DNA of 58,514 nt from an uncultured Bacteroidota bacterium (lineage in GTDB: Bacteria > Bacteroidota > Bacteroidia > Flavobacteriales > Flavobacteriaceae). Below are positions 1 to 58,514 of the stretch, piece by piece. A program made the position numbers and the translations under genes. The notes beneath the pieces were generated by a model. That model did no database searches. It saw only the letters and a list, made by a program, of their open reading frames with translations, and had not been told where the DNA came from. Every line of letters starts with the position of its first letter. The stretch's first letter is position 1. The DNA lies in NCBI GenBank assembly GCA_902514615.1, contig CABXRG010000001.1, positions 77,834-136,347 on the forward strand, given 5' to 3'.

Positions 1-1
1 A

Positions 2-397
2 GAACCAAATAATCCTATTCTTTATTATAATTTAGGAGTGGTAAGTTCTGATCTTGGTGAAAAGGATGTTGCTATCGAGTATTATGAAAAGTCAATTGAG
101 TTAGATCCCAGCAATGAAAATAGTTATTTGAATTTAGTTGCATTAATCCTTGAAGGAGAACAAGACATAGTAAATCAGATGAATAGTTTGGGTACGTCTC
201 GTGCTGACAACTTAAAATATGATCAACTCAAGGAATCTAGAGAAAATTTATACAAAGAGTGTGTTCCTATATTAAAGGACCTAATTACTATCAATAATAA
301 TATTGAAGCCATTAGAACTCTTATGAATATCTATGGGACCATAGGTGATAACGCTGGCTACATGGAGATGAAAAACCTTTTGGAACAACAAGATTAA
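2..397 (+). CDS. TPR-repeat protein, 3' end only
   Basis: The reading frame is open from the first complete codon of the window to the TAA at 395-397, so this is the C-terminal part of a longer gene. The visible 131 residues begin with a tetratricopeptide-like helix pair (tyrosines and NLG, then EYYEKSIELDP, a typical second TPR helix) followed by NENSYLNLVAL, the start of another repeat. The last ~70 residues are helical and rich in Glu, Lys and Asn. TPR proteins of this kind are scaffolds for protein contacts, often periplasmic in Bacteroidota. The signal peptide and partner are not visible. A GTG at 38 could be read as a start, but it falls inside a TPR helix and the frame continues upstream, so I treat the gene as truncated by the window edge. 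Confidence 0.8.
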   Translation, partial: EPNNPILYYNLGVVSSDLGEKDVAIEYYEKSIELDPSNENSYLNLVALILEGEQDIVNQMNSLGTSRADNLKYDQLKESRENLYKECVPILKDLITINNNIEAIRTLMNIYGTIGDNAGYMEMKNLLEQQD

Positions 398-426
398 ATA
401 TTTCTTTTTCAGGTCATTTTTTTATC

Positions 427-434
427 TAAATTTG
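427..434 (+). promoter_or_regulatory. -7 box (TAAATTTG) of the tRNA transcript
   Basis: TAAATTTG matches the Bacteroidota -7 consensus TAnnTTTG exactly and lies 11 bases before tRNA-Ser, a distance that puts initiation just ahead of the tRNA. No clear -33 TTG is visible. The promoter is inferred from motif and position only. Confidence 0.5.
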
Positions 435-445
435 TAAATTCTTTT

Positions 446-529
446 GGAGAGGTGCCAGAGTGGTAATGGAGCAGATTGCTAATCTGTCAACGTGTAAACG
501 TTGCCTGGGTTCGAATCCCAGTCTCTCCG
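446..529 (+). tRNA. tRNA-Ser(GCT)
   Basis: An 84-nt class II tRNA. The acceptor stem GGAGAGG (446-452) pairs with TCTCTCC (522-528), with one G.U at its base. The anticodon arm carries GCT within CAGATT-GCT-AATCTG. There is a long variable arm (AACGTGTAAACGTT region), and the T arm CTGGG-TTCGAAT-CCCAG is perfect. The discriminator base is G, as expected for serine. The CCA end is not encoded. It reads AGC/AGU codons and shares a transcript with the tRNA-Arg that starts six bases later. Confidence 0.97.
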
Positions 530-535
530 CACAAT

Positions 536-609
536 GGTCGCGTAGCTCAGCTGGATAGAGCATCTGCCTTCTAAGCAGACGGTCATAGGTTCGAATCCTA
601 TCGCGATCA
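536..609 (+). tRNA. tRNA-Arg(TCT)
   Basis: A 74-nt tRNA with acceptor stem GGTCGCG (536-542) pairing with CGCGATC (602-608), a D arm with AGCTCAGCTGGATAGAGC, an anticodon stem TCTGC/GCAGA around loop CTTCTAA (anticodon TCT), and a T arm ATAGG-TTCGAAT-CCTAT. The discriminator is A and CCA is not encoded. It reads AGA, the arginine codon that dominates in this AT-rich genome, so it should be a heavily used species. Confidence 0.97.
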
Positions 610-626
610 CTTCTTTTATATAAAAA

Positions 627-667
627 GATTGTTTAAAGTCATAAATTACTTTGAACAATCTTTTTTT
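627..667 (+). terminator. Rho-independent terminator of the tRNA operon
   Basis: A 13-bp stem (627-639 with 648-660, one G.U pair) closes an 8-nt loop and is followed by seven T residues. It sits directly behind tRNA-Arg and immediately before the sulfatase operon, so it separates the two transcription units. Confidence 0.9.
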
Positions 668-680
668 ATATTGTAGAATA

Positions 681-2201
681 ATGATAAAAAAACTAATAAT
701 TCTTGTTATTCTAGTATTCTACTCCTGTAAACCTCAAATAGATACAGATCTAGATCCAAATTTTGTTTTTATTCTAGCAGATGATTTAGGTTATGGCGAA
801 TTAGGAATATTTGGTCAAAAAATGATAGAAACTCCAAATATTGACCAGTTAGCAAAAGAAGGAATGATACTTACAGACCATTATACAGGTTCCCCTGTTT
901 GTGCCCCTGCTCGTGCTGTATTATTAACAGGTCTTCATTCTGGGAATAATCCGATAAGAGGGAATGATGAGTGGAAAGAAAGAGGAGATGTATGGAGTTT
1001 TCAAGCTATGTTAGATAATCCAGAACTTGAAGGTCAACGTCCAATGCCAGATTCAATAGTTACTGTAGCAAAATTCCTACAATCAAAAGGATATAAAACA
1101 GGAATGGTTGGAAAATGGGGTCTAGGAGCTCCAAATACCAATAGTATTCCAAATAATAAAGGTTTTGATTTTTTTTATGGATATAATTGTCAGAGACAAG
1201 CTCATACACTTTATCCTAGCCATTTATGGAGAAATAAAGAAAGACATATTTTAGATAATAAGATAGTTAATAAAGGTAGACTTCAAAAAGAATTTGATCC
1301 ATACAATTCAGAAACTTATAATCCATATAATCAAAATGATTATGCTCCAACCATAATGCACAATGAAGCATTAAGGTTTTTAGAAAGAAATAAAGAAAAT
1401 AATTTTTTTCTTTATTATGCTTCTCCTATTCCACATCTTCCACTTCAAGCACCAAAGAAATGGGTGGATTATTATCATGAAAAGTTCGGAGAAGAAGAAC
1501 CATATACTGGTGGGTCTGGTTATTATCCTAACCAATATCCAAAAGCAACTTATGCAGCAATGATTTCTTATTTAGATCAACAGGTTGGTGAAATAGTTGA
1601 AAAATTAAAAGAAATTGACGAATACGATAATACGTTCATAGTTTTTACAAGTGACAATGGTCCAACCCATATAGATCATGTTGATATTAATTTCTTTAAT
1701 AGTGCAGGACCTTTTGTAAACTCAAAAAATACTGTTAAGGGGAATGTAAATGAAGGAGGGATAAGAGTTCCAACAATTGTAACTTGGCCTATAAAAATTA
1801 AACCTGGCTCTTACTCAGACCATCCAAGCACATTCTATGATTATTTTGCAACAGTATCTGATATTATTAATGAGGAACTTCCTTACTCAATAGACGGTGT
1901 AAGTTATTACCCTACACTTATAGATGAAAAACAGGATAAACATGATTATCTCTATTGGGAATTCCCTGCCTATGGAGGTCAACAGGCTATTAGAATTAAC
2001 AAATGGAAAGGTGTAAAGAAGAATTTATTTGAGGGTCAATCAAAACTCCAACTTTATAATTTAAATGATGATCCAAAAGAATTAGATGATATTGCTTTGG
2101 AGTACCCTGAAATTGTAACTAAAATGGAAAATCTAATGAAAGAGGCTCATACAACTCCGAAAATGGATAAATTTAAAATACCTGTTTTAGATAATAATTA
2201 A
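681..2201 (+). CDS. Exported sulfatase (S1 family, arylsulfatase-type), lipoprotein
   Basis: This type I sulfatase hydrolyses sulfate esters and depends on a formylglycine made from cysteine. I place the start at the ATG at 681, because the in-frame TTG at 651 lies inside the tRNA terminator. The N-terminus is a lipoprotein signal (hydrophobic stretch ending FYSC), so the enzyme should be anchored outside the cytoplasm. Visible motifs are the metal-binding ADDLGYGELG near residue 30, the formylglycine site C-A-P-A-R with Cys74, GKWGLG near residue 150, NCQRQAHT, and FTSDNGPTH. GKWGLG replaces the common GKWHLG, as seen in N-acetylgalactosamine-6-sulfatase-like subfamilies. At 506 residues the length is normal. 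It is the first gene of a six-gene operon, with five bases to the next gene. The exact substrate is not determinable. Confidence 0.92.
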   Translation: MIKKLIILVILVFYSCKPQIDTDLDPNFVFILADDLGYGELGIFGQKMIETPNIDQLAKEGMILTDHYTGSPVCAPARAVLLTGLHSGNNPIRGNDEWKERGDVWSFQAMLDNPELEGQRPMPDSIVTVAKFLQSKGYKTGMVGKWGLGAPNTNSIPNNKGFDFFYGYNCQRQAHTLYPSHLWRNKERHILDNKIVNKGRLQKEFDPYNSETYNPYNQNDYAPTIMHNEALRFLERNKENNFFLYYASPIPHLPLQAPKKWVDYYHEKFGEEEPYTGGSGYYPNQYPKATYAAMISYLDQQVGEIVEKLKEIDEYDNTFIVFTSDNGPTHIDHVDINFFNSAGPFVNSKNTVKGNVNEGGIRVPTIVTWPIKIKPGSYSDHPSTFYDYFATVSDIINEELPYSIDGVSYYPTLIDEKQDKHDYLYWEFPAYGGQQAIRINKWKGVKKNLFEGQSKLQLYNLNDDPKELDDIALEYPEIVTKMENLMKEAHTTPKMDKFKIPVLDNN

Positions 2202-2206
2202 AAAAA

Positions 2207-3781
2207 ATGAAAAATAACATATCGTTAATATTCCTTTTATTATTTGTAACTCTCTTAATTATATCATGTAATACGTCATTAAATAAAGATGAGAAAAGAC
2301 CAAATATAATAATAATCTATACTGATGATTTGGGTTATGGAGATGTAAGTGCGTATAAAAAAGGCACATTAAAAACCCCTAATATTGATAAGTTAGCAAA
2401 CGAAGGGATTAGATTTAATTACGGATATGCCTCATCTGCAACCTGCAGTCCAAGTAGATACGCACTTTTAACTGGAAATTATCCCTGGAGAAAAGATGGT
2501 TTAAGAGTTATTACTGGAGGATCATTAGTAATAGATACAACAGAAATGACTATCCCAAAACTATTAAAAACCAATGGTTATAAGACAGGTATTGTAGGGA
2601 AATGGCATCTTGGTTTAGGATCTGGCGATGGAGTTACAGGATCTGGTTTAATTAATTATAACTCTACCATTTCTCCTGGACCAAATCAAATTGGATTTGA
2701 CTATTCACATATAATGGCAGATACACAAGATCGTGTTCCAACTGTATATATTGAAAACGGAGATGTTGTTAATCTTGACATAAACGACCCTATAGAAGTA
2801 AATTTTTTTCATCAAAACAAAAATGATGATTACGGGTTACCAACTGGATTAAAAAATCCTGAACTCACCACAATGAAATGGCATCATGGTCATAATGGCT
2901 CAATTGTAAATGGTGTCCCTAGAATTGGTTATATGAAGGGAGGTAATGATGCTCTTTGGAGTGATATTGATATGTCAGATCATTTTCTAGAGAAAGCTAA
3001 AGAATATATAAAAAGAAATAAAAAAAAATCTTTCTTTTTATTTTATACTCTTCAACAACCACATGTTCCTAGAACACCTCATCCAAGATTTGAAGGACTA
3101 TCAGGAATGGGACCAAGAGGTGATGCAATAGTTGAAGCAGATTGGAGTATTGGAGAGCTCTATAAAACTCTAGAATCAGAAAATCTATTAGACAATACAT
3201 TAATAATATTTTCAAGTGATAATGGACCAGTGTTAAATGATGGATATTATGATGCTGCTGTTGAGAAACTTGGAGATCATACTCCATCTGGTGGTTTAAG
3301 AGGAGGTAAATATAGTCTTTTTGAAGCTGGAACAAGAGTTCCATTTATTACATATTGGAAAGGAAAAATAAATCCAGGAATATCAAATGAGATGATATCA
3401 CAAATTGATCTTTTAAATTCAATTTCTAGATTAATTGGGTCAGAATATAAATCAAAAGATGGATTAGAGCTTTTAAATTTAATTATTAATAATAAAGGAA
3501 AGGGTAGAGAAGAATTAATTCTTGAAGCCTCAACAAGAACTGCATATAGAAAAGGAGACTGGGTAATGATTCCTCCTTACAAGGGGCAATCAATTGCTAG
3601 AAATGTAAATATTGAATTAGCAAATTCTTTGGAATTCAAACTATATAATTTAAAGAATGATCCATCACAAAAAAATGATCTTTCAAAAAAAGAATATAAT
3701 AAGTTAGAGGAAATGATTACAAGCTTTATAAAAATAAGGGGTAAAGACTTTACTAATATTAAAGATCTAATTATAAAATAA
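2207..3781 (+). CDS. Exported sulfatase (S1 family), lipoprotein
   Basis: The second sulfatase of the operon has 524 residues. Its signal peptide ends in a lipobox (IISC). Visible motifs are the metal site YTDDLGYGDV, the formylglycine pentapeptide C-S-P-S-R with Cys80, the complete catalytic GKWHLGLG, the substrate/metal histidines in LQQPHVPRTPHPRF, and the late metal-binding SSDNGPV. These cover the usual active site, so the enzyme should be functional once matured. The short C-terminal domain (YNLKNDPSQKNDL) is typical of arylsulfatase A-like enzymes. It is only loosely similar to its neighbours, which suggests that the three enzymes remove different sulfates from one glycan (inference). 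The A-rich leader has no Shine-Dalgarno site. Confidence 0.92.
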   Translation: MKNNISLIFLLLFVTLLIISCNTSLNKDEKRPNIIIIYTDDLGYGDVSAYKKGTLKTPNIDKLANEGIRFNYGYASSATCSPSRYALLTGNYPWRKDGLRVITGGSLVIDTTEMTIPKLLKTNGYKTGIVGKWHLGLGSGDGVTGSGLINYNSTISPGPNQIGFDYSHIMADTQDRVPTVYIENGDVVNLDINDPIEVNFFHQNKNDDYGLPTGLKNPELTTMKWHHGHNGSIVNGVPRIGYMKGGNDALWSDIDMSDHFLEKAKEYIKRNKKKSFFLFYTLQQPHVPRTPHPRFEGLSGMGPRGDAIVEADWSIGELYKTLESENLLDNTLIIFSSDNGPVLNDGYYDAAVEKLGDHTPSGGLRGGKYSLFEAGTRVPFITYWKGKINPGISNEMISQIDLLNSISRLIGSEYKSKDGLELLNLIINNKGKGREELILEASTRTAYRKGDWVMIPPYKGQSIARNVNIELANSLEFKLYNLKNDPSQKNDLSKKEYNKLEEMITSFIKIRGKDFTNIKDLIIK

Positions 3782-3827
3782 CTTGATTTTTAAAAACCAT
3801 TTTTATATTTATTTAAAAATAAAAACC

Positions 3828-5447
3828 ATGAAATATTATTATTTACAATTATTTTTTATCACTTTTTTTATTGTAGGTTGTAATGATAATTCACAAAATG
3901 AGAAAAAGCCTAATATATTATTTATTATGTCTGATGATCATGCTTACCAAGCAATAAGTGCATATGATGATAGACTAATCCAAACTCCAAACATTGATAG
4001 AATTGCTCAAGAGGGTATGTTGTTTACTAATGCTTCTGTTACAAATTCTATATGTGCACCTTCTCGAGCAGTTATACTGACTGGTAAACACAGTCATATA
4101 AATGGTAAAATAGATAACATTGCAAAGTTTGACGATTCTCAAATGACTTTTCCTCAATTATTTAAAGAGGCTGGATACCAGACAGCTATGTTTGGTAAAC
4201 TTCATTTTGGAAATAACCCAAAAGGAATTGATGATTTTCAAATACTGCCAGGACAGGGTGATTATATAAATCCCAGGTTTCTAGGAAAAGATAAAGACAC
4301 CATAATTACAGGATATGTTACAGATATAATTACTGATTTAACATTAAACTGGTTTAAAACCAAAAGAGATAAAAATAAACCATTTTTGACCTTTTACCTC
4401 CATAAAGCTCCTCATAGGGCTTGGTGGCCAAGTCCAGAAAAATTTGCTGAGTTTTATGAGAGGGAATTCCCTGAACCTGATAATTTATATGATGATTATT
4501 CAGGGAGGGGAACTGCTGCAAAAACAGCAGAAATGAATATTTTAACTCATATGCAATACATGCAGGATAGCAAAGTTAGACCAACGACTTTTGAAAAAAT
4601 GGGAAAGGTTGAGCCTGAAATTCTTTACGCTAGGGGTGATGGAACTTTTTTTAAACCAACTTCTAATTCGTTCAATAATAGGTATAACAGAGCTAATGAA
4701 GAACAAAAGAAAAAATATGATGTTACTCTAGATAAGATAAGTGAAGATTTTAAAATCAATTGGCCAAACATGAATGTTAAAGAAAAAATGAAATGGAAAT
4801 TTCAGAGATATATGCAAGACTATTTAGCAACTATATCGTCAGTTGATGATAATGTAGGTAGAGTTCTAGATTATTTGGAAAAAACAGGATTAGATGAAAA
4901 TACAATTGTTATTTACACATCAGATCAAGGTTTTTATCTTGGTGAACATGGGTGGTTTGATAAGAGATTTATTTATGATGAATCTTTTAAAACTCCGCTT
5001 TTAATTAAATGGCCAAATAAAATTGAACCCGGAACAACTAGTGATGAAATGGTTCAGAATTTAGATTTTGCTCAGACTTTTTTAGAAGCTGCAATGTTAG
5101 AAGCACCTGATGATATGCAGGGTGAAAGTTTAATACCATTATTAAAAGGTAATGATCAGAATTGGACAAGAGAAGCAGTATACTATCATTATTATGAATA
5201 TCCTTCTGTTCATATGGCTAAAAGACATTATGGAATAGTAAATAAGAAATACAAACTAGTTCACTTTTATTTCGATATTGATGAATGGGAGTTATATGAT
5301 AGGGTTAATGACCCAAATGAAATGAATAATGTATATAATGATCCTAAGTATAGAAATATTGTAGAAAATCTAACGAATGAATTATACGATTTAAGAAAAA
5401 AATATAAGGATTCAGAAGATCTAGATAATAGTTTTCTTTATAATTAA
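3828..5447 (+). CDS. Exported sulfatase, N-acetylglucosamine-6-sulfatase-like, lipoprotein
   Basis: I use the ATG at 3828; the in-frame TTG at 3783 would add 15 residues in front of a complete lipoprotein signal (lipobox IVGC). The protein has 539 residues. Motifs are SDDHAYQAIS (metal), the formylglycine site C-A-P-S-R with Cys76, GKLHFG (a variant of GKWHLG), LPGQGDYINPRF, HKAPHRAWWP, TSDQGFYLGEHGWFDKR and a C-terminal block YHYYEYPSVHMAKRHYG followed by DEWELYDRVNDPNEMNN. From memory these resemble the S1_11 sulfatases, many of which are GlcNAc-6-O-sulfatases. That assignment is family knowledge plus pattern matching, not a search result. Such an activity would fit the GH20/NagX locus further along. 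Confidence 0.9.
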   Translation: MKYYYLQLFFITFFIVGCNDNSQNEKKPNILFIMSDDHAYQAISAYDDRLIQTPNIDRIAQEGMLFTNASVTNSICAPSRAVILTGKHSHINGKIDNIAKFDDSQMTFPQLFKEAGYQTAMFGKLHFGNNPKGIDDFQILPGQGDYINPRFLGKDKDTIITGYVTDIITDLTLNWFKTKRDKNKPFLTFYLHKAPHRAWWPSPEKFAEFYEREFPEPDNLYDDYSGRGTAAKTAEMNILTHMQYMQDSKVRPTTFEKMGKVEPEILYARGDGTFFKPTSNSFNNRYNRANEEQKKKYDVTLDKISEDFKINWPNMNVKEKMKWKFQRYMQDYLATISSVDDNVGRVLDYLEKTGLDENTIVIYTSDQGFYLGEHGWFDKRFIYDESFKTPLLIKWPNKIEPGTTSDEMVQNLDFAQTFLEAAMLEAPDDMQGESLIPLLKGNDQNWTREAVYYHYYEYPSVHMAKRHYGIVNKKYKLVHFYFDIDEWELYDRVNDPNEMNNVYNDPKYRNIVENLTNELYDLRKKYKDSEDLDNSFLYN

Positions 5448-5468
5448 TTTAGTTAATTTCACAATTGA

Positions 5469-6044
5469 ATGAAAAATTTAACATTAATACTTTTTTTTAC
5501 TTTTGCCTTTTGCTCAACAGAAATCAACTATAACTTGAAACCTGTTACCGTTCAGGAGTTTAGAAAATTTATAAACGAATCAAATTATCAAACTGATGCT
5601 GAAAAATATGGTTGGTCAATAGTCCAGATAGATGTATATAATTATGAAATTATAAATGGAGCTAATTGGAAAAAACCAGACGGAATTAATGCCTCTATTG
5701 ATAATTTGCCAGTTACACAAGTTAGTTACAATGATGCAATTGAATATTCTAAATGGGCTGGAGTGAAACTTCCAACATATGATCAATATTGGAAGATAGT
5801 AGCAACTGATGAAAGATTAATAGTTTCAGATAATATGTATCCTGTTTCTCCTGTAGCTGATGTAAATATTATAGGAAATGTATGGGATATTACAGAGTCA
5901 AATGATTCAAATCAGGTTAGGTTGGCCGGTGGTTCTCTCTTTTGCTCAATAGATACTTGTCATGGAACTCAAGAGGAAAGAGAATTATATGTTGATAAAG
6001 AAACTGGTAATATTCACATTGGATTTAGTATTTTAACCGAATAA
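5469..6044 (+). CDS. Compact exported formylglycine-generating-enzyme-like protein
   Basis: The FGE/SUMF1 family oxidises the cysteine of sulfatase C-x-P-x-R motifs to formylglycine using O2 and a Cu(I) ion held by two cysteines. The family pattern is visible in order: VTVQEFRKFI, TDAEKYGWS, GANWKKPDG, LPVTQVSYNDAIEYSKWAG, KLPT, NVWDIT, and a C-terminal RLAGGSLFCSIDTC. Cys159 and Cys164 keep the C-x4-C spacing of the catalytic pair and follow the conserved GGS. The protein is only 191 residues, against about 280-370 for classical enzymes; the central PWG/Ca-site region is mostly missing. The final GFR motif reads GFS, so its arginine is lost. The N-terminus is a signal peptide (hydrophobic 4-14, then Cys15), but -1 is Phe, so lipidation is doubtful. 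It lies 21 bases behind three sulfatases. A maturase role is likely but unproven; a non-catalytic FGE-fold protein is the alternative. Confidence 0.75.
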   Translation: MKNLTLILFFTFAFCSTEINYNLKPVTVQEFRKFINESNYQTDAEKYGWSIVQIDVYNYEIINGANWKKPDGINASIDNLPVTQVSYNDAIEYSKWAGVKLPTYDQYWKIVATDERLIVSDNMYPVSPVADVNIIGNVWDITESNDSNQVRLAGGSLFCSIDTCHGTQEERELYVDKETGNIHIGFSILTE

Positions 6045-6503
6045 ATGAAATATACTCCTAACAAAATAAATAGATGGATGCTTTTTAAGCTTCCTGCTGC
6101 GTGGTTAACTGGTGTAAGGCTTACATTGATTAATGAAGATAAATGTGAAGTTAAAGTTAGATTTAAATGGATTAATCAAAATCCTTATAGATCTATGTTT
6201 TGGGCTGTTCAAGCAATGGCTGCAGAGCTCACGACAGGTATGCTTTTAACGAAATCTATTCAAGATTCAAATACTGATATCTCAATGTTACTTATAAGTA
6301 ATAAATCAAGCTTTTTTAAAAAAGCAGTAGGCAAAATAACTTTTATTTGTAATGAAGGTGAAATTGCAAAACAATTAATTAATTCAACAATTCAAAATAC
6401 TACATCTAAGTCTTGGTTCAAGGCTAAGGGATATGATGAAGTTGGAGATCAAGTCTCTGAATTTGATTTTGAATGGTCATGTAAAAAAAGAAAAAATGGA
6501 TAA
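6045..6503 (+). CDS. DUF4442 hotdog-fold (thioesterase-like) protein
   Basis: A cytoplasmic protein of 152 residues whose ATG directly follows the stop codon of the FGE-like gene, so translation is probably coupled. The pattern fits DUF4442, a hotdog-fold family related to acyl-CoA thioesterases: RWMLFKLPAAWLTGVRL at the start, then KVRFKWINQNPYRSMFWAVQAMAAE, with the glutamate usually found on the central hotdog helix, followed by alternating beta strands. There is no signal peptide. The family's substrate is unknown to me. Its position between sulfatase maturation and a nitronate monooxygenase has no obvious pathway logic, and the gene may simply share the promoter. Confidence 0.8.
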   Translation: MKYTPNKINRWMLFKLPAAWLTGVRLTLINEDKCEVKVRFKWINQNPYRSMFWAVQAMAAELTTGMLLTKSIQDSNTDISMLLISNKSSFFKKAVGKITFICNEGEIAKQLINSTIQNTTSKSWFKAKGYDEVGDQVSEFDFEWSCKKRKNG

Positions 6504-7473
6504 AGATTTTTATACTAAACTAAATATGCCTGTAATAGCAGCACCACTATTTTTAATATCGGGCCCAAAACTTGTTATAGAATGTTGTAAAAGTGGAATA
6601 GTTGGTACTTTTCCAGCTTTGAATCAAAGAACTTCTGAAGGATTTGAAGAGTGGGTAGTTCAAATAAAAGATGAACTGGATAAGTATGAAAAGGAAACTG
6701 GAATTAAACCTGCTCCTTTTGGTGTTAACTTAATTGTTCATCCATCTAATATTAGAATTAAGGCTGATTTAGATATTTGTGTAAAGCATAAAGTACCACT
6801 TATAATAACTTCATTAGGTGCAGTTCCTGATATAGTTAACGCTATTCATGGTTACGGTGGTCTAGTTTATCATGATATAATCAAAAAAAGACATGCTGAG
6901 AAAGCTGCAGAAGCTAATGTAGACGGTTTAGTATTAGTGACAGCTGGAGCTGGAGGACATTCCGGATTAAAGAATCCAATGGCTATGATTTCATTAATAA
7001 AAGAATTTTTTAATAAAACAATCATTTTATCTGGTTCAATATCTAGTGGAAGAGACATAGCATCTGCTCTTCAAATGGGTGCTGATATTGCATATATGGG
7101 TACAAGATTTATAAATACAAAAGAAAGTATGGCTGAAGATGCATACAAGGATATGATTATTAATTCTACAGCTGAAGATATTGTTTATACAGCTGCTATC
7201 TCAGGTGTACATGCAAATTTCTTGAGACCTAGTCTAGAGGCTATGGGCGTAACTGAAGATGTTTGGAATAATTCTAAAAAAATAGATTTTGGAAAAGATA
7301 TGGCAGAGGCTGAAGCTAAAGCATGGAAGACCATATGGTCTGCTGGTCATGGAGTAACTTCAATAAAGGATAATCCACCTACTAAGGAATTAATTAATAA
7401 ACTAAAACAGGAATTTATTCAGTCAATAGAATCTCAGAAAAAGAATTTAGATTTTATCAAAAATATTTACTAA
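6496..7473 (+). CDS. Nitronate monooxygenase family flavoprotein (NMO/2-nitropropane dioxygenase)
   Basis: An FMN-dependent TIM-barrel enzyme that would oxidise nitronates such as propionate-3-nitronate, or act as a related enoyl-type reductase. I start it at the ATG at 6496, which overlaps the DUF4442 stop by 8 bases; a longer in-frame start at 6433 would overlap that gene by 71 bases and adds a non-homologous tail. The 325 residues show the family order: MPVIAAPLFLISGPKLV, GVNLIVHPSN, ITSLGAVPD, VDGLVLVTAGAGGHSG (flavin/phosphate region with the conserved His), LSGSISSGRDIASALQMGADIAYMGTRF (phosphate-binding end of the barrel). The detoxification role is family knowledge; the link with sulfatases is unexplained. 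Confidence 0.88.
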   Translation: MDKDFYTKLNMPVIAAPLFLISGPKLVIECCKSGIVGTFPALNQRTSEGFEEWVVQIKDELDKYEKETGIKPAPFGVNLIVHPSNIRIKADLDICVKHKVPLIITSLGAVPDIVNAIHGYGGLVYHDIIKKRHAEKAAEANVDGLVLVTAGAGGHSGLKNPMAMISLIKEFFNKTIILSGSISSGRDIASALQMGADIAYMGTRFINTKESMAEDAYKDMIINSTAEDIVYTAAISGVHANFLRPSLEAMGVTEDVWNNSKKIDFGKDMAEAEAKAWKTIWSAGHGVTSIKDNPPTKELINKLKQEFIQSIESQKKNLDFIKNIY

Positions 7474-7518
7474 TATATAATGTTAGAAAGAGTTTAGAGA
7501 AAAATATTTTTGAAACAA

Positions 7519-8208
7519 TTAATTAGTTAATGACTTTATTGCAGATATAGAATAAATTGCAGCTGTTTCTGTTCTTAATCTATTTTTCCCTAAAGTAATT
7601 TCTTTGACATTACTTTCTAAAGCTTGAATAATTTCTTTATCTGAAAATCCTCCTTCAGGCCCTATCATTAAACATATATTATTACTCTTTATTAAACCTT
7701 TATTTAATTTATTGTCAGTTTTCATATTTGCCATAATCTTTTCATCTTTATTCTTTGAAATAAAACTTAGATAGTTCTCTACATCATTTATAATAGGTTT
7801 ATAGCATTGATTTGATTGTTTCATTGAACTGATTATTATTCTTTCTAATCTTTCAATGTTAACTTTCTTTTTCTCAGTGAATTCTGAAATAATTGGAGTT
7901 ATTTGATTTATCCCTAGCTCAGTTGCTTTTTCAACAAACCATTCAAACCTTGAGCTATTCTTTAATGGAGAAATTGCAATATGAATTGATAATTTCTCAC
8001 GTTTGTAATTTAAAATTCTTTTGACCTCTACCTTAATATTTTTACCATCTTCAAGTATTTCTGCTTCACAAATTGATCCTTTTCCATTTGTAATTTTGAT
8101 AATGTCACCAATCTTTTTCCTAAATGACTTAATTATATGCTTGCTATCAATTTGATTAATAGTAATTAATTTATCATCATTATCAAAATTTGAATAAAAT
8201 AGATCCAT
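7519..8208 (-). CDS. rsmE: 16S rRNA m3U1498 methyltransferase RsmE
   Basis: A SPOUT-class methyltransferase that methylates U1498 of 16S rRNA using S-adenosylmethionine. The 229-residue length is typical. The N-terminal PUA-like domain is followed by EKATELGINQITPI, the knot motif MIGPEGGFSDKEI and LGKNRLRTETAAIYSISA at the C-terminus, all diagnostic. Its ATG overlaps the last base of the upstream tsaD stop codon (TAATG), so the two are co-transcribed and probably translationally coupled. It converges with the nitronate monooxygenase gene across 45 bases in which I see no terminator hairpin. Confidence 0.96.
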   Translation of the reverse strand: MDLFYSNFDNDDKLITINQIDSKHIIKSFRKKIGDIIKITNGKGSICEAEILEDGKNIKVEVKRILNYKREKLSIHIAISPLKNSSRFEWFVEKATELGINQITPIISEFTEKKKVNIERLERIIISSMKQSNQCYKPIINDVENYLSFISKNKDEKIMANMKTDNKLNKGLIKSNNICLMIGPEGGFSDKEIIQALESNVKEITLGKNRLRTETAAIYSISAIKSLTN

Positions 8209-9227
8209 TAGAAAGTTAACCTTGGTGATGGTGTAGTGTTTAAACTTGATTCAATTGATTCTTTATATTTTAAATGACCTACAATTCCAATCATTGCTGC
8301 ATTATCTGTCGTATATTCTAGTTTGGGTATAAAAACTTCCCAATTATTCTTTTCAGATTCTGTATCTAATTTCTTCTTTAAATATGAGTTAGCTGATACA
8401 CCACCTCCAAGAACTATTCTATTTAGATTGTTTTCAATTGTTAGTAATTCAATTTTACTTAACAAATTATCAATCAAGTTTTTCTGTATTGATGCACATA
8501 TATCATTTAAATTATCATTTATAAAGTTTTTATTTTGATTTTTTTCTTTGTGAAGAAAATTTATGAATGCTGTTTTCGTCCCACTATAACTAATATCTCC
8601 TCCTTTAACTCTAGGTAATGGAAATTTAAACCTTAGTTCATCACCAATCTTTGCCAATTTATCTATTTCAGGACCAGCAGGATATCCTAAACCAATTTTT
8701 TTTCCACATTTATCAAAAGCTTCACCTATAGCATCATCTAACGTCTGTCCTAAAATCTTCATTTTAAAATAATCTTCTACTAAAATAAATTGAGTATGAC
8801 CACCTGATATAGTAACTCCAAGGAAAGGAAATAAAGGTTTCTTTAAATCATTTTTAATAAAGTGAACTAATAAGTGGGCCTGCATATGGTTTACGTCGAT
8901 TACTGGAATATTCAATGACAAACCTAGTCCTTTTGCAAATTCAGTTCCTATTATTAATGAACCCATTAATCCTGGGCCTCTTGTAAAAGCTATAGCAGAT
9001 AGTTTATTTATTGAAACATTAGATTCTTTAAGAGCTGAGTCAACTACAGGTATAATGTTTGAAAGGTGAGCTCTAGATGCTAACTCAGGCACAACACCTC
9101 CATATTTTTTATGAATATTTTGATTAGCTATAACGTTTGATAAAACTTTACTATTTTTTAGTATAGAAGCAGATGTATCATCACATGATGATTCAATACC
9201 GAGTATATATATATCTTTATTTGACAT
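8208..9227 (-). CDS. tsaD: tRNA N6-adenosine threonylcarbamoyltransferase TsaD
   Basis: TsaD transfers the threonylcarbamoyl group to A37 of ANN-decoding tRNAs, working with TsaB, TsaC and TsaE. The 339 residues contain GIESSCDDTSASI (nucleotide-binding ASKHA start), the metal-binding HMQAHLL (H-x3-H), TISGGHTQF, GEAFDKCGK, a substrate loop with GYPAGPEIDKLA, and VLGGGVSANSYL followed by TDNAAMIG. All expected motifs are intact. It is divergent from tamB, with about 30 bases between its ATG and the first possible tamB codon. The partner genes are not in the window. Confidence 0.97.
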   Translation of the reverse strand: MSNKDIYILGIESSCDDTSASILKNSKVLSNVIANQNIHKKYGGVVPELASRAHLSNIIPVVDSALKESNVSINKLSAIAFTRGPGLMGSLIIGTEFAKGLGLSLNIPVIDVNHMQAHLLVHFIKNDLKKPLFPFLGVTISGGHTQFILVEDYFKMKILGQTLDDAIGEAFDKCGKKIGLGYPAGPEIDKLAKIGDELRFKFPLPRVKGGDISYSGTKTAFINFLHKEKNQNKNFINDNLNDICASIQKNLIDNLLSKIELLTIENNLNRIVLGGGVSANSYLKKKLDTESEKNNWEVFIPKLEYTTDNAAMIGIVGHLKYKESIESSLNTTPSPRLTF

Positions 9228-9230
9228 TAC

Positions 9231-9238
9231 TATCTTTG
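9231..9238 (+). promoter_or_regulatory. -7 box (TATCTTTG) upstream of tamB
   Basis: TATCTTTG fits TAnnTTTG and would start a rightward transcript near position 9245, just before the tamB reading frame. No good -33 element is seen. On the other strand 9244-9251 reads TAAATTTG, so this short spacer may hold back-to-back promoters. Confidence 0.4.
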
Positions 9239-9243
9239 TAATG

Positions 9244-9251
9244 CAAATTTA
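9244..9251 (-). promoter_or_regulatory. -7 box (TAAATTTG) upstream of tsaD-rsmE
   Basis: Read on the minus strand this is TAAATTTG, a perfect match to the Bacteroidota -7 consensus, 17 bases upstream of the tsaD ATG. A TTTG at 9278-9275 (minus) could be the -33 element, with a spacing slightly longer than usual. Confidence 0.4.
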
Positions 9252-9258
9252 AACAAGA

Positions 9259-12200
9259 ATTACCATTAAGAATTCAAAAAAAATATTTTTAATTATATCA
9301 GGTTTAATAATCCTGTGTGTAACTTCTATTTTTATTATAATTAATACCTCTGGATTTCAAGACTATTTGAAAAGGACTATAATAAGTTATGTAAATACAA
9401 CTACTAATAATACTCTAGAGATTAAAAATTCAAAATTTAATTTAAGAGGTGAATTGGTAATTTCAGATCTATTACTATCCAATAATGATAGTGATACAAT
9501 TTTAATATTGGAGACACTCAAGACAAAGTACATTCCATTAATATCTGATAATCAGTATAAAAGCTCACTTATTCTTGAAGGCTTAGAATTATATTTTAAA
9601 CCAGAAAGTAGTGATTTAGAATCAAATAACTTGCAAGATGATATTTTTGATAATCTATTTTTTGATAATTTAATAATCACTAAATCTAGTTTACTTATAG
9701 ATAACGATACTCTAGAGCATTCAATAGGAATTGATATATTAAAAATTGATAAAATTGAAAAAAATGTAAATGGATTAACTTTTAGTATCGCAATGTTTGA
9801 AGGAGATATTGATAAATACTCTATTGACAGTTTTGATGCTAATTTCGAATTAAATAATGATAATGTTTTACTTAAAAGCTTTTATTTATCTCATGAAAAT
9901 CAGTATTTAGAAGGGGATTTAGACTTTTATTTAAATGAAGATTTATCATTTATAAACTTCAATGAGTCTTATCTTAAGTTTAATCTTAAAGCAGATTTTT
10001 TAAATTCAAAATCAGAAAAAATTAATTTACCTGGTTTTATTTCTGGTGATTTAAACTTTTCTGGTTCCAAAAATATATTCTCAATTAATAGTGCTTCAAT
10101 TTACACTGATTTTGCCAGTGTAGATTCTAAAATAGATATTGAAAATGGTTTTTCTCCTAACCCTACCGTAAGAATAAATATAAAGAGTTTGGACTTTAAT
10201 AAAGAGAACATTAATTCAAAACTTAAATTTGATCATATAATTGATTATCCATCTTTGAGTGGAGATTTAATATTAGTAGACAACAAGATTACTTATAATT
10301 TTAATCAAAAAAATGATTCCAATACTTTAATTGATATTTATGGTATTGCTGAATTAGATGATATTTTATCTTACAATTTTAGATTAAATGCTAATCTTAA
10401 TAATAACCAAGAAGTTTTAGACTTTTTAAATATAAATTCTCTTAAAATTGATTCAAACATTTCTGGTAACTCAAATCAATTAAACTCTGTTGAGTCTTCA
10501 GTATCCTTAATAAATGATGGTATAAATATTTTCATAGATGTTGATTCTTATTTTAACAATAATGATTTAATTGCACAGATTGGATTGGTATCAGAAAACA
10601 TTACAATTAATTCAAATGTTTTAGGAAATAATTTAGATAAAATTTATAAGATTAGCAGTAATATAGATATAGTAAATATTGCAGATTCTGAATTTCAAAA
10701 TTTTAAAACAAAAGCTAATATAGATCTAGATTTATCAGATTTAGAATATATTAAATCTTTTGTATCTCTACAAAATATATATATAAGAAATTCTTTGAAT
10801 GAGTTCAATTTAGAGTCAATATTTGAGATTAATGATCTTCTAGATTCTAATTTTATTAAAAATGATATTGATTATGATTTTAGTTTTAATTATATAAAAG
10901 ACAGGTTTTACATTGAATCTTATCTTGGTGAAGGATTAAATTTTTCAGGATTTTATAAGAATCAAGATGACTTAGATCTAAAGATTCAAATTTCTGACAT
11001 GTTAATATCAAACTTTTTTGAAATTAATAAAAACCCAATTAAAGGTCAAATTTCATCAATTATTAGATTAAATAGAAATTCAGAAAATAAAACTTTAGAT
11101 TTTAATTCAAACATCTCTGATATTAGTTTAAATGAATATGAAATAGGAGAAATAAGTTTAAAAGTTTTTGGTAATACAGATTTTAACTCTTACACAGTTA
11201 ACCTTGACTTATTTGATAAATTTAATAATCTAATTTCAGGGGAGGGAACAGTAATAGCTATTAATGATAAGCCAAACATAGATATTGATTTAATGATTAA
11301 TGATTTTGATATATCCTTTATTGAGAGAATAGGTTTAAATACTATGTCAAATATATCAAGTAAGGTTTCAGGTGAAGTTAATCTTTGGGGTACGTTCGAT
11401 AATATTCAACATAATGGCAAGCTTTTATTAAATAATTCGAATTTTACTATACCTTATCTAAACATTGAATATTTATTATCTGATAACTCTGAAATTACTT
11501 TGTATAATCAAAATTTTGATTTAAATGATATTTCAATAAAAACAATTGATTCTGACTCAATTACTTCTCTTAATGGAAAAATTTTTCATAAAAATTATAA
11601 AAATTGGAATTTAGATCTAGCGTTCCAATCAGATAGATTGTATATACTTAATAAGGAATTTTCTGAAAATGAAAGTTTTTATGGTAAAGCATTTATAGGG
11701 GGAGACATTTTTATCACTGGCCCAACAGACAAAGTGAATATTAATATAGAAGGCGAATCGAGAGAAGGGACGTCTATAGTCTTGCCTAATTTTCAAAACT
11801 ACTCAATAGAAGATTATTCTTTTATCAAATTTCGAGATATAAACTCTTATTCAAATGATTTATCACAGTCTAAAAATATAGAACAGGAAACTTTAAAGAC
11901 TTTAGATTTGAATATGAATCTTGAAATTAATAATAGTGCTGAGGTTGAAATAACAGTCGATCAGGAGACAGGAAGCTATATTAAAGGGAAAGGTAATGGT
12001 GATCTTTTTATGGAAATAGATTCGGATGGAAAATTTAACATGTATGGTGATTTTACTGCAAAAGAAGGAATTTATAATTTTAGAAATCTTGCTTTAATAG
12101 ATAAAAAATTTCAGTTAAAAGAAGGTGGGAGTATTATTTGGGATGGTGAGCCTTTAGGAGCACAGATGAATATTCAAGCTACTTACAATGTCCCTGGAGG

Positions 12201-12876
12201 TGCTAACCCTGCTTTACTTCTTGATAATCCAAATTTCAATAAAAAAATACCTACAGATGTAGATATAAAATTAACAGGAGATCTAACTAAACCTGATAGT
12301 CCAGATTTTGAAATATTTTTCCCAAATACAAGCAGTACGGTAACTTCAGAAATTAATTATAAATTAAATGATCCAGAGGTAAGACAGCTTCAAGCGATAT
12401 CTCTTTTGACTCAAGGTATTTTTATTAATGAAGTTAGTGTTTCAATAGAAGGTGTTACGAATAATATTTATGAAAAAGTGTCAGAAGTATTTAGTGATAT
12501 ACTTGGAGGTTCACAAGGTCCTTTAAAAGTAGGTTTAAATTACTTGCAAGGAGATAGAAGTGATATCTTAGACATTAAAACTGAAGACAGATTTGGTGTT
12601 ACTCTTTCTACGAAAATTAGTGATAAAATTTTATTTAATGGAAAAATTGGAGTGCCAATTGGTGGGATTGAAGAAACTTTAATAATTGGAGATGTTCAAA
12701 TAGATTTTATTTTAAATGAAGATGGTAGTTTAAAAGCTAAAGTATTTAATAAAGAAAATGAATTTAGATATATTGGTGATGAATTAGGATATACTCAAGG
12801 AGTTGGCTTGTCCTATCAGGTAGACTTTCAGACATTTAGAGATTTATTATCTAAAATCATAGCAAATAATAATTAA
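9259..12876 (+). CDS. tamB: TamB/DUF490-type translocation and assembly module protein
   Basis: TamB-like proteins are inner-membrane-anchored, largely beta-structured bridges spanning the periplasm, implicated in outer membrane assembly or lipid transport. The body is ~1,200 residues of short repeated beta segments rich in Asn, Asp, Ser and Ile, ending in the typical TamB C-terminus: the FTAKEGIYNFRNL region, NPALLLDNP, IKLTGDLTKPDSP, ISLLTQGIF, KVGLNYLQGD and a closing VDFQTFRDLL. The start is a problem. The first conventional start (TTG at 9367) cuts off an in-frame hydrophobic segment encoded at about 9283-9348 that would be the required membrane anchor. The frame is open from 9253, and ATT at 9259 or 9265 or CTG at 9313 are the only start-like codons. 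I place it tentatively at 9259. Confidence 0.88.
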   Translation: MTIKNSKKIFLIISGLIILCVTSIFIIINTSGFQDYLKRTIISYVNTTTNNTLEIKNSKFNLRGELVISDLLLSNNDSDTILILETLKTKYIPLISDNQYKSSLILEGLELYFKPESSDLESNNLQDDIFDNLFFDNLIITKSSLLIDNDTLEHSIGIDILKIDKIEKNVNGLTFSIAMFEGDIDKYSIDSFDANFELNNDNVLLKSFYLSHENQYLEGDLDFYLNEDLSFINFNESYLKFNLKADFLNSKSEKINLPGFISGDLNFSGSKNIFSINSASIYTDFASVDSKIDIENGFSPNPTVRINIKSLDFNKENINSKLKFDHIIDYPSLSGDLILVDNKITYNFNQKNDSNTLIDIYGIAELDDILSYNFRLNANLNNNQEVLDFLNINSLKIDSNISGNSNQLNSVESSVSLINDGINIFIDVDSYFNNNDLIAQIGLVSENITINSNVLGNNLDKIYKISSNIDIVNIADSEFQNFKTKANIDLDLSDLEYIKSFVSLQNIYIRNSLNEFNLESIFEINDLLDSNFIKNDIDYDFSFNYIKDRFYIESYLGEGLNFSGFYKNQDDLDLKIQISDMLISNFFEINKNPIKGQISSIIRLNRNSENKTLDFNSNISDISLNEYEIGEISLKVFGNTDFNSYTVNLDLFDKFNNLISGEGTVIAINDKPNIDIDLMINDFDISFIERIGLNTMSNISSKVSGEVNLWGTFDNIQHNGKLLLNNSNFTIPYLNIEYLLSDNSEITLYNQNFDLNDISIKTIDSDSITSLNGKIFHKNYKNWNLDLAFQSDRLYILNKEFSENESFYGKAFIGGDIFITGPTDKVNINIEGESREGTSIVLPNFQNYSIEDYSFIKFRDINSYSNDLSQSKNIEQETLKTLDLNMNLEINNSAEVEITVDQETGSYIKGKGNGDLFMEIDSDGKFNMYGDFTAKEGIYNFRNLALIDKKFQLKEGGSIIWDGEPLGAQMNIQATYNVPGGANPALLLDNPNFNKKIPTDVDIKLTGDLTKPDSPDFEIFFPNTSSTVTSEINYKLNDPEVRQLQAISLLTQGIFINEVSVSIEGVTNNIYEKVSEVFSDILGGSQGPLKVGLNYLQGDRSDILDIKTEDRFGVTLSTKISDKILFNGKIGVPIGGIEETLIIGDVQIDFILNEDGSLKAKVFNKENEFRYIGDELGYTQGVGLSYQVDFQTFRDLLSKIIANNN

Positions 12877-12916
12877 CAATTTCAACTTATTGCTTAATAT
12901 CCTTAAATTTTATAAT

Positions 12917-12924
12917 TAAATTTG
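12917..12924 (+). promoter_or_regulatory. -7 box (TAAATTTG) upstream of pfkA
   Basis: TAAATTTG, matching TAnnTTTG, lies 14 bases before the TTG start of pfkA, so the transcript would have a very short leader. A clear -33 TTG is not visible at the usual distance. Confidence 0.45.
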
Positions 12925-12938
12925 TGCAAATTTAAAAT

Positions 12939-13925
12939 TTGGCTAAAAAAATAAGAAAAATAGGTGTTTTAACTTCAGGGGGCGATGCTCCTGGAATGAA
13001 TGCTGCTGTTAGAGCAGTAGTAAGAGCAGCTGAATTTAATAATATTGAATGTTACGGAATATATAAAGGTTATGAAGGCTTAATTATAGATGACCTGGTT
13101 AAACTTAATGCCAGAGGAGTCAATAATATTGTAAATAAAGGTGGAACAATATTAAAATCTGCAAGATGTCTAGAATTTAGAACCAAAGAAGGTAGAGTAA
13201 AGGCAAAGCAAACACTAGATAAACATGGAATTGACTCATTAGTAGTAATTGGAGGAAATGGCTCTTTAACTGGCGCACTTCTTTTTGAAGAAGAACATGG
13301 AGTTAATGTAATTGGAATACCAGGAACTATTGATAATGATTTAGTTGGAACTAGATGTACCCTAGGTTATGATACTGCTTTAAATACAGCCGTTGAGGCT
13401 ATAGATAAAATTAGAGATACTGCTAGCTCTCACAATAGACTTTTCTTTATTGAGGTGATGGGTAAGGGATCAGGTCATATAGCCCTTAATGCAGGTATAG
13501 GAGCTGGTGCAGAAGAAGTTCTTATACCAGAACAAAACATGGGATTGGATAGATTGCTAGATTCTCTCAAAAAGAGTGAAAAATCTGGAAAATCTTCAAG
13601 TATAATAGTGGTTTCGGAAGGTGAAAAAATTGGTGACAATGTCTTTCAATTTTCATCTTATATAGAAAAAAATCTACCACATTATGAAATCAGAGTATCT
13701 ATTTTAGGTCATATACAAAGGGGAGGTTCTCCAACTTGTTTTGATAGAGTTTTAGCATCAAGAATGGGTGTTTATGCAATTGATTGTTTAATAAAACAAA
13801 AAAGTAAAATTATGGTTGGCATAATAGATGATAAAATGGTTACTGTTCCCATTAATGACGCGATTAAAGGAGGTCAAAAGATTGATCAAGATTTAATTAG
13901 AGTGTGTGATATAATTTCAATTTAA
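12939..13925 (+). CDS. pfkA: 6-phosphofructokinase
   Basis: Phosphorylates fructose 6-phosphate in glycolysis. The 328-residue length is typical of the short bacterial enzyme. Motifs are TSGGDAPGMNAAVRA (nucleotide site), SARCLEFRTKEGR, the catalytic GTIDNDL, TASSHNRLFFIEVMGKGSGH (fructose 6-phosphate loop) and LGHIQRGGSPTCFDR near the end. The start is TTG, giving MAKKIRKIG. One oddity is that the nucleotide-binding GGDGS of most ATP-dependent enzymes reads G-G-N-G-S here (Asn107, equivalent to the Asp103 region of E. coli). The PPi-type signature GGDD is not present, so I still expect an ATP enzyme. The gap gene begins 21 bases downstream, so this is a glycolytic operon. Confidence 0.95.
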   Translation: MAKKIRKIGVLTSGGDAPGMNAAVRAVVRAAEFNNIECYGIYKGYEGLIIDDLVKLNARGVNNIVNKGGTILKSARCLEFRTKEGRVKAKQTLDKHGIDSLVVIGGNGSLTGALLFEEEHGVNVIGIPGTIDNDLVGTRCTLGYDTALNTAVEAIDKIRDTASSHNRLFFIEVMGKGSGHIALNAGIGAGAEEVLIPEQNMGLDRLLDSLKKSEKSGKSSSIIVVSEGEKIGDNVFQFSSYIEKNLPHYEIRVSILGHIQRGGSPTCFDRVLASRMGVYAIDCLIKQKSKIMVGIIDDKMVTVPINDAIKGGQKIDQDLIRVCDIISI

Positions 13926-13931
13926 TTTTAA

Positions 13932-14945
<1,014 letters not shown>

Positions 14946-14953
14946 TATAAAAA

Positions 14954-15811
14954 ATGATTTTAGTTGTTGATAGTGGATCTACAAAGACAGATTGGATTGC
15001 CTTAGATGAAAAAGGTGATGAGATCTTTTCTACCCAAACTTTAGGACTTAATCCTCAAATGCTTTCTAATGAGATATTAAATGAGAGGATAAAAAATAAT
15101 TTTGATATTTACAAAAACAGAAAACTTGTAAATAAACTCTTTTTTTATGGAGCAGGCTGTGGTGTAAAAGATACTCAAAACCGTATTCTTAAAGTTTTTA
15201 AATCGATTTTTATAAATAGTGAATTTGATATAAAAGAAGACACTTATGCAGCTGTATATTCTGCTGTTGATAAAGGTGTGCCTTCAATAGTAAATATTAT
15301 AGGAACAGGTTCAAACTGTTCATATTATGATGGTAAAAATGTAATTCAAAAAGTACAATCTCTTGGATACGTGTTGATGGACTACGCTAGTGGTAATTAT
15401 TATGGCAAATATCTCATAAGAGCATATTATTTTAATAAAATGCCAGAATATTTAAGAGATGAATTTTCTAATAACTATGATTTATCTCCAAATTCAATCA
15501 AAAATAAATTATACAGAGAAGAAAACCCAAATACTTATTTAGCAGGATTTGCAAGATTTTTAATCGAGAATAAATCTAATGAGTATTTTAAAGAAATTAT
15601 TTTTAAAGGTTTAGAGAGGTTTATTGATTATCAAATTCTTCAGTACGATGATTTTAGTAAGGTAGATATCCATTATGTAGGATCTATTGCTTATTATTTA
15701 AGAGATGAAATAACTAAAATTGGAAAAAAATATAATCTTAAAACTGGCAAGTTTATTCAAAGACCTATTACTGGTCTTGTTGATTATCACAAAAGAAATA
15801 TCCTCGGCTAA
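14954..15811 (+). CDS. BadF/BcrA-family kinase, probable N-acetylglucosamine kinase
   Basis: An ASKHA-fold ATPase of 285 residues. VVDSGSTKTDWIAL at residues 3-16 is the phosphate-1 loop, FFYGAGCG is typical of the Bacteroidota N-acetylglucosamine-kinase-like group, and IGTGSNCSYYDG with DYASGNYYGKYLIRAYY forms the second ATP/substrate region. HYVGSIAYYLRDEI is the adenosine motif. It most likely phosphorylates GlcNAc or a similar amino sugar. The position directly after pfkA and gap fits a route from amino sugar to glycolysis, and the window's GH20, NagX and GH3 genes could supply the substrate (inference). It meets ridA end to end. Confidence 0.8.
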   Translation: MILVVDSGSTKTDWIALDEKGDEIFSTQTLGLNPQMLSNEILNERIKNNFDIYKNRKLVNKLFFYGAGCGVKDTQNRILKVFKSIFINSEFDIKEDTYAAVYSAVDKGVPSIVNIIGTGSNCSYYDGKNVIQKVQSLGYVLMDYASGNYYGKYLIRAYYFNKMPEYLRDEFSNNYDLSPNSIKNKLYREENPNTYLAGFARFLIENKSNEYFKEIIFKGLERFIDYQILQYDDFSKVDIHYVGSIAYYLRDEITKIGKKYNLKTGKFIQRPITGLVDYHKRNILG

Positions 15812-16195
15812 TTAGATAATAGCTATCATTGAAATCTCTACATTTACATTCATTGGAAGTGTCTTAACTGCTATAGTTTCACGTGCAGGTTCGTTACCTT
15901 TTTTAAGATAACTACCATATATTTCATTGACTTCTTTAAATAAAGTCATATCTGATAGAAAAATAGAGGACTTAACTACGTTGTTAAAATCCATATTAAC
16001 ATCTAATAATATATTATTAAGATTCATCATAACTTGATGAGTTTCAATTTCAATTGATTCATTATTCAATTCCATTGATATAGGATCTAAAGCAATTTGT
16101 CCTGAAATAAAAAGCATATTTCCTTTGAGTACAGCTTGATTATAAGGCCCTATTGGAGCAGGTGATTTGATTGTATTCACTATTTTTCTTTCCAT
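15812..16195 (-). CDS. ridA: RidA family enamine/imine deaminase
   Basis: RidA hydrolyses reactive enamine/imine intermediates of PLP enzymes, which protects against 2-aminoacrylate. The 127-residue length is standard. Family motifs are SPAPIGPYNQAVL at residues 11-23, LFISGQIALDP, and PARETIAVKTLPMNVNVEISMIAI at the end, with the conserved Arg that binds the substrate carboxylate and a C-terminal Glu. It follows lptD by nine bases and is probably co-transcribed with it. There is no spacer to the convergent kinase gene. Confidence 0.95.
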   Translation of the reverse strand: MERKIVNTIKSPAPIGPYNQAVLKGNMLFISGQIALDPISMELNNESIEIETHQVMMNLNNILLDVNMDFNNVVKSSIFLSDMTLFKEVNEIYGSYLKKGNEPARETIAVKTLPMNVNVEISMIAII

Positions 16196-16204
16196 AATTT
16201 TTTA

Positions 16205-18796
16205 TTATCTTCTGTCTGGTTCTGATCTTTTTTCATATTTAAGATCACTAAGTAACCCTGATTTTATTCCAATAAAGAAATTCCATGAAGCTCTCGGACT
16301 GAAAGGTACCCATGAAAAATCTAATTTCCAACTGTCTAGATCCCTATCAAACCTTAATTGTGTATATGTAAATCCTTTTTGCTTAAAGTCATATCCTGAG
16401 GAAACACCTACAGTCCATTTAGGTGTCAGTTTTATATTTGAAGATATCATCAAAGAGTTGGTTGAAAAATCCTTTTGACCTACTGAATTATTATATGTTA
16501 ATGAATAGGCTAAATTTAATGACCATGGCATCTGGTAGACATAATTTGTTAAATCAATTTCTTCTTCTTCCTCTTCTTCTTGATTTTGTCTGGAGTCGGA
16601 AAAATCTTGTGATACACCAAATAAATCATCAGCTCTTCCCCCTCCAGAAGTTGACTCTTCTATTTGATCTTCAGATTGACCTCTTTTGAATGTGTTATTA
16701 TTTATTTGATATTGAGTTGAAATATTTGCACTTGTCATTCTTAAAAGACCACTTCCATTTTTTGAATTAAATACATTTATTCTTTTATTATTTTCATCAA
16801 GTGCATATGGATCAAATGTTGCTCCTGTATTAACTACAAAACCCTTTGCAATATCGATGCTACCATTAACTCTAATTGGTGAAAGGTTGAATTCTTCTGC
16901 AGCAAGATTATAATTAGCTGAAAAATTTAAATTTTTAAATATATTAATCTTTCTTAATTCAGTTTGAGTAGAGTCTTTAGGTTTTACTTTAGCCTCAAGT
17001 GTATTTTGAATATTTAACCCAATACTGCTAGAATAATTTCTTCCAGGTCCTGGATATAAACCACCTTGGAAACGTGTATATTCTGCAGTATTACCATTAG
17101 CATCAATTATATAAGTATCGTAGTATTTTTCAAAACTAGGGTTATTTGAATATGAGATACTAGGTGTAACTGTATGACGAATTGATTGAATTTTATTTTT
17201 AGGTTTAAAGTTTAAAATTCCGTAAATCTTAGTCGTAATACTAGCATTGTAATTATAGATTCCAAATCTATCAAATCCTAAAATTGTATCTTTTACTACA
17301 CCAGTTTCTTCATTATAATCATTATAGTTAATTGTTTTTCTTGTCCATGTATCTTGGTATCTTCCTCCGACACTTACGCTAAAATGTTTAAACATTTTAA
17401 AATTAGTAGTGAAAGGAATGTTATGTTGGACTCCAGACTTGGCATTTTCAAACATTCCTTTTTTTAACAATAAATCATCAGCAAAAATTGCTCTATTATC
17501 AGCTTTTGATGAGTATTGAATATTTATATTTTGTAAAAAACCTTTTTTTGATTTCCCCTTCTTTTCAAAAGGATAAAATCTGTTAGAATTAAGTGTAAGT
17601 GTTGGTAGAGTTAAATTTACTTCTTTGGATTGAGTATTCTGGGACATATTAGCCGTTAAGGATAATCTTATTCCAGCAGAACCTGGAAAACTTTTTGAAT
17701 AATTAATAGATGAGCTAAGGTTGTTATTTAAAAAATTAGCAGTATTTAATTGATTAACAGATTGACGAAAATAGTCACTACTCCCAAAATTAACAGAGGC
17801 ACTAAAACTTGAGTTAGGAGAAGATTTTGGATCTTTAGAATGTGTCCATCTAATATTGTATACAGTCGACTTTCCGTAATTAGGTAAACCTCTTTCACTA
17901 TTTATTAAATTCTCATATCTTACCGTAAAATTCCCACTATTACTATACCTTTTTTTATATTGACTACTAATATTAATCCCGTAACTTCCATTCGTATAAT
18001 AATCTCCTAATATAGTAAGGTCAAAAAACTCTGATACTGGAAGATAGTAGCCTCCATTCTGAAATGAGTATCCTCTTTGGTTGCTTTCATTAATATTTGG
18101 AATTATAAATCCAGAATCTTTAGTTTCCTGCGAGGGGAAATAAGCGAACGGTAATCCTATTGGAGTGGGAACATTTTTGATAAATAAATTTGTGAAACCT
18201 GTAATTATATTTCCTCCAGGCACTAATTTCCCTTTTCTAATTTTAAAAAAATAGTCTGCCTCTTCTGTGTCTTCTCCAATTAAATTTCCGCCAGTTGTAA
18301 CTTTCCCATCTTTCAAATAATAAACAGAATCATTTTGTTTCTTAGTAAGACTAGACAATATATTCATACCATTTTCTTCTGATTTTGAATTCCATATTAG
18401 AGCCTTTTGATTATCAAAATTATATTTTAGAGAATCAGGATTTACAACATTTCCTCCTTGTGTGAATGTTGGGTACTGACTTAATTTTCCTTTAGAATCA
18501 GCTATTCTTCCTGCTGTTACAATATTTTCTTTATAATCTAAAATTATAAGTCCTGATGTAAGCAAGACATCTCCATATTCAATTTTAGCATTATTGTATA
18601 GAAGTATTTTGTTATTTTTTTGATCAATTCTTATTGAATCTGAAGCGTCATATTTAATATTATCGAGAAGTACTGATTTTTTGTTCTCATTACTAGTAGA
18701 TAATGAATCTTGAAGTATATTTTTTTCTTGAGAATAAGAGAGGTTTAATCCTAAAAAAATAAAAATTATTAAAAAGTATAAATATTTTTTTTTCAA
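16205..18796 (-). CDS. lptD: LptD-like outer membrane LPS-assembly protein
   Basis: LptD inserts lipopolysaccharide into the outer leaflet of the outer membrane. The 863-residue protein has a Sec signal peptide (MKKKYLYFLIIFIFLGLNL, cleavage after YSQ). An N-terminal OstA-type beta-jellyroll follows at about residues 40-150 (DSIRIDQKNNKILLYNNAKIEYGD). The long C-terminal beta-barrel is full of alternating aromatic strands (SNSGNFTVRYENL, LNFSANYNLAAEEFNL, WKLDFSWVPFSPRASWNFFIGI). An acidic loop with a run of Glu near residue 755 is probably extracellular or unordered. It is the first gene of a two-gene operon with ridA and diverges from the amidase gene. Confidence 0.85.
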   Translation of the reverse strand: MKKKYLYFLIIFIFLGLNLSYSQEKNILQDSLSTSNENKKSVLLDNIKYDASDSIRIDQKNNKILLYNNAKIEYGDVLLTSGLIILDYKENIVTAGRIADSKGKLSQYPTFTQGGNVVNPDSLKYNFDNQKALIWNSKSEENGMNILSSLTKKQNDSVYYLKDGKVTTGGNLIGEDTEEADYFFKIRKGKLVPGGNIITGFTNLFIKNVPTPIGLPFAYFPSQETKDSGFIIPNINESNQRGYSFQNGGYYLPVSEFFDLTILGDYYTNGSYGINISSQYKKRYSNSGNFTVRYENLINSERGLPNYGKSTVYNIRWTHSKDPKSSPNSSFSASVNFGSSDYFRQSVNQLNTANFLNNNLSSSINYSKSFPGSAGIRLSLTANMSQNTQSKEVNLTLPTLTLNSNRFYPFEKKGKSKKGFLQNINIQYSSKADNRAIFADDLLLKKGMFENAKSGVQHNIPFTTNFKMFKHFSVSVGGRYQDTWTRKTINYNDYNEETGVVKDTILGFDRFGIYNYNASITTKIYGILNFKPKNKIQSIRHTVTPSISYSNNPSFEKYYDTYIIDANGNTAEYTRFQGGLYPGPGRNYSSSIGLNIQNTLEAKVKPKDSTQTELRKINIFKNLNFSANYNLAAEEFNLSPIRVNGSIDIAKGFVVNTGATFDPYALDENNKRINVFNSKNGSGLLRMTSANISTQYQINNNTFKRGQSEDQIEESTSGGGRADDLFGVSQDFSDSRQNQEEEEEEEIDLTNYVYQMPWSLNLAYSLTYNNSVGQKDFSTNSLMISSNIKLTPKWTVGVSSGYDFKQKGFTYTQLRFDRDLDSWKLDFSWVPFSPRASWNFFIGIKSGLLSDLKYEKRSEPDRR

Positions 18797-18873
18797 GATT
18801 TAAAATTGAGTTATTAACAAGGTGCTAAACTAAATCAAAAATAATCATAATTTTATTATAACTATTTATAACG

Positions 18874-19911
18874 ATGAATTCACTAAGGATTTTAACCCTT
18901 TTTTTACTTTACTTTTGTTTTTTTAATTTACATAGTCAATCAAGTTCAAACTTTACGATAGTAATCGATGCTGGTCATGGTGGTAAAGACCCTGGTAATA
19001 CTGGTAATGGATTCATTGAAAAAGATATTGCTCTTAAAATCTCATTGAGTCTTGGTAAAGTATTAGAGAAAAAAGGTGTAAATGTTATTTATACGAGAAA
19101 AAAGGATGTATTTGTTGACTTATTTGAAAGAGCTAGAATTGCAAATAAGTCAGATGCTCAGCTTTTTATTTCTATTCATTGTGACTCTCACACATCTCAA
19201 GCTTATGGTGCAGGCACATTTGTTCTTGGTCTTCATGCTAACCAGAGAAACTTTGAAATTGCAAAAAAAGAAAATTCTGTAATATTTTTTGAAGATAATT
19301 ATCAGAATACTTATGATGGTTTTGATCCAAATAATCCAGAATCTGTAATTGGACTTACCCTTATGCAAGAGGAATATCTTGATCAAAGTATTATAGCTGC
19401 ATCTTATATTCAAAATAGTTTTGTAGGCAGGTTAAATAGAAAAAATAGAAATGTAAAACAAGCAGGTTTTATTGTTTTAAAATACACTTACATGCCTAGT
19501 GTTCTTGTTGAAACAGGATTTCTTACAAACAGAACTGAAGGTCTATATTTAAATTCAGAAAAAGGTCAATCTGAAATGGCTGATGCAATTTCTCTTGCAG
19601 TGCTTAAATATAGAGATGATTTTTTTAAAAACTTATCAACATCAACTACTGCAAATAAAGCTTTAACTAACGATCTTTCATATAGAGTTCAAATTGCGGC
19701 AAGTAACAAGTTGCTGGATTTAAAACCTTATAACTTTAAAGGTCTTAAATCAGTTGATGTTGTGAAAGAAGGAAGTATTTACAAATATTTAATAGGTAGG
19801 CATAAAACTATTGAGGGTGCTAAAGAATCATTGATTAAGGCTAAAAAATATGGATTTAAAACATCTTTTATTGTCACTTATCAAAACAATCAAGTTCTTG
19901 ATATTAATTGA
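18874..19911 (+). CDS. N-acetylmuramoyl-L-alanine amidase (Amidase_3) with C-terminal SPOR-like domain
   Basis: A periplasmic zinc amidase that cleaves the bond between MurNAc and the stem peptide, as the AmiC family does during cell separation. The 345 residues begin with a signal peptide (cleavage near HSQ). Zinc ligands are His35 in DAGHGG, Glu49 in FIEKDIAL and the His in ISIHCDSH. The catalytic Glu lies in VLVETGFLTN. A linker is followed by ~70 residues (LSYRVQIAASNK to the end) that look like a SPOR peptidoglycan-binding domain. It leads an operon-like run with the MlaD-type protein, which starts 63 bases downstream. Confidence 0.93.
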   Translation: MNSLRILTLFLLYFCFFNLHSQSSSNFTIVIDAGHGGKDPGNTGNGFIEKDIALKISLSLGKVLEKKGVNVIYTRKKDVFVDLFERARIANKSDAQLFISIHCDSHTSQAYGAGTFVLGLHANQRNFEIAKKENSVIFFEDNYQNTYDGFDPNNPESVIGLTLMQEEYLDQSIIAASYIQNSFVGRLNRKNRNVKQAGFIVLKYTYMPSVLVETGFLTNRTEGLYLNSEKGQSEMADAISLAVLKYRDDFFKNLSTSTTANKALTNDLSYRVQIAASNKLLDLKPYNFKGLKSVDVVKEGSIYKYLIGRHKTIEGAKESLIKAKKYGFKTSFIVTYQNNQVLDIN

Positions 19912-19974
19912 ACCTTTGTTTATAGCTTTTGACTAATCAAATTATTCTTATTTTTACATTATAAACCAAACGCC

Positions 19975-20889
19975 TTGAATCTATCAAAAGAAATTAAAGC
20001 TGCAATTTTTGTCTTAACGGCAATTCTCTTATTCATTTTTGGATTTAATTATTTAAAAGGAACATCACTACTTGATAGACAAAAAACTGTTTATGCTGTT
20101 TATGATGAAGTAGACGGCCTTCTAGTTGGTGCTAATGTCATGATTAATGGACTTTCTATTGGGAATGTTACAGGTCTTGACTTTCTTCCAAATTCAACTA
20201 AAATAGTTGTGACTCTCAAGGTGAAAGACAAAATAAATTTTTCTTCAAACAGTTTAGCTACAATTTATGAAACAGGTGTTTTGGGGGGTCTTGCTATTGC
20301 CATTGAACCTGTTTTTCAAAAGGGAATGGTAGTCAAAACAGGTGATACATTAAATTCAAAAATTAGACCTGGTCTAACAGAGCTTATTAATAGACAAATA
20401 GAACCACTTCAAAGAAAACTAGAAAGTACATTAACTAGTGTTGACTCAATCTTTTCAGGCGCTTCATATGTTTTGAATAAAGAAACTCAAGATGATATTA
20501 AAGAATCTTTAGACATTCTAACTTCTGCTGTAAAGGCTATTAATAATTCATCATTGATTATTGAGAAAACCCTTACTGAAAAAAATAATCAAATAAATAA
20601 TTCAATAGATAATATAGAATCTATTACCAGTAATCTTTCTGAAGTATCTAAAGAACTTAATGACTTTGGTTTAACTAACGTTTTGTCTAATTTAGAAAAA
20701 TCAGTTGATGGTATAAATTTAATTGTCACTAATCTTAATTCTGACAACTCAAGTCTTGGTAAGTTGATTAGTAGTGATGATGTCTACGAAAACCTGAATC
20801 TCTCTATTGAAAATTTAAATCTATTAATTAGTGATATTAAAACAAATCCGAAAAAATATGTTCATTTCTCAATTTTTGGAAGAAAATAG
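19975..20889 (+). CDS. MlaD/MCE-domain lipid transport protein
   Basis: MCE proteins bind phospholipids and form hexameric rings or tunnels in the periplasm for transport between the membranes. The start is TTG. Residues 9-27 form the membrane anchor (AIFVLTAILLFIFGFNYL). The MCE domain follows at about 36-115 (VYAVYDEVDGLLVGANVMINGLSIGNV, ending AIAIEPVF). The remaining ~180 residues are helical with heptad-like Leu/Ile spacing, probably a coiled coil. The Mla ABC ATPase and permease are not adjacent. The stop codon directly abuts the next ATG (TAGATG). Confidence 0.92.
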   Translation: MNLSKEIKAAIFVLTAILLFIFGFNYLKGTSLLDRQKTVYAVYDEVDGLLVGANVMINGLSIGNVTGLDFLPNSTKIVVTLKVKDKINFSSNSLATIYETGVLGGLAIAIEPVFQKGMVVKTGDTLNSKIRPGLTELINRQIEPLQRKLESTLTSVDSIFSGASYVLNKETQDDIKESLDILTSAVKAINNSSLIIEKTLTEKNNQINNSIDNIESITSNLSEVSKELNDFGLTNVLSNLEKSVDGINLIVTNLNSDNSSLGKLISSDDVYENLNLSIENLNLLISDIKTNPKKYVHFSIFGRK

Positions 20890-22209
20890 ATGATTAGTAT
20901 ACTGCCTAATATAATTTTTAGCTTTCTTTTGATAATATCATTTGGGTTTTTCTTTTTAAATATCAAAAAACTTATTAGAATTATAAAGCTAGGTAAGCCA
21001 GTTAAAAGAAATGATAATCCAAGCAAAAGACTTTTAAATATGATAAGGATTGCATTAGGTCAATCCAAAATGGTTACAAAGCCTATTTCAGGAATACTTC
21101 ATGTAATTGTATACGTTGGTTTTATAATTATTAATATAGAACTATTAGAAATTATAATCGATGGGATAACTGGTTCACATAGATTCTTCTCAAAGATTTT
21201 CAATACATACATATATAATTTTCTAATTGCTTCCTTTGAAATACTCGCTTTACTTGTCTTGATTTCAGTGATTATTTTTTGGACAAGAAGAAATATTGTC
21301 AAGATTAAAAGATTTTTAAGCAGTGAAATGAAGGGTTGGCCTAAATTTGATGCTGATAACATTCTTTATTTTGAAGTTGTTTTAATGTTGTTATTCCTGT
21401 CAATGAATGCTACAGACTTAATTCTTCAAGAAAGAAACTATGAGAATTATTACTCTGCAGGTTCTTTTCCTATTTCCACTTTTTTAGTGCCATTATTTGA
21501 CTCATTAAGTACAACCTCTATTTATTATTTAGAAAGAATATTTTGGTGGACTCACATAATTGGAATTTTCTTTTTTATGAATTATTTATACTACTCAAAA
21601 CATCTTCATATTTTACTTGCCTTTCCAAATACATATTTTGCTAATTTGGAGGAAAAAGGAAAATTTAATGTTTTAGAATCAGTTAAAAATGAAGTCCTTC
21701 TAATGTTCTACCCTGATAAGGCATCTCAAAATAATCAGAGTGTTGATAAATTTGGAGCGTCTGATGTTCTTGATTTAAATTGGGTCCAACTGATGAATGC
21801 TTACTCATGTACAGAATGTGGAAGATGTACAAGTGAATGTCCTGCAAATCTTACAGGAAAAAAACTTTCTCCAAGAAAAATTATGATGGATACAAGAGAT
21901 AGGCTAGAGAAAGTTTCAAAAAATATTTCAAAAAATCAAGGAAAGTTTGTAGATGATGGTGATAGACTGTTAGATAATTATATATCAAAAGAAGAACTTT
22001 GGGCATGTACTTCCTGTAATGCATGTGTTGAGGCTTGCCCAATTAATATTGATCCCTTATCTATAATTATGGATATGAGGCAATATTTAATAATGGAAGA
22101 GTCATCCGCTCATCCGGATTTAAATAATATGATGAATAACATTGAAAATAACGGTGCTCCATGGCCCTATAATCAACAGGACAGAGAGTTGTGGATACAC
22201 GAAACATAA
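20890..22209 (+). CDS. Membrane-anchored 4Fe-4S electron-transfer protein (HdrD/GlpC-like)
   Basis: A 439-residue fusion of an N-terminal membrane domain, with about five hydrophobic helices between residues 4 and 240 resembling NarI/HdrE-type heme b domains, and a C-terminal ferredoxin domain. Two 4Fe-4S motifs are visible: Cys307-x2-310-x2-313-x3-317 (CTECGRCTSECP) and Cys373-x2-376-x2-379-x3-383 (CTSCNACVEACP). Histidines in the helices (for example HVIVYVGF and WWTHIIG) could bind heme. The cysteine-rich catalytic half is a separate gene two positions downstream (22669-23442), so the two probably form a quinone-linked reductase complex. The physiological donor is unknown. Confidence 0.9.
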   Translation: MISILPNIIFSFLLIISFGFFFLNIKKLIRIIKLGKPVKRNDNPSKRLLNMIRIALGQSKMVTKPISGILHVIVYVGFIIINIELLEIIIDGITGSHRFFSKIFNTYIYNFLIASFEILALLVLISVIIFWTRRNIVKIKRFLSSEMKGWPKFDADNILYFEVVLMLLFLSMNATDLILQERNYENYYSAGSFPISTFLVPLFDSLSTTSIYYLERIFWWTHIIGIFFFMNYLYYSKHLHILLAFPNTYFANLEEKGKFNVLESVKNEVLLMFYPDKASQNNQSVDKFGASDVLDLNWVQLMNAYSCTECGRCTSECPANLTGKKLSPRKIMMDTRDRLEKVSKNISKNQGKFVDDGDRLLDNYISKEELWACTSCNACVEACPINIDPLSIIMDMRQYLIMEESSAHPDLNNMMNNIENNGAPWPYNQQDRELWIHET

Positions 22210-22213
22210 AAAT

Positions 22214-22663
22214 ATGAAAAAAGAAGAAGTAGAAAATTATTTACATCAAAAAATTGAAAAAGGTGAAACTGTAAGTCCTATTCTCCCTGAGGGTATTAAA
22301 AATTATTTGATAGATATAGATGGAACGATTTGTGATGATGTTCCAAATGAAGAGCCTGAAAGAATGATCACTGCAGAGCTTTATCCTGATGCTCTAGAAA
22401 CTATAAATAATTGGTACGATAAAGGGCATATGATATGTTTCTTTACAGCTAGAATTGAAGCGCACAGAGAAGTTACTGAGAGGTGGCTTAAGGATAATGG
22501 CTTTAAATATCACAGTCTACTTATGGGTAAACCAAGAGGTGGAAATTATCATTGGATTGATAATCATCTAGTGAAGGCTACAAGATATAATGGTAAGTTT
22601 ACCGATCTTATTGAAAAAAAGGTTACAATTGAGGTTTTCGATGATGAAGAATCAAATAAATAA
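22214..22663 (+). CDS. HAD-superfamily phosphatase-like protein
   Basis: A cytoplasmic protein of 149 residues. I start it at the ATG at 22214; the longer frame to 22142 overlaps the Fe-S gene. HAD motif I is YLIDIDGTICDD (Asp nucleophile plus Asp acid/base) and FFTARIEAHREVTERWL carries the motif II Thr. GKPRGGNYHWIDN contains the motif III Lys and a late Asp. The protein is small, with no obvious cap domain. Flavobacterial homologues are often labelled phosphoheptose isomerase, which the sequence does not support. It lies between two halves of an Fe-S complex, four bases after one and five before the other, so it is firmly in that operon. The substrate is unknown. Confidence 0.82.
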   Translation: MKKEEVENYLHQKIEKGETVSPILPEGIKNYLIDIDGTICDDVPNEEPERMITAELYPDALETINNWYDKGHMICFFTARIEAHREVTERWLKDNGFKYHSLLMGKPRGGNYHWIDNHLVKATRYNGKFTDLIEKKVTIEVFDDEESNK

Positions 22664-22668
22664 TTAAC

Positions 22669-23442
22669 ATGAAAGTGCCTATTTTATCAGAATTAAAATC
22701 AAGGGGAGAAAGTCCAGAATATCTTTTTTGGATTGGATGCGCCGGTAGTTTTGATGATAGATCAAAAAAAGTAACAAAGGCTTTTGTTAAAATTTTAAAT
22801 AAGGCTAATATTTCTTATGCAATTTTAGGTAAAGAGGAGTCGTGTACTGGAGATCCAGCTAAAAGATCTGGTAATGAATTCCTTTTTCAAATGAAAGCAA
22901 TTTCAAATATTGAGATATTAAATTCTTATGATGTTAAGAATATAATTACGACTTGCCCTCATTGTTTTAATACTATTAAAAATGAGTATCCAGAGCTAGG
23001 AGGAAATTATAAAGTTATCCATCACACTACATTTATTAATAATCTTATAAAAGAAAATAAAATAAGTATATCAGGTGGATTTTTTAAAGGTAAAAAGATT
23101 ACGTATCATGATCCATGTTATTTAGGTAGAGCAAATGGTATATATGAAGCTCCAAGAGATGTAATAAAGAAACTTGATGCTGAGCTTGTTGAAATGAAAA
23201 GTTGTAAATCAAAATCTTTATGTTGTGGAGCAGGTGGTGCACAAATGTTTAAAGAACCTGAGAAGGGCAGTCAAGATATTAACATCAAAAGATCCGATGA
23301 AGCAATTAACACCGATTCCAAAATAGTTGCTGTTAGTTGTCCTTTTTGTAATACAATGATGAATGATGGAATGACATCAACACAAAAAGACATTGACGTG
23401 CTAGATATAGCACAAATGATTGAAAAAGCTGAAGATTTATGA
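22669..23442 (+). CDS. Cysteine-rich (CCG) Fe-S protein, HdrB/GlpC-like subunit
   Basis: A 257-residue soluble protein with two CCG-type domains that in heterodisulfide reductase hold catalytic or non-cubane iron-sulfur clusters. Motifs are FWIGCAGSFD near residue 20, ESCTGDPAKRSGNE near 63, TTCPHCFNTIKNEYP near 104, the second-domain YHDPCYLGRANGIYEAPR near 146, and SLCCGAGGAQMF near 187 with a distal SCPFCNTMM. It probably pairs with the membrane-bound 4Fe-4S protein two genes upstream, together reconstituting a GlpC- or HdrDE-like module. The stop overlaps the next start by four bases (ATGA). Confidence 0.92.
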   Translation: MKVPILSELKSRGESPEYLFWIGCAGSFDDRSKKVTKAFVKILNKANISYAILGKEESCTGDPAKRSGNEFLFQMKAISNIEILNSYDVKNIITTCPHCFNTIKNEYPELGGNYKVIHHTTFINNLIKENKISISGGFFKGKKITYHDPCYLGRANGIYEAPRDVIKKLDAELVEMKSCKSKSLCCGAGGAQMFKEPEKGSQDINIKRSDEAINTDSKIVAVSCPFCNTMMNDGMTSTQKDIDVLDIAQMIEKAEDL

Positions 23443-23921
23443 TTGTAGATTTTAAAATACTTCCTGAAGATTCTAGAGTATGGGTATATCAGTCAGATAG
23501 AGATTTTACTCAAGTTGAAACAGAAATAATTGAAGATAAAACATCTCAGTTTTTAGACAATTGGAAAGCTCACGGAAATGATCTACAAGCTTCTTACTTA
23601 ATAAAAGATAAACGTTTTCTTATTATTGCTGTAAATGAAAAATTCAATCCAATTGGAGGATGTTCAATTGATTATTCTCTCCAACTAGTTAATGATATTT
23701 CAAGTACTATTAATTTAGACTTATTAGATAGATTAACTGTTAATTATAGATCGGAAAATGTAATAAAATCAGTTAATTTAAGAGATTTAAAAAATAAAAT
23801 TAAAAGTAGAACTTTTTCATCTGAAACTGTTATCTTCAACACAACTATAAAGACCAAAAAAGATCTGATAACTGATTTTGAAATAAAATTAAGATCTTCT
23901 TGGCTTTCAAAATTTATTTAA
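23439..23921 (+). CDS. Conserved Bacteroidota protein of unknown function
   Basis: A 160-residue soluble protein that starts four bases inside the preceding Fe-S gene, so it is translationally coupled to it. The sequence has ILPEDSRVWVYQSDR, NWKAHGNDLQASYLIKDKRFLII and GGCSIDYSLQLVNDI, then a charged C-terminal half. From memory, homologues at this place in flavobacteria are labelled ABC transporter ATPase, but no Walker A or Walker B motif is present, so that label is wrong for this protein. I can assign no activity; a role tied to the Fe-S module is only suggested by position. Confidence 0.8.
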   Translation: MIVDFKILPEDSRVWVYQSDRDFTQVETEIIEDKTSQFLDNWKAHGNDLQASYLIKDKRFLIIAVNEKFNPIGGCSIDYSLQLVNDISSTINLDLLDRLTVNYRSENVIKSVNLRDLKNKIKSRTFSSETVIFNTTIKTKKDLITDFEIKLRSSWLSKFI

Positions 23922-23922
23922 A

Positions 23923-26808
23923 ATGTTAAGAGTAGTATTAATTTTAATATTAAATATTTCTTTTGTATTCTCCCAAGACCTTTATGCTGATTTAACTCAA
24001 TCAGAAAAAAAATGGGTTGATAGTACATACACCAGTCTTTCTTTGGAGGAAAAGGTCTCACAATTGTTTATCAATTGGGTTTCTCCTGAACAATCTGATT
24101 TTGAAACTATTCGAAAGTTAGTAGAGGAAGATAAGATAGGTGGATTAATATTCTCTATAGGAACAACGAATACCCACATAGAATGGCTTAATAAATTTCA
24201 ATCATTAGCTAAAACACCCCTTCTGATTACAATGGATGCTGAGTGGGGTCCATCTCAGAGATTATCTGATGTTTTTGCACATCCTTGGAATATGACTCTT
24301 GGTGCAATTCAGGACAACGATCTTGTTAAAGCTATTTCACATAGAATGGCTGAACAAAACAAAGCTCTTGGCGTTCATTATAATTTTTCTCCATCAGTAG
24401 ATGTAAATAATAATTCAAAAAATCCAATTATTGGTAATAGATCTTTTGGGGAAGATCCAAATAATGTTTATAAAAAGGCTAAAGCATACATAGAAGGTCA
24501 TAAAGAGGCTGGAGTGTTTACATCTATTAAACATTTTCCTGGTCATGGAGATACAGATAAAGACTCACATAAGACACTTCCTATTATCAAGGGTGACATT
24601 AAAAGATTAAATAATGTTGAACTGTATCCTTTTAAAAGGCTAATTGAGGATGGGCTAGCCCAATCTATTATGTTAGCCCACCTTAGTGTTCCTGCACTAG
24701 ATAAAAAATATCCTTCTTCTTTATCATATAAAACTGTAAATAATCTTCTAAGAGAAGATTACAACTTTAAAGGAATTACCATAACAGACGCTCTTGATAT
24801 GAAAGGTGTTCTTCAAGATCCAAAGGTAAATGTAGACCTAAGGGCTTTTGAGGTTGGAAATGATATTATACTAATGTCAACAGATGTTTCTAAAGGTGTT
24901 AAGCTTATTTCAGAAAAATATAGAAAAGGTAAGATTTCAGAATCAAGATTGTCAAGTTCTGTTAAAAAAATTCTATCCCTTAAGGCTAAATCAAAACTTA
25001 ATGAATTTAAAAATATTTCTTCTAACAATATATTAGCAAAGGTTAATACTTCAAAAGATACTCTTCTATACTCTAAAGCAATGAGCTCTGCTATTACTTT
25101 AGTTAAAAACACTAAGAGTCTTCTGCCACTAACTAATGATAAAAAATATTTGCATGTTGCATTTGGAGAAAATGATAGTGGTGACCATTTGTTCAATAAA
25201 TTGAATAAATATTTAAATGTAGACACTTATTTAGATGATGATTTGACACCTCTTTATCTAAAATCAAAATATGATGGAATTATTATATCATATCATGGTT
25301 CAAGTAATAGTCCGTACGCTTCTAATATTATTCCAAAAGAGGTAGTCGAGCACATTAATAAGATTAGCAAGAGCAATAATGTTGTTTTAAATCTATTTCT
25401 TAACCCTTATAGTTTAAATTCATTTAGTTCTATTAATGATTTTGAATCTGTTGTCATAGGGTACCAAAACAACATGATCTCACAGGAGGTTTTAGCCGAT
25501 TTATTATTTGGTATTAGATCTTTTAGAGGTAAGATGCCAGTCTCTAATAATTTCTTTACTGTAAATCATGGCTTAACATTTAACAGAAAAAATATAATTG
25601 GCTATTCTCGTCCTTCATACGAAGGTTTTGATGAAAGTAAATTATCTTATTTAGATTCAATAGCAAAAAATGCAATAGATTCTATGATGGCCCCTGGAAT
25701 TCAAATGCTTGTCTCAAAAAATGGAAAAATTGTATATAACAAAAGCTTTGGTTATCATACTTATGAAAAGAAGAATAAATTAGAAAATAATCATGTTTTT
25801 GATCTTTCATCAATTACAAAGATCTTAGCTACTATGCCTCTAGTTCTTCAGGAATATGATAAGGGAAAAATTTCACTTGACACTAATTTATCAGAACTCT
25901 TTCCAAAAATAAAACTCAAAGACAAAGGAGATATTTCATTAAAAGAAATGTTATCCCACTATGCTAGATTAAGACCTTGGATACCTTTCTATGAAGAAAC
26001 ATTAAATAGAAAGGAAAAGCCTAAGTCAAGATTTTATAAATCAAACTCAAAAAATACTTTTTCAACCCCTGTATCACAAAACTTATTCTTAAAATCCAAT
26101 TACAGACAAAAAATATTTAAATCAATAGTTGATAGTGAGTTAAGAGAAAATCTTGAATACAAATATTCAGATCTACCTTTTTATTTTTTAAAATTTTGGT
26201 TTGAAGATGAGTATAAAAAACCTTTAAACATTCTAACTCATGAAAGAGTCTTTAAGTCACTAGGGCTGAAAAGAACAATGTTTAATCCTCATGAGAGGAT
26301 TAATCTAGATGAAATTGTTCCAAGTGAAAGAGATGATTTTTTTAGATATTCAAAGCTTCACGGATATGTTCATGATGAAGGTGCTGCAATGTTAGGGGGA
26401 ATTTCAGGTCATGCTGGTTTATTTTCTAATGCTCATGAAGTTGCAGTGGTTCTTCAGACTATGATTCAGAAGGGCGCATATGACAACCAAAGATTGTTTT
26501 CTGAAAATTCATTTGATAATTTTAATTATTGCTATTACTGTGATAAAGATAATAGAAGCGGAGTAGGTTTCGATAAACCTCAAATTGAGGGTAAACATGG
26601 TTCCACTTTTGGTGGTGTTTCAAAAAATAGCTTTGGACATTATGGATATACAGGTTCAATGGCTTGGGCTGATCCAGATGAAGAAATAATTTTCGTTTTT
26701 CTTTCAAACAGAACTTATCCAACTAGAAAAAACACTTTACTTCAAACTAGTAATATAAGAACTAGAGCTCAAGAAATAGTTTATAAATCAATAATAGATT
26801 CAAAATGA
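23923..26808 (+). CDS. Fusion: GH3 beta-N-acetylglucosaminidase (NagZ-type) plus serine beta-lactamase-fold hydrolase
   Basis: A 961-residue exported protein with signal peptide MLRVVLILILNISFVFS. Residues ~20-560 form a GH3 enzyme: KHFPGHGDTDKDSH at ~203-216 is the NagZ signature with its His/Asp acid-base dyad, and TITDALDMKGV carries the nucleophile Asp. Residues ~575-955 form a penicillin-binding-protein/class C beta-lactamase fold: S630-I-T-K633 is the SxxK motif, KYSDLPF the YxN-like motif, and YGYTGS the third motif. A GH3 that removes GlcNAc joined to a DD-peptidase/esterase-like domain suggests processing of peptidoglycan fragments or other GlcNAc glycans outside the cytoplasm. The stop overlaps the bshA ATG by four bases. 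Confidence 0.92.
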   Translation: MLRVVLILILNISFVFSQDLYADLTQSEKKWVDSTYTSLSLEEKVSQLFINWVSPEQSDFETIRKLVEEDKIGGLIFSIGTTNTHIEWLNKFQSLAKTPLLITMDAEWGPSQRLSDVFAHPWNMTLGAIQDNDLVKAISHRMAEQNKALGVHYNFSPSVDVNNNSKNPIIGNRSFGEDPNNVYKKAKAYIEGHKEAGVFTSIKHFPGHGDTDKDSHKTLPIIKGDIKRLNNVELYPFKRLIEDGLAQSIMLAHLSVPALDKKYPSSLSYKTVNNLLREDYNFKGITITDALDMKGVLQDPKVNVDLRAFEVGNDIILMSTDVSKGVKLISEKYRKGKISESRLSSSVKKILSLKAKSKLNEFKNISSNNILAKVNTSKDTLLYSKAMSSAITLVKNTKSLLPLTNDKKYLHVAFGENDSGDHLFNKLNKYLNVDTYLDDDLTPLYLKSKYDGIIISYHGSSNSPYASNIIPKEVVEHINKISKSNNVVLNLFLNPYSLNSFSSINDFESVVIGYQNNMISQEVLADLLFGIRSFRGKMPVSNNFFTVNHGLTFNRKNIIGYSRPSYEGFDESKLSYLDSIAKNAIDSMMAPGIQMLVSKNGKIVYNKSFGYHTYEKKNKLENNHVFDLSSITKILATMPLVLQEYDKGKISLDTNLSELFPKIKLKDKGDISLKEMLSHYARLRPWIPFYEETLNRKEKPKSRFYKSNSKNTFSTPVSQNLFLKSNYRQKIFKSIVDSELRENLEYKYSDLPFYFLKFWFEDEYKKPLNILTHERVFKSLGLKRTMFNPHERINLDEIVPSERDDFFRYSKLHGYVHDEGAAMLGGISGHAGLFSNAHEVAVVLQTMIQKGAYDNQRLFSENSFDNFNYCYYCDKDNRSGVGFDKPQIEGKHGSTFGGVSKNSFGHYGYTGSMAWADPDEEIIFVFLSNRTYPTRKNTLLQTSNIRTRAQEIVYKSIIDSK

Positions 26809-27935
26809 AAATTGGAGTAGTATGTTATCCAACCTTTGGTGGATCAGGAGTAGTAGCTACAGAACTAGGAATTGAATTGTCTAAGAAAGGTCATGAAGTT
26901 CACTTTATAACATATAGTCAACCAGTTAGGCTTGATGCTTTATCATCTAATCTTCATTACCATGAAGTTAATGTTCCGGATTATCCATTATTTAAATATG
27001 AACCATATGAACTAGCATTGTCAAGCAAATTATTTGATGTTATTTCTAAGCATAAGATTGATGTTCTTCATGTTCATTATGCAATTCCCCATGCTTATGC
27101 TGCATATATGGCAAAGAAGATTCTAAATGAAAACGGTTATAAAATTCCAATTGTTACTACTCTTCATGGAACAGACATTACACTAGTTGGAAATCATCCA
27201 TTTTATAAACCAGCGGTTACTTTTAGTATTAATAAGTCAGATATAGTTACATGTGTTTCAAAAAGCCTTATGGAAGATACTAGAGAATTTTTTGAAATAA
27301 AAAGAGAGATTAAAGTAATACCAAATTTTATAGATATAGATAAATATGATAAAAAACATAATCTATGTGAAAGAAATATGATAGCTGATGGTGATGAGAA
27401 GATTATTGTTCATGTGAGTAATTTTAGACCTTTAAAGAGAATTATAGACGTTTTAAAAATCTTCAAAAAAATAAATGAAAATATAAATTCAAAATTAATC
27501 ATGGTAGGGGATGGTCCGGACAAGAAAAAGGCTAAGGAATTTTTAAGAAAAAATAATTTAAAAAATAGCGTTGTTTTTTTAGGGAAAACTAATCAAGTTG
27601 ATGAGATTTTATGTAAAGCTGATTTATTTTTACTACCATCAGAAAAAGAGAGCTTTGGTCTAGCAGCTCTGGAGGCTATGGCTCTTAAGGTTCCGGTTAT
27701 TTCAACAAATACAGGTGGTTTAAAGGATTTAAATATAAATGGTAATTCTGGTTATACAAGTGATGTTGGAGATATCGAGGCAATGTCAACTAATGCAATT
27801 AAAATTTTAACAGATAATTCATTAGAAAAGAAGTACAGAACCCAGGCTTTTGAAAATGCTAAAAAATACGATATAAAAAAGGTCATCCCATTATATGAAA
27901 ACATATACAATGAAGCCTTAAACATTTCTAATTAG
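26805..27935 (+). CDS. bshA: N-acetyl-alpha-D-glucosaminyl L-malate synthase BshA
   Basis: First enzyme of bacillithiol synthesis: a GT4 retaining glycosyltransferase joining UDP-GlcNAc and L-malate. The 376 residues start IGVVCYPTFGGSGVVATELG, the diagnostic BshA N-terminus with the glycine-rich loop. LHVHYAIPHAYAAYMAK, TTLHGTDITLVG, HVSNFRPLKRIIDVL and the C-terminal E-x7-E motif EKESFGLAALEAMA follow. Flavobacteria use bacillithiol as a low-molecular-weight thiol. BshB and BshC are not in the window. Its last codons overlap the end of the convergent penicillin-acylase gene by eight bases. Confidence 0.95.
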   Translation: MKIGVVCYPTFGGSGVVATELGIELSKKGHEVHFITYSQPVRLDALSSNLHYHEVNVPDYPLFKYEPYELALSSKLFDVISKHKIDVLHVHYAIPHAYAAYMAKKILNENGYKIPIVTTLHGTDITLVGNHPFYKPAVTFSINKSDIVTCVSKSLMEDTREFFEIKREIKVIPNFIDIDKYDKKHNLCERNMIADGDEKIIVHVSNFRPLKRIIDVLKIFKKINENINSKLIMVGDGPDKKKAKEFLRKNNLKNSVVFLGKTNQVDEILCKADLFLLPSEKESFGLAALEAMALKVPVISTNTGGLKDLNINGNSGYTSDVGDIEAMSTNAIKILTDNSLEKKYRTQAFENAKKYDIKKVIPLYENIYNEALNISN

Positions 27936-29982
27936 GGTTATAAATACTCTTGGCTTCTTTATAAATCAAATTTTTATCAAAAGTCATTTTCTTTGTTTCA
28001 AATTGTGAATATTTTTCCATTTGATCAGTATAATGCTCAGAGTTTGGATCATCAGAGTTCCCATATGAAATTATACTCTCCATAATTGGCCCCTCTTCAG
28101 TAAATCTTATTAAACCAATATATGATTCACCAGCAAACACTTTATGCATACCATCTTTGTATGGTCCTGAGGACATAGCAGTAATTACATCAGGAAGTCC
28201 CCATATTGGGAGTTCTTTTTCTCCTCTGGCTAGTTTCTGAAACTCACCTAAAGTTATTTTAGTTTTTCCAAAATATTTAATTAAATAAGATTTAGTATCT
28301 GACAATGCAGATAATATAATTTCTTTTGATACCGGCTGATCATTGTTAGATAGTTCTCTTACTTGATTTGCGTAATTATAAATAAGTTGATAGTAAAATA
28401 CTCCATATAATCCTGCGCCAACTGAATCAGCATCAGTTTTACGATTCCAATTTTGAATTTCATTTAATATATCATATAGATCATCATTCCCATCAAGCTT
28501 AATTTCATTTATTAAATTAATATCCATGAAATTGTAGCTAAACTTATCAGGAAATGAATTATCATATTTTATTTTCTTGAAGTCTTCAAATGAAACCTTA
28601 TCATAGCTATCTATAAGATATTTTAATCTTACTGATCTGTTGTTGTTATAAGTTTCATACCCCATATTTTTATTAAAATCCTTTTCTTTTGGGTTTTCGT
28701 CATTGGATGTTGATTTGAAAGGTGAATGATTAGCATTGTAAACAAAACCTGAGTTGGGTTGAAGAACTTGTGGAAGCTCTTCTATATCATACAATTCATT
28801 CCATAAGGTTTTTTTTGTGTCTCCAGGAACAATTCCTTTCCAATTATATCCTTCTGCTCGTTTAGGGATTTGACCGTTAGACATGTAGAAGATTGTATCA
28901 TATTTATCTGCATAACCAACATTAAAACCTGGTAAGGATTTCATCTTTAATATATTATAGAATTCAGAAAAGTTTTTAGCTTTTCCCATTCTCCACCATT
29001 GCTCAAGAGCATTTACTCCATAAAGAGATGGTGTTCTTATTGAATAATAACCTGATTTATTTTTTAGAGTAGGTCCGTAGATGCTTTTGAAATATTTACG
29101 GTTTATTTTAATTGGAATACCAAGAACTTTTAGGGTCACCTTGGCATTAAGTTTTTCAAGTCTATACTCTTCATTATCGACAATATAGGTGTTTTTGTTT
29201 TTCATTCTAAGCTTGAAAACATCTGTTTTGTCTGGATAGTTTACAGTATGTGACCATCCTAGGTACTTGTTAACTCCTATTAAAATGTTTGGAGTGCCTG
29301 GATACATGGTTCCAATTATATTAGTTCCTTCTTTACTATTAAGGTGAACTTCATACCATGAAGTAGGACCTTCAAGTGGTTGGTGTGTGTTTATTGCTAA
29401 AAATGTTTCTCCAGATGCAGTTTTATTACTATTCATAGCAAAAACATTAGATCCTGTTAAGTTTTGATCTAAGTATTCATCCTGGGTATCATTGTTTAAA
29501 ATTCTTCCTGCCCAATACGCTCCTTGGTTAGATATAAAAAGTTGAAGTTGACTATACTTCAGCATTTTTTTTGGGGTTATTGGAAAAAGATTTTTAAAAA
29601 GAATTTTATCAGGATTTTTTTTAGCGTAACTGTTTAGTCCTTCTGCATAACCTCTAACTACTTTCATGTAATCATTACTTATATCATCAATATTTTGATC
29701 TATTAATTCTTCAGATCCAATAAATTGAGATATAAAATCGGCAGGAGCTCCTTTTAACCCCATATATTGAGACAGCATTGCGTTACCTGCTAAATAAGCT
29801 TCTTGAATCGTTATAAAGTCATCTTCAGCATTAGCCCATGCTAATCCATATGCAACTTCTGCATCTGTTTGTGCGTAAATATGAGGTACACCATATTTAT
29901 CTCTAACGATATCTATGTTTTCTGGATTGATTTGGGAGTAAGTAACCGAAGTCAATAGAAGTAAGTAAATTAATTTATGCAT
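27928..29982 (-). CDS. Exported penicillin-acylase family (Ntn hydrolase) amidase
   Basis: Secreted self-processing amidases of this family remove acyl chains from penicillins, aculeacin or acyl-homoserine lactones. The 684-residue precursor has a signal peptide (MHKLIYLLLLTSVTYSQ). The N-terminal alpha subunit contains VRDKYGVPHIYAQTDAE and GLAWANAEDD. The beta subunit would begin at Ser178 in TGSNVFAMN, the autoprocessing Ser nucleophile, followed by the family blocks THQPLEGPTSWYEVHL and IGVNKYLGWSHTVN. YNANHSPF and the late block WGLPDV also match. The substrate cannot be told from the sequence; N-acyl amino acids or lipopeptides are as likely as quorum signals. A 28-codon ORF ends four bases upstream. 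Confidence 0.9.
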   Translation of the reverse strand: MHKLIYLLLLTSVTYSQINPENIDIVRDKYGVPHIYAQTDAEVAYGLAWANAEDDFITIQEAYLAGNAMLSQYMGLKGAPADFISQFIGSEELIDQNIDDISNDYMKVVRGYAEGLNSYAKKNPDKILFKNLFPITPKKMLKYSQLQLFISNQGAYWAGRILNNDTQDEYLDQNLTGSNVFAMNSNKTASGETFLAINTHQPLEGPTSWYEVHLNSKEGTNIIGTMYPGTPNILIGVNKYLGWSHTVNYPDKTDVFKLRMKNKNTYIVDNEEYRLEKLNAKVTLKVLGIPIKINRKYFKSIYGPTLKNKSGYYSIRTPSLYGVNALEQWWRMGKAKNFSEFYNILKMKSLPGFNVGYADKYDTIFYMSNGQIPKRAEGYNWKGIVPGDTKKTLWNELYDIEELPQVLQPNSGFVYNANHSPFKSTSNDENPKEKDFNKNMGYETYNNNRSVRLKYLIDSYDKVSFEDFKKIKYDNSFPDKFSYNFMDINLINEIKLDGNDDLYDILNEIQNWNRKTDADSVGAGLYGVFYYQLIYNYANQVRELSNNDQPVSKEIILSALSDTKSYLIKYFGKTKITLGEFQKLARGEKELPIWGLPDVITAMSSGPYKDGMHKVFAGESYIGLIRFTEEGPIMESIISYGNSDDPNSEHYTDQMEKYSQFETKKMTFDKNLIYKEAKSIYNPN

Positions 29983-29985
29983 TTT

Positions 29986-30072
29986 TTATAGTATATAAGT
30001 TAGTAACCTGAAAGTGAAATAGCATGCAAAAATTATAAGGATTATTTTTCTGTTTTTTTCGTACCATTCCAT
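29986..30072 (-). CDS. 28-residue single-helix membrane protein (small ORF)
   Basis: An ATG-initiated ORF of 28 codons that ends three bases before the penicillin-acylase start, on the same strand. It reads MEWYEKNRKI, then a hydrophobic stretch ILIIFACYFTF, then RLLTYIL. A charged N-terminal segment followed by one hydrophobic helix is a typical layout for a small inner-membrane protein, and the tight spacing suggests translational coupling. I recognise no family and cannot exclude a chance ORF. Confidence 0.45.
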   Translation of the reverse strand: MEWYEKNRKIILIIFACYFTFRLLTYIL

Positions 30073-30349
30073 AATTAATATTTTTTGCAAAGTTATAGTT
30101 CTGAAATATTTAAATATGAATATCTACACTAATTTTTCTCTAACATTTCTTTAACATATTAAATTTTATTGAACTTTATGAAGATTATTTTTACCTATAA
30201 TTATTCTAAATACCTATAGATATTATGAATACGATATCCTTAGTTTATGTTAACTAATTGTGAATAGATCTCAATTTTTAATAGTTTTTTCTTTCTTTTT
30301 AACAATATTTTAACTTAAATTGCGCGTAATAAACTAAACTTAAATTAAC
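30073..30349. promoter_or_regulatory. Non-coding control region between the acylase and susC
   Basis: About 277 bases without a credible gene, more than 75% A+T, with repeated TTAAC elements (TTTAACA near 30150, TTTTTAAC and TTTTAAC at 30290-30313) such as are common upstream of SusC genes. A weak -7-like TAAATTGC precedes a CTAAAC box at 30334-30339, which lies 16 bases before the susC ATG. It must hold the susC promoter, and the leader of the minus-strand transcript also begins here. No riboswitch or regulator site is recognisable. Confidence 0.5.
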
Positions 30350-33300
30350 ATGAAAAAAGCTTTTTTAGTTGTATTGATGTTATCGTCTAGTCTAATTTTT
30401 GCTCAGGACTCTATCTCTGGTAGTGTTACTGACGAAAGCAACAATCCTATTCCTGGAGCTACAATTGTAGTTGAAGGAACTAACACAGGTGTTGTTACTG
30501 ACTTTGATGGTAATTATCAAATTAATGCGTCGACTGGAGATCAGTTGACTTTCTCAAGTTTGGGATTTGGATCTCAAACGATTACTGTTGGAAACCAAAA
30601 TCAGATTAATGTTACATTAATGTCAAGTGTTGACATTCTTGATGAGGTTGTTGTCTCAGGATATCAAACTCAGCAAAGAAGATCACTATCTGGAGCTATC
30701 GGTACTGTTGATACAGACGAGGCTTTCAAGACACAAGTAACTAATGCTGCTGAAGCTCTACAAGGTAGAGTTGCCGGTGTGCAAGTAACTTCTGGTGGAG
30801 GTCCTGGGGCTGCTCCCGTAGTTAGAATCCGTGGTTATGCTACTACTAACGATAACTCACCTTTATATGTTATCGATGGTATACAAACTACTGATGCTAA
30901 TGTTATGAGAGACATCAACCCTAAAGACATTGAAAATATAAGTGTACTAAAAGATGGTGCAGCAGCAATTTATGGTGCTAGAGCTTCTAATGGTGTTATT
31001 GTTGTTACTACCAAAGGTGGTGCTTACAACATGGAAAACACATTTGAAGTAGATGCTTCTTATGGTATTAGTGAGGTAACAAGATACCCTGATATGTTAA
31101 ATGTTCAGCAACATGCTGATATGACATGGCAAAGTATCCTTAACGATGGAAACACTCCATCTCACCCACAATACGGTAGTGGCCCAACGCCTTCTGTTCC
31201 TGTCTTTTTAAATGTACCTATTCCTGGTGGTCCAGAATATGAAGGAGCCGGAGCTAAAGTTGCACCTAATGGAACTGATTGGTTCGGTGAAATTTTTGAC
31301 CCAGCGTCTGTTACTAATGTTTCAATATCTGCTTCTGGTGGATCTGAACAAGGTAAATTTCATTTATCTGCAAACTACTTAAAACAGGAAGGTGTAATTA
31401 TTCACACTGGATACGAAAGAGTTTCAACTAGATTGAATTCTGAATTTAAAATTGGAGATAACATTACTATATCTGAACACTTAAACGTTACTTACGATAA
31501 GGAAGGAACTACTAGTGGTAACCCAATTCAAAATGCAGCATTTTCATCTCCACTAGTTCCTGTTAGAGATACAAACGGAAATTTTGCTGGTACATACTCT
31601 AACTCTGCAAGAGTTGGTATTGCTAACAACCCGGTTGCAGATCTAGCTAGAGGTGCTGATGATTACAATAAAAACTTAAGAGTTATTGGTGATATTTCAA
31701 TGAAATGGCAAATAACTCCTGAATTAATGTTTAAGACATCTGCTGGTGTTACCATGAGAGACTTAAACGGAAGATACTTTACAGCTCTAAACCCAGAGCA
31801 CGGTGAAGCTATCTCTAACAACACTCTTTCTGAGCAAAGTTTCAGACAAGATGAATGGGTTGTTACAAACTTCTTAAACTATAAGAACTCTTGGGGTGAT
31901 CATACATTAGATTTATTAGTTGGTACAGAGGCACAAAAAGATAACTATAAAGGTTTCGGTGCTTTAAGAACTAATTATTTATTTGAAGATCCAAGTTTTT
32001 ACTTATTAAGTAATGGTGCTGGTGTCCCTGTGATTTCAGGTGCTGGTGCATCTTCAAGTTCAATTTTCTCATTACTAGGAACAGCTAACTGGTCATATGG
32101 TGGTAAATACTTTGCTACTGCGACTGTTAGAAAGGATGATACTTCAAGATTCGCGCAAGCTGAATCTGATGCAATCTTCCCTTCTGGAAGTGTAGCTTGG
32201 TTAGTAAGTTCTGAAGATTGGTTTGATAGTATGGTATTTGATACTCTTAAAGTAAGAGCTTCTTATGGTGAGTTAGGTAACCAACAAATTGGTGGTTCTA
32301 ACTTAGATGTAAATATTTCTTACTTAAGTGAAGGTTCTGCATTCTACGCGTTTGGTGGAAGTGGTGGTGCTACTGCTGGTGCAAACATTGCAACAAAAGG
32401 TAACCCACTTCTTACATGGGAAACTATGACTTCTACAAACTTTGCTTTAGACATGGGATTCTTAGATAACAAGTTGACTGCTACAATTGATGTATTCTCA
32501 AATGAGACTACAGGTCTTGTTGCTCAGGATACTCAAAAGATTAGTACAACTGCAATTGATGCAGCTGCTCCTTATACAAACTTAGGTGCAATGAAATCAA
32601 CTGGTTTTGATCTTTCTTTAAACTATTCTGATACAACTTCTTCTGGAGTTACTTATGCTATAAATGCAAATGCTACAAGAGCTAAGAATGAAGTTACTGA
32701 ACTTATCAGTGAATTCTATTCTGGTGGTAGTCAAAGAATTGGATCTATGACAAGAACGTCTGTAGGTGAGCCAATTTCTTACTTCTATGGTAGAAACGTA
32801 TTGGGAATTTTCCAAACTGCTGCTGAAGTTGCATCACATGCAACTCAAGATGGAGCAGGTGTTGGTAGATTTAAATATGAAGATATAAACAATGATGGTG
32901 TTATTAATGATAACGATAGAACTAAAATCGGTGATCCTCACCCAGATTTAATTTTTGGTGTTAATGTAAACTTAGCATACAAAAACTGGGATATGAGTAT
33001 GTTCTGGAATGGTTCAATCGGTAATGATATTTTTGACTATACAGCTCTTTACTACGAAACTCCTTATTTCTTTAACGGAAATAGAAGTACTGCAGTTTTA
33101 GACTCATGGTCTCCATCTAACACTGGAGCAGCATTGCCTGCATTAAGTGAAACTATTTTAAATAATGAATTCACATCATCTAACTCTTTCTTTGTTAGAG
33201 ATGGTTCTTATTTAAGACTTAGAACTCTTCAAATAGGTTATACATTACCTGATACTATTGCATCAAAATTAGGTGCTAGTAGTGCAAGAGTATACTACAA

Positions 33301-33442
33301 CGGTAGTAACTTACTTACTTTAACTGACTTTACAGGTCTGGATCCTGAAGTACCAAGAGGTGGTGCTCTAGATATTGGTGTATATTCTGCTCAATATCCT
33401 ACGAATAGTATTTCATCTTTAGGTATAAATATTAAATTTTAA
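30350..33442 (+). CDS. susC: SusC/RagA-family TonB-linked outer membrane transporter
   Basis: A 22-strand TonB-dependent channel that imports oligosaccharides captured by its SusD lid. The signal peptide is MKKAFLVVLMLSSSLIFA. A carboxypeptidase-like N-terminal extension follows (ISGSVTDESNNPIPGATIVVEGT, DGNYQI). Next come a TonB-box region (LDEVVVSGYQTQQRR), a plug with NAAEALQGRVAGVQV and VRIRGYATTNDNSPLYVIDGI, and then the barrel. At 1,030 residues it is complete. Codons ending in C (AAC, TAC, TTC) are far more frequent here than in neighbouring genes, a sign of very high expression. SusD follows 18 bases downstream. With GH20 and NagX in the locus, the cargo is probably a GlcNAc-containing glycan (inference). 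Confidence 0.97.
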   Translation: MKKAFLVVLMLSSSLIFAQDSISGSVTDESNNPIPGATIVVEGTNTGVVTDFDGNYQINASTGDQLTFSSLGFGSQTITVGNQNQINVTLMSSVDILDEVVVSGYQTQQRRSLSGAIGTVDTDEAFKTQVTNAAEALQGRVAGVQVTSGGGPGAAPVVRIRGYATTNDNSPLYVIDGIQTTDANVMRDINPKDIENISVLKDGAAAIYGARASNGVIVVTTKGGAYNMENTFEVDASYGISEVTRYPDMLNVQQHADMTWQSILNDGNTPSHPQYGSGPTPSVPVFLNVPIPGGPEYEGAGAKVAPNGTDWFGEIFDPASVTNVSISASGGSEQGKFHLSANYLKQEGVIIHTGYERVSTRLNSEFKIGDNITISEHLNVTYDKEGTTSGNPIQNAAFSSPLVPVRDTNGNFAGTYSNSARVGIANNPVADLARGADDYNKNLRVIGDISMKWQITPELMFKTSAGVTMRDLNGRYFTALNPEHGEAISNNTLSEQSFRQDEWVVTNFLNYKNSWGDHTLDLLVGTEAQKDNYKGFGALRTNYLFEDPSFYLLSNGAGVPVISGAGASSSSIFSLLGTANWSYGGKYFATATVRKDDTSRFAQAESDAIFPSGSVAWLVSSEDWFDSMVFDTLKVRASYGELGNQQIGGSNLDVNISYLSEGSAFYAFGGSGGATAGANIATKGNPLLTWETMTSTNFALDMGFLDNKLTATIDVFSNETTGLVAQDTQKISTTAIDAAAPYTNLGAMKSTGFDLSLNYSDTTSSGVTYAINANATRAKNEVTELISEFYSGGSQRIGSMTRTSVGEPISYFYGRNVLGIFQTAAEVASHATQDGAGVGRFKYEDINNDGVINDNDRTKIGDPHPDLIFGVNVNLAYKNWDMSMFWNGSIGNDIFDYTALYYETPYFFNGNRSTAVLDSWSPSNTGAALPALSETILNNEFTSSNSFFVRDGSYLRLRTLQIGYTLPDTIASKLGASSARVYYNGSNLLTLTDFTGLDPEVPRGGALDIGVYSAQYPTNSISSLGINIKF

Positions 33443-33460
33443 CCCCAATAATTAGTAATT

Positions 33461-35146
33461 ATGAAAAAAATTCTAACAATATTATTATCGGCGTCAATTT
33501 TAGTGTCATGTTCTGATGACTTTACTGAAATTGATCCTGTAGGATCTCTTAGTGATGCATCTCTACAGAATGCTACTGGTGTTGACCTATTATTAACTGG
33601 TGCTTATTCAGTACTAGATGGTATGAGAAATGGTGGACCTGGTGCAGATTGGACAAAAAGTGGTGATAACTGGTGGCTTGATGCTATCTCAGATGATGCT
33701 CATAAAGGATCAACTGATGGTGACCAAGCTGACTTACTTGCAATTGAACTTTTTACATGGGATACAACAAACCCATATTTTGAAGGTAGATGGCAAGCAT
33801 TATTTGCTGGTGTAAACAGAGCCAATGCTGTTATTGATTTAATCAATAACGCAGATAATCCTAGTGATTTCTCTGTTCAAAAAGCGCAAGCACAATTCTT
33901 AAGAGGTCACTTTAACTTTGAAATTCAAAGAATGTGGGTAAATGTACCTTACATTTCAGATGAAAACTATGCTGCAAGTGAATTTAATCAGCCTAACTCT
34001 GGTCCTATTTGGAGTCAGATTGAAGCAGATTTTTCTGCTGCTGCAGGTAGTTTACCAACATCTAGAGGTGGATCATACAGTGAGCCTGGAAGGCCACTTG
34101 CATCTGCTGCAAGAGCATATTTAGGAAGAACTCAACTTTACCAAGGTAAATGGAGTGATGCATTAAACTCACTTGAATCAGTTATAAATTCTGGTGATTA
34201 TGCTTTAAATTCTGATTTCTCAGCAAACTTTAGATCTGCTGGTGAAAATAGCTCTGAAATGATTTTTTCTATTCAGTTTGCTTCTGATGGAGGTCAATCT
34301 CCACAGGGTAACAGAGGTGGTACATTAAATATGCCAATTGGAGGTATGACAGGTGGAATGTGTTGTGGTTTTTACCAACCAACAATCGACCTTGCTAATG
34401 CTTTCCAAACTGATTCTAATGGACTTCCATTAGCTAATTGGTCTACTACTGACATCACAAATGATTATGGTGTTTATGAAACTGAAGCACACACTCCTCA
34501 CTCTGGTCCATTAGACCCAAGAATTGATTTCACTGTTGGAAGACGTGGAGTTGACTTAAATGGTTATGGTCCTATGACAGGAAAGGATAACATTAGAGCA
34601 TCATTTACTGATATCTCTGGTCCTTTTGTGAACAAGAAAAACCTTTATACTGCTGGTGATGACACCAACAGAGGTACAGGTGGTTGGGGTGAGCAGAGAA
34701 CTGGAATTAACTATCATATTATAAGATATGCAGATGTTTTATTAATGGCTGCTGAAGCTGCTGTTGAATCTGGTAATCTTGAAACTGGTAGAAATTATGT
34801 TAACCAAGTTAGAGCAAGAGCTAAAAACGGCCCACGTGCTGATGCTTCTCCTAACTATGTCATAGATACATACAACTCAACATGGACTGATCAAGCTGCT
34901 GCTAGAAATGCAGTTAGACATGAAAGAAGAGTTGAAATGGCTATGGAAGGTCACCGTCTTTTTGACTTAAGAAGATGGAACATTATGGTTGACGCATTAA
35001 ATACTTACATCGCAAACGAGGGTAGAACTATTGCTAATTTTGCAGCAAAAGCTAACCCAGTTTCAGCTAAGCATAATGCACTTCCAATTCCTTTAAATGC
35101 TATTGATCAGTCTCAAGGAGCTCTTTCTCAGAATCCTGGTCACTAA
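33461..35146 (+). CDS. susD: SusD/RagB-family glycan-binding lipoprotein
   Basis: The outer-membrane lid that binds the glycan and hands it to SusC. The lipobox is LVSC within the first 17 residues. TPR-like helices follow, with LLLTGAYSVLDG, WQALFAGVNRANAVIDLI and KAQAQFLRGHFNFEIQRMW. The C-terminal family block RNAVRHERRVEMAMEGHRLFDLRRW is typical. The 561-residue length is normal. Codon use is C-ended like that of SusC. A strong terminator follows 28 bases after the stop, so the high-level transcript probably ends there. Confidence 0.96.
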   Translation: MKKILTILLSASILVSCSDDFTEIDPVGSLSDASLQNATGVDLLLTGAYSVLDGMRNGGPGADWTKSGDNWWLDAISDDAHKGSTDGDQADLLAIELFTWDTTNPYFEGRWQALFAGVNRANAVIDLINNADNPSDFSVQKAQAQFLRGHFNFEIQRMWVNVPYISDENYAASEFNQPNSGPIWSQIEADFSAAAGSLPTSRGGSYSEPGRPLASAARAYLGRTQLYQGKWSDALNSLESVINSGDYALNSDFSANFRSAGENSSEMIFSIQFASDGGQSPQGNRGGTLNMPIGGMTGGMCCGFYQPTIDLANAFQTDSNGLPLANWSTTDITNDYGVYETEAHTPHSGPLDPRIDFTVGRRGVDLNGYGPMTGKDNIRASFTDISGPFVNKKNLYTAGDDTNRGTGGWGEQRTGINYHIIRYADVLLMAAEAAVESGNLETGRNYVNQVRARAKNGPRADASPNYVIDTYNSTWTDQAAARNAVRHERRVEMAMEGHRLFDLRRWNIMVDALNTYIANEGRTIANFAAKANPVSAKHNALPIPLNAIDQSQGALSQNPGH

Positions 35147-35174
35147 TCAAATTTAAATCTAGCTAAATTAAAAG

Positions 35175-35209
35175 CAGGATGAATAACTTATTCATCCTGT
35201 TTTTTTTTA
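35175..35209 (+). terminator. Rho-independent terminator after susCD
   Basis: A stem of 10-11 bp (CAGGATGAAT with ATTCATCCTG) closes a very short loop and is followed by ten T residues. It separates the highly expressed susC-susD pair from the lower-expressed catabolic genes downstream, which start only ~10 bases further on and may be reached by read-through. Confidence 0.9.
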
Positions 35210-35219
35210 CATTTACTTT

Positions 35220-38200
35220 ATGAAAAAATTAAACCTACTTTTATTTGTAAATGCTGTTATTATTGTATTTGCCTCATGTAATAACAGAGCTGACAACAAA
35301 CAATTTACACTTCTTTCTAGTGAATCTACTGGTGTCGATTTTATAAATCAATTAAAGGAAAATGATACAATAAACTATTTTACCTATCCATATATATACA
35401 TGGGTGGAGGAGTTTCAGTTGGTGATATAAATAATGATGAATTAGATGATATATTCTTTACGGGTAATATGGCTGAAAATAGATTATACTTAAATAAAGG
35501 GAATCTCCAGTTTGAAGATCTAACTGATTATTCTGGTATAGGAGGTGATGATAAGTGGTACACTGGTTCAACTATGGTGGATATAAACAATGATGGTTTT
35601 ATAGATATTTATGTCTCAGTTGCTGGTTTAAAGGGTGAAAAAAATAATGAATTATATGTCAATAATGGAGATAATACATTTACAGAAATGGCGAGTAAAT
35701 ATGGTATTGCTGATATTGGTAATGGTGTCCAAGCTACATTCTTTGATTATGATAAAGATGGAGATTTAGACCTTTATGTTGCTAACTATCCTATAACTCC
35801 TTTTGATGCGCCTAGGAACTATTACTATTATAAGATGCAGAATACAGAGGATGATGAAACTGACAATCTTTATAGAAATGATGGGTCGTCATTTACAAGA
35901 GTTACTGAGGAAGCTGGCTTAAGAACTTATGGCCTTACTTTAAGTGCGACTATTGGTGATTTAAATAATGATTCTTATCCGGATATATATATATCTAATG
36001 ATTTTAGTTCTCCTGATTTTATGTATATGAATAATGGAGATGGAACTTTCACTGATGTTGTTAAAGAATCTACTAATCAAACATCTTTCTACGGAATGGG
36101 AGTTGACATAGCAGACTTTAATAATGATCAATACCTTGATTACATTCAAGTAGATATGGATGCAAAAGACAATAGAAGAGCAAAAGCAAATATGGCTAGT
36201 ATGAATCCAGATTTATTTTGGAGTACTGTTAATTTTGGTTTTCATTATCAGTATATGCACAATACCCTTCAATTAAATAGGCGTATTGAAGGAAATAAGC
36301 CCTTTTTTAGTAATATTTCAAGACTTTCAGGTATATCATCAACAGATTGGAGTTGGGGTCCTCTTTTAGCTGATTTTGATAATGATGGTTGGAAGGATTT
36401 ATTTATTTCAAATGGAATTAGAAGAGAGATAAATAATAAAGATTTTTTCAATGCAATCGAATTAAGACCTATGTCCAATGATAGTCTCTTGTATTATACA
36501 AATCAAATACCATCTGAGGCTATTTCAAATTTTGCATTCAAAAACAATAAAGATTTGACTTTTGATAATGTATCTTCTGATTGGGGTCTAGATCAAGAAA
36601 ATTTTTCAAATGGAGCAACTTACGCAGACTTGGATAATGATGGTGATCTTGAAATAATTGTAAATAATGTTGATCAACAAGCTCAGATATATAGGAATAA
36701 TTCATCAAATAATTATGTAAAAATTAAATTGAAAGGTGATAAAAATAATCTATTGGGCATTGATAGTCGGGTATATGTTGAAACTGCAAATTCCTCGCAA
36801 ATGCAGGAATTAACATTGACAAGAGGATTTCAATCTTCAGTTTCGCCTTATTTAAATTTTGGTATAGCTAATCAAGAGAAAATTATTTCTGTAAAAGTTG
36901 TGTGGCCTAACGGTAATACTCAAACGCTTGATAATGTAAAGATTAACTCTATTGTCGAATTTGATATCAAAAACTCAAATTCTAATGAAAATATTTTCGA
37001 GGAGTCTAAAGTTTATTTTGAAAATGTAGAGGTTGTAAAACATAAACATGAAGAAAACGAACATAATGATTATTTAAAAGAAGTATTACTTCCTCATGAA
37101 AATTCTAGATTAGGTCCTGGTATAGCTACAGGTGATATAGATGGAGATAATTTAGATGATTTTATTGTAGGAGGAGCTAAAGATCAACCTACTGCTTTTT
37201 ATTTCCAAAAATTAGATGGTTCTTTTTCTAAAAAATCTTTTTCTTTTTCAAAATCACATAGCAAATATGAAGACATGGATATAATGCTTAAAGATTTTGA
37301 TAGTGATGGTGATTTAGATGTTTACATAGTTTCTGGAGGTAATGAATTTGAGCAAAATTCCCCGATCCTTAAAGATAGATTGTATACTAACAATGGAAAT
37401 GGATCACTAATTTATAATGAAGATTCTTTGCCTAATAATTTTTCGAGTGGTATGAGATTGTCCTCTGCAGATTATGATAAAGATGGAGACATAGATTTAT
37501 TTGTTGGCGGTAGGGTAGTGCCTGGAAGTTATCCCCTTCCTGCGGATAGTTTCTTATTAGTTAATACTTCTAATAAAAATGGTATTAAATTTATTAATGC
37601 TTCCGAAATAGATTTCCCTTTTAAAGATATTGGCTTGGTTACCTCCTCAGTCTGGACTGATTATAACAATGATAGTTGGTTAGATCTTGTGGTTGTTGGA
37701 GAATGGACTCCTGTAAGGTTTTTCAAGAATGTTGAAGGTAAATTTTCTGAGGATACTTCACTAATTGATACTGACTCTACTAGAGGATGGTGGTATGACA
37801 TTGTAGCAGAAGATTTTGATAAAGATGGAGATATGGATTTAGTTATTGGAAATCTTGGTAATAACTATAAATATCAAACATCAGGTGATGAAACATTTGA
37901 TATTTATTATAACGATTTTGACAAAAATAATAGTGGAGATATAGTTCTTAGTTATTATAATGATGGAGAGCAATATCCATTAAGGGGAAGACAATGTTCT
38001 TCGGATCAAATACCTGCAATCAAAACAAAGTTTCAAGATTATGATGCTTTTTCTATAGCTACTCTCGAGGATGTATATACTGAGCCAGATCTTGAACAAT
38101 CACTTCACTATTTTACTAAAACATTTTCATCAGTTTATCTAGAGAATATAGGTAATTCATTTACAATGAATAAGTTGCCTGTTTTATCACAGTTATCTGC

Positions 38201-38486
38201 AGTCAATAAAATTCTTAAAAAAGATATTGATAATGATGGTTTCATGGATATAATTATCTCAGGAAACATGTATAACTCAGAGATTGAAACACCCAGAAAT
38301 GATGGTAGTGTGGGGGTATTACTTAAATATAATCCTGAAATTGGTTTTGATGCTATTTCCACTCAAGAAAGTGGACTTTTTATCAATGGTGATGTAAAGG
38401 ACATGGAATTTATAAGACTTAGAGATAAAGATTATATAATTTCAGCTAAGAATGATGATTTTATAGAGTTCACTAAAATTAACTAA
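35220..38486 (+). CDS. FG-GAP/VCBS-repeat and ASPIC/UnbV lipoprotein
   Basis: A 1,088-residue surface-type lipoprotein (signal peptide ending FASC). It has many FG-GAP beta-propeller blades, each with a calcium-binding D-x-D/N-x-D-G-like loop, for example DINNDELDDIFFTG, DYDKDGDLDLYVANY, DLDNDGDLEIIVNN and DFDKDGDMDLVIGNLG. Two repeat groups flank a central ASPIC/UnbV domain at ~500-580 (LTRGFQSSVSPYLNFGI, VKVVWPNGNTQTLDNV). Such proteins are frequent beside SusCD pairs in marine flavobacteria; a role in glycan binding or in holding enzymes at the surface is likely but unproven. The next gene begins directly after its stop codon. Confidence 0.9.
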   Translation: MKKLNLLLFVNAVIIVFASCNNRADNKQFTLLSSESTGVDFINQLKENDTINYFTYPYIYMGGGVSVGDINNDELDDIFFTGNMAENRLYLNKGNLQFEDLTDYSGIGGDDKWYTGSTMVDINNDGFIDIYVSVAGLKGEKNNELYVNNGDNTFTEMASKYGIADIGNGVQATFFDYDKDGDLDLYVANYPITPFDAPRNYYYYKMQNTEDDETDNLYRNDGSSFTRVTEEAGLRTYGLTLSATIGDLNNDSYPDIYISNDFSSPDFMYMNNGDGTFTDVVKESTNQTSFYGMGVDIADFNNDQYLDYIQVDMDAKDNRRAKANMASMNPDLFWSTVNFGFHYQYMHNTLQLNRRIEGNKPFFSNISRLSGISSTDWSWGPLLADFDNDGWKDLFISNGIRREINNKDFFNAIELRPMSNDSLLYYTNQIPSEAISNFAFKNNKDLTFDNVSSDWGLDQENFSNGATYADLDNDGDLEIIVNNVDQQAQIYRNNSSNNYVKIKLKGDKNNLLGIDSRVYVETANSSQMQELTLTRGFQSSVSPYLNFGIANQEKIISVKVVWPNGNTQTLDNVKINSIVEFDIKNSNSNENIFEESKVYFENVEVVKHKHEENEHNDYLKEVLLPHENSRLGPGIATGDIDGDNLDDFIVGGAKDQPTAFYFQKLDGSFSKKSFSFSKSHSKYEDMDIMLKDFDSDGDLDVYIVSGGNEFEQNSPILKDRLYTNNGNGSLIYNEDSLPNNFSSGMRLSSADYDKDGDIDLFVGGRVVPGSYPLPADSFLLVNTSNKNGIKFINASEIDFPFKDIGLVTSSVWTDYNNDSWLDLVVVGEWTPVRFFKNVEGKFSEDTSLIDTDSTRGWWYDIVAEDFDKDGDMDLVIGNLGNNYKYQTSGDETFDIYYNDFDKNNSGDIVLSYYNDGEQYPLRGRQCSSDQIPAIKTKFQDYDAFSIATLEDVYTEPDLEQSLHYFTKTFSSVYLENIGNSFTMNKLPVLSQLSAVNKILKKDIDNDGFMDIIISGNMYNSEIETPRNDGSVGVLLKYNPEIGFDAISTQESGLFINGDVKDMEFIRLRDKDYIISAKNDDFIEFTKIN

Positions 38487-40979
38487 TTGAGATTTAAAGC
38501 TTCATTATCATTATTATTTTTATTTTTTCTGGCTTTGTCATGTCAAACAATTCCAGAAGAAATTGAAATTTTTTATGATATTAAAGAAATGAAAGATTAC
38601 TCTTTAGAAGTTACTTTCAAAATTAAAAACTCAACTAATTACAACTTTGATTCCTTGTGGTCACTTCATTGGAATCAACAAAGCGCTGTTGTAGATTCAA
38701 ATTCAGTTTCTGATAACCTTAAATATGAATATGTAGCAGGACAATCATATAACATTCTATCCTTTGGTAAAAATTATAATTTAAATGCAGGAGAGTCTAT
38801 TTCAATTGATTTAAAGCAAAGAGGTATTGTTCAAAGAAAATCTGATTTGCCGGTTGGAGGTTTTATTGTAATTAATAATAACATACTTGATGTTAAATTT
38901 ACTAGCACTTGGAAGAATGCTATTGGAATTGAAGATCTTAATATTCCAACATCTATTGATCGTTATGCCAATTATTACCCAAATAACCCCATTGATAAAA
39001 CTGAACTAGATCTAATTGTACCTACTCCTAATAAAATTAATTTGTTGGAAGGTGATTCACCTCTAAAGGAAGAATATACATTGTCAATTGACCAATCTCT
39101 TAACTTAAGCCTAGATCTAGTTAAGTCTTTAATGAATGAAGTTGTCGATATAAATGTAATAGAAGATAAATCTGTCACTGACATTGTTATTAATTTTTCT
39201 GATGATATAAAAGAAGAGTCCTATTTACTAGATATTAACAAGGGTGGTATTTCTATTAATGCTTCGGACAGAGCAGGTGCTTTATACGGTATTCAATCAT
39301 TAAAGCAAATATTTATGGTATCCCAATTGGAAAAAACTCCAATAAGACATCTACAAGTTAATGATTCACCAAGATTTTCTTATAGAGGAATGCTTCTTGA
39401 CATATCAAGGAATTTTTATGGTCCCGAAAAGATAAAACAGATTTTAGATTACATGTCTTTTTTTAAAATTAATTTTTTAGATTTTAGAATAACTGATGAC
39501 GAGGGCTGGAGATTAGAAATTCCAGGTTTAGAAGAACTCACTAGTGTTGGTTCTAAAAGAGCTTATTCGAAGGACGAATTTGAGAACCTAATACCAATGT
39601 ATGGTTCAGGATCAGATACAAATTCCTCAGGATCAGGTTTTTTATCTAAAACTGAATTTATTGATATCTTATTGTATGCAAATGAAAGAAACATATCAGT
39701 TATTCCTCAAATTAGTTTTCCTTCACATATAAGGTCTGCTATCGTGGCAATGAATTCTAGATATCAAAAATATATGGAGCTAGGTGATAAAGAAGAAGCT
39801 GAGAAATATTTGCTAATTGATCCAGCTGACCAAAGTGAATATATTTCAGCACAAGGCTTTAATGATAATATTGCTTGTATTTGTAGAGACAGCGCTTTTA
39901 CTTTTTATGATAAAGTAATTGATGAGGTTTATTTAATGTATGAGGAAGCAGAAGTAGAAATGAAATCTTTTGGAGTAGGTGCTGATGAAGTACCCTATGG
40001 GGCATGGAGAAAATCTCCACTTTGTAATGAATTCATGTCAGAAAACTCAATAGAAAATGACTACAATGCATTATATCAATATGCACAAAAAAGAGTTTAT
40101 GAAAAAATATCTTCCTATGAATTAACTATGACTGGATGGGATGATATTTTATTAAAGCTGACTGAAAAGAACCAATCAGAAACTGAAATTAAAGATTTCT
40201 TCAAAGATGATGATATTCTTCTATTTGTATGGAAAAATGATTGGGGTCAGGGAAGACAGGATATGATCTATAAATATGCTAATCTTGGATATAAGACAGT
40301 TATGAGTAATTCAAGTGCATTTTATTTTGATATGGTAGATGATAAAGACTTTGATAACGTTGGTCTTTCTTGGAGTGGATACGCTGATTATAAAGATATG
40401 TGGACAGTAGATGTTTTTGATATTTTTAATGACTCTTATGGTGTTGAAAAAAATAATATTTCACAGAAATATATTAATTCTTCTGTAAAATTAGATCCTG
40501 GAAGTTTTGATAATATTATTGGAATTCAGTCTCAAATATGGAGTGAAACAATTATAAATGAGGATATACTTGATTATATGTTTATGCCAAATATTATTGT
40601 TTTCTCGCAAAAGGCATGGTCAGATAATCCTAAATGGATGAATACATCCGATATGGAGCTTAGATCAGAAATTTTAGATCTAGAATGGAACAGGTTTTCT
40701 AATAATATAGGTCAAAGAGTTCTTCCTATAGTTGATAATATTTTTGGTGGCTTGTCTTATGACTTACCTAAACCAGGAGGTTTAATAGTAAATGATTCCT
40801 TATATGCTAACTCTGCCTTCCCAGGACTAAATATAAAATATACTCTCGATGGAACTATTCCTAACTCCAATAGTAATAACTATGTTGATCCATTAAAAAT
40901 AAGTAAAGATGACATCGTCCATCTAAGATTGTTTAATAATAATGGTAGGGGGGGTAATTCAATTTTAGTTAATAAGTAA
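38487..40979 (+). CDS. GH20 beta-N-acetylhexosaminidase (chitobiase-like), lipoprotein
   Basis: Releases terminal GlcNAc or GalNAc from oligosaccharides by substrate-assisted catalysis. The start is TTG immediately behind the previous stop, then a lipoprotein signal ending ALSC. Domains of the 830 residues: a chitobiase-type N-terminal carbohydrate-binding domain (~25-170), a GH20b domain (~180-290), and the catalytic barrel from SYRGMLLDISRNF with Arg for the substrate, ITDDEGWRLEIPGL, and the catalytic Asp500-Glu501 pair in VGADEVPYG. A C-terminal chitobiase-like domain (KYTLDGTIPNSNSN) closes the protein. The acid/base motif is GADEV rather than the more usual GGDE. It is one operon with the UnbV protein and nagX. 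Confidence 0.94.
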   Translation: MRFKASLSLLFLFFLALSCQTIPEEIEIFYDIKEMKDYSLEVTFKIKNSTNYNFDSLWSLHWNQQSAVVDSNSVSDNLKYEYVAGQSYNILSFGKNYNLNAGESISIDLKQRGIVQRKSDLPVGGFIVINNNILDVKFTSTWKNAIGIEDLNIPTSIDRYANYYPNNPIDKTELDLIVPTPNKINLLEGDSPLKEEYTLSIDQSLNLSLDLVKSLMNEVVDINVIEDKSVTDIVINFSDDIKEESYLLDINKGGISINASDRAGALYGIQSLKQIFMVSQLEKTPIRHLQVNDSPRFSYRGMLLDISRNFYGPEKIKQILDYMSFFKINFLDFRITDDEGWRLEIPGLEELTSVGSKRAYSKDEFENLIPMYGSGSDTNSSGSGFLSKTEFIDILLYANERNISVIPQISFPSHIRSAIVAMNSRYQKYMELGDKEEAEKYLLIDPADQSEYISAQGFNDNIACICRDSAFTFYDKVIDEVYLMYEEAEVEMKSFGVGADEVPYGAWRKSPLCNEFMSENSIENDYNALYQYAQKRVYEKISSYELTMTGWDDILLKLTEKNQSETEIKDFFKDDDILLFVWKNDWGQGRQDMIYKYANLGYKTVMSNSSAFYFDMVDDKDFDNVGLSWSGYADYKDMWTVDVFDIFNDSYGVEKNNISQKYINSSVKLDPGSFDNIIGIQSQIWSETIINEDILDYMFMPNIIVFSQKAWSDNPKWMNTSDMELRSEILDLEWNRFSNNIGQRVLPIVDNIFGGLSYDLPKPGGLIVNDSLYANSAFPGLNIKYTLDGTIPNSNSNNYVDPLKISKDDIVHLRLFNNNGRGGNSILVNK

Positions 40980-41019
40980 TTATTAATTAACTAATTATTT
41001 TATTTAACTTATAATTTAA

Positions 41020-42105
41020 ATGAAAGGTAGAATATTATCTATTGATGTATTAAGAGGAATGACATTAATCTTTATGATTATTGTAAATCAACCTGGATCG
41101 TGGGATAATGTTTTTGCTCCTTTATTACATGCTAATTGGAATGGCTTAACTCCAACTGACTACATTTTTCCAAACTTTCTTTTTATTGTAGGTGTTTCAA
41201 TTGTGCTTTCACTTAACAATCGAAAAAATGAACTAGAAAAGAGTCAAGCGCTTAAAAAAATTATTTGGAGAGCATTTAAAATCTATCTGGTAGGCCTATT
41301 TTTATGGGTTTTTCCTTCTTTTGACTTTGATAATATTAGATGGACTGGAGTTCTTCAGAGAATATCTTTTGTTTTCTTGTTTTGTGGTATAATTTATCTT
41401 TTTATAAATAAAAAATACTACATGTACATATCTTTTATAACACTTATAGCTTATTGGTTCATAATGATTTATGTTCCAGTTCCAGGTATTGGTCAACCAG
41501 ATTTGAGTGTACCGGAATTAAATCTAGCTCATTATATTGATAATAAATACCTGCCTGGAGTAATGTGGCAAGGTACTTGGGATCCTGAAGGTATTTTTAC
41601 AACAATACCATCTATAATTACAGGTGTTTTTGGTTTAATAGCAGGTTCAATTCTAGTAAGTGCAAATAACATCAAGGATAAACTTCTTAAATTATTTTAC
41701 ATTGGTTTAATCCTAGTATTTGTTGGTGATTTCTTTAGTTGGTCATTTCCTATAAATAAAAACCTATGGAGCACTTCTTATACATTTCTTATGGCTGGTA
41801 TGTCATTTATGCTAACTGCTGCATTTACTTACCTTATAGATGTGAATGGCTTTAAAAAATTTAAAATGTCTCAGGTTTTTGGGACAAATTCAATTTTTAC
41901 ATATGTTCTTGCAGGCGTATTAAGTTCAATTTTCTATAGTGATTTTATTCTAGGTATTGAATTAAATTCAATTTTTGTTGAATCTTTGGTAAGTATTGGT
42001 GTTTACCCAAAACTTGTATCTTTCATGTATGCTCTTTTATATGTTTTTATAATTTACATACCTGCATACTATCTTTTCAAAAAGAAAATATTTATAAAAC
42101 TTTAG
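41020..42105 (+). CDS. nagX: NagX-like membrane protein (HGSNAT/DUF5009 family)
   Basis: An integral membrane protein of 361 residues with about ten hydrophobic helices. The N-terminus RILSIDVLRGMTLIFMIIVN and NGLTPTDYIFPNFLFIVGVSI is the hallmark of the family related to heparan-alpha-glucosaminide N-acetyltransferase. In other bacteria NagX is encoded in chitin/GlcNAc utilisation operons and is proposed to move amino sugars across the inner membrane or acetylate them. Placement 40 bases behind a GH20 hexosaminidase supports the amino-sugar role. The last codons overlap the stop of the convergent lipoprotein gene by four bases. Confidence 0.88.
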   Translation: MKGRILSIDVLRGMTLIFMIIVNQPGSWDNVFAPLLHANWNGLTPTDYIFPNFLFIVGVSIVLSLNNRKNELEKSQALKKIIWRAFKIYLVGLFLWVFPSFDFDNIRWTGVLQRISFVFLFCGIIYLFINKKYYMYISFITLIAYWFIMIYVPVPGIGQPDLSVPELNLAHYIDNKYLPGVMWQGTWDPEGIFTTIPSIITGVFGLIAGSILVSANNIKDKLLKLFYIGLILVFVGDFFSWSFPINKNLWSTSYTFLMAGMSFMLTAAFTYLIDVNGFKKFKMSQVFGTNSIFTYVLAGVLSSIFYSDFILGIELNSIFVESLVSIGVYPKLVSFMYALLYVFIIYIPAYYLFKKKIFIKL

Positions 42106-42533
42106 TAGTTACATTCATCAAGCTCTAATAGCTCATCTAAATATGATTTATCAGTTTTATAGAAGTAAGTAGTATTACCTCCTGTTGCTTTTATCTTTTC
42201 AATGATACTGTCATTTACAATACTGTAAAGCCAGTTAGATCCATTGAAATCTTCTGATAAATTGAGTTTTGTTTGATACTTAAATTCTGCATTCACAATA
42301 AAATTATTTTCATACGAATAGCAATTATACCCCGATATATAAACCTCAAGATATGCTCCATCTTTCTTATCATTAAATGTCCAAATGGATTGATTATTAT
42401 CTGTAGTCCAATAAGTTCCGTCAAGGCATTCTAAAAAACTTGAACATTCTTCAGACTTATCACTGTTAGAGCAGCTGAATAGGATTAATGAAAAAAGAAT
42501 TAATATAAACGAAGAATTGTAAGACGTTTTCAT
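42102..42533 (-). CDS. Small secreted lipoprotein, unknown function
   Basis: A 143-residue protein with a clear lipoprotein signal (LILFSC). The mature part carries two close cysteines (EECSSFLEC), another in YNCYSYENN and one in the final LDECNY, so it may be disulfide-bonded. WTTDNNQSIWTFNDKKDGAYLEVYI suggests a small beta-sandwich or lipocalin-like fold, but I recognise no family. It starts two bases after the upstream DUF255 gene ends and is probably co-transcribed with it. Confidence 0.7.
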   Translation of the reverse strand: MKTSYNSSFILILFSLILFSCSNSDKSEECSSFLECLDGTYWTTDNNQSIWTFNDKKDGAYLEVYISGYNCYSYENNFIVNAEFKYQTKLNLSEDFNGSNWLYSIVNDSIIEKIKATGGNTTYFYKTDKSYLDELLELDECNY

Positions 42534-42535
42534 AA

Positions 42536-44647
42536 TTAGTTGATATAAGGCACTTGTTCAAGTGCTAAATTAATATTTGTTTCTGGTCTTTGGCACGTTT
42601 TATTCTGGCAAACGTATATAAAGGTTTCATCATCAAAATATCTATCAATAAAAAGAGGTATTTTACTTTCATCATCTGATTGAACAACAATTGTATTAGG
42701 AGTAAAATATCGAGTGATTTGGTCTGTTAATGATTTAGCGTTAGGACCAATAACTGCAATTTCATAAAATGATTCAACTCTGTTAAGGATGTTGTTTCCC
42801 CAGACAGAGTAGGAGTTAATGTTTTCATCAATAATTTTTTGAACTGATGAAACCATTTTGTCAGATAGATCTAGATATTCATCATCAAATATAATATGAC
42901 CAATATTAAATAGTTGTTCAGCTATTATAGAATTAGGGGAAGGCATCACACCGTCATCAATCGAAATTACTTTGGTGAAAAGTTCATCATTATTGCTATA
43001 CTTTAAAAGATCAGATTTGTCATCATTAAATAATTGAAGAGCTTCATCAGTTATTCTCTTTGAAAAATCAAAATATGATTCATTGCCAGTAGCCTGAAAA
43101 AGTCTCATAGTAGCTTTTGATAGGTATGCGTAATCTTCAAGCACGCCTTCTTGAAATTGATTTTTCTTATATGTATGAATAAGTTTATTTTTTTTAAAAG
43201 AGTTGTCTTTTAGCTCATTAAACATTGATATTGCAATTTCAAGATATTCTTTGTTTTTTAAAGCTTCATAAGCATCTATAAGTCCTATTATTGCTAGTGA
43301 ATTCCATGAAATAATTATCTTATCATCTATTCTAGGTTTAGTTCTCTTCTCTTTTAATTGGATTATATTTTTTTCCCAGATGTTATTCAAACTAGATAGA
43401 TCTGTTTTTGAAATATTATTAGATTCTAGCCATTTATCTTCATAATTATATTTATTTGGAAGAAGTAAAAATCTATTATTTTCCCATGGATTAGCTTGAT
43501 CGATATTGTAATAACTATTAAATAACTTTTGATCAGTATTTTCTGAAATCATTTTTAATTCTTCTAGAGTGTAGGAGTAGTATTTTCCTTCTTCTCCATC
43601 TGTGTCAGCATCCATTGCTGCAAAATACAACCCATTTTCTGATGACATTTTGGAATTAAGAAATGATATAGTTTGATCTATAACTTCTTTATAAGATTCA
43701 TCTCCATATACTTTATAAGCTAAAGAGTAAAGACTGATCATTTGAGCTTGATCATAAAGCATTTTTTCAAAGTGAGGAGTTTTCCATTCGCTATCTATAG
43801 TATATCTGTAAAAGCCTCCTTCTATGAAGTCATTTAATCCACTAGACGCAATTATGTCGATAGTATTTTTTACATGTTCTAAAACATTATCATCATTATA
43901 TATTCTTCCATAATTTAGAAGAAACAGGTATTTAGAAGGTGAAACAAATTTTTGCTGAGCTAAATCTCCTCCGAAACTTAAATCCCATTTTTCTTTCCAA
44001 ATGTTGATATTGTTTTTAAGAAATTCTGAATTGAACTCAGTAACTTCTTCCTGTTTCTTTATGGTATTTATATCGATAACACCATTTTTTACATTTGATG
44101 CAATATCTTTAAGACCACCATAATTATCATTCTTAAGTCTGATTATTCTTTTTAAAATATCATTCCACTGAGAGGTTGTATGGTATGTTCCTGCGTAAAT
44201 AGGACTTCCATCTGGAAGAGTAATAACATTTAAGGGCCAACCACCCATACCTGTCATCAATTGTGACGCAGTCATATATGCCTGGTCTACATCAGGATTT
44301 TCTTCCCTATCAACTTTTATATTGATAAAGTTATCGTTCATTGTTTTTGCTATAGAGTCATTTGTAAATGTCTCCTCCTCCATAACATGGCACCAGTGAC
44401 AGCTAGAATAACCAATACTAATAACTAGTAATTTATCTAGTTCTTGGGAAACATCAAAAATTGAATTAGACCACCTTTGCCAATTTATTGGATTCTCAGA
44501 ATGTTGCTTTAAATAAAGGCTAGTTTCTTTATCAAGTTGATTTTTATTTATACTATTTATGTTCACTTCAGAGCTGCATGAATATATAATAGCCAAAAAT
44601 AATATATAATAATTAACATTGATAAGTTTTGAAATTTTGAAATTCAT
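42536..44647 (-). CDS. DUF255 thioredoxin-fold/six-hairpin protein (YyaL/SPATA20-like), lipoprotein
   Basis: A 703-residue protein. I start it at the ATG at 44647, directly before a lipoprotein signal (IIYSC); an in-frame start ten codons earlier puts extra residues in front of the signal. The N-terminal thioredoxin-like domain has SIGYSSCHWCHVMEEETF with a C-x2-C redox motif, then VDREENPDVDQ and GGWPLNVITLPDGSPIYAGTY. The rest is an alpha/alpha six-hairpin-glycosidase-like domain (FEKMLYDQAQMISLY, GVLEDYAYL). The fold is known; the function is not, and exported lipoprotein members may be periplasmic thiol-redox or chaperone proteins. Family members are usually 600-700 residues, so the gene is intact. 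Confidence 0.9.
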   Translation of the reverse strand: MNFKISKLINVNYYILFLAIIYSCSSEVNINSINKNQLDKETSLYLKQHSENPINWQRWSNSIFDVSQELDKLLVISIGYSSCHWCHVMEEETFTNDSIAKTMNDNFINIKVDREENPDVDQAYMTASQLMTGMGGWPLNVITLPDGSPIYAGTYHTTSQWNDILKRIIRLKNDNYGGLKDIASNVKNGVIDINTIKKQEEVTEFNSEFLKNNINIWKEKWDLSFGGDLAQQKFVSPSKYLFLLNYGRIYNDDNVLEHVKNTIDIIASSGLNDFIEGGFYRYTIDSEWKTPHFEKMLYDQAQMISLYSLAYKVYGDESYKEVIDQTISFLNSKMSSENGLYFAAMDADTDGEEGKYYSYTLEELKMISENTDQKLFNSYYNIDQANPWENNRFLLLPNKYNYEDKWLESNNISKTDLSSLNNIWEKNIIQLKEKRTKPRIDDKIIISWNSLAIIGLIDAYEALKNKEYLEIAISMFNELKDNSFKKNKLIHTYKKNQFQEGVLEDYAYLSKATMRLFQATGNESYFDFSKRITDEALQLFNDDKSDLLKYSNNDELFTKVISIDDGVMPSPNSIIAEQLFNIGHIIFDDEYLDLSDKMVSSVQKIIDENINSYSVWGNNILNRVESFYEIAVIGPNAKSLTDQITRYFTPNTIVVQSDDESKIPLFIDRYFDDETFIYVCQNKTCQRPETNINLALEQVPYIN

Positions 44648-44814
44648 AATTTTTTTACCTGTAAATATAAAATTCACAATAAATCTTACTTTTTTTTTTA
44701 ATTATGCAAAAATTTAAAAAAAAGACATGCAAATGGTTCATCAACTCTAAACTAATGTAAATTTACATAAAACATTAAAATTTACAGAGTTACAGATGTA
44801 ATATCTGATTTGCG

Positions 44815-44849
44815 AAACCTGCCTTTTTGGTTTTTTAGGCAGGTTTTTT
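44815..44849 (+). terminator. Plus-strand intrinsic terminator without a plus-strand gene
   Basis: A 10-bp stem (44815-44824 with 44837-44846, AAACCTGCCT/AGGCAGGTTT) is followed by T residues to 44849 and fits a plus-strand terminator. On the minus strand the hairpin is followed by CGCAAATC with no T-run, so it is a poor terminator for the minus gene ending at 44848. No plus-strand gene lies upstream between 42105 and here. Confidence 0.7.
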
Positions 44850-45102
44850 AATTACAATACTTATCTCCTATACTAACGGAATCATATGTTTCCTTATCAA
44901 CCTTTCCTGTACCATATGGATCAGGAATCCCCGTGTATAAATTATCATTTGAGTTGTAATTTGAACTACCATAGTCACGATTGTTCTCTAATAAGAGATA
45001 ATATTCTCCATTATTTATTTCTTTTCCTTCTATAGTGTAGCATTTTTCTTTATCGCAAGAAAAAATAAATAATGTGAATAAGATTAGGTATTGGTATTTC
45101 AT
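44848..45102 (-). CDS. Small lipoprotein, unknown function
   Basis: An 84-residue lipoprotein. I start it at the ATG at 45102, which lies two bases after the upstream DUF411 stop and directly precedes a signal peptide ending FIFSC; a start seven codons earlier overlaps that gene. The mature part is rich in Asn, Tyr and Gly (NNGEYYLLLENNRDYG, NSNDNLYTGIPDPYGTG) with three cysteines in total, one at the penultimate position. I recognise no family. Co-transcription with the DUF411 gene is very likely, so a link to metal or redox handling is possible but unproven. Confidence 0.65.
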   Translation of the reverse strand: MKYQYLILFTLFIFSCDKEKCYTIEGKEINNGEYYLLLENNRDYGSSNYNSNDNLYTGIPDPYGTGKVDKETYDSVSIGDKYCN

Positions 45103-45104
45103 TA

Positions 45105-45542
45105 TTACTCGTAATGTTTCCAAACAAAAGTAGACCCATCATTGTTAACGGCTAGAACATCAAAATTAGCTTTCTCATTAATTGTTTCCATTCCAGGAAC
45201 ATTAGATCCAGCTGGCATACCAGGAACTGTGATACCTTTGATGTCAGGTCTTTCACTTAATAACTTTGTTATAGCATCGTGTGGAACATGTCCTTCAACA
45301 AAATATCCCTCAATAAAGCCAGTGTGACATGACTGAAGTGTAATATCTATTCCAGCTTTTACTTTAGCAGAATACATATCGTTTGTCTTTATAGCTTCTA
45401 TATTTAAACCATTTTCCTCCATATTAGCAGCCCAACCTGAGCAACACCCACATGTAGGAGATTGATATAATACAAGTTTTTCTTTTGTATCTTGGTTACA
45501 AGAAAATATAAGAAGTGTTAATGTTAAAATTATTTTTTTCAT
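45105..45542 (-). CDS. DUF411 metal-binding-type lipoprotein
   Basis: A 145-residue exported protein with a lipobox (IFSC). It matches DUF411: YQSPTCGCCSGWAANMEENG with a C-x-C-C cluster near residue 32, TLQSCHTGFIEGYFVEGHVPHDAI with Cys/His ligands, and ITVPGMPAGSNVPGMET. The family is often found next to copper-resistance genes and is thought to bind copper or another soft metal in the periplasm. No copper exporter is adjacent here; the other copper-type protein in the window is the cupredoxin at 56.6 kb. It opens a minus-strand operon with the small lipoprotein. Confidence 0.88.
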   Translation of the reverse strand: MKKIILTLTLLIFSCNQDTKEKLVLYQSPTCGCCSGWAANMEENGLNIEAIKTNDMYSAKVKAGIDITLQSCHTGFIEGYFVEGHVPHDAITKLLSERPDIKGITVPGMPAGSNVPGMETINEKANFDVLAVNNDGSTFVWKHYE

Positions 45543-45568
45543 AATGCAAATATCGTTTTTTTTTATAA

Positions 45569-46186
45569 ATGGAACTAAACCAGGAAACGTTAAAAAAAGC
45601 CTATAATTATCTATCTAAAGATGATTGTTTAAATTATCTAATTGTTCATTTTTCTGATGTCATTGATATCACAGAAAGATATAGCGAGAATTACGCTAAG
45701 GCTCTAGCTGATCTAATAATTGAACAACAGGTTAGCTTCAAGGCAGCTATAACTATTAAAAAACGATTTACGAATATGATTAGAGACTTATCTAATGATG
45801 AGGTATTAGAATTGAAATTGGATGATCTTCAGTCAATAGGGATCTCATATAGAAAAGCTAGCTACATTCAAAATGTATATACCTACTTTCAAGAATCAAA
45901 ATTTAATTTTATTTCTGCATCAGACAAAGATGTTATATCTGAATTAGTTACTATTAAGGGTATTGGACTTTGGTCTGCACAAATGTTTTTAATTTTTGTT
46001 TTAATGAGAATTGATATTTTTTCTCAAGGTGACTTGGCTTTAATGAATAGCCTAAAGATTAATTATAATATTGATATTAAAAATAAAAAAACTGTTGAAT
46101 CCCTAGTTGAACAATGGTCGCCTTATAAGAGTGTTGCATCTCTACTTTTGTGGAAATCAATTGAGGATAAATATTATTATACATAA
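45569..46186 (+). CDS. AlkA-type DNA-3-methyladenine glycosylase (HhH-GPD)
   Basis: Excises alkylated bases from DNA in base-excision repair. The 205-residue protein is the short form lacking the AlkA N-terminal domain. ADLIIEQQVSFKAAITI at ~47-63 is the usual QQ[LV]S start of the HhH-GPD fold. The helix-hairpin-helix is TIKGIGLWSAQMFLIF at 128-143, and the catalytic Asp is Asp155 in FSQGDLAL. It diverges from the DUF411 operon with a 26-base spacer. The following small genes are in the same direction. Confidence 0.88.
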   Translation: MELNQETLKKAYNYLSKDDCLNYLIVHFSDVIDITERYSENYAKALADLIIEQQVSFKAAITIKKRFTNMIRDLSNDEVLELKLDDLQSIGISYRKASYIQNVYTYFQESKFNFISASDKDVISELVTIKGIGLWSAQMFLIFVLMRIDIFSQGDLALMNSLKINYNIDIKNKKTVESLVEQWSPYKSVASLLLWKSIEDKYYYT

Positions 46187-46202
46187 AGTATTAATTTAGC
46201 AT

Positions 46203-46397
46203 ATGGGAAGCTTTAAAAACAGTCTTTTGAATATTTATTACGACTTAATGTCACACCCTTTGTTGTCAATAATTATTAGAATTTTATTTGTTTGTTTTAT
46301 GCTTATTTTAATAGCTTATTTTCTATTCTATGCTATTATATTTGCTGTAATCTTAATTCCCGTCTACTATATTTGGAAATATATTAATTCAAAATAA
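46203..46397 (+). CDS. Small membrane protein (64 residues), unknown
   Basis: ATG start 16 bases after the glycosylase stop. The N-terminal ~20 residues are soluble, followed by two closely spaced hydrophobic stretches (SIIIRILFVCFMLILIAYFL and FYAIIFAVILIPVYYIW) and a short lysine-containing tail (KYINSK), giving a helical hairpin or one long bent helix. No family is recognised. The pterin dehydratase start lies one base after its stop, so the genes are co-transcribed. Confidence 0.65.
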   Translation: MGSFKNSLLNIYYDLMSHPLLSIIIRILFVCFMLILIAYFLFYAIIFAVILIPVYYIWKYINSK

Positions 46398-46398
46398 A

Positions 46399-46701
46399 TT
46401 GGATAAACTCACAATAAAAGATATCGAATTAAATTTATCATCCCTTAGTGGTTGGGTGTTTGATAATAATAAAATAAGTGTAACCTATACGCTAAACTCT
46501 TTTATGGAAGTTATGAGTTTTGTTAATTTAATATCAGATAAATCTGAACAAATAAATCACCATCCAAAAATAATTATTGATTTTAAAACTGTTGAATTTA
46601 ATTTAGTTACTCATAGTATAGGAGGGGTTTCCAAGTTAGATTTTCAGCTTGCTAATTTCATTCACGAAACCTATGATGAACTATTTACGCCCGATTTTTA
46701 A
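46399..46701 (+). CDS. phhB: Pterin-4a-carbinolamine dehydratase
   Basis: Regenerates tetrahydrobiopterin by dehydrating the 4a-hydroxy form made by aromatic amino acid hydroxylases, and may have other cofactor-related roles. The 100-residue length and TTG start are acceptable. The family signature is EQINHHPKIIIDFKTVEF then THSIGGVSKLDFQLANFIHE, with the three catalytic histidines (the His-His pair and the later His). No aromatic amino acid hydroxylase is in the window. The 3' end overlaps the CotH gene start by 26 bases. Confidence 0.92.
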   Translation: MDKLTIKDIELNLSSLSGWVFDNNKISVTYTLNSFMEVMSFVNLISDKSEQINHHPKIIIDFKTVEFNLVTHSIGGVSKLDFQLANFIHETYDELFTPDF

Positions 46702-48076
46702 TAATTTATCATCTTTGTTTATTCTATTGATTATGATTTCGTGTCATGGTCCTGAATCCTTGGACTTAACTAATCTTGAAAACGAGGTTATTACTTTTTA
46801 TAATGAACCTGCTGAAGAAATTAATTTTCCTTCTATGAATATTATCACTGATAATAATCAGGAAATAGTGGATGACCCAAAAATTAATGCTGAGTTAATA
46901 GTTGTTGAAGATGAAATTGAAACTAAATATAATATCGGTATTGAAATTCGTGGAAGTTCTTCACAAAGTTTTCCAAAAAAATCATATGGATTTGAGACAA
47001 AAACTTCTGACTATTCTGATGATTTAGATGTTAGTATTGGTGGATTTACTGAGGAAGAGGATTGGATTTTGTATGGTCCATACTCTGATAAATCTTTAAT
47101 AAGAAATAAACTAACTTTTGATTTATCTAATGCTATTGGTTTTAAAGCAAGTAACACAAAATTCTATAATTTATCTATTAATGGAGATGGAAGAGGTTTA
47201 TATGTTTTGATGGAGAAAATTAAACGTGATTCTAATAGGGTAGATATATCAAAAAATAATTCTGAATCTGTTGATGCAGGATATATAATAAAAATTGATA
47301 AACCAACTGGTGATGGCGAATCATGTAGTACTTGTTATGATAGTTCTTTTTCATTTCGATCGAATTTCGACACTAATGGTAATGAGTCTTCTGATTCTGA
47401 AATTTATTTTGTCTATGATTATCCAAAACCTAAAAATATCACAGAAGATCAAAAACAATTCATTTTTTCCATCATAAATGAATTTGAATCAATTTTAGCT
47501 TCTGATAATTTTGATGATCCAATTGATGGATTTGAAAAAGTTATTGATGTAGATACATTTATTGATTTTTTTATAATGAATGAAATAACAAAGAATCCAG
47601 ATGGTTTTAGATTAAGTACTTACATGAATAGAGACAGTGAAGGCAAATTAAAAATGGGACCTATTTGGGATTTCAATTTAGCTTTTGGAAATGTGGATTA
47701 TTGTGATGGAATGAATCCTGAGGGGTGGATATATAATTTTAATTCAATCTGTCCTTCAGATATTTGGCAAGTTCCATTCTGGTGGAAAAGATTAATGGAA
47801 AGTCCTAGTTTTAAAAATAAATTAAAAGACAGATGGTTAGCATTAAGATCAAATATTCTTAGTGATCCATCTATTGATAGTAGGATTGACGCATATTTGG
47901 AATATCTTAATACAAATAAAGTTATTGATCAAAATTTTTATAGATGGACCATATTAGGACAGTATGTATGGCCTAACTATTTTGTGGGCTCTACTCATGA
48001 GTCGGAGATAAACTTTCTAAAGAATTGGATTGATCAGAGATTAAATTGGATGGATGGTCAAATTAATAATTTTTAA
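46676..48076 (+). CDS. CotH-family (atypical kinase-like) lipoprotein
   Basis: I use the ATG at 46676 (or the ATG one codon earlier), directly before a lipoprotein signal ending MISC; the frame opens further upstream at 46649, but that portion lies inside the pterin dehydratase gene. The 466-residue protein has the CotH order: IEIRGSSSQSFPKKSYGFE with the conserved Lys, LYGPYSDKSLIRNKLTFDL, YVLMEKIKRDSNRVDI, then GPIWDFNLAFGN with the metal-binding Asp and a closing RLNWMDGQI. CotH of Bacillus spores phosphorylates coat proteins; exported bacterial members of other phyla are of unknown role. Convergent with the aldo/keto reductase, overlapping by four bases. Confidence 0.88.
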   Translation: MNYLRPIFNNLSSLFILLIMISCHGPESLDLTNLENEVITFYNEPAEEINFPSMNIITDNNQEIVDDPKINAELIVVEDEIETKYNIGIEIRGSSSQSFPKKSYGFETKTSDYSDDLDVSIGGFTEEEDWILYGPYSDKSLIRNKLTFDLSNAIGFKASNTKFYNLSINGDGRGLYVLMEKIKRDSNRVDISKNNSESVDAGYIIKIDKPTGDGESCSTCYDSSFSFRSNFDTNGNESSDSEIYFVYDYPKPKNITEDQKQFIFSIINEFESILASDNFDDPIDGFEKVIDVDTFIDFFIMNEITKNPDGFRLSTYMNRDSEGKLKMGPIWDFNLAFGNVDYCDGMNPEGWIYNFNSICPSDIWQVPFWWKRLMESPSFKNKLKDRWLALRSNILSDPSIDSRIDAYLEYLNTNKVIDQNFYRWTILGQYVWPNYFVGSTHESEINFLKNWIDQRLNWMDGQINNF

Positions 48077-48924
48077 GGCACCCTCTTGCTAACGCTAGCC
48101 TCTAAAATTTCAAACCAATCACTTATTTCAATTTCAATTTTTAATGCCTCAATAGATTTCTTTATTCTTTGAGTTTTAGTAGTCCCTATTACCGGGAATA
48201 TATTTGATGGATGTTTTAACAACCATGCCAAAAGTATTTGGTCATCACTGGATTTATATTTTTTAGCAAACATTTCTATCACCTCCTTAAGTTTAGGATT
48301 ATCAGATTTATAATATTCTCCAAGTGGGCTATAAGCCATTGGAGTTATTTTATTAGCTTGCATATATTCAAGAGTACCGTCATATAATGGATCTAGATGG
48401 GTGATTGAAAAATTAATCTGATTGAATGAGACTTTTAACCCTTTAAACATTTCCATTTGAACGGGAGTAAAATTTGAAACTCCAAAACTTTTAATTTTAC
48501 CTTTCACTAATAAATTATTAATAGTATCCGAAATTATTTTTATGTCCATTAGAGGACTTGGTCTGTGAAGAAGTAGGCAATCTATATAATCAGTTTTAAG
48601 GTATTTTAATGAATTTGAAACTGATTTATTTATGTGTTCTTTTGAGTAATCATAGTGTTTTACTTTAACAGGTAGTTTTTCTGACGGATACATTATGCCA
48701 CACTTTGATATAAAGAAGACATCCTCTCTTTTAATACCTGTCTTTAGAAAAGCATCTCCAAAACTTTCTTCGGTAGTGTAACCTCCATAAATATCAGCAT
48801 GGTCAAAGGAGTTTATATTACAATTAAATGAGCTTTTAATTAGATCACTCATCTTTTCTGAAGAGTGATTCACTCCCCATAATCCCCAGTTCATTGTTCC
48901 TGAAATAATTCTAGATAAATTCAA
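48073..48924 (-). CDS. Aldo/keto reductase family oxidoreductase
   Basis: An NADPH-dependent (beta/alpha)8 reductase of 283 residues. Motifs are GTMNWGLWG at the start, FDHADIYGGYTTEESFG with catalytic Asp and Tyr, FFISKCGI with the catalytic Lys, YIDCLLLHRPSP with the His of the tetrad, IKSFGVSNFTPVQM, and the cofactor-binding end WLLKHPSNIFPVIGTTKTQRI. It resembles the YdhF-type group. The substrate is unknown. The start overlaps the last bases of the upstream carbonic-anhydrase-like gene (ATGA), so they form one operon. Confidence 0.92.
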   Translation of the reverse strand: MNLSRIISGTMNWGLWGVNHSSEKMSDLIKSSFNCNINSFDHADIYGGYTTEESFGDAFLKTGIKREDVFFISKCGIMYPSEKLPVKVKHYDYSKEHINKSVSNSLKYLKTDYIDCLLLHRPSPLMDIKIISDTINNLLVKGKIKSFGVSNFTPVQMEMFKGLKVSFNQINFSITHLDPLYDGTLEYMQANKITPMAYSPLGEYYKSDNPKLKEVIEMFAKKYKSSDDQILLAWLLKHPSNIFPVIGTTKTQRIKKSIEALKIEIEISDWFEILEASVSKRVP

Positions 48925-49376
48925 GATTGAAAAGGGATTGATGAATGATGAAGTATTATTTTGACAGACTCATTAACTTTTATGTAACCAAATGAATATT
49001 CTACTTTGATAATGGTATCATCATTTTCAAAAGTATAATTACCCATGGCTAAACCTTGATTTTGATTAATTATAATATTAGAGTTGTTAAATGTAACCTT
49101 AAGCCATTTGGATAGTGCAAAGCCCTCATCTTCTTCACATTTCTTATTGTTTCCTGCAATAAAGTAAGAAGTTGCTGATTCCTTATCATTTCTAAATTGT
49201 TCAGCTTTAGCTTTAGTTGGTTTAAATAGAACATCTGCTTGAAAGTTATAGGCATTATCTAAAAAATCACTAACGAATGATTCTAGTGATAATCTGTCAT
49301 TAGAAATTTTGCCCATTTTAATGATTCCTTCTGCCCATTCTTTTTGAGCTTTGATTATGTCTTCTTTTGTTAACAT
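48921..49376 (-). CDS. Candidate iota-class carbonic anhydrase (COG4337/NTF2-like)
   Basis: A 151-residue cytoplasmic protein with an alpha+beta NTF2-like/CaMKII-association fold. The pattern matches the COG4337 proteins recently shown to be iota-class carbonic anhydrases: FKPTKAKAEQFRNDKESATSYF, EDEGFALSKWLKVTF, GLAMGNYTFENDD, KVEYSFGYIK, and the hallmark HHSS-x-P near the end (His143, His144, Ser145, Ser146, Pro148). As I recall, homologues are often mislabelled phosphoribosyl-AMP cyclohydrolase. The class hydrates CO2 and can use Zn, Mn or no metal. There is no signal peptide, so it would act in the cytoplasm, supplying bicarbonate for anaplerotic carboxylation (inference). It is co-transcribed with an aldo/keto reductase. 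Confidence 0.78.
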   Translation of the reverse strand: MLTKEDIIKAQKEWAEGIIKMGKISNDRLSLESFVSDFLDNAYNFQADVLFKPTKAKAEQFRNDKESATSYFIAGNNKKCEEDEGFALSKWLKVTFNNSNIIINQNQGLAMGNYTFENDDTIIKVEYSFGYIKVNESVKIILHHSSIPFQS

Positions 49377-49401
49377 CGTTTATAAAATTAAAAATTTTAC
49401 A

Positions 49402-49587
49402 TTACTGTTCGATTGAATCTGCTGAAAAACTTGTTATTTCATTACCGTTTGATGAGTAAGATATTTCTATTGGATTACAACAAACCTCACAATCCTCTAT
49501 ATATGAATCATTATAAATTGATTTATCAATTATCATTGATATTTCTTCCCAGCAGTGTGGGCATTGAAAAAAATGTTCATCAGTCAT
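49402..49587 (-). CDS. CPXCG-motif cysteine-rich small protein
   Basis: A 61-residue soluble protein with two cysteine pairs, CPHCW at residues 9-13 and CEVCCNP at 33-39, matching the CPXCG family. The pairs probably form one zinc ribbon. The function of the family is unknown. It starts inside the stop codon of a 25-codon membrane ORF (ATGA overlap), and the carbonic-anhydrase-like gene follows 25 bases downstream on the same strand. Confidence 0.82.
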   Translation of the reverse strand: MTDEHFFQCPHCWEEISMIIDKSIYNDSYIEDCEVCCNPIEISYSSNGNEITSFSADSIEQ

Positions 49588-49661
49588 GAGAAAAAGCTCA
49601 ATAAGATGCTAAATAACATCATAATTAGAACTAAAATTAAAAAAGGTCTTAAAAATTTCAA
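49584..49661 (-). CDS. 25-residue membrane protein (small ORF)
   Basis: A TTG-initiated ORF whose TGA overlaps the ATG of the CPXCG gene (ATGA). It encodes MKFLRPF followed by an unbroken hydrophobic helix (LILVLIMMLFSILLSFFS). Two positive residues before the helix predict an inside N-terminus. The overlap with the next start codon argues for real coupled translation, but the ORF is short enough to be chance. Confidence 0.38.
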   Translation of the reverse strand: MKFLRPFLILVLIMMLFSILLSFFS

Positions 49662-49701
49662 AGTATGATTTTAATCATTATTTAAGTTATGACAGATTTA
49701 T

Positions 49702-49735
49702 TAAATTAGATGAACTAAACAAAATTAAAATAATT
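49702..49735 (+). promoter_or_regulatory. Promoter and leader shared with the gene at 54.1 kb
   Basis: TAAATTAG (49702-49709, a -7-like box), five bases, then CTAAAC and 15 A/T bases to the ATG at 49736. From CTAAAC to the fourth base after the ATG the sequence is identical to 54071-54096, with the same box at the same spacing. It is read here as a common promoter with a short leader. Confidence 0.5.
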
Positions 49736-50452
49736 ATGAAACAATTTATTACAATTTTATTACTGACTTTAGGTTTTAGCCTTAATGCTCAATACTATTC
49801 TATATCATATGTAAATGTTCCTGTAGAAAATCAAGCAGAGTTTGCTAGAATCGAAACTCAATATTGGTCGAAAGTAGCAAAAGAAAACATTGACAATGGA
49901 AAACAAGTTGCATGGGGGTTAGTCGCTGCAGTTGGAGGAACTCCGAGTGGGTGGACTCATGCTTTTGTTAACGTGTTTGAAACTGCTGATCAAGCAGCAA
50001 ATCAATCTATTTGGAACCCTGAAGCTATTTTAGGGATAAGTTCTTCAGAAATCAACACTACTTCACTAACTGATGGTGGATTTAATGTTCAAAACTGGGC
50101 TGTTCAAACATCAATTAATGGTGAAAGAACACCTGGTAGTGTTACAGTTTGGAATTTTGCAAGACCAAAAAATTTAGCAGGATTTATAAACGAAAATAAA
50201 AATCTTTGGAAAAAACTATTTGAATCAGATTTGGGAGGAAGATTAAGTTGGGGAGTAGGTCTTAAGCTAAATAATAGAAGTAATGATTTATCTACTGTTA
50301 TGACTTGGGATAGATATCCATCACTAGGTGATGCGCTGGAGGCTTTAAATGTATATGAAGGCCAGCTTCCGAAACAATCAAAAATGGATCAATATGATCC
50401 AGAGGGCTGGACAGCTCAGATTATTGTGGCAGATATAATGTGGGTAGATTAA
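49736..50452 (+). CDS. Secreted protein, tandem dimeric alpha/beta-barrel-like, unknown
   Basis: A 238-residue protein with a cleavable signal peptide (cleavage after LNA). The mature part looks like two ~100-residue repeats of ferredoxin-like alpha+beta type: the first starts YYSISYVNVPVENQAEFARIE and ends THAFVNVFETADQA, the second starts SVTVWNFARPKNLAGFINE and ends STVMTWDRYPSLGDAL. This is how Dabb-like proteins read, but I assign no activity. It has the same size, architecture and upstream sequence as the protein at 54.1 kb, although direct sequence identity is low. A bidirectional terminator follows. Confidence 0.75.
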   Translation: MKQFITILLLTLGFSLNAQYYSISYVNVPVENQAEFARIETQYWSKVAKENIDNGKQVAWGLVAAVGGTPSGWTHAFVNVFETADQAANQSIWNPEAILGISSSEINTTSLTDGGFNVQNWAVQTSINGERTPGSVTVWNFARPKNLAGFINENKNLWKKLFESDLGGRLSWGVGLKLNNRSNDLSTVMTWDRYPSLGDALEALNVYEGQLPKQSKMDQYDPEGWTAQIIVADIMWVD

Positions 50453-50471
50453 TAATTCAATCAATAAGCTT

Positions 50472-50503
50472 AAAATAAGGCCCTTTTGGGTCTTATTTTG
50501 TTT
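50472..50503. terminator. Bidirectional intrinsic terminator
   Basis: A 12-bp stem, AAAATAAGGCCC with GGGTCTTATTTT (one G.U pair), encloses TTTT. T-rich stretches lie on both strands, so it can end both the plus-strand secreted-protein gene and the converging DUF4396 gene. Confidence 0.85.
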
Positions 50504-50933
50504 AGTGACAACTCTCGTTATATTTCTTAAGTCTCCAATAGTTATAGGGTAGAGGTGTTACAAAACCAGCTAATAACATAATTGGGATTGCCCAAAATGT
50601 TATAATAGCACCCCCAGTTAATACTATATCAGTTAAGTTCATAGCTAATTCCATGGATACCATAGAAATAAAGCTCATCCCTAATGCAGTTTTGATTGCC
50701 TTTGCAAAGCTCATCTGTTTAAGTAATATAATTGTTTCAAGGAGTATTGAGGTCAATAGGCCATTAACAATCGCTAGACCCATTATACTTGAAGTTGACC
50801 AAGAATGATCTATATTCTGAAAATATAAAATAGTACCAAAATCTCCTATAGAGCAACCTATAAGGCACCACAAAGTGTTTATTCTTGCCTTTTTCCAAGT
50901 ATGTTTACATTTCCAAGATATAGATGAGTCCAT
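50502..50933 (-). CDS. DUF4396 membrane protein
   Basis: A 143-residue protein with four hydrophobic segments: TLWCLIGCSIGDFGTILYF, SIMGLAIVNGLLTSILLETI, ALGMSFISMVSMELAMNLTDIVL and ITFWAIPIMLLAGFVTPLPYNYW. A short cysteine- and lysine-containing N-terminus (SWKCKHTWKKARINT) precedes them. The glycine/cysteine pattern LIGCSIGD and the closing PLPYNYWRLK fit DUF4396, a small family sometimes linked with metal or cupredoxin proteins. Its function is unknown. It is a single gene, diverging from the Bor-like lipoprotein. Confidence 0.8.
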   Translation of the reverse strand: MDSSISWKCKHTWKKARINTLWCLIGCSIGDFGTILYFQNIDHSWSTSSIMGLAIVNGLLTSILLETIILLKQMSFAKAIKTALGMSFISMVSMELAMNLTDIVLTGGAIITFWAIPIMLLAGFVTPLPYNYWRLKKYNESCH

Positions 50934-50969
50934 ATTTTATATTTTTAAATAAATTTACAATAACTCCTT

Positions 50970-51248
50970 ATGAGAAAAACACTTTTAATCATTTTAATCT
51001 TTTTTTTACTAACATCATGTAGTGTTCACACTTTTACGTTTGGAGATGGTCCTAAAGAAGGTTTTACAAAAGTCTTAAAGCAGCATAATTTTATTGGTGG
51101 CTTAATTTCAGAAAAAACACCCTCCTTAGAAGATTTAAAAGGAGAGATAAATTATAAATTGATAGTAAAACATTCAATATTAGATAGTGTTTTTACAATC
51201 CTATCATTTGGATTATATACGCCAACTACAATTATCTTATTAAAATAG
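50970..51248 (+). CDS. Bor-like small lipoprotein
   Basis: A 92-residue lipoprotein (signal peptide ending LTSC). The mature part follows the pattern of the Bor family known from phage lambda: an opening SVHTFTFGDGPKEG, KQHNFIGGLI in place of the Bor H-F-F-V-S-G-I segment, and a hydrophobic end FTILSFGLYTPTTIILL matching the Bor LGFITLGIYTP block. Lambda Bor is an outer membrane lipoprotein linked to serum survival. Chromosomal relatives in Bacteroidota are of unknown role. No phage genes surround it. Confidence 0.72.
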   Translation: MRKTLLIILIFFLLTSCSVHTFTFGDGPKEGFTKVLKQHNFIGGLISEKTPSLEDLKGEINYKLIVKHSILDSVFTILSFGLYTPTTIILLK

Positions 51249-51277
51249 TAAAACACTGTTAGTAAATTACTTATAAG

Positions 51278-52174
51278 TTAAACTTCAACTAAAGAATTAG
51301 ATGATATTTTATTTAAATTTGAGAAATTAAAATCAATTTTACCTACAAAAACACCATTAGATCCTACTTGATTTATTATAACATCCTCATTTTTTAAATT
51401 TTTAATAATCTCAGGTTTTTTTAATAATGTATGAGTATGACCACCTATAATTAAATCAATATCTGAAGTTAATTTTCCAAGCTTTAAATCACTAATCTTG
51501 TCATTTTGATAACTATGTCCTAGATGTGAAATACATATAATTAGATCACATTTTTTTTCTTTTTTAAGTTTCCTTGTCATCTCTGTAGCTATTTCGACAG
51601 GATCATAATATTTTGTCTCTTTATAAAGTGAAGAATTAACAAGACCATTTAGTTCAATGCCTAAACCAAATACACCAATTTTAATTCCTTGTCTATTGTA
51701 AACCTTGTATTTATTTACAAGCCCTTCAAGATCAGTATTGTCAAAATCGTAATTAGATGAAATAAATTGAAAATCATTATTTAATATATTTTTTTTAAGA
51801 GAGCTAAGGCCTGCATCAAATTCATGATTACCAATAGTAGCGGCATTATAGCCCATTTTTTTCATCAAATTAAGTTCTAACTCACCTTTAAAGAAATTGA
51901 AGTATGGTGTACCTTGAAAAATATCACCTGCATCAAAAATTAATGTATTTGGATTGATTTTCATTAAACCCTTAAAAATATTTGCTCTCCTTGCAAATCC
52001 TCCTCTGTCAGGGTATTTATTATGATTAAAAGGAAATGGCTCTATCTGACTATGAACATCATTAGTATGAAGAATAGTCAATTTAACATCTTTATTCAAC
52101 AGGTTACATGAATTTAAACCCACTACTGATAGTGATGCTAAACTAGAATTATAAATAAATTTTCTTCTATTCAT
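51278..52174 (-). CDS. Exported metallophosphatase (5'-nucleotidase/UshA catalytic domain)
   Basis: A 298-residue protein equal to the N-terminal metallophosphatase domain of UshA-type 5'-nucleotidases. Motifs are ILHTNDVHSQIEPF (Asp and His metal ligands), DAGDIFQGTPYF, TIGNHEFDAG (Asn-His-Glu) and the late metal histidines in CISHLGHSYQ and IIGGHTHTLL. The N-terminus MNRRKFIYNSS is twin-arginine-like and a cysteine (SCNLL) follows at about residue 23. The substrate-binding C-terminal domain is a separate gene just upstream (52167-52910), overlapping by eight bases, so both should assemble outside the cytoplasm. Confidence 0.93.
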   Translation of the reverse strand: MNRRKFIYNSSLASLSVVGLNSCNLLNKDVKLTILHTNDVHSQIEPFPFNHNKYPDRGGFARRANIFKGLMKINPNTLIFDAGDIFQGTPYFNFFKGELELNLMKKMGYNAATIGNHEFDAGLSSLKKNILNNDFQFISSNYDFDNTDLEGLVNKYKVYNRQGIKIGVFGLGIELNGLVNSSLYKETKYYDPVEIATEMTRKLKKEKKCDLIICISHLGHSYQNDKISDLKLGKLTSDIDLIIGGHTHTLLKKPEIIKNLKNEDVIINQVGSNGVFVGKIDFNFSNLNKISSNSLVEV

Positions 52175-52910
52175 TTTTTAAAAATCTATCATCAACTTTT
52201 GATGTTAACTTCAAATTCGTCTTTGTATAATCAATAAAAGCATCTCTTAGTGAATAACCTAGTCTATAGACTTGACTGTTCTTGCTCAAAAAAAACATAT
52301 TATCTCCTCCATTTAACAAATAATCATTTGTTGCTAGATAATATTTTTTAGAAGAATCAATTATTCTATTTTGAATTAAACTTTCGTTATCTCTAATATA
52401 TATTCCTGAAACTGGATGAGGATTTATCTCATTCTTTAAAAATGAAATTATTTCTTCAACAGTTTCTCCTGATATCTCTATTATTACAATTTCATTTTCA
52501 AATGGAAGTATTTTATATATATCGGTAAGTTTTATATCTCCTTTTAAAAGAGATGATCTAATACCACCATGATTTTGTAGAACGAAATCAATTTGTTTAT
52601 TTTGTTGTTCTGTAAAAACCGAATCTGATTGAATAAAGATAATATCAGCAACAAGATTACCTAAAGAAGAATTGAAATTTATATTAGTGAAATCTGATTT
52701 AGTATAGAGTTCATCTGAATAACCGATTACATCATCTAGTTTATTATCTATTGAATCTTTATAGGTCTGAATATGATTATAGATACTAACTTCATCTGGG
52801 CCAATGACTTCAATTCTTGAAAACGAAGTATTATCAACTACTATACTATTGCAGCTGATTAGATATAAGCCAAGGTTAATAAATAAGAATATTTTAAAAA
52901 CTTTATTCAA
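52167..52910 (-). CDS. 5'-nucleotidase C-terminal (substrate-binding) domain lipoprotein
   Basis: A 247-residue lipoprotein (lipobox LISC). It matches only the C-terminal domain of UshA-like nucleotidases: SSLGNLVADIIF, FVLQNHGGIRSSLLKGDIKLTDIYKILPFEN (nucleotide-base stacking and phosphate-contact region), and LATNDYLLNGGDNMFFL near the end. It lacks any metallophosphatase motif, which is provided by the downstream overlapping gene. Such split pairs are usual in flavobacteria. The pair probably releases phosphate and nucleosides from extracellular nucleotides. Confidence 0.92.
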   Translation of the reverse strand: MNKVFKIFLFINLGLYLISCNSIVVDNTSFSRIEVIGPDEVSIYNHIQTYKDSIDNKLDDVIGYSDELYTKSDFTNINFNSSLGNLVADIIFIQSDSVFTEQQNKQIDFVLQNHGGIRSSLLKGDIKLTDIYKILPFENEIVIIEISGETVEEIISFLKNEINPHPVSGIYIRDNESLIQNRIIDSSKKYYLATNDYLLNGGDNMFFLSKNSQVYRLGYSLRDAFIDYTKTNLKLTSKVDDRFLKNE

Positions 52911-52915
52911 AAAAA

Positions 52916-53281
52916 TTAATTATCATCAATTTTTACTTCAATTTTTACTTTATTTTCAGAATCATTTGAAGTCCAAACTGTATCTATCATAATACTCTTT
53001 ATTTGAATATTATTGGGTATATGTTTATGAATTTTGTTTAACTTTTTTGGTACCCCATCAGCAAACTCTAATATAATATTATCTTCATCTGACATTTTCA
53101 TTCCTTTTTCTTTATGATGCGTCATCATAATTGTTTTATAATTTGAGTTATTGATTGCTTGTGTTAAATTCTTTGCAGACTCCTTGTCTAATTCAACATT
53201 AACCGATAGTGTTTCTGGAAATTTTACAGACACACAAGAAACAGTGAGTAAACAAAAGCTTAATATTAATAGATTTTTCAT
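52916..53281 (-). CDS. Small lipoprotein, unknown function
   Basis: A 121-residue lipoprotein with signal peptide ending LTVSC. The mature part has an amphipathic helix (DKESAKNLTQAINNSNYKTIMM), a histidine/lysine patch (THHKEKGMKM) and a beta-rich C-terminus (IQIKSIMIDTVW, NKVKIEVKIDD). I recognise no family. It ends six bases before the nucleotidase C-domain gene starts and is therefore probably the first gene of that operon. Confidence 0.65.
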   Translation of the reverse strand: MKNLLILSFCLLTVSCVSVKFPETLSVNVELDKESAKNLTQAINNSNYKTIMMTHHKEKGMKMSDEDNIILEFADGVPKKLNKIHKHIPNNIQIKSIMIDTVWTSNDSENKVKIEVKIDDN

Positions 53282-53350
53282 TTTTATATATATTTTTCAA
53301 ATGTAATCAATTTTAAGGTAGTTTGTAATACATAGTACTGGTTTTATTCT

Positions 53351-53572
53351 CTAATCATCACATTTTTCATGAACCTTAGATATAAAGGGTTTAATATGAA
53401 CATGCTCATTTGGAATTAGATAACTTGCAATTATTTCAATAATACTTGCTATAAAGGCAATAGATGCAGTAATATATGCTTCTTCATATACAGCACTTAC
53501 AAATTCTATAAAATGAAACAATGAATGGATTCGTAATCCAAACCTTATAATTTTAATAAGATTTTTTCTCAT
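53351..53572 (-). CDS. Small membrane protein (73 residues), unknown
   Basis: A predicted small membrane protein. The N-terminal ~20 residues are basic (MRKNLIKIIRFGLRIH), followed by a mildly hydrophobic region with acidic residues (FIEFVSAVYEEAYI) and one strong helix (TASIAFIASIIEIIASYLI). The tail is soluble and histidine-rich (NEHVHIKPFISKVHEKCDD). No family is recognised. The coding potential is supported by length and hydrophobic pattern only. Confidence 0.5.
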   Translation of the reverse strand: MRKNLIKIIRFGLRIHSLFHFIEFVSAVYEEAYITASIAFIASIIEIIASYLIPNEHVHIKPFISKVHEKCDD

Positions 53573-53597
53573 AATAAGTTAACTTTAGTGATTAGAA

Positions 53598-53789
53598 ATG
53601 AAATTATTTGTAAAGTTTATAAAAAAAATATTTTTTTATTTTATTCTATTTAGTGGATTAGTTTTGTCATCGATGATCTTTGATAACTATATAGATACAT
53701 CAGATGATAGAGGGTATCTAATAGCAATTGGAATTTGTAGTTTAACTTTTTTTGTTTTAGAATACTTATTGCCTAAAATTAAAAATTAA
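53598..53789 (+). CDS. Small two-helix membrane protein (63 residues), unknown
   Basis: A basic N-terminus (MKLFVKFIKKIF) leads into helix one (FYFILFSGLVLSSMIF). A polar loop with acidic residues (DNYIDTSDDRG) and helix two (YLIAIGICSLTFFVLEYLL) follow, then a PKIKN tail. The positive-inside pattern predicts both ends in the cytoplasm. No family is recognised. It diverges from the 73-residue membrane protein by 25 bases. Confidence 0.55.
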   Translation: MKLFVKFIKKIFFYFILFSGLVLSSMIFDNYIDTSDDRGYLIAIGICSLTFFVLEYLLPKIKN

Positions 53790-53872
53790 GGTTGTTTAGA
53801 TAGCAAAATTAATATTCCTGCTATCATTATTACAAATACTATAAACCCGATAAAGAAAATTAAAGATTCCAT
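53786..53872 (-). CDS. 28-residue single-helix membrane protein (small ORF)
   Basis: ATG-initiated, 28 codons. After MESL there is a continuous hydrophobic helix (IFFIGFIVFVIMIAGILILL) ending in SKQP. The layout is that of small single-pass inner membrane proteins. It converges with and overlaps the 63-residue gene by four bases. There is no family match, and a chance ORF in AT-rich DNA is possible, although an uninterrupted 20-residue helix with a polar cap is unlikely to be random. Confidence 0.42.
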   Translation of the reverse strand: MESLIFFIGFIVFVIMIAGILILLSKQP

Positions 53873-53934
53873 AATCAAAAGTTACAAATAATTAATTAAA
53901 AATAAATAGATTTATTATTAGATTCTATGTTATT

Positions 53935-54021
53935 ATGAATGAAACAGAGTTTTTTCGAATCATCTTTACAGTAATTTTTATTGTATTAGCTCTAAAATTT
54001 CTTTTGAAGAAAAGAAGATGA
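53935..54021 (+). CDS. 28-residue single-helix membrane protein (small ORF)
   Basis: ATG-initiated, 28 codons. A polar acidic start (MNETEFFR) is followed by a hydrophobic helix (IIFTVIFIVLALKFLL) and a strongly basic end (KKRR), which by the positive-inside rule predicts N-out/C-in. It lies alone in the spacer before the secreted-protein gene at 54.1 kb. With the opposing 28-codon ORF it accounts for most of the 302-base gap between 53790 and 54091; the rest is AT-rich leader and promoter. Confidence 0.42.
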   Translation: MNETEFFRIIFTVIFIVLALKFLLKKRR

Positions 54022-54057
54022 CTTTTACTTAGTTCACAGTAGTTTTTATATAATTTG

Positions 54058-54091
54058 TAAATTAGTTTATCTAAACAAAATTAAAATAATT
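54058..54091 (+). promoter_or_regulatory. Promoter and leader shared with the gene at 49.7 kb
   Basis: TAAATTAG (54058-54065), five bases, then CTAAAC and 15 A/T bases to the ATG at 54092. The CTAAAC-to-ATG block is base-for-base the same as at 49715-49735, and the TAAATTAG box has identical spacing, while the sequence upstream and the intervening five bases differ. Confidence 0.5.
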
Positions 54092-54829
54092 ATGAAAACA
54101 AAAATTTTTATGTTAGTGGCTTTATTTGCTACTAGTTTAAGTTTCTCTCAAAGAAACCCAAACAATGATTATCTAACTTCCTTCACTTATAAAGCTAAAG
54201 ATGGAATGACCTCTAAGTTTGAAAAAGCTGCTGGAAAAAAAACAAGTATGTTCAATTCTGAAGAAGGGAACATTATTTGGACTTATAAAGTTGTAACTGG
54301 AGAAAATAATGGTGTATATGAAAGGTATCTAATCGGTCAAACATCTGACAGTTATAACCAAGATAGATCTAAAGAGCTTCAGTATTGGGAAGATAATGTA
54401 TTACCATACGGAGATGCAGTTGGTGGCCAACAAAGATGGATGGTTGAGAAATGGGCTAGTGTAGGAGATGATGGTCCTCCAAAAAAATATCTTCAAAAGA
54501 CAACTCTAGTTACCAAAGCTGGTCAAGATGAGCACGTTTCTAGATGGATATATAGAACTGGACAAGTTATTGAAAAAAGAGCTCCTAATTATTTAAGAAG
54601 AGTTTTTACTCTTGTGTCTGGTGGTAATCCTAATATAATTGTTATTTACAATGCTTTCGATGAGTATGGTGTCTGGGGAAATAGTGATAACACTTTTGAG
54701 GAAGATTACAATGAAATGTTTGGATGGAAACAACATGGTGTAGATCGAGATTTAATGTATTCTTCATTACTTGAATGGGGTCAATATACAGAGACTCTTG
54801 AGAGAGTTGACGCAATGATGCCTAATTAA
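54092..54829 (+). CDS. Secreted protein, tandem alpha/beta-barrel-like, unknown
   Basis: A 245-residue exported protein (signal peptide MKTKIFMLVALFATSLSFS, cleavage near the following Gln). The mature part is rich in Trp and Tyr and seems to consist of two similar halves (YLTSFTYKAKDGMTSKFEKAA and YLQKTTLVTKAGQDEHVSRWIY), a tandem ferredoxin-like arrangement as in the protein at 49.7 kb. LMYSSLLEWGQYTETLERVD closes the sequence. I recognise no enzyme motif. Its shared promoter and leader with the 49.7 kb gene suggest that both are expressed together and strongly. Confidence 0.75.
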   Translation: MKTKIFMLVALFATSLSFSQRNPNNDYLTSFTYKAKDGMTSKFEKAAGKKTSMFNSEEGNIIWTYKVVTGENNGVYERYLIGQTSDSYNQDRSKELQYWEDNVLPYGDAVGGQQRWMVEKWASVGDDGPPKKYLQKTTLVTKAGQDEHVSRWIYRTGQVIEKRAPNYLRRVFTLVSGGNPNIIVIYNAFDEYGVWGNSDNTFEEDYNEMFGWKQHGVDRDLMYSSLLEWGQYTETLERVDAMMPN

Positions 54830-54843
54830 TATTATAATGTAAA

Positions 54844-54880
54844 AATAAGAAAAGGCTCCTTTATGGAGCCTTTTCTTATT
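54844..54880 (+). terminator. Rho-independent terminator of the 54.1 kb gene
   Basis: A 16-bp perfect stem AATAAGAAAAGGCTCC/GGAGCCTTTTCTTATT around a 5-base loop, beginning 15 bases after the stop codon. The A/T-rich symmetrical base of the stem lets it work in both directions. Confidence 0.88.
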
Positions 54881-54889
54881 GTAGTAAAG

Positions 54890-54911
54890 AAAGAGCTCAG
54901 ATGAGCTCTTT
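54890..54911 (-). terminator. Terminator hairpin of the FAS1 gene
   Basis: A 9-bp stem AAAGAGCTC/GAGCTCTTT with a 4-base loop. On the minus strand it is followed by a T-rich run (CTTTACT), and it lies 25 bases after the FAS1 stop codon, so it probably ends that transcript, possibly together with the neighbouring hairpin at 54844-54880. Confidence 0.65.
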
Positions 54912-54935
54912 CACCAAACAAAATAATTAAACAAA

Positions 54936-55442
54936 TTATTCTGGAAGCACTACACTGTCAATTGCATGTATGACACCATTTGAAGTATCAACATCAGCAA
55001 TTACAACTTTAGCCTTATTACCTTTAGCATCGATTACATAAACGCTGCCTTCCCATAATTTGAGAGTTAGTTCGTTTCCTTGTAAAGTTTCAACAGTAAA
55101 CTGTCCATCATTGTCTTGAATAGCTTTTACGACATCACCTGCCATAAATTTGCCAGCCACGACATGATACTTAAGAATAGATTGTAAAGTTTCTTTGTTT
55201 TCAGGTTTTAATAAACTTCCTAAAGTTCCTTCAGGTAATTTATTGAATCCATCATTAGTTGGGGCAAAAACTGTAAATGGTCCTTCAGAAGAAAGAGCAT
55301 CTACTAGATCGCCTGCTTGTACAGCAGCTACTAAAGTTGAAAAGTTATCGTTAGAAACAGCTGTTTCAACAATATTCTTTTCACTTACGTTAGCAGATAG
55401 TACAAGACTTAAAATCGAATATTTAAGAAAATTAATTAACAT
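54936..55442 (-). CDS. Fasciclin (FAS1) domain secreted protein
   Basis: A 168-residue exported protein made of one FAS1 domain, an adhesion or matrix-type fold. Motifs are NFSTLVAAVQAGDLVDAL, the H1 box GPFTVFAPTNDGFNKLP, a central YHVVAGKFMAGDVV, and the H2 box ADVDTSNGVIHAIDSVVLP at the end. The N-terminal ~17 residues form a short signal peptide (FLKYSILSLVLSANVS). It could mediate contact with surfaces or glycans. It is a single gene, with its own hairpin downstream and a 129-base spacer upstream. Confidence 0.93.
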   Translation of the reverse strand: MLINFLKYSILSLVLSANVSEKNIVETAVSNDNFSTLVAAVQAGDLVDALSSEGPFTVFAPTNDGFNKLPEGTLGSLLKPENKETLQSILKYHVVAGKFMAGDVVKAIQDNDGQFTVETLQGNELTLKLWEGSVYVIDAKGNKAKVVIADVDTSNGVIHAIDSVVLPE

Positions 55443-55571
55443 GATTTACATTATTTAAATGAGCTGCAAAAATTCTTTTTTAAATTCAATTACAAAAAAA
55501 TGTAAATCCCTTTAACTTTTATTTAATAAATGTTTTAACATAATTTTAAAATATCATAACTTGATATTAAG

Positions 55572-56549
55572 ATGTACAACAGCTCAAAAATCTTATTATT
55601 ATTCATCTTCTTAACTATTTCATGTAGTAAAGACACACCTAGTAATTCAGATCCAATTTTAGATATAGAATTTGATGAATTGGGAAGTGACGGACCTTAT
55701 TTGTATGGAGAAACTTATTACGGCAGAAAGAGCTATGTCACTTATTATCCTGGAAATATTCCAATTATATTAAGTATCCCCCATGGCGGAGACATATCTC
55801 CATCTGAAATTTCAAATAGAACTTATGGAGTATCTGTCACAGACTCAAATACCATAGAGCTAGGGATAGCTATTAGAAATTATTTTTTTTCAAATTACAA
55901 TGTGAGACCTTACGTAGTTATTAATAATTTAAAGAGAACTAAACTTGATGCAAACAGAGATATAGTAGAGGCTGCCCAGGGAAATATGTATGCAGAAAGA
56001 GCATTCGATGAATTTCATTATTATATTAATTCTGCTAGAGAGGAAATCACTACTAATTTTAACACTGGTTTTTTATTTGACATACATGGCCATGGGGTAA
56101 ACCCTGATGGATTCTATGATATGCGAACATGGATAGGATATCTATTGAGTGGAGATGATTTAGATAATTCAGACAATTATATCGATCAAAACATATCAAT
56201 TGATAATACTAGTATATATAGTTTAGTCAATACTTCAAATAAAACTTTGTCAAATTTACTTAGAGGCCCTAATAGTTTAGGAACATTATTTGAAGATGCA
56301 CTTTATACTGCTTTGCCTAGCTCAAATAGTCCTTCTCCTGAAGGTATGAGATATTTTAGTGGAGGATACAATACATTTTTATATGGAACAAATCGAAACT
56401 TTGATTTTAATGCTATTCAATTAGAATTTCCTTTTCCTGACTTGAGAGACACTTCTCAATCGCGAGGTACATTTTCATCTTCATTTGTTCAGATAATTCA
56501 AAAGTATATTCAGACACATACTGGTATAGACGTCTTGTTAATTGATTAA
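55572..56549 (+). CDS. N-formylglutamate-amidohydrolase-like lipoprotein
   Basis: A 325-residue lipoprotein (signal peptide ending LTISC). The core resembles N-formylglutamate amidohydrolases: SIPHGG with His71, DSNTIELG at 91-98 (Asp, Glu), KRTKLDANRD at 121-130, and FLFDIHGHG with Asp170, His172 and His174, which together could bind a metal ion. In histidine degradation this enzyme is cytoplasmic; here it is exported, so it may be a metallo-amidase acting on external N-acyl substrates or a peptidase-like relative. The remaining C-terminal ~150 residues are less conserved (YFSGGYNTFLYGTNRNFDFNAIQLEFP). Confidence 0.72.
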   Translation: MYNSSKILLLFIFLTISCSKDTPSNSDPILDIEFDELGSDGPYLYGETYYGRKSYVTYYPGNIPIILSIPHGGDISPSEISNRTYGVSVTDSNTIELGIAIRNYFFSNYNVRPYVVINNLKRTKLDANRDIVEAAQGNMYAERAFDEFHYYINSAREEITTNFNTGFLFDIHGHGVNPDGFYDMRTWIGYLLSGDDLDNSDNYIDQNISIDNTSIYSLVNTSNKTLSNLLRGPNSLGTLFEDALYTALPSSNSPSPEGMRYFSGGYNTFLYGTNRNFDFNAIQLEFPFPDLRDTSQSRGTFSSSFVQIIQKYIQTHTGIDVLLID

Positions 56550-56602
56550 TTTTTAACATAATCTTAAATTTATTTAATCGAATTATTCAATATCATTGTA
56601 TC

Positions 56603-57100
56603 ATGATACGAATAGCTGTTGTTTTAGTTTCAATTATAATTGTTTCTTGTTCAAAATCAGATAATGATACATCAAGTTATAGTTCTATCTCAAATCAAAC
56701 AATTTCCAATACCAGCAGTTCATCTTCTAGTACTTCGAATGACCCTATTGCTCTAACTGAATTGCCCTCTGGTACTTTTGTCTTTTCTGTTACAGCTCCT
56801 AACTCATCAAATTTTAGAGTTTCAGTAACTGATAGCAATGAAACTCAATTTGGTTTTGATCCAACCTTAAAAGTCAATGCTGGTGACGATATTGTATTTA
56901 ATGTAAATTCAACAGGTCATCCTTTCTTTTTAAAAACTTCAGCAGGAATTGGCTCAGATAATCAAATTTCTGATGTCACTAATAATGGCTCTGAAAATGG
57001 TACAATATCTTGGACTGTCCCCCCTGGAAGTTCTGGCACCACTTACTACTATGTTTGCTCTATCCACAACTCTATGTTCGGTTCAATTATTGTTCTTTAA
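56603..57100 (+). CDS. Cupredoxin-domain lipoprotein
   Basis: A 165-residue lipoprotein (lipobox IVSC at Cys16) with a Ser/Thr-rich linker at about residues 17-46 and then a plastocyanin-like domain. The type 1 copper ligands are visible as His106 (STGHPFFL), Cys152 and His155 (YYVCSIHNSM) and Met158, in the usual order His...Cys-x2-His-x2-Met. It is probably a small electron carrier on the outside of the inner membrane or on the outer membrane. There is no copper oxidase adjacent. The 38-base spacer to marC holds no hairpin. Confidence 0.88.
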   Translation: MIRIAVVLVSIIIVSCSKSDNDTSSYSSISNQTISNTSSSSSSTSNDPIALTELPSGTFVFSVTAPNSSNFRVSVTDSNETQFGFDPTLKVNAGDDIVFNVNSTGHPFFLKTSAGIGSDNQISDVTNNGSENGTISWTVPPGSSGTTYYYVCSIHNSMFGSIIVL

Positions 57101-57138
57101 TTATTAATATTTAAAGATTTATTTAGTTATTTGCATAA

Positions 57139-57708
57139 ATGATTGATTTTAAAGAGGTTTTTACTGCAAGTATGGTGCTTTTTGCTGTTATTGATATAAT
57201 TGGAGCCACTCCCATAGTTATATCTCTTAGAGAAAAGATTGGTAAAATTGAATCTGAGAAAGCTACACTTGTAGCTATGGTCATAATGATTGGTTTTCTT
57301 TTTTTAGGTGAGGAAATACTAAACCTAATAGGAATTGATATTAATTCCTTTGCTGTTGCTGGAGCAATAGTTATTTTTTTTATTGCACTAGAAATGGTTT
57401 TAGGGGTTACAATTTTTCAAGGAGAAGAACCCGAAACTGCATCAATAGTTCCAATAGCATTTCCAATAATTGCCGGTGCTGGTACTCTTACAACACTTTT
57501 ATCTCTTAGAGCTGAATATGATCTAATAAATGTAATTTTAGCTATTATGATCAATTCGTTATTTGTATACATAATTCTTAAATCTTCAAATAAAATTGAA
57601 AGACTTCTTGGGAAAAATGGAATTGGAATTATAAGAAGAGTATTTGGAATAATTCTTTTATCAATCTCAGTTAAGCTTTTCTCAACCAATCTCAGCTTAA
57701 TAGTATAG
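57139..57708 (+). CDS. marC: MarC family membrane protein
   Basis: An integral membrane protein of 189 residues with six hydrophobic helices. The first, SMVLFAVIDIIGATPIVISL, contains the family's ID-x2-GA-x-P motif; the fourth is preceded by the EPETASIVPIAFPIIAGAGTLTTLL block that is typical of MarC. The family's transport substrate is unknown, and an early link to multiple antibiotic resistance in E. coli is not confirmed. It ends six bases before the DoxX-like gene and is probably co-transcribed with it. Confidence 0.92.
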   Translation: MIDFKEVFTASMVLFAVIDIIGATPIVISLREKIGKIESEKATLVAMVIMIGFLFLGEEILNLIGIDINSFAVAGAIVIFFIALEMVLGVTIFQGEEPETASIVPIAFPIIAGAGTLTTLLSLRAEYDLINVILAIMINSLFVYIILKSSNKIERLLGKNGIGIIRRVFGIILLSISVKLFSTNLSLIV

Positions 57709-57714
57709 TGTATA

Positions 57715-58089
57715 ATGAAATACATTAAACTCTTAACTATATATTTCATGTCTCTTGGATACTCTTATGCAGGATTTAGACATTTTGTCGATCCAGATTT
57801 TTTCCTTGCTATAATGCCAAATTACCTCTCTTTTCATCTTGAAATAGTGTATCTGTCTGGAGTAGCTGAGATCATATTCGGTATCTTACTTTTATTTAAG
57901 AAAACTAGGACGTTTGCCTCATATGGGTTGATTTTTCTTCTTATATGCGTTTTTCCTGCAAACATTCACTTAGTTCAAAGTGAGCTCTCTCAATCAATTT
58001 TAAATGCTACTAAAAATCAGACTATCATAAGGCTGCCATTTCAAGGACTTTTTATTTTACTAGCATATTGGCATTCTAAAAATAATTAA
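57715..58089 (+). CDS. DoxX-like membrane protein
   Basis: A 124-residue protein with four hydrophobic helices (LLTIYFMSLGYSYAGFRHF, VYLSGVAEIIFGILLLF, SYGLIFLLICVFPANIHL, LPFQGLFILLAYW). GYSYAGFRHFVDPDFFLAIMP and LSGVAEIIFGILLL are the common pattern of the DoxX-like group. Their function is unknown; some DoxX proteins take part in sulfur or redox metabolism at the membrane. It lies directly downstream of marC. Confidence 0.85.
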   Translation: MKYIKLLTIYFMSLGYSYAGFRHFVDPDFFLAIMPNYLSFHLEIVYLSGVAEIIFGILLLFKKTRTFASYGLIFLLICVFPANIHLVQSELSQSILNATKNQTIIRLPFQGLFILLAYWHSKNN

Positions 58090-58097
58090 ATTAGAGA

Positions 58098-58238
58098 ATG
58101 AAAAGCTTTTTTGAGTGGCATGAAAAGATGATTTGGAAACTTTCAAAGGATTTTAATCTCAGTAAATATCAGGTTCTAATTCTAACTTGGCTTGAAGGAA
58201 TTCTAATAGGTGTTTTACTCTGTAAGTTTGTGTTTTAG
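58098..58238 (+). CDS. 46-residue single-helix membrane protein (small ORF)
   Basis: ATG-initiated, 46 codons, eight bases after the DoxX-like stop. A charged N-terminal half (MKSFFEWHEKMIWKLSKDFNLSKYQV) leads to one hydrophobic helix (LILTWLEGILIGVLLCKFVF). The mix of charged helix and membrane segment with Trp at the interface looks like a real small inner membrane protein. It overlaps the stop of the convergent dapF by four bases. Confidence 0.62.
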   Translation: MKSFFEWHEKMIWKLSKDFNLSKYQVLILTWLEGILIGVLLCKFVF

Positions 58239-58514
58239 ATATTTATTTCACCCTCAAAAACTAATTTTGCAGGACCAGTTATACTTATGTTTGTGTATAG
58301 TCTGTCTTTAGAAATAAATTCAATTTTAAGATCTCCACCCTTACATATCATAGTTATATTATTGCTATTTGACTTGCCCAGATAATTCATGCAAATTGCA
58401 GAAGCAGTAGATCCTGTTCCGCATGCAAGAGTCTCATTTTCCACTCCTCTTTCGTATGTCCTTATTTTAAATTTTTCATCAGACACTTTTTCTATAAAGT
58501 TAACATTGACTCCT
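58235..58514 (-). CDS. dapF: Diaminopimelate epimerase, C-terminal part (cut by window end)
   Basis: The frame runs from the stop at 58235-58237 to the end of the window, so only the C-terminal ~92 residues are present. The sequence reads VNFIEKVSDEKFKIRTYERGVENETLACGTGSTA in part, with the active-site Cys in LACGTGS and the Arg in TYERGVENET that binds the substrate. GGDLKIEF and ITGPAKLVFEGEI close the domain. DapF interconverts LL- and meso-diaminopimelate for peptidoglycan and lysine. An ATG near 58486 lies inside the domain and is not the start. Confidence 0.95.
   Translation of the reverse strand, partial: GVNVNFIEKVSDEKFKIRTYERGVENETLACGTGSTASAICMNYLGKSNSNNITMICKGGDLKIEFISKDRLYTNISITGPAKLVFEGEINI

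Follow-up and report, generated by a model that had tools for sequence, protein, structure and literature searches.

The gene at positions 5469–6044 of the window (the whole stretch of 58,514 nucleotides that was analysed; contig 1, 77834–136347) probably encodes a minimal, exported, Cu-dependent FGE that matures sulfatases after their export, with a catalytic function that we infer. The short FGE-like family to which the product belongs is referred to here as sFGE, a label coined in this analysis. We lean slightly towards regarding sFGE as a distinct minimal class of FGE that has taken the place of full-length FGE as well as of anSME in scattered Bacteroidota, acting outside the cytoplasm with a cut-down groove that is completed by the sulfatase. 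The source assembly, from a marine bacterium, comprises 1.03 Mb in 40 contigs and is 80.6% complete. The relevant features of the window are as follows.

651–2201, + strand: sulfatase 1 (PF00884), motif CAPAR, leader with a terminal Cys
2207–3781, + strand: sulfatase 2 (PF00884), motif CSPSR, leader with a terminal Cys
3783–5447, + strand: sulfatase 3 (PF00884/SGSH_C), motif CAPSR, leader with a terminal Cys; its orthologue immediately precedes sFGE in 14 of the 15 genus copies
5469–6044, + strand: sFGE gene, 191-aa minimal FGE-like protein (ORF, PF03781 match, alignment and model)
5469–5513, + strand: putative sFGE leader, a hydrophobic stretch to the lipobox-like Cys15 (read from the sequence; likewise in 26 of 28 homologues)
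5934–5936, + strand: codon of Ser156 (in GGS), aligned to human FGE Ser333, kept in 27 of 27
5943–5945, + strand: codon of Cys159, aligned to human FGE Cys336, kept in 27 of 27
5958–5960, + strand: codon of Cys164, aligned to human FGE Cys341, kept in 27 of 27

As the earlier note had claimed, three sulfatase genes with C-x-P-x-R motifs precede the sFGE gene; they end at 2201, 3781, and 5447, and the gap between the last of these ends and the sFGE start is 21 bases. On the 3′ side, a DUF4442 gene follows without a gap and is itself followed by an overlapping NMO-like gene (window 6045–7473); wherever this flank is assembled in the genus loci, the same two genes lie downstream of sFGE. The genome also encodes a fourth sulfatase, of the C-x-A-x-R type (CSASR), away from the main cluster (L208:1863–3260).

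The protein matched the Pfam FGE-sulfatase model (PF03781) over residues 25–112 with an E value of 2.8e-15 and 57.1 bits (cut-off, 23.3), and its Cys-bearing end is too divergent for this model. An hhalign comparison with eight full-length Flavobacteriales FGEs covered 167 columns that take in GGS-x2-C-x4-C and reach the ..H.GF end, with a probability of 99.7, so the segments stand in FGE order, in agreement with the earlier reading. The Cys159-x4-Cys164 pair reported to follow GGS was confirmed in the translated ORF, and the reported export leader could likewise be recognized by its basic residues, hydrophobic stretch, and Cys15. A hydrophobic leader stretch was found in all 28 diverse sFGE homologues, with a Cys in or after the stretch in 26 of them. 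The best sequence matches in the PDB were human SUMF2, CalU17, and several FGEs, and an assignment to the EgtB/SenA sulfoxide synthases was not obtained with curated family models (scores of 34 and 29 bits, with cut-offs of 360 and 420, respectively).

A joint alignment was built from 27 intact sFGEs (the frameshifted L084 copy being excluded) and 38 full-length FGE rows (32 distinct genes, six of them entered twice). GNVW and many N-terminal positions are common to all or nearly all rows, and Ser156, Cys159, and Cys164 are kept in all 27 sFGEs. The residues whose mutation alters human FGE activity include Cys336, Cys341, Ser333, His337, and Tyr340 (excerpts of PMC4505483), and sFGE retains the equivalents of the first three of these five. 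The Tyr340 place is taken by Thr163 in 26 of the 27 sFGEs and by Tyr in 38 of 38 full-length family rows, and among 18 Cys-pair FGEs read it is taken by Val in two (L102 and L104) and by Trp in several. Since Val or Trp stands there in full-length Cys-pair FGEs, Tyr340 is probably not a defining FGE feature; the Y340H substitution is described as having little impact on FGE (PMC4375846, excerpts). Arg343 is called strictly conserved in the same excerpts. Its place is occupied by Gly166 in 27 of 27 sFGEs, by Ser in 35 of the 38 full-length family rows, and by Gly in the Cys-His-Gly class of full-length Cys-pair FGEs, and Arg343 is thus not defining in bacteria. The GFR arginine is lost in sFGE, as the earlier note had said.

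The loss of most of the central loop was borne out, as both central loops are cut in the joint alignment: between Trp108 and GNVW the median length is 27 residues in sFGE versus 63 in full-length FGEs, and between GNVW and GGS it is 13 versus 44. Human Asn259 (calcium site 1) presumably lies within the first central loop, and sFGE does not have the complete loops that include this site. The role of Asn259 in calcium site 1 is treated in the excerpts of PMC4375846. Variable regions form the substrate groove of FGE (PMC12421860, in part), and because the two central loops are missing, substrate binding by sFGE must differ, with a groove that is either more open or completed by the sulfatase. The shortened groove loops and the replaced Tyr340 would also suit a non-catalytic helper of FGE fold, one that serves as a dock for exported sulfatases or deals with copper, with formylglycine being made by another system, and docking proteins derived from FGE folds occur in Bacteroidota (PMC12421860, in part). 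The Cys pair is missing from structural FGE-fold proteins, but both Cys residues and the Ser are kept in all 27 intact sFGEs, and nearly all host assemblies yielded no other maturase; we therefore consider such a helper unlikely. The same conservation speaks against the non-catalytic relative offered as an alternative in the earlier note.

The superposition on human or Streptomyces FGE suggested there was carried out with predicted structures. AlphaFold2 with 29 homologues gave a best sFGE model with a pLDDT of 76.0 and a pTM of 0.77; the other four models were weak (mean pLDDT 53–66), and the Cys loop was poorly modelled (residues 163–165, pLDDT <50). Residues 19–191 of the best model were superposed by VIA-align on residues 59–304 of the S. 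coelicolor FGE chain (2q17) with a Z score of 15.3 and 2.7 Å over 167 residues, a score tied by CalU17. The top Foldseek match was T. curvata FGE (E 8.8e-10, TM 0.66 by query), and PorK was also among the structural matches. A model of the Zeaxanthinibacter sFGE (pLDDT 65, pTM 0.71) gave Z scores of 15.2 with CalU17 and 14.3 with human FGE, although the two models are not independent because they have homologues in common. By prediction, sFGE thus appears to adopt the FGE fold.

Another 14 genomes of the genus contain orthologues with 66–76% identity to the window protein, which brings the carriers to 15 of 25 genus genomes, and the 14 complete genus copies are all 190–192 aa in length. A scan of named genomes yielded 34 loci matching sFGE, with carriers including Tenacibaculum aiptasiae, Zeaxanthinibacter enoshimensis DSM 18435, and assemblies assigned to Kordia, Winogradskyella, Allomuricauda, Sphingobacteriales, Saprospiraceae, and Flammeovirgaceae. 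Of the 299 family genomes sampled, 11 had full-length matches; five of the original 16 matches (G026, G152, G203, G227, and G283) were dropped because they were confined to the N-terminal part and lay in frames of 285–318 aa. In the phylum sample, 4 of 22 matches were counted as sFGE (4 of 395 genomes, one with an in-frame stop). On these counts, the family is rare and scattered. A 594-aa protein of Candidatus Scalindua (L088) was rejected as sFGE, since it matches residues 26–125 only; distant matches in plasmid records (100) and Acinetobacter phage records (5) were all below 60% identity, and none of the three plasmid matches inspected was read as sFGE. In two trees, a branch with 100/100 support sets the sFGEs (27 of 27 rows in one tree and 17 of 17 in the other) apart from the included full-length FGEs, and the clade that they form is spread over several families.

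Pairwise comparisons with seven relatives gave dN/dS values of 0.13–0.21 with dS near or above 1, indicative of purifying selection; together with the gene order kept in the genus, these values make the pattern more than chance. A truncated, decaying FGE gene is accordingly a very improbable explanation, already contradicted by conservation: sFGE is about half as long as the full-length family FGEs, and two copies are interrupted, but the dN/dS values, the constant length in the genus, and the single clade across several families do not fit decay. One of the interrupted copies (L084:8001–8566) has a frameshift just past the second Cys and lies in an assembly in which no motif-bearing sulfatase was found, and the other (L196:8406–8801, G471) has an in-frame stop.

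Within the genus, sFGE lies directly behind the sulfatase 3 orthologue in 14 of the 15 copies (13 other loci and the window). The fifteenth copy, in G016, runs off the contig end and has a TPR gene, not a sulfatase, upstream, and no sulfatase was found elsewhere in this genome (77% complete). Among the 25 genus genomes, 14 have both sulfatase and sFGE, four sulfatase only, one sFGE only, and six neither (Fisher P 0.007). In three of the sulfatase-only genomes (G012, G017, and G001), a contig edge falls within or beside the sulfatases; the fourth, G020, has one C-x-A-x-R sulfatase (L204:2567–4024), similar to the fourth sulfatase of the window's genome, and no PF03781 match. Outside the genus, sFGE directly adjoins a sulfatase gene in 12 of the 25 distinct genomes (10 of 20 by lineage) versus approximately 0.08 expected by chance, assuming one gene per kilobase and taking all PF00884 matches; sFGE follows the sulfatase in five of these adjacencies, precedes it in three, and is convergent with it in four. 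In the loci read, after the removal of identical stretches, all 74 sulfatase ORFs in which the motif could be read were of the Cys type (65 C-x-P-x-R and 9 C-x-A-x-R), which fits the FGE reading because FGE needs a Cys-type substrate. A PF00884 match was present in all 27 entries checked, although PF00884 also includes LTA-synthase-like proteins; in G736, the sole match is of LTA-synthase-like size and lacks the motif, and the sFGE of this assembly is frameshifted. Potential clients with C-x-P/A-x-R were thus found in most examined carriers, the exceptions being G016 and G736.

No sulfatase adjoins the other 13 of the 25 copies found outside the genus. These lone copies, and the occurrence of sFGE in G016, would be expected of a Cu/thiol oxidase of FGE fold whose client is other or wider than sulfatases. 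We regard such an oxidase as quite unlikely in view of the excess of sulfatase adjacencies over expectation and the co-occurrence in the genus, and also because the lone copies have no neighbour or theme in common among the ten neighbour proteins tested. A link to copper homeostasis was likewise set aside: one lone copy (L080) lies approximately 6 kb from an RND-type transporter gene, yet the direct neighbours share no theme.

The search for a full-length FGE or anSME elsewhere in the window's genome (80.6% complete) found neither: at E ≤1, PF03781 had one match, sFGE itself, and the anSME model TIGR03942 had none. Across 44 genome entries, which correspond to 40 distinct sFGE genomes (G730 and G732 repeat G323 and G207, and sFGE was not seen in G012 and G017), anSME was above the cut-off in none. 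Three Tenacibaculum entries (L126–L128) contain a radical-SAM protein scoring 180–182 bits to the anSME model (cut-off, 349). A strong full-length FGE match (454 bits), located near a CTAGR sulfatase, was found in one of the 44 entries, a Winogradskyella assembly that also carries sFGE, and the next full-length FGE profile matches scored ≤96 bits. Fifty FGE-like loci (L129–L158 and L239–L258) were read from among the stronger matches, many of the weaker ones being of GldK/GldJ size; an FGE frame was readable in 30 of 30 and 16 of 20, respectively (none for L239, L250, L256, and L257), and the Cys pair was found only in the Winogradskyella full-length FGE (L129/L251, one gene) and its sFGE (L254). 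The FGE-like proteins of 317–319 aa in the genus (G006, G012, G013, G015, G021, and G023) were rejected as true maturases, all six lacking the Cys pair; their genes (L050–L055) adjoin genes for products with a twin-arginine-like leader (RRNFIK). Among the 299 family genomes, assumed to be the same draw in both searches (equal settings, shared handles), 133 carried the main full-length FGE and 11 carried sFGE, and no genome had both (P 0.0013 with genomes and 0.0045 with genera as the unit, the latter count removing relatedness only in part). The figure of 133 is a lower bound, since L102 and L104, two of the five dropped matches, are full-length Cys-pair FGEs outside it (no FGE was read in the other three), and every absence is weakened by the incompleteness of most assemblies.

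The earlier note regarded an exported FGE as an unusual topology. This view did not hold for the family, as each of the best-scoring 30 of the 133 full-length family FGEs (L209–L238) has an N-terminal hydrophobic leader with a Cys at its end; judged from these leaders, an exported FGE is not odd here. FGE in Flavobacteriaceae looks like an exported lipoprotein, with sFGE sharing the topology and differing in size, which suggests that post-export sulfatase maturation may be general in this family. The proposal of a minimal FGE working on exported sulfatases otherwise stood: an FGE-type protein is tied to exported Cys-type sulfatases, and no other maturase was found in the window's genome as far as it is assembled. 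Human FGE also acts outside the cytoplasm, in the ER (PMC5915273, in part). A full-length FGE of Formosa agariphila, a member of the same family, has been co-expressed with sulfatases in E. coli (excerpts of PMC8511951), a host for which an unidentified maturation system is described (excerpts of PMC6189696).

Compared with known systems, sFGE has in common with full-length FGE/SUMF1 (human, S. coelicolor, T. curvata, and the Flavobacteriaceae lipoprotein type) the fold, GGS-x2-C-x4-C, and the linkage to Cys-type sulfatases, and with the Flavobacteriaceae members also the leader ending in Cys. It differs in length (191 aa versus 352–398 aa in eight aligned FGEs), in the two cut loops, in the Tyr340-to-Thr replacement and the lost GFR arginine, and in forming a separate clade. 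The FGEs of ~290–340 aa with Cys-His-Gly-Tyr-Arg in other Bacteroidota, a class whose ~290-aa form has to our knowledge no published name, resemble sFGE in having His-Gly after the Cys pair (17 of the 18 Cys-pair proteins read) and in a somewhat higher mean identity to it than that of the main family FGE (33% versus 30%); unlike sFGE, they have a full core with both loops and fall outside the sFGE clade. Many members of this class, which includes L108, L111, L114, L117–L125, and others, have a lipoprotein-like leader. anSME would serve the same clients but is an unrelated radical-SAM enzyme. PorK/GldK/GldJ and OCTIN share the FGE fold and export with sFGE; in the excerpts of PMC12421860 and PMC5915273 they are without the Cys pair that sFGE keeps. 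No description of a short exported FGE was recognized in searches of the open-access literature, most subscription papers being outside this scope.

We count several results against the FGE reading: G016, G020, G736, the Winogradskyella assembly with both enzymes, the 13 lone copies, the replaced Tyr340 and shortened central loops, and the low confidence of the model at the Cys loop. Under the favoured reading of a minimal exported FGE, sFGE would first be exported by the Sec pathway and probably lipid anchored, after which a single Cu(I) would be bound by Cys159 and Cys164. An exported sulfatase would then supply a third thiolate to the Cu, from the Cys of its C-x-P/A-x-R segment, and the activation of O2 would convert this Cys to formylglycine, switching on the sulfatase outside the cytoplasm. 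The catalytic steps are proposed for sFGE from the kept Ser/Cys/Cys set and the fold.

If this reading is true, sFGE is a very small FGE, of roughly 175 residues without the leader, and could be useful for asking which parts of FGE its unusual Cu(I)/O2 chemistry needs and perhaps in aldehyde-tag work. It would also explain how enzymes may be active in assemblies that have Cys-type sulfatases seemingly without FGE and anSME. Together, sFGE and the leaders of the full-length family FGEs point to the maturation of sulfatases after export in Flavobacteriaceae.
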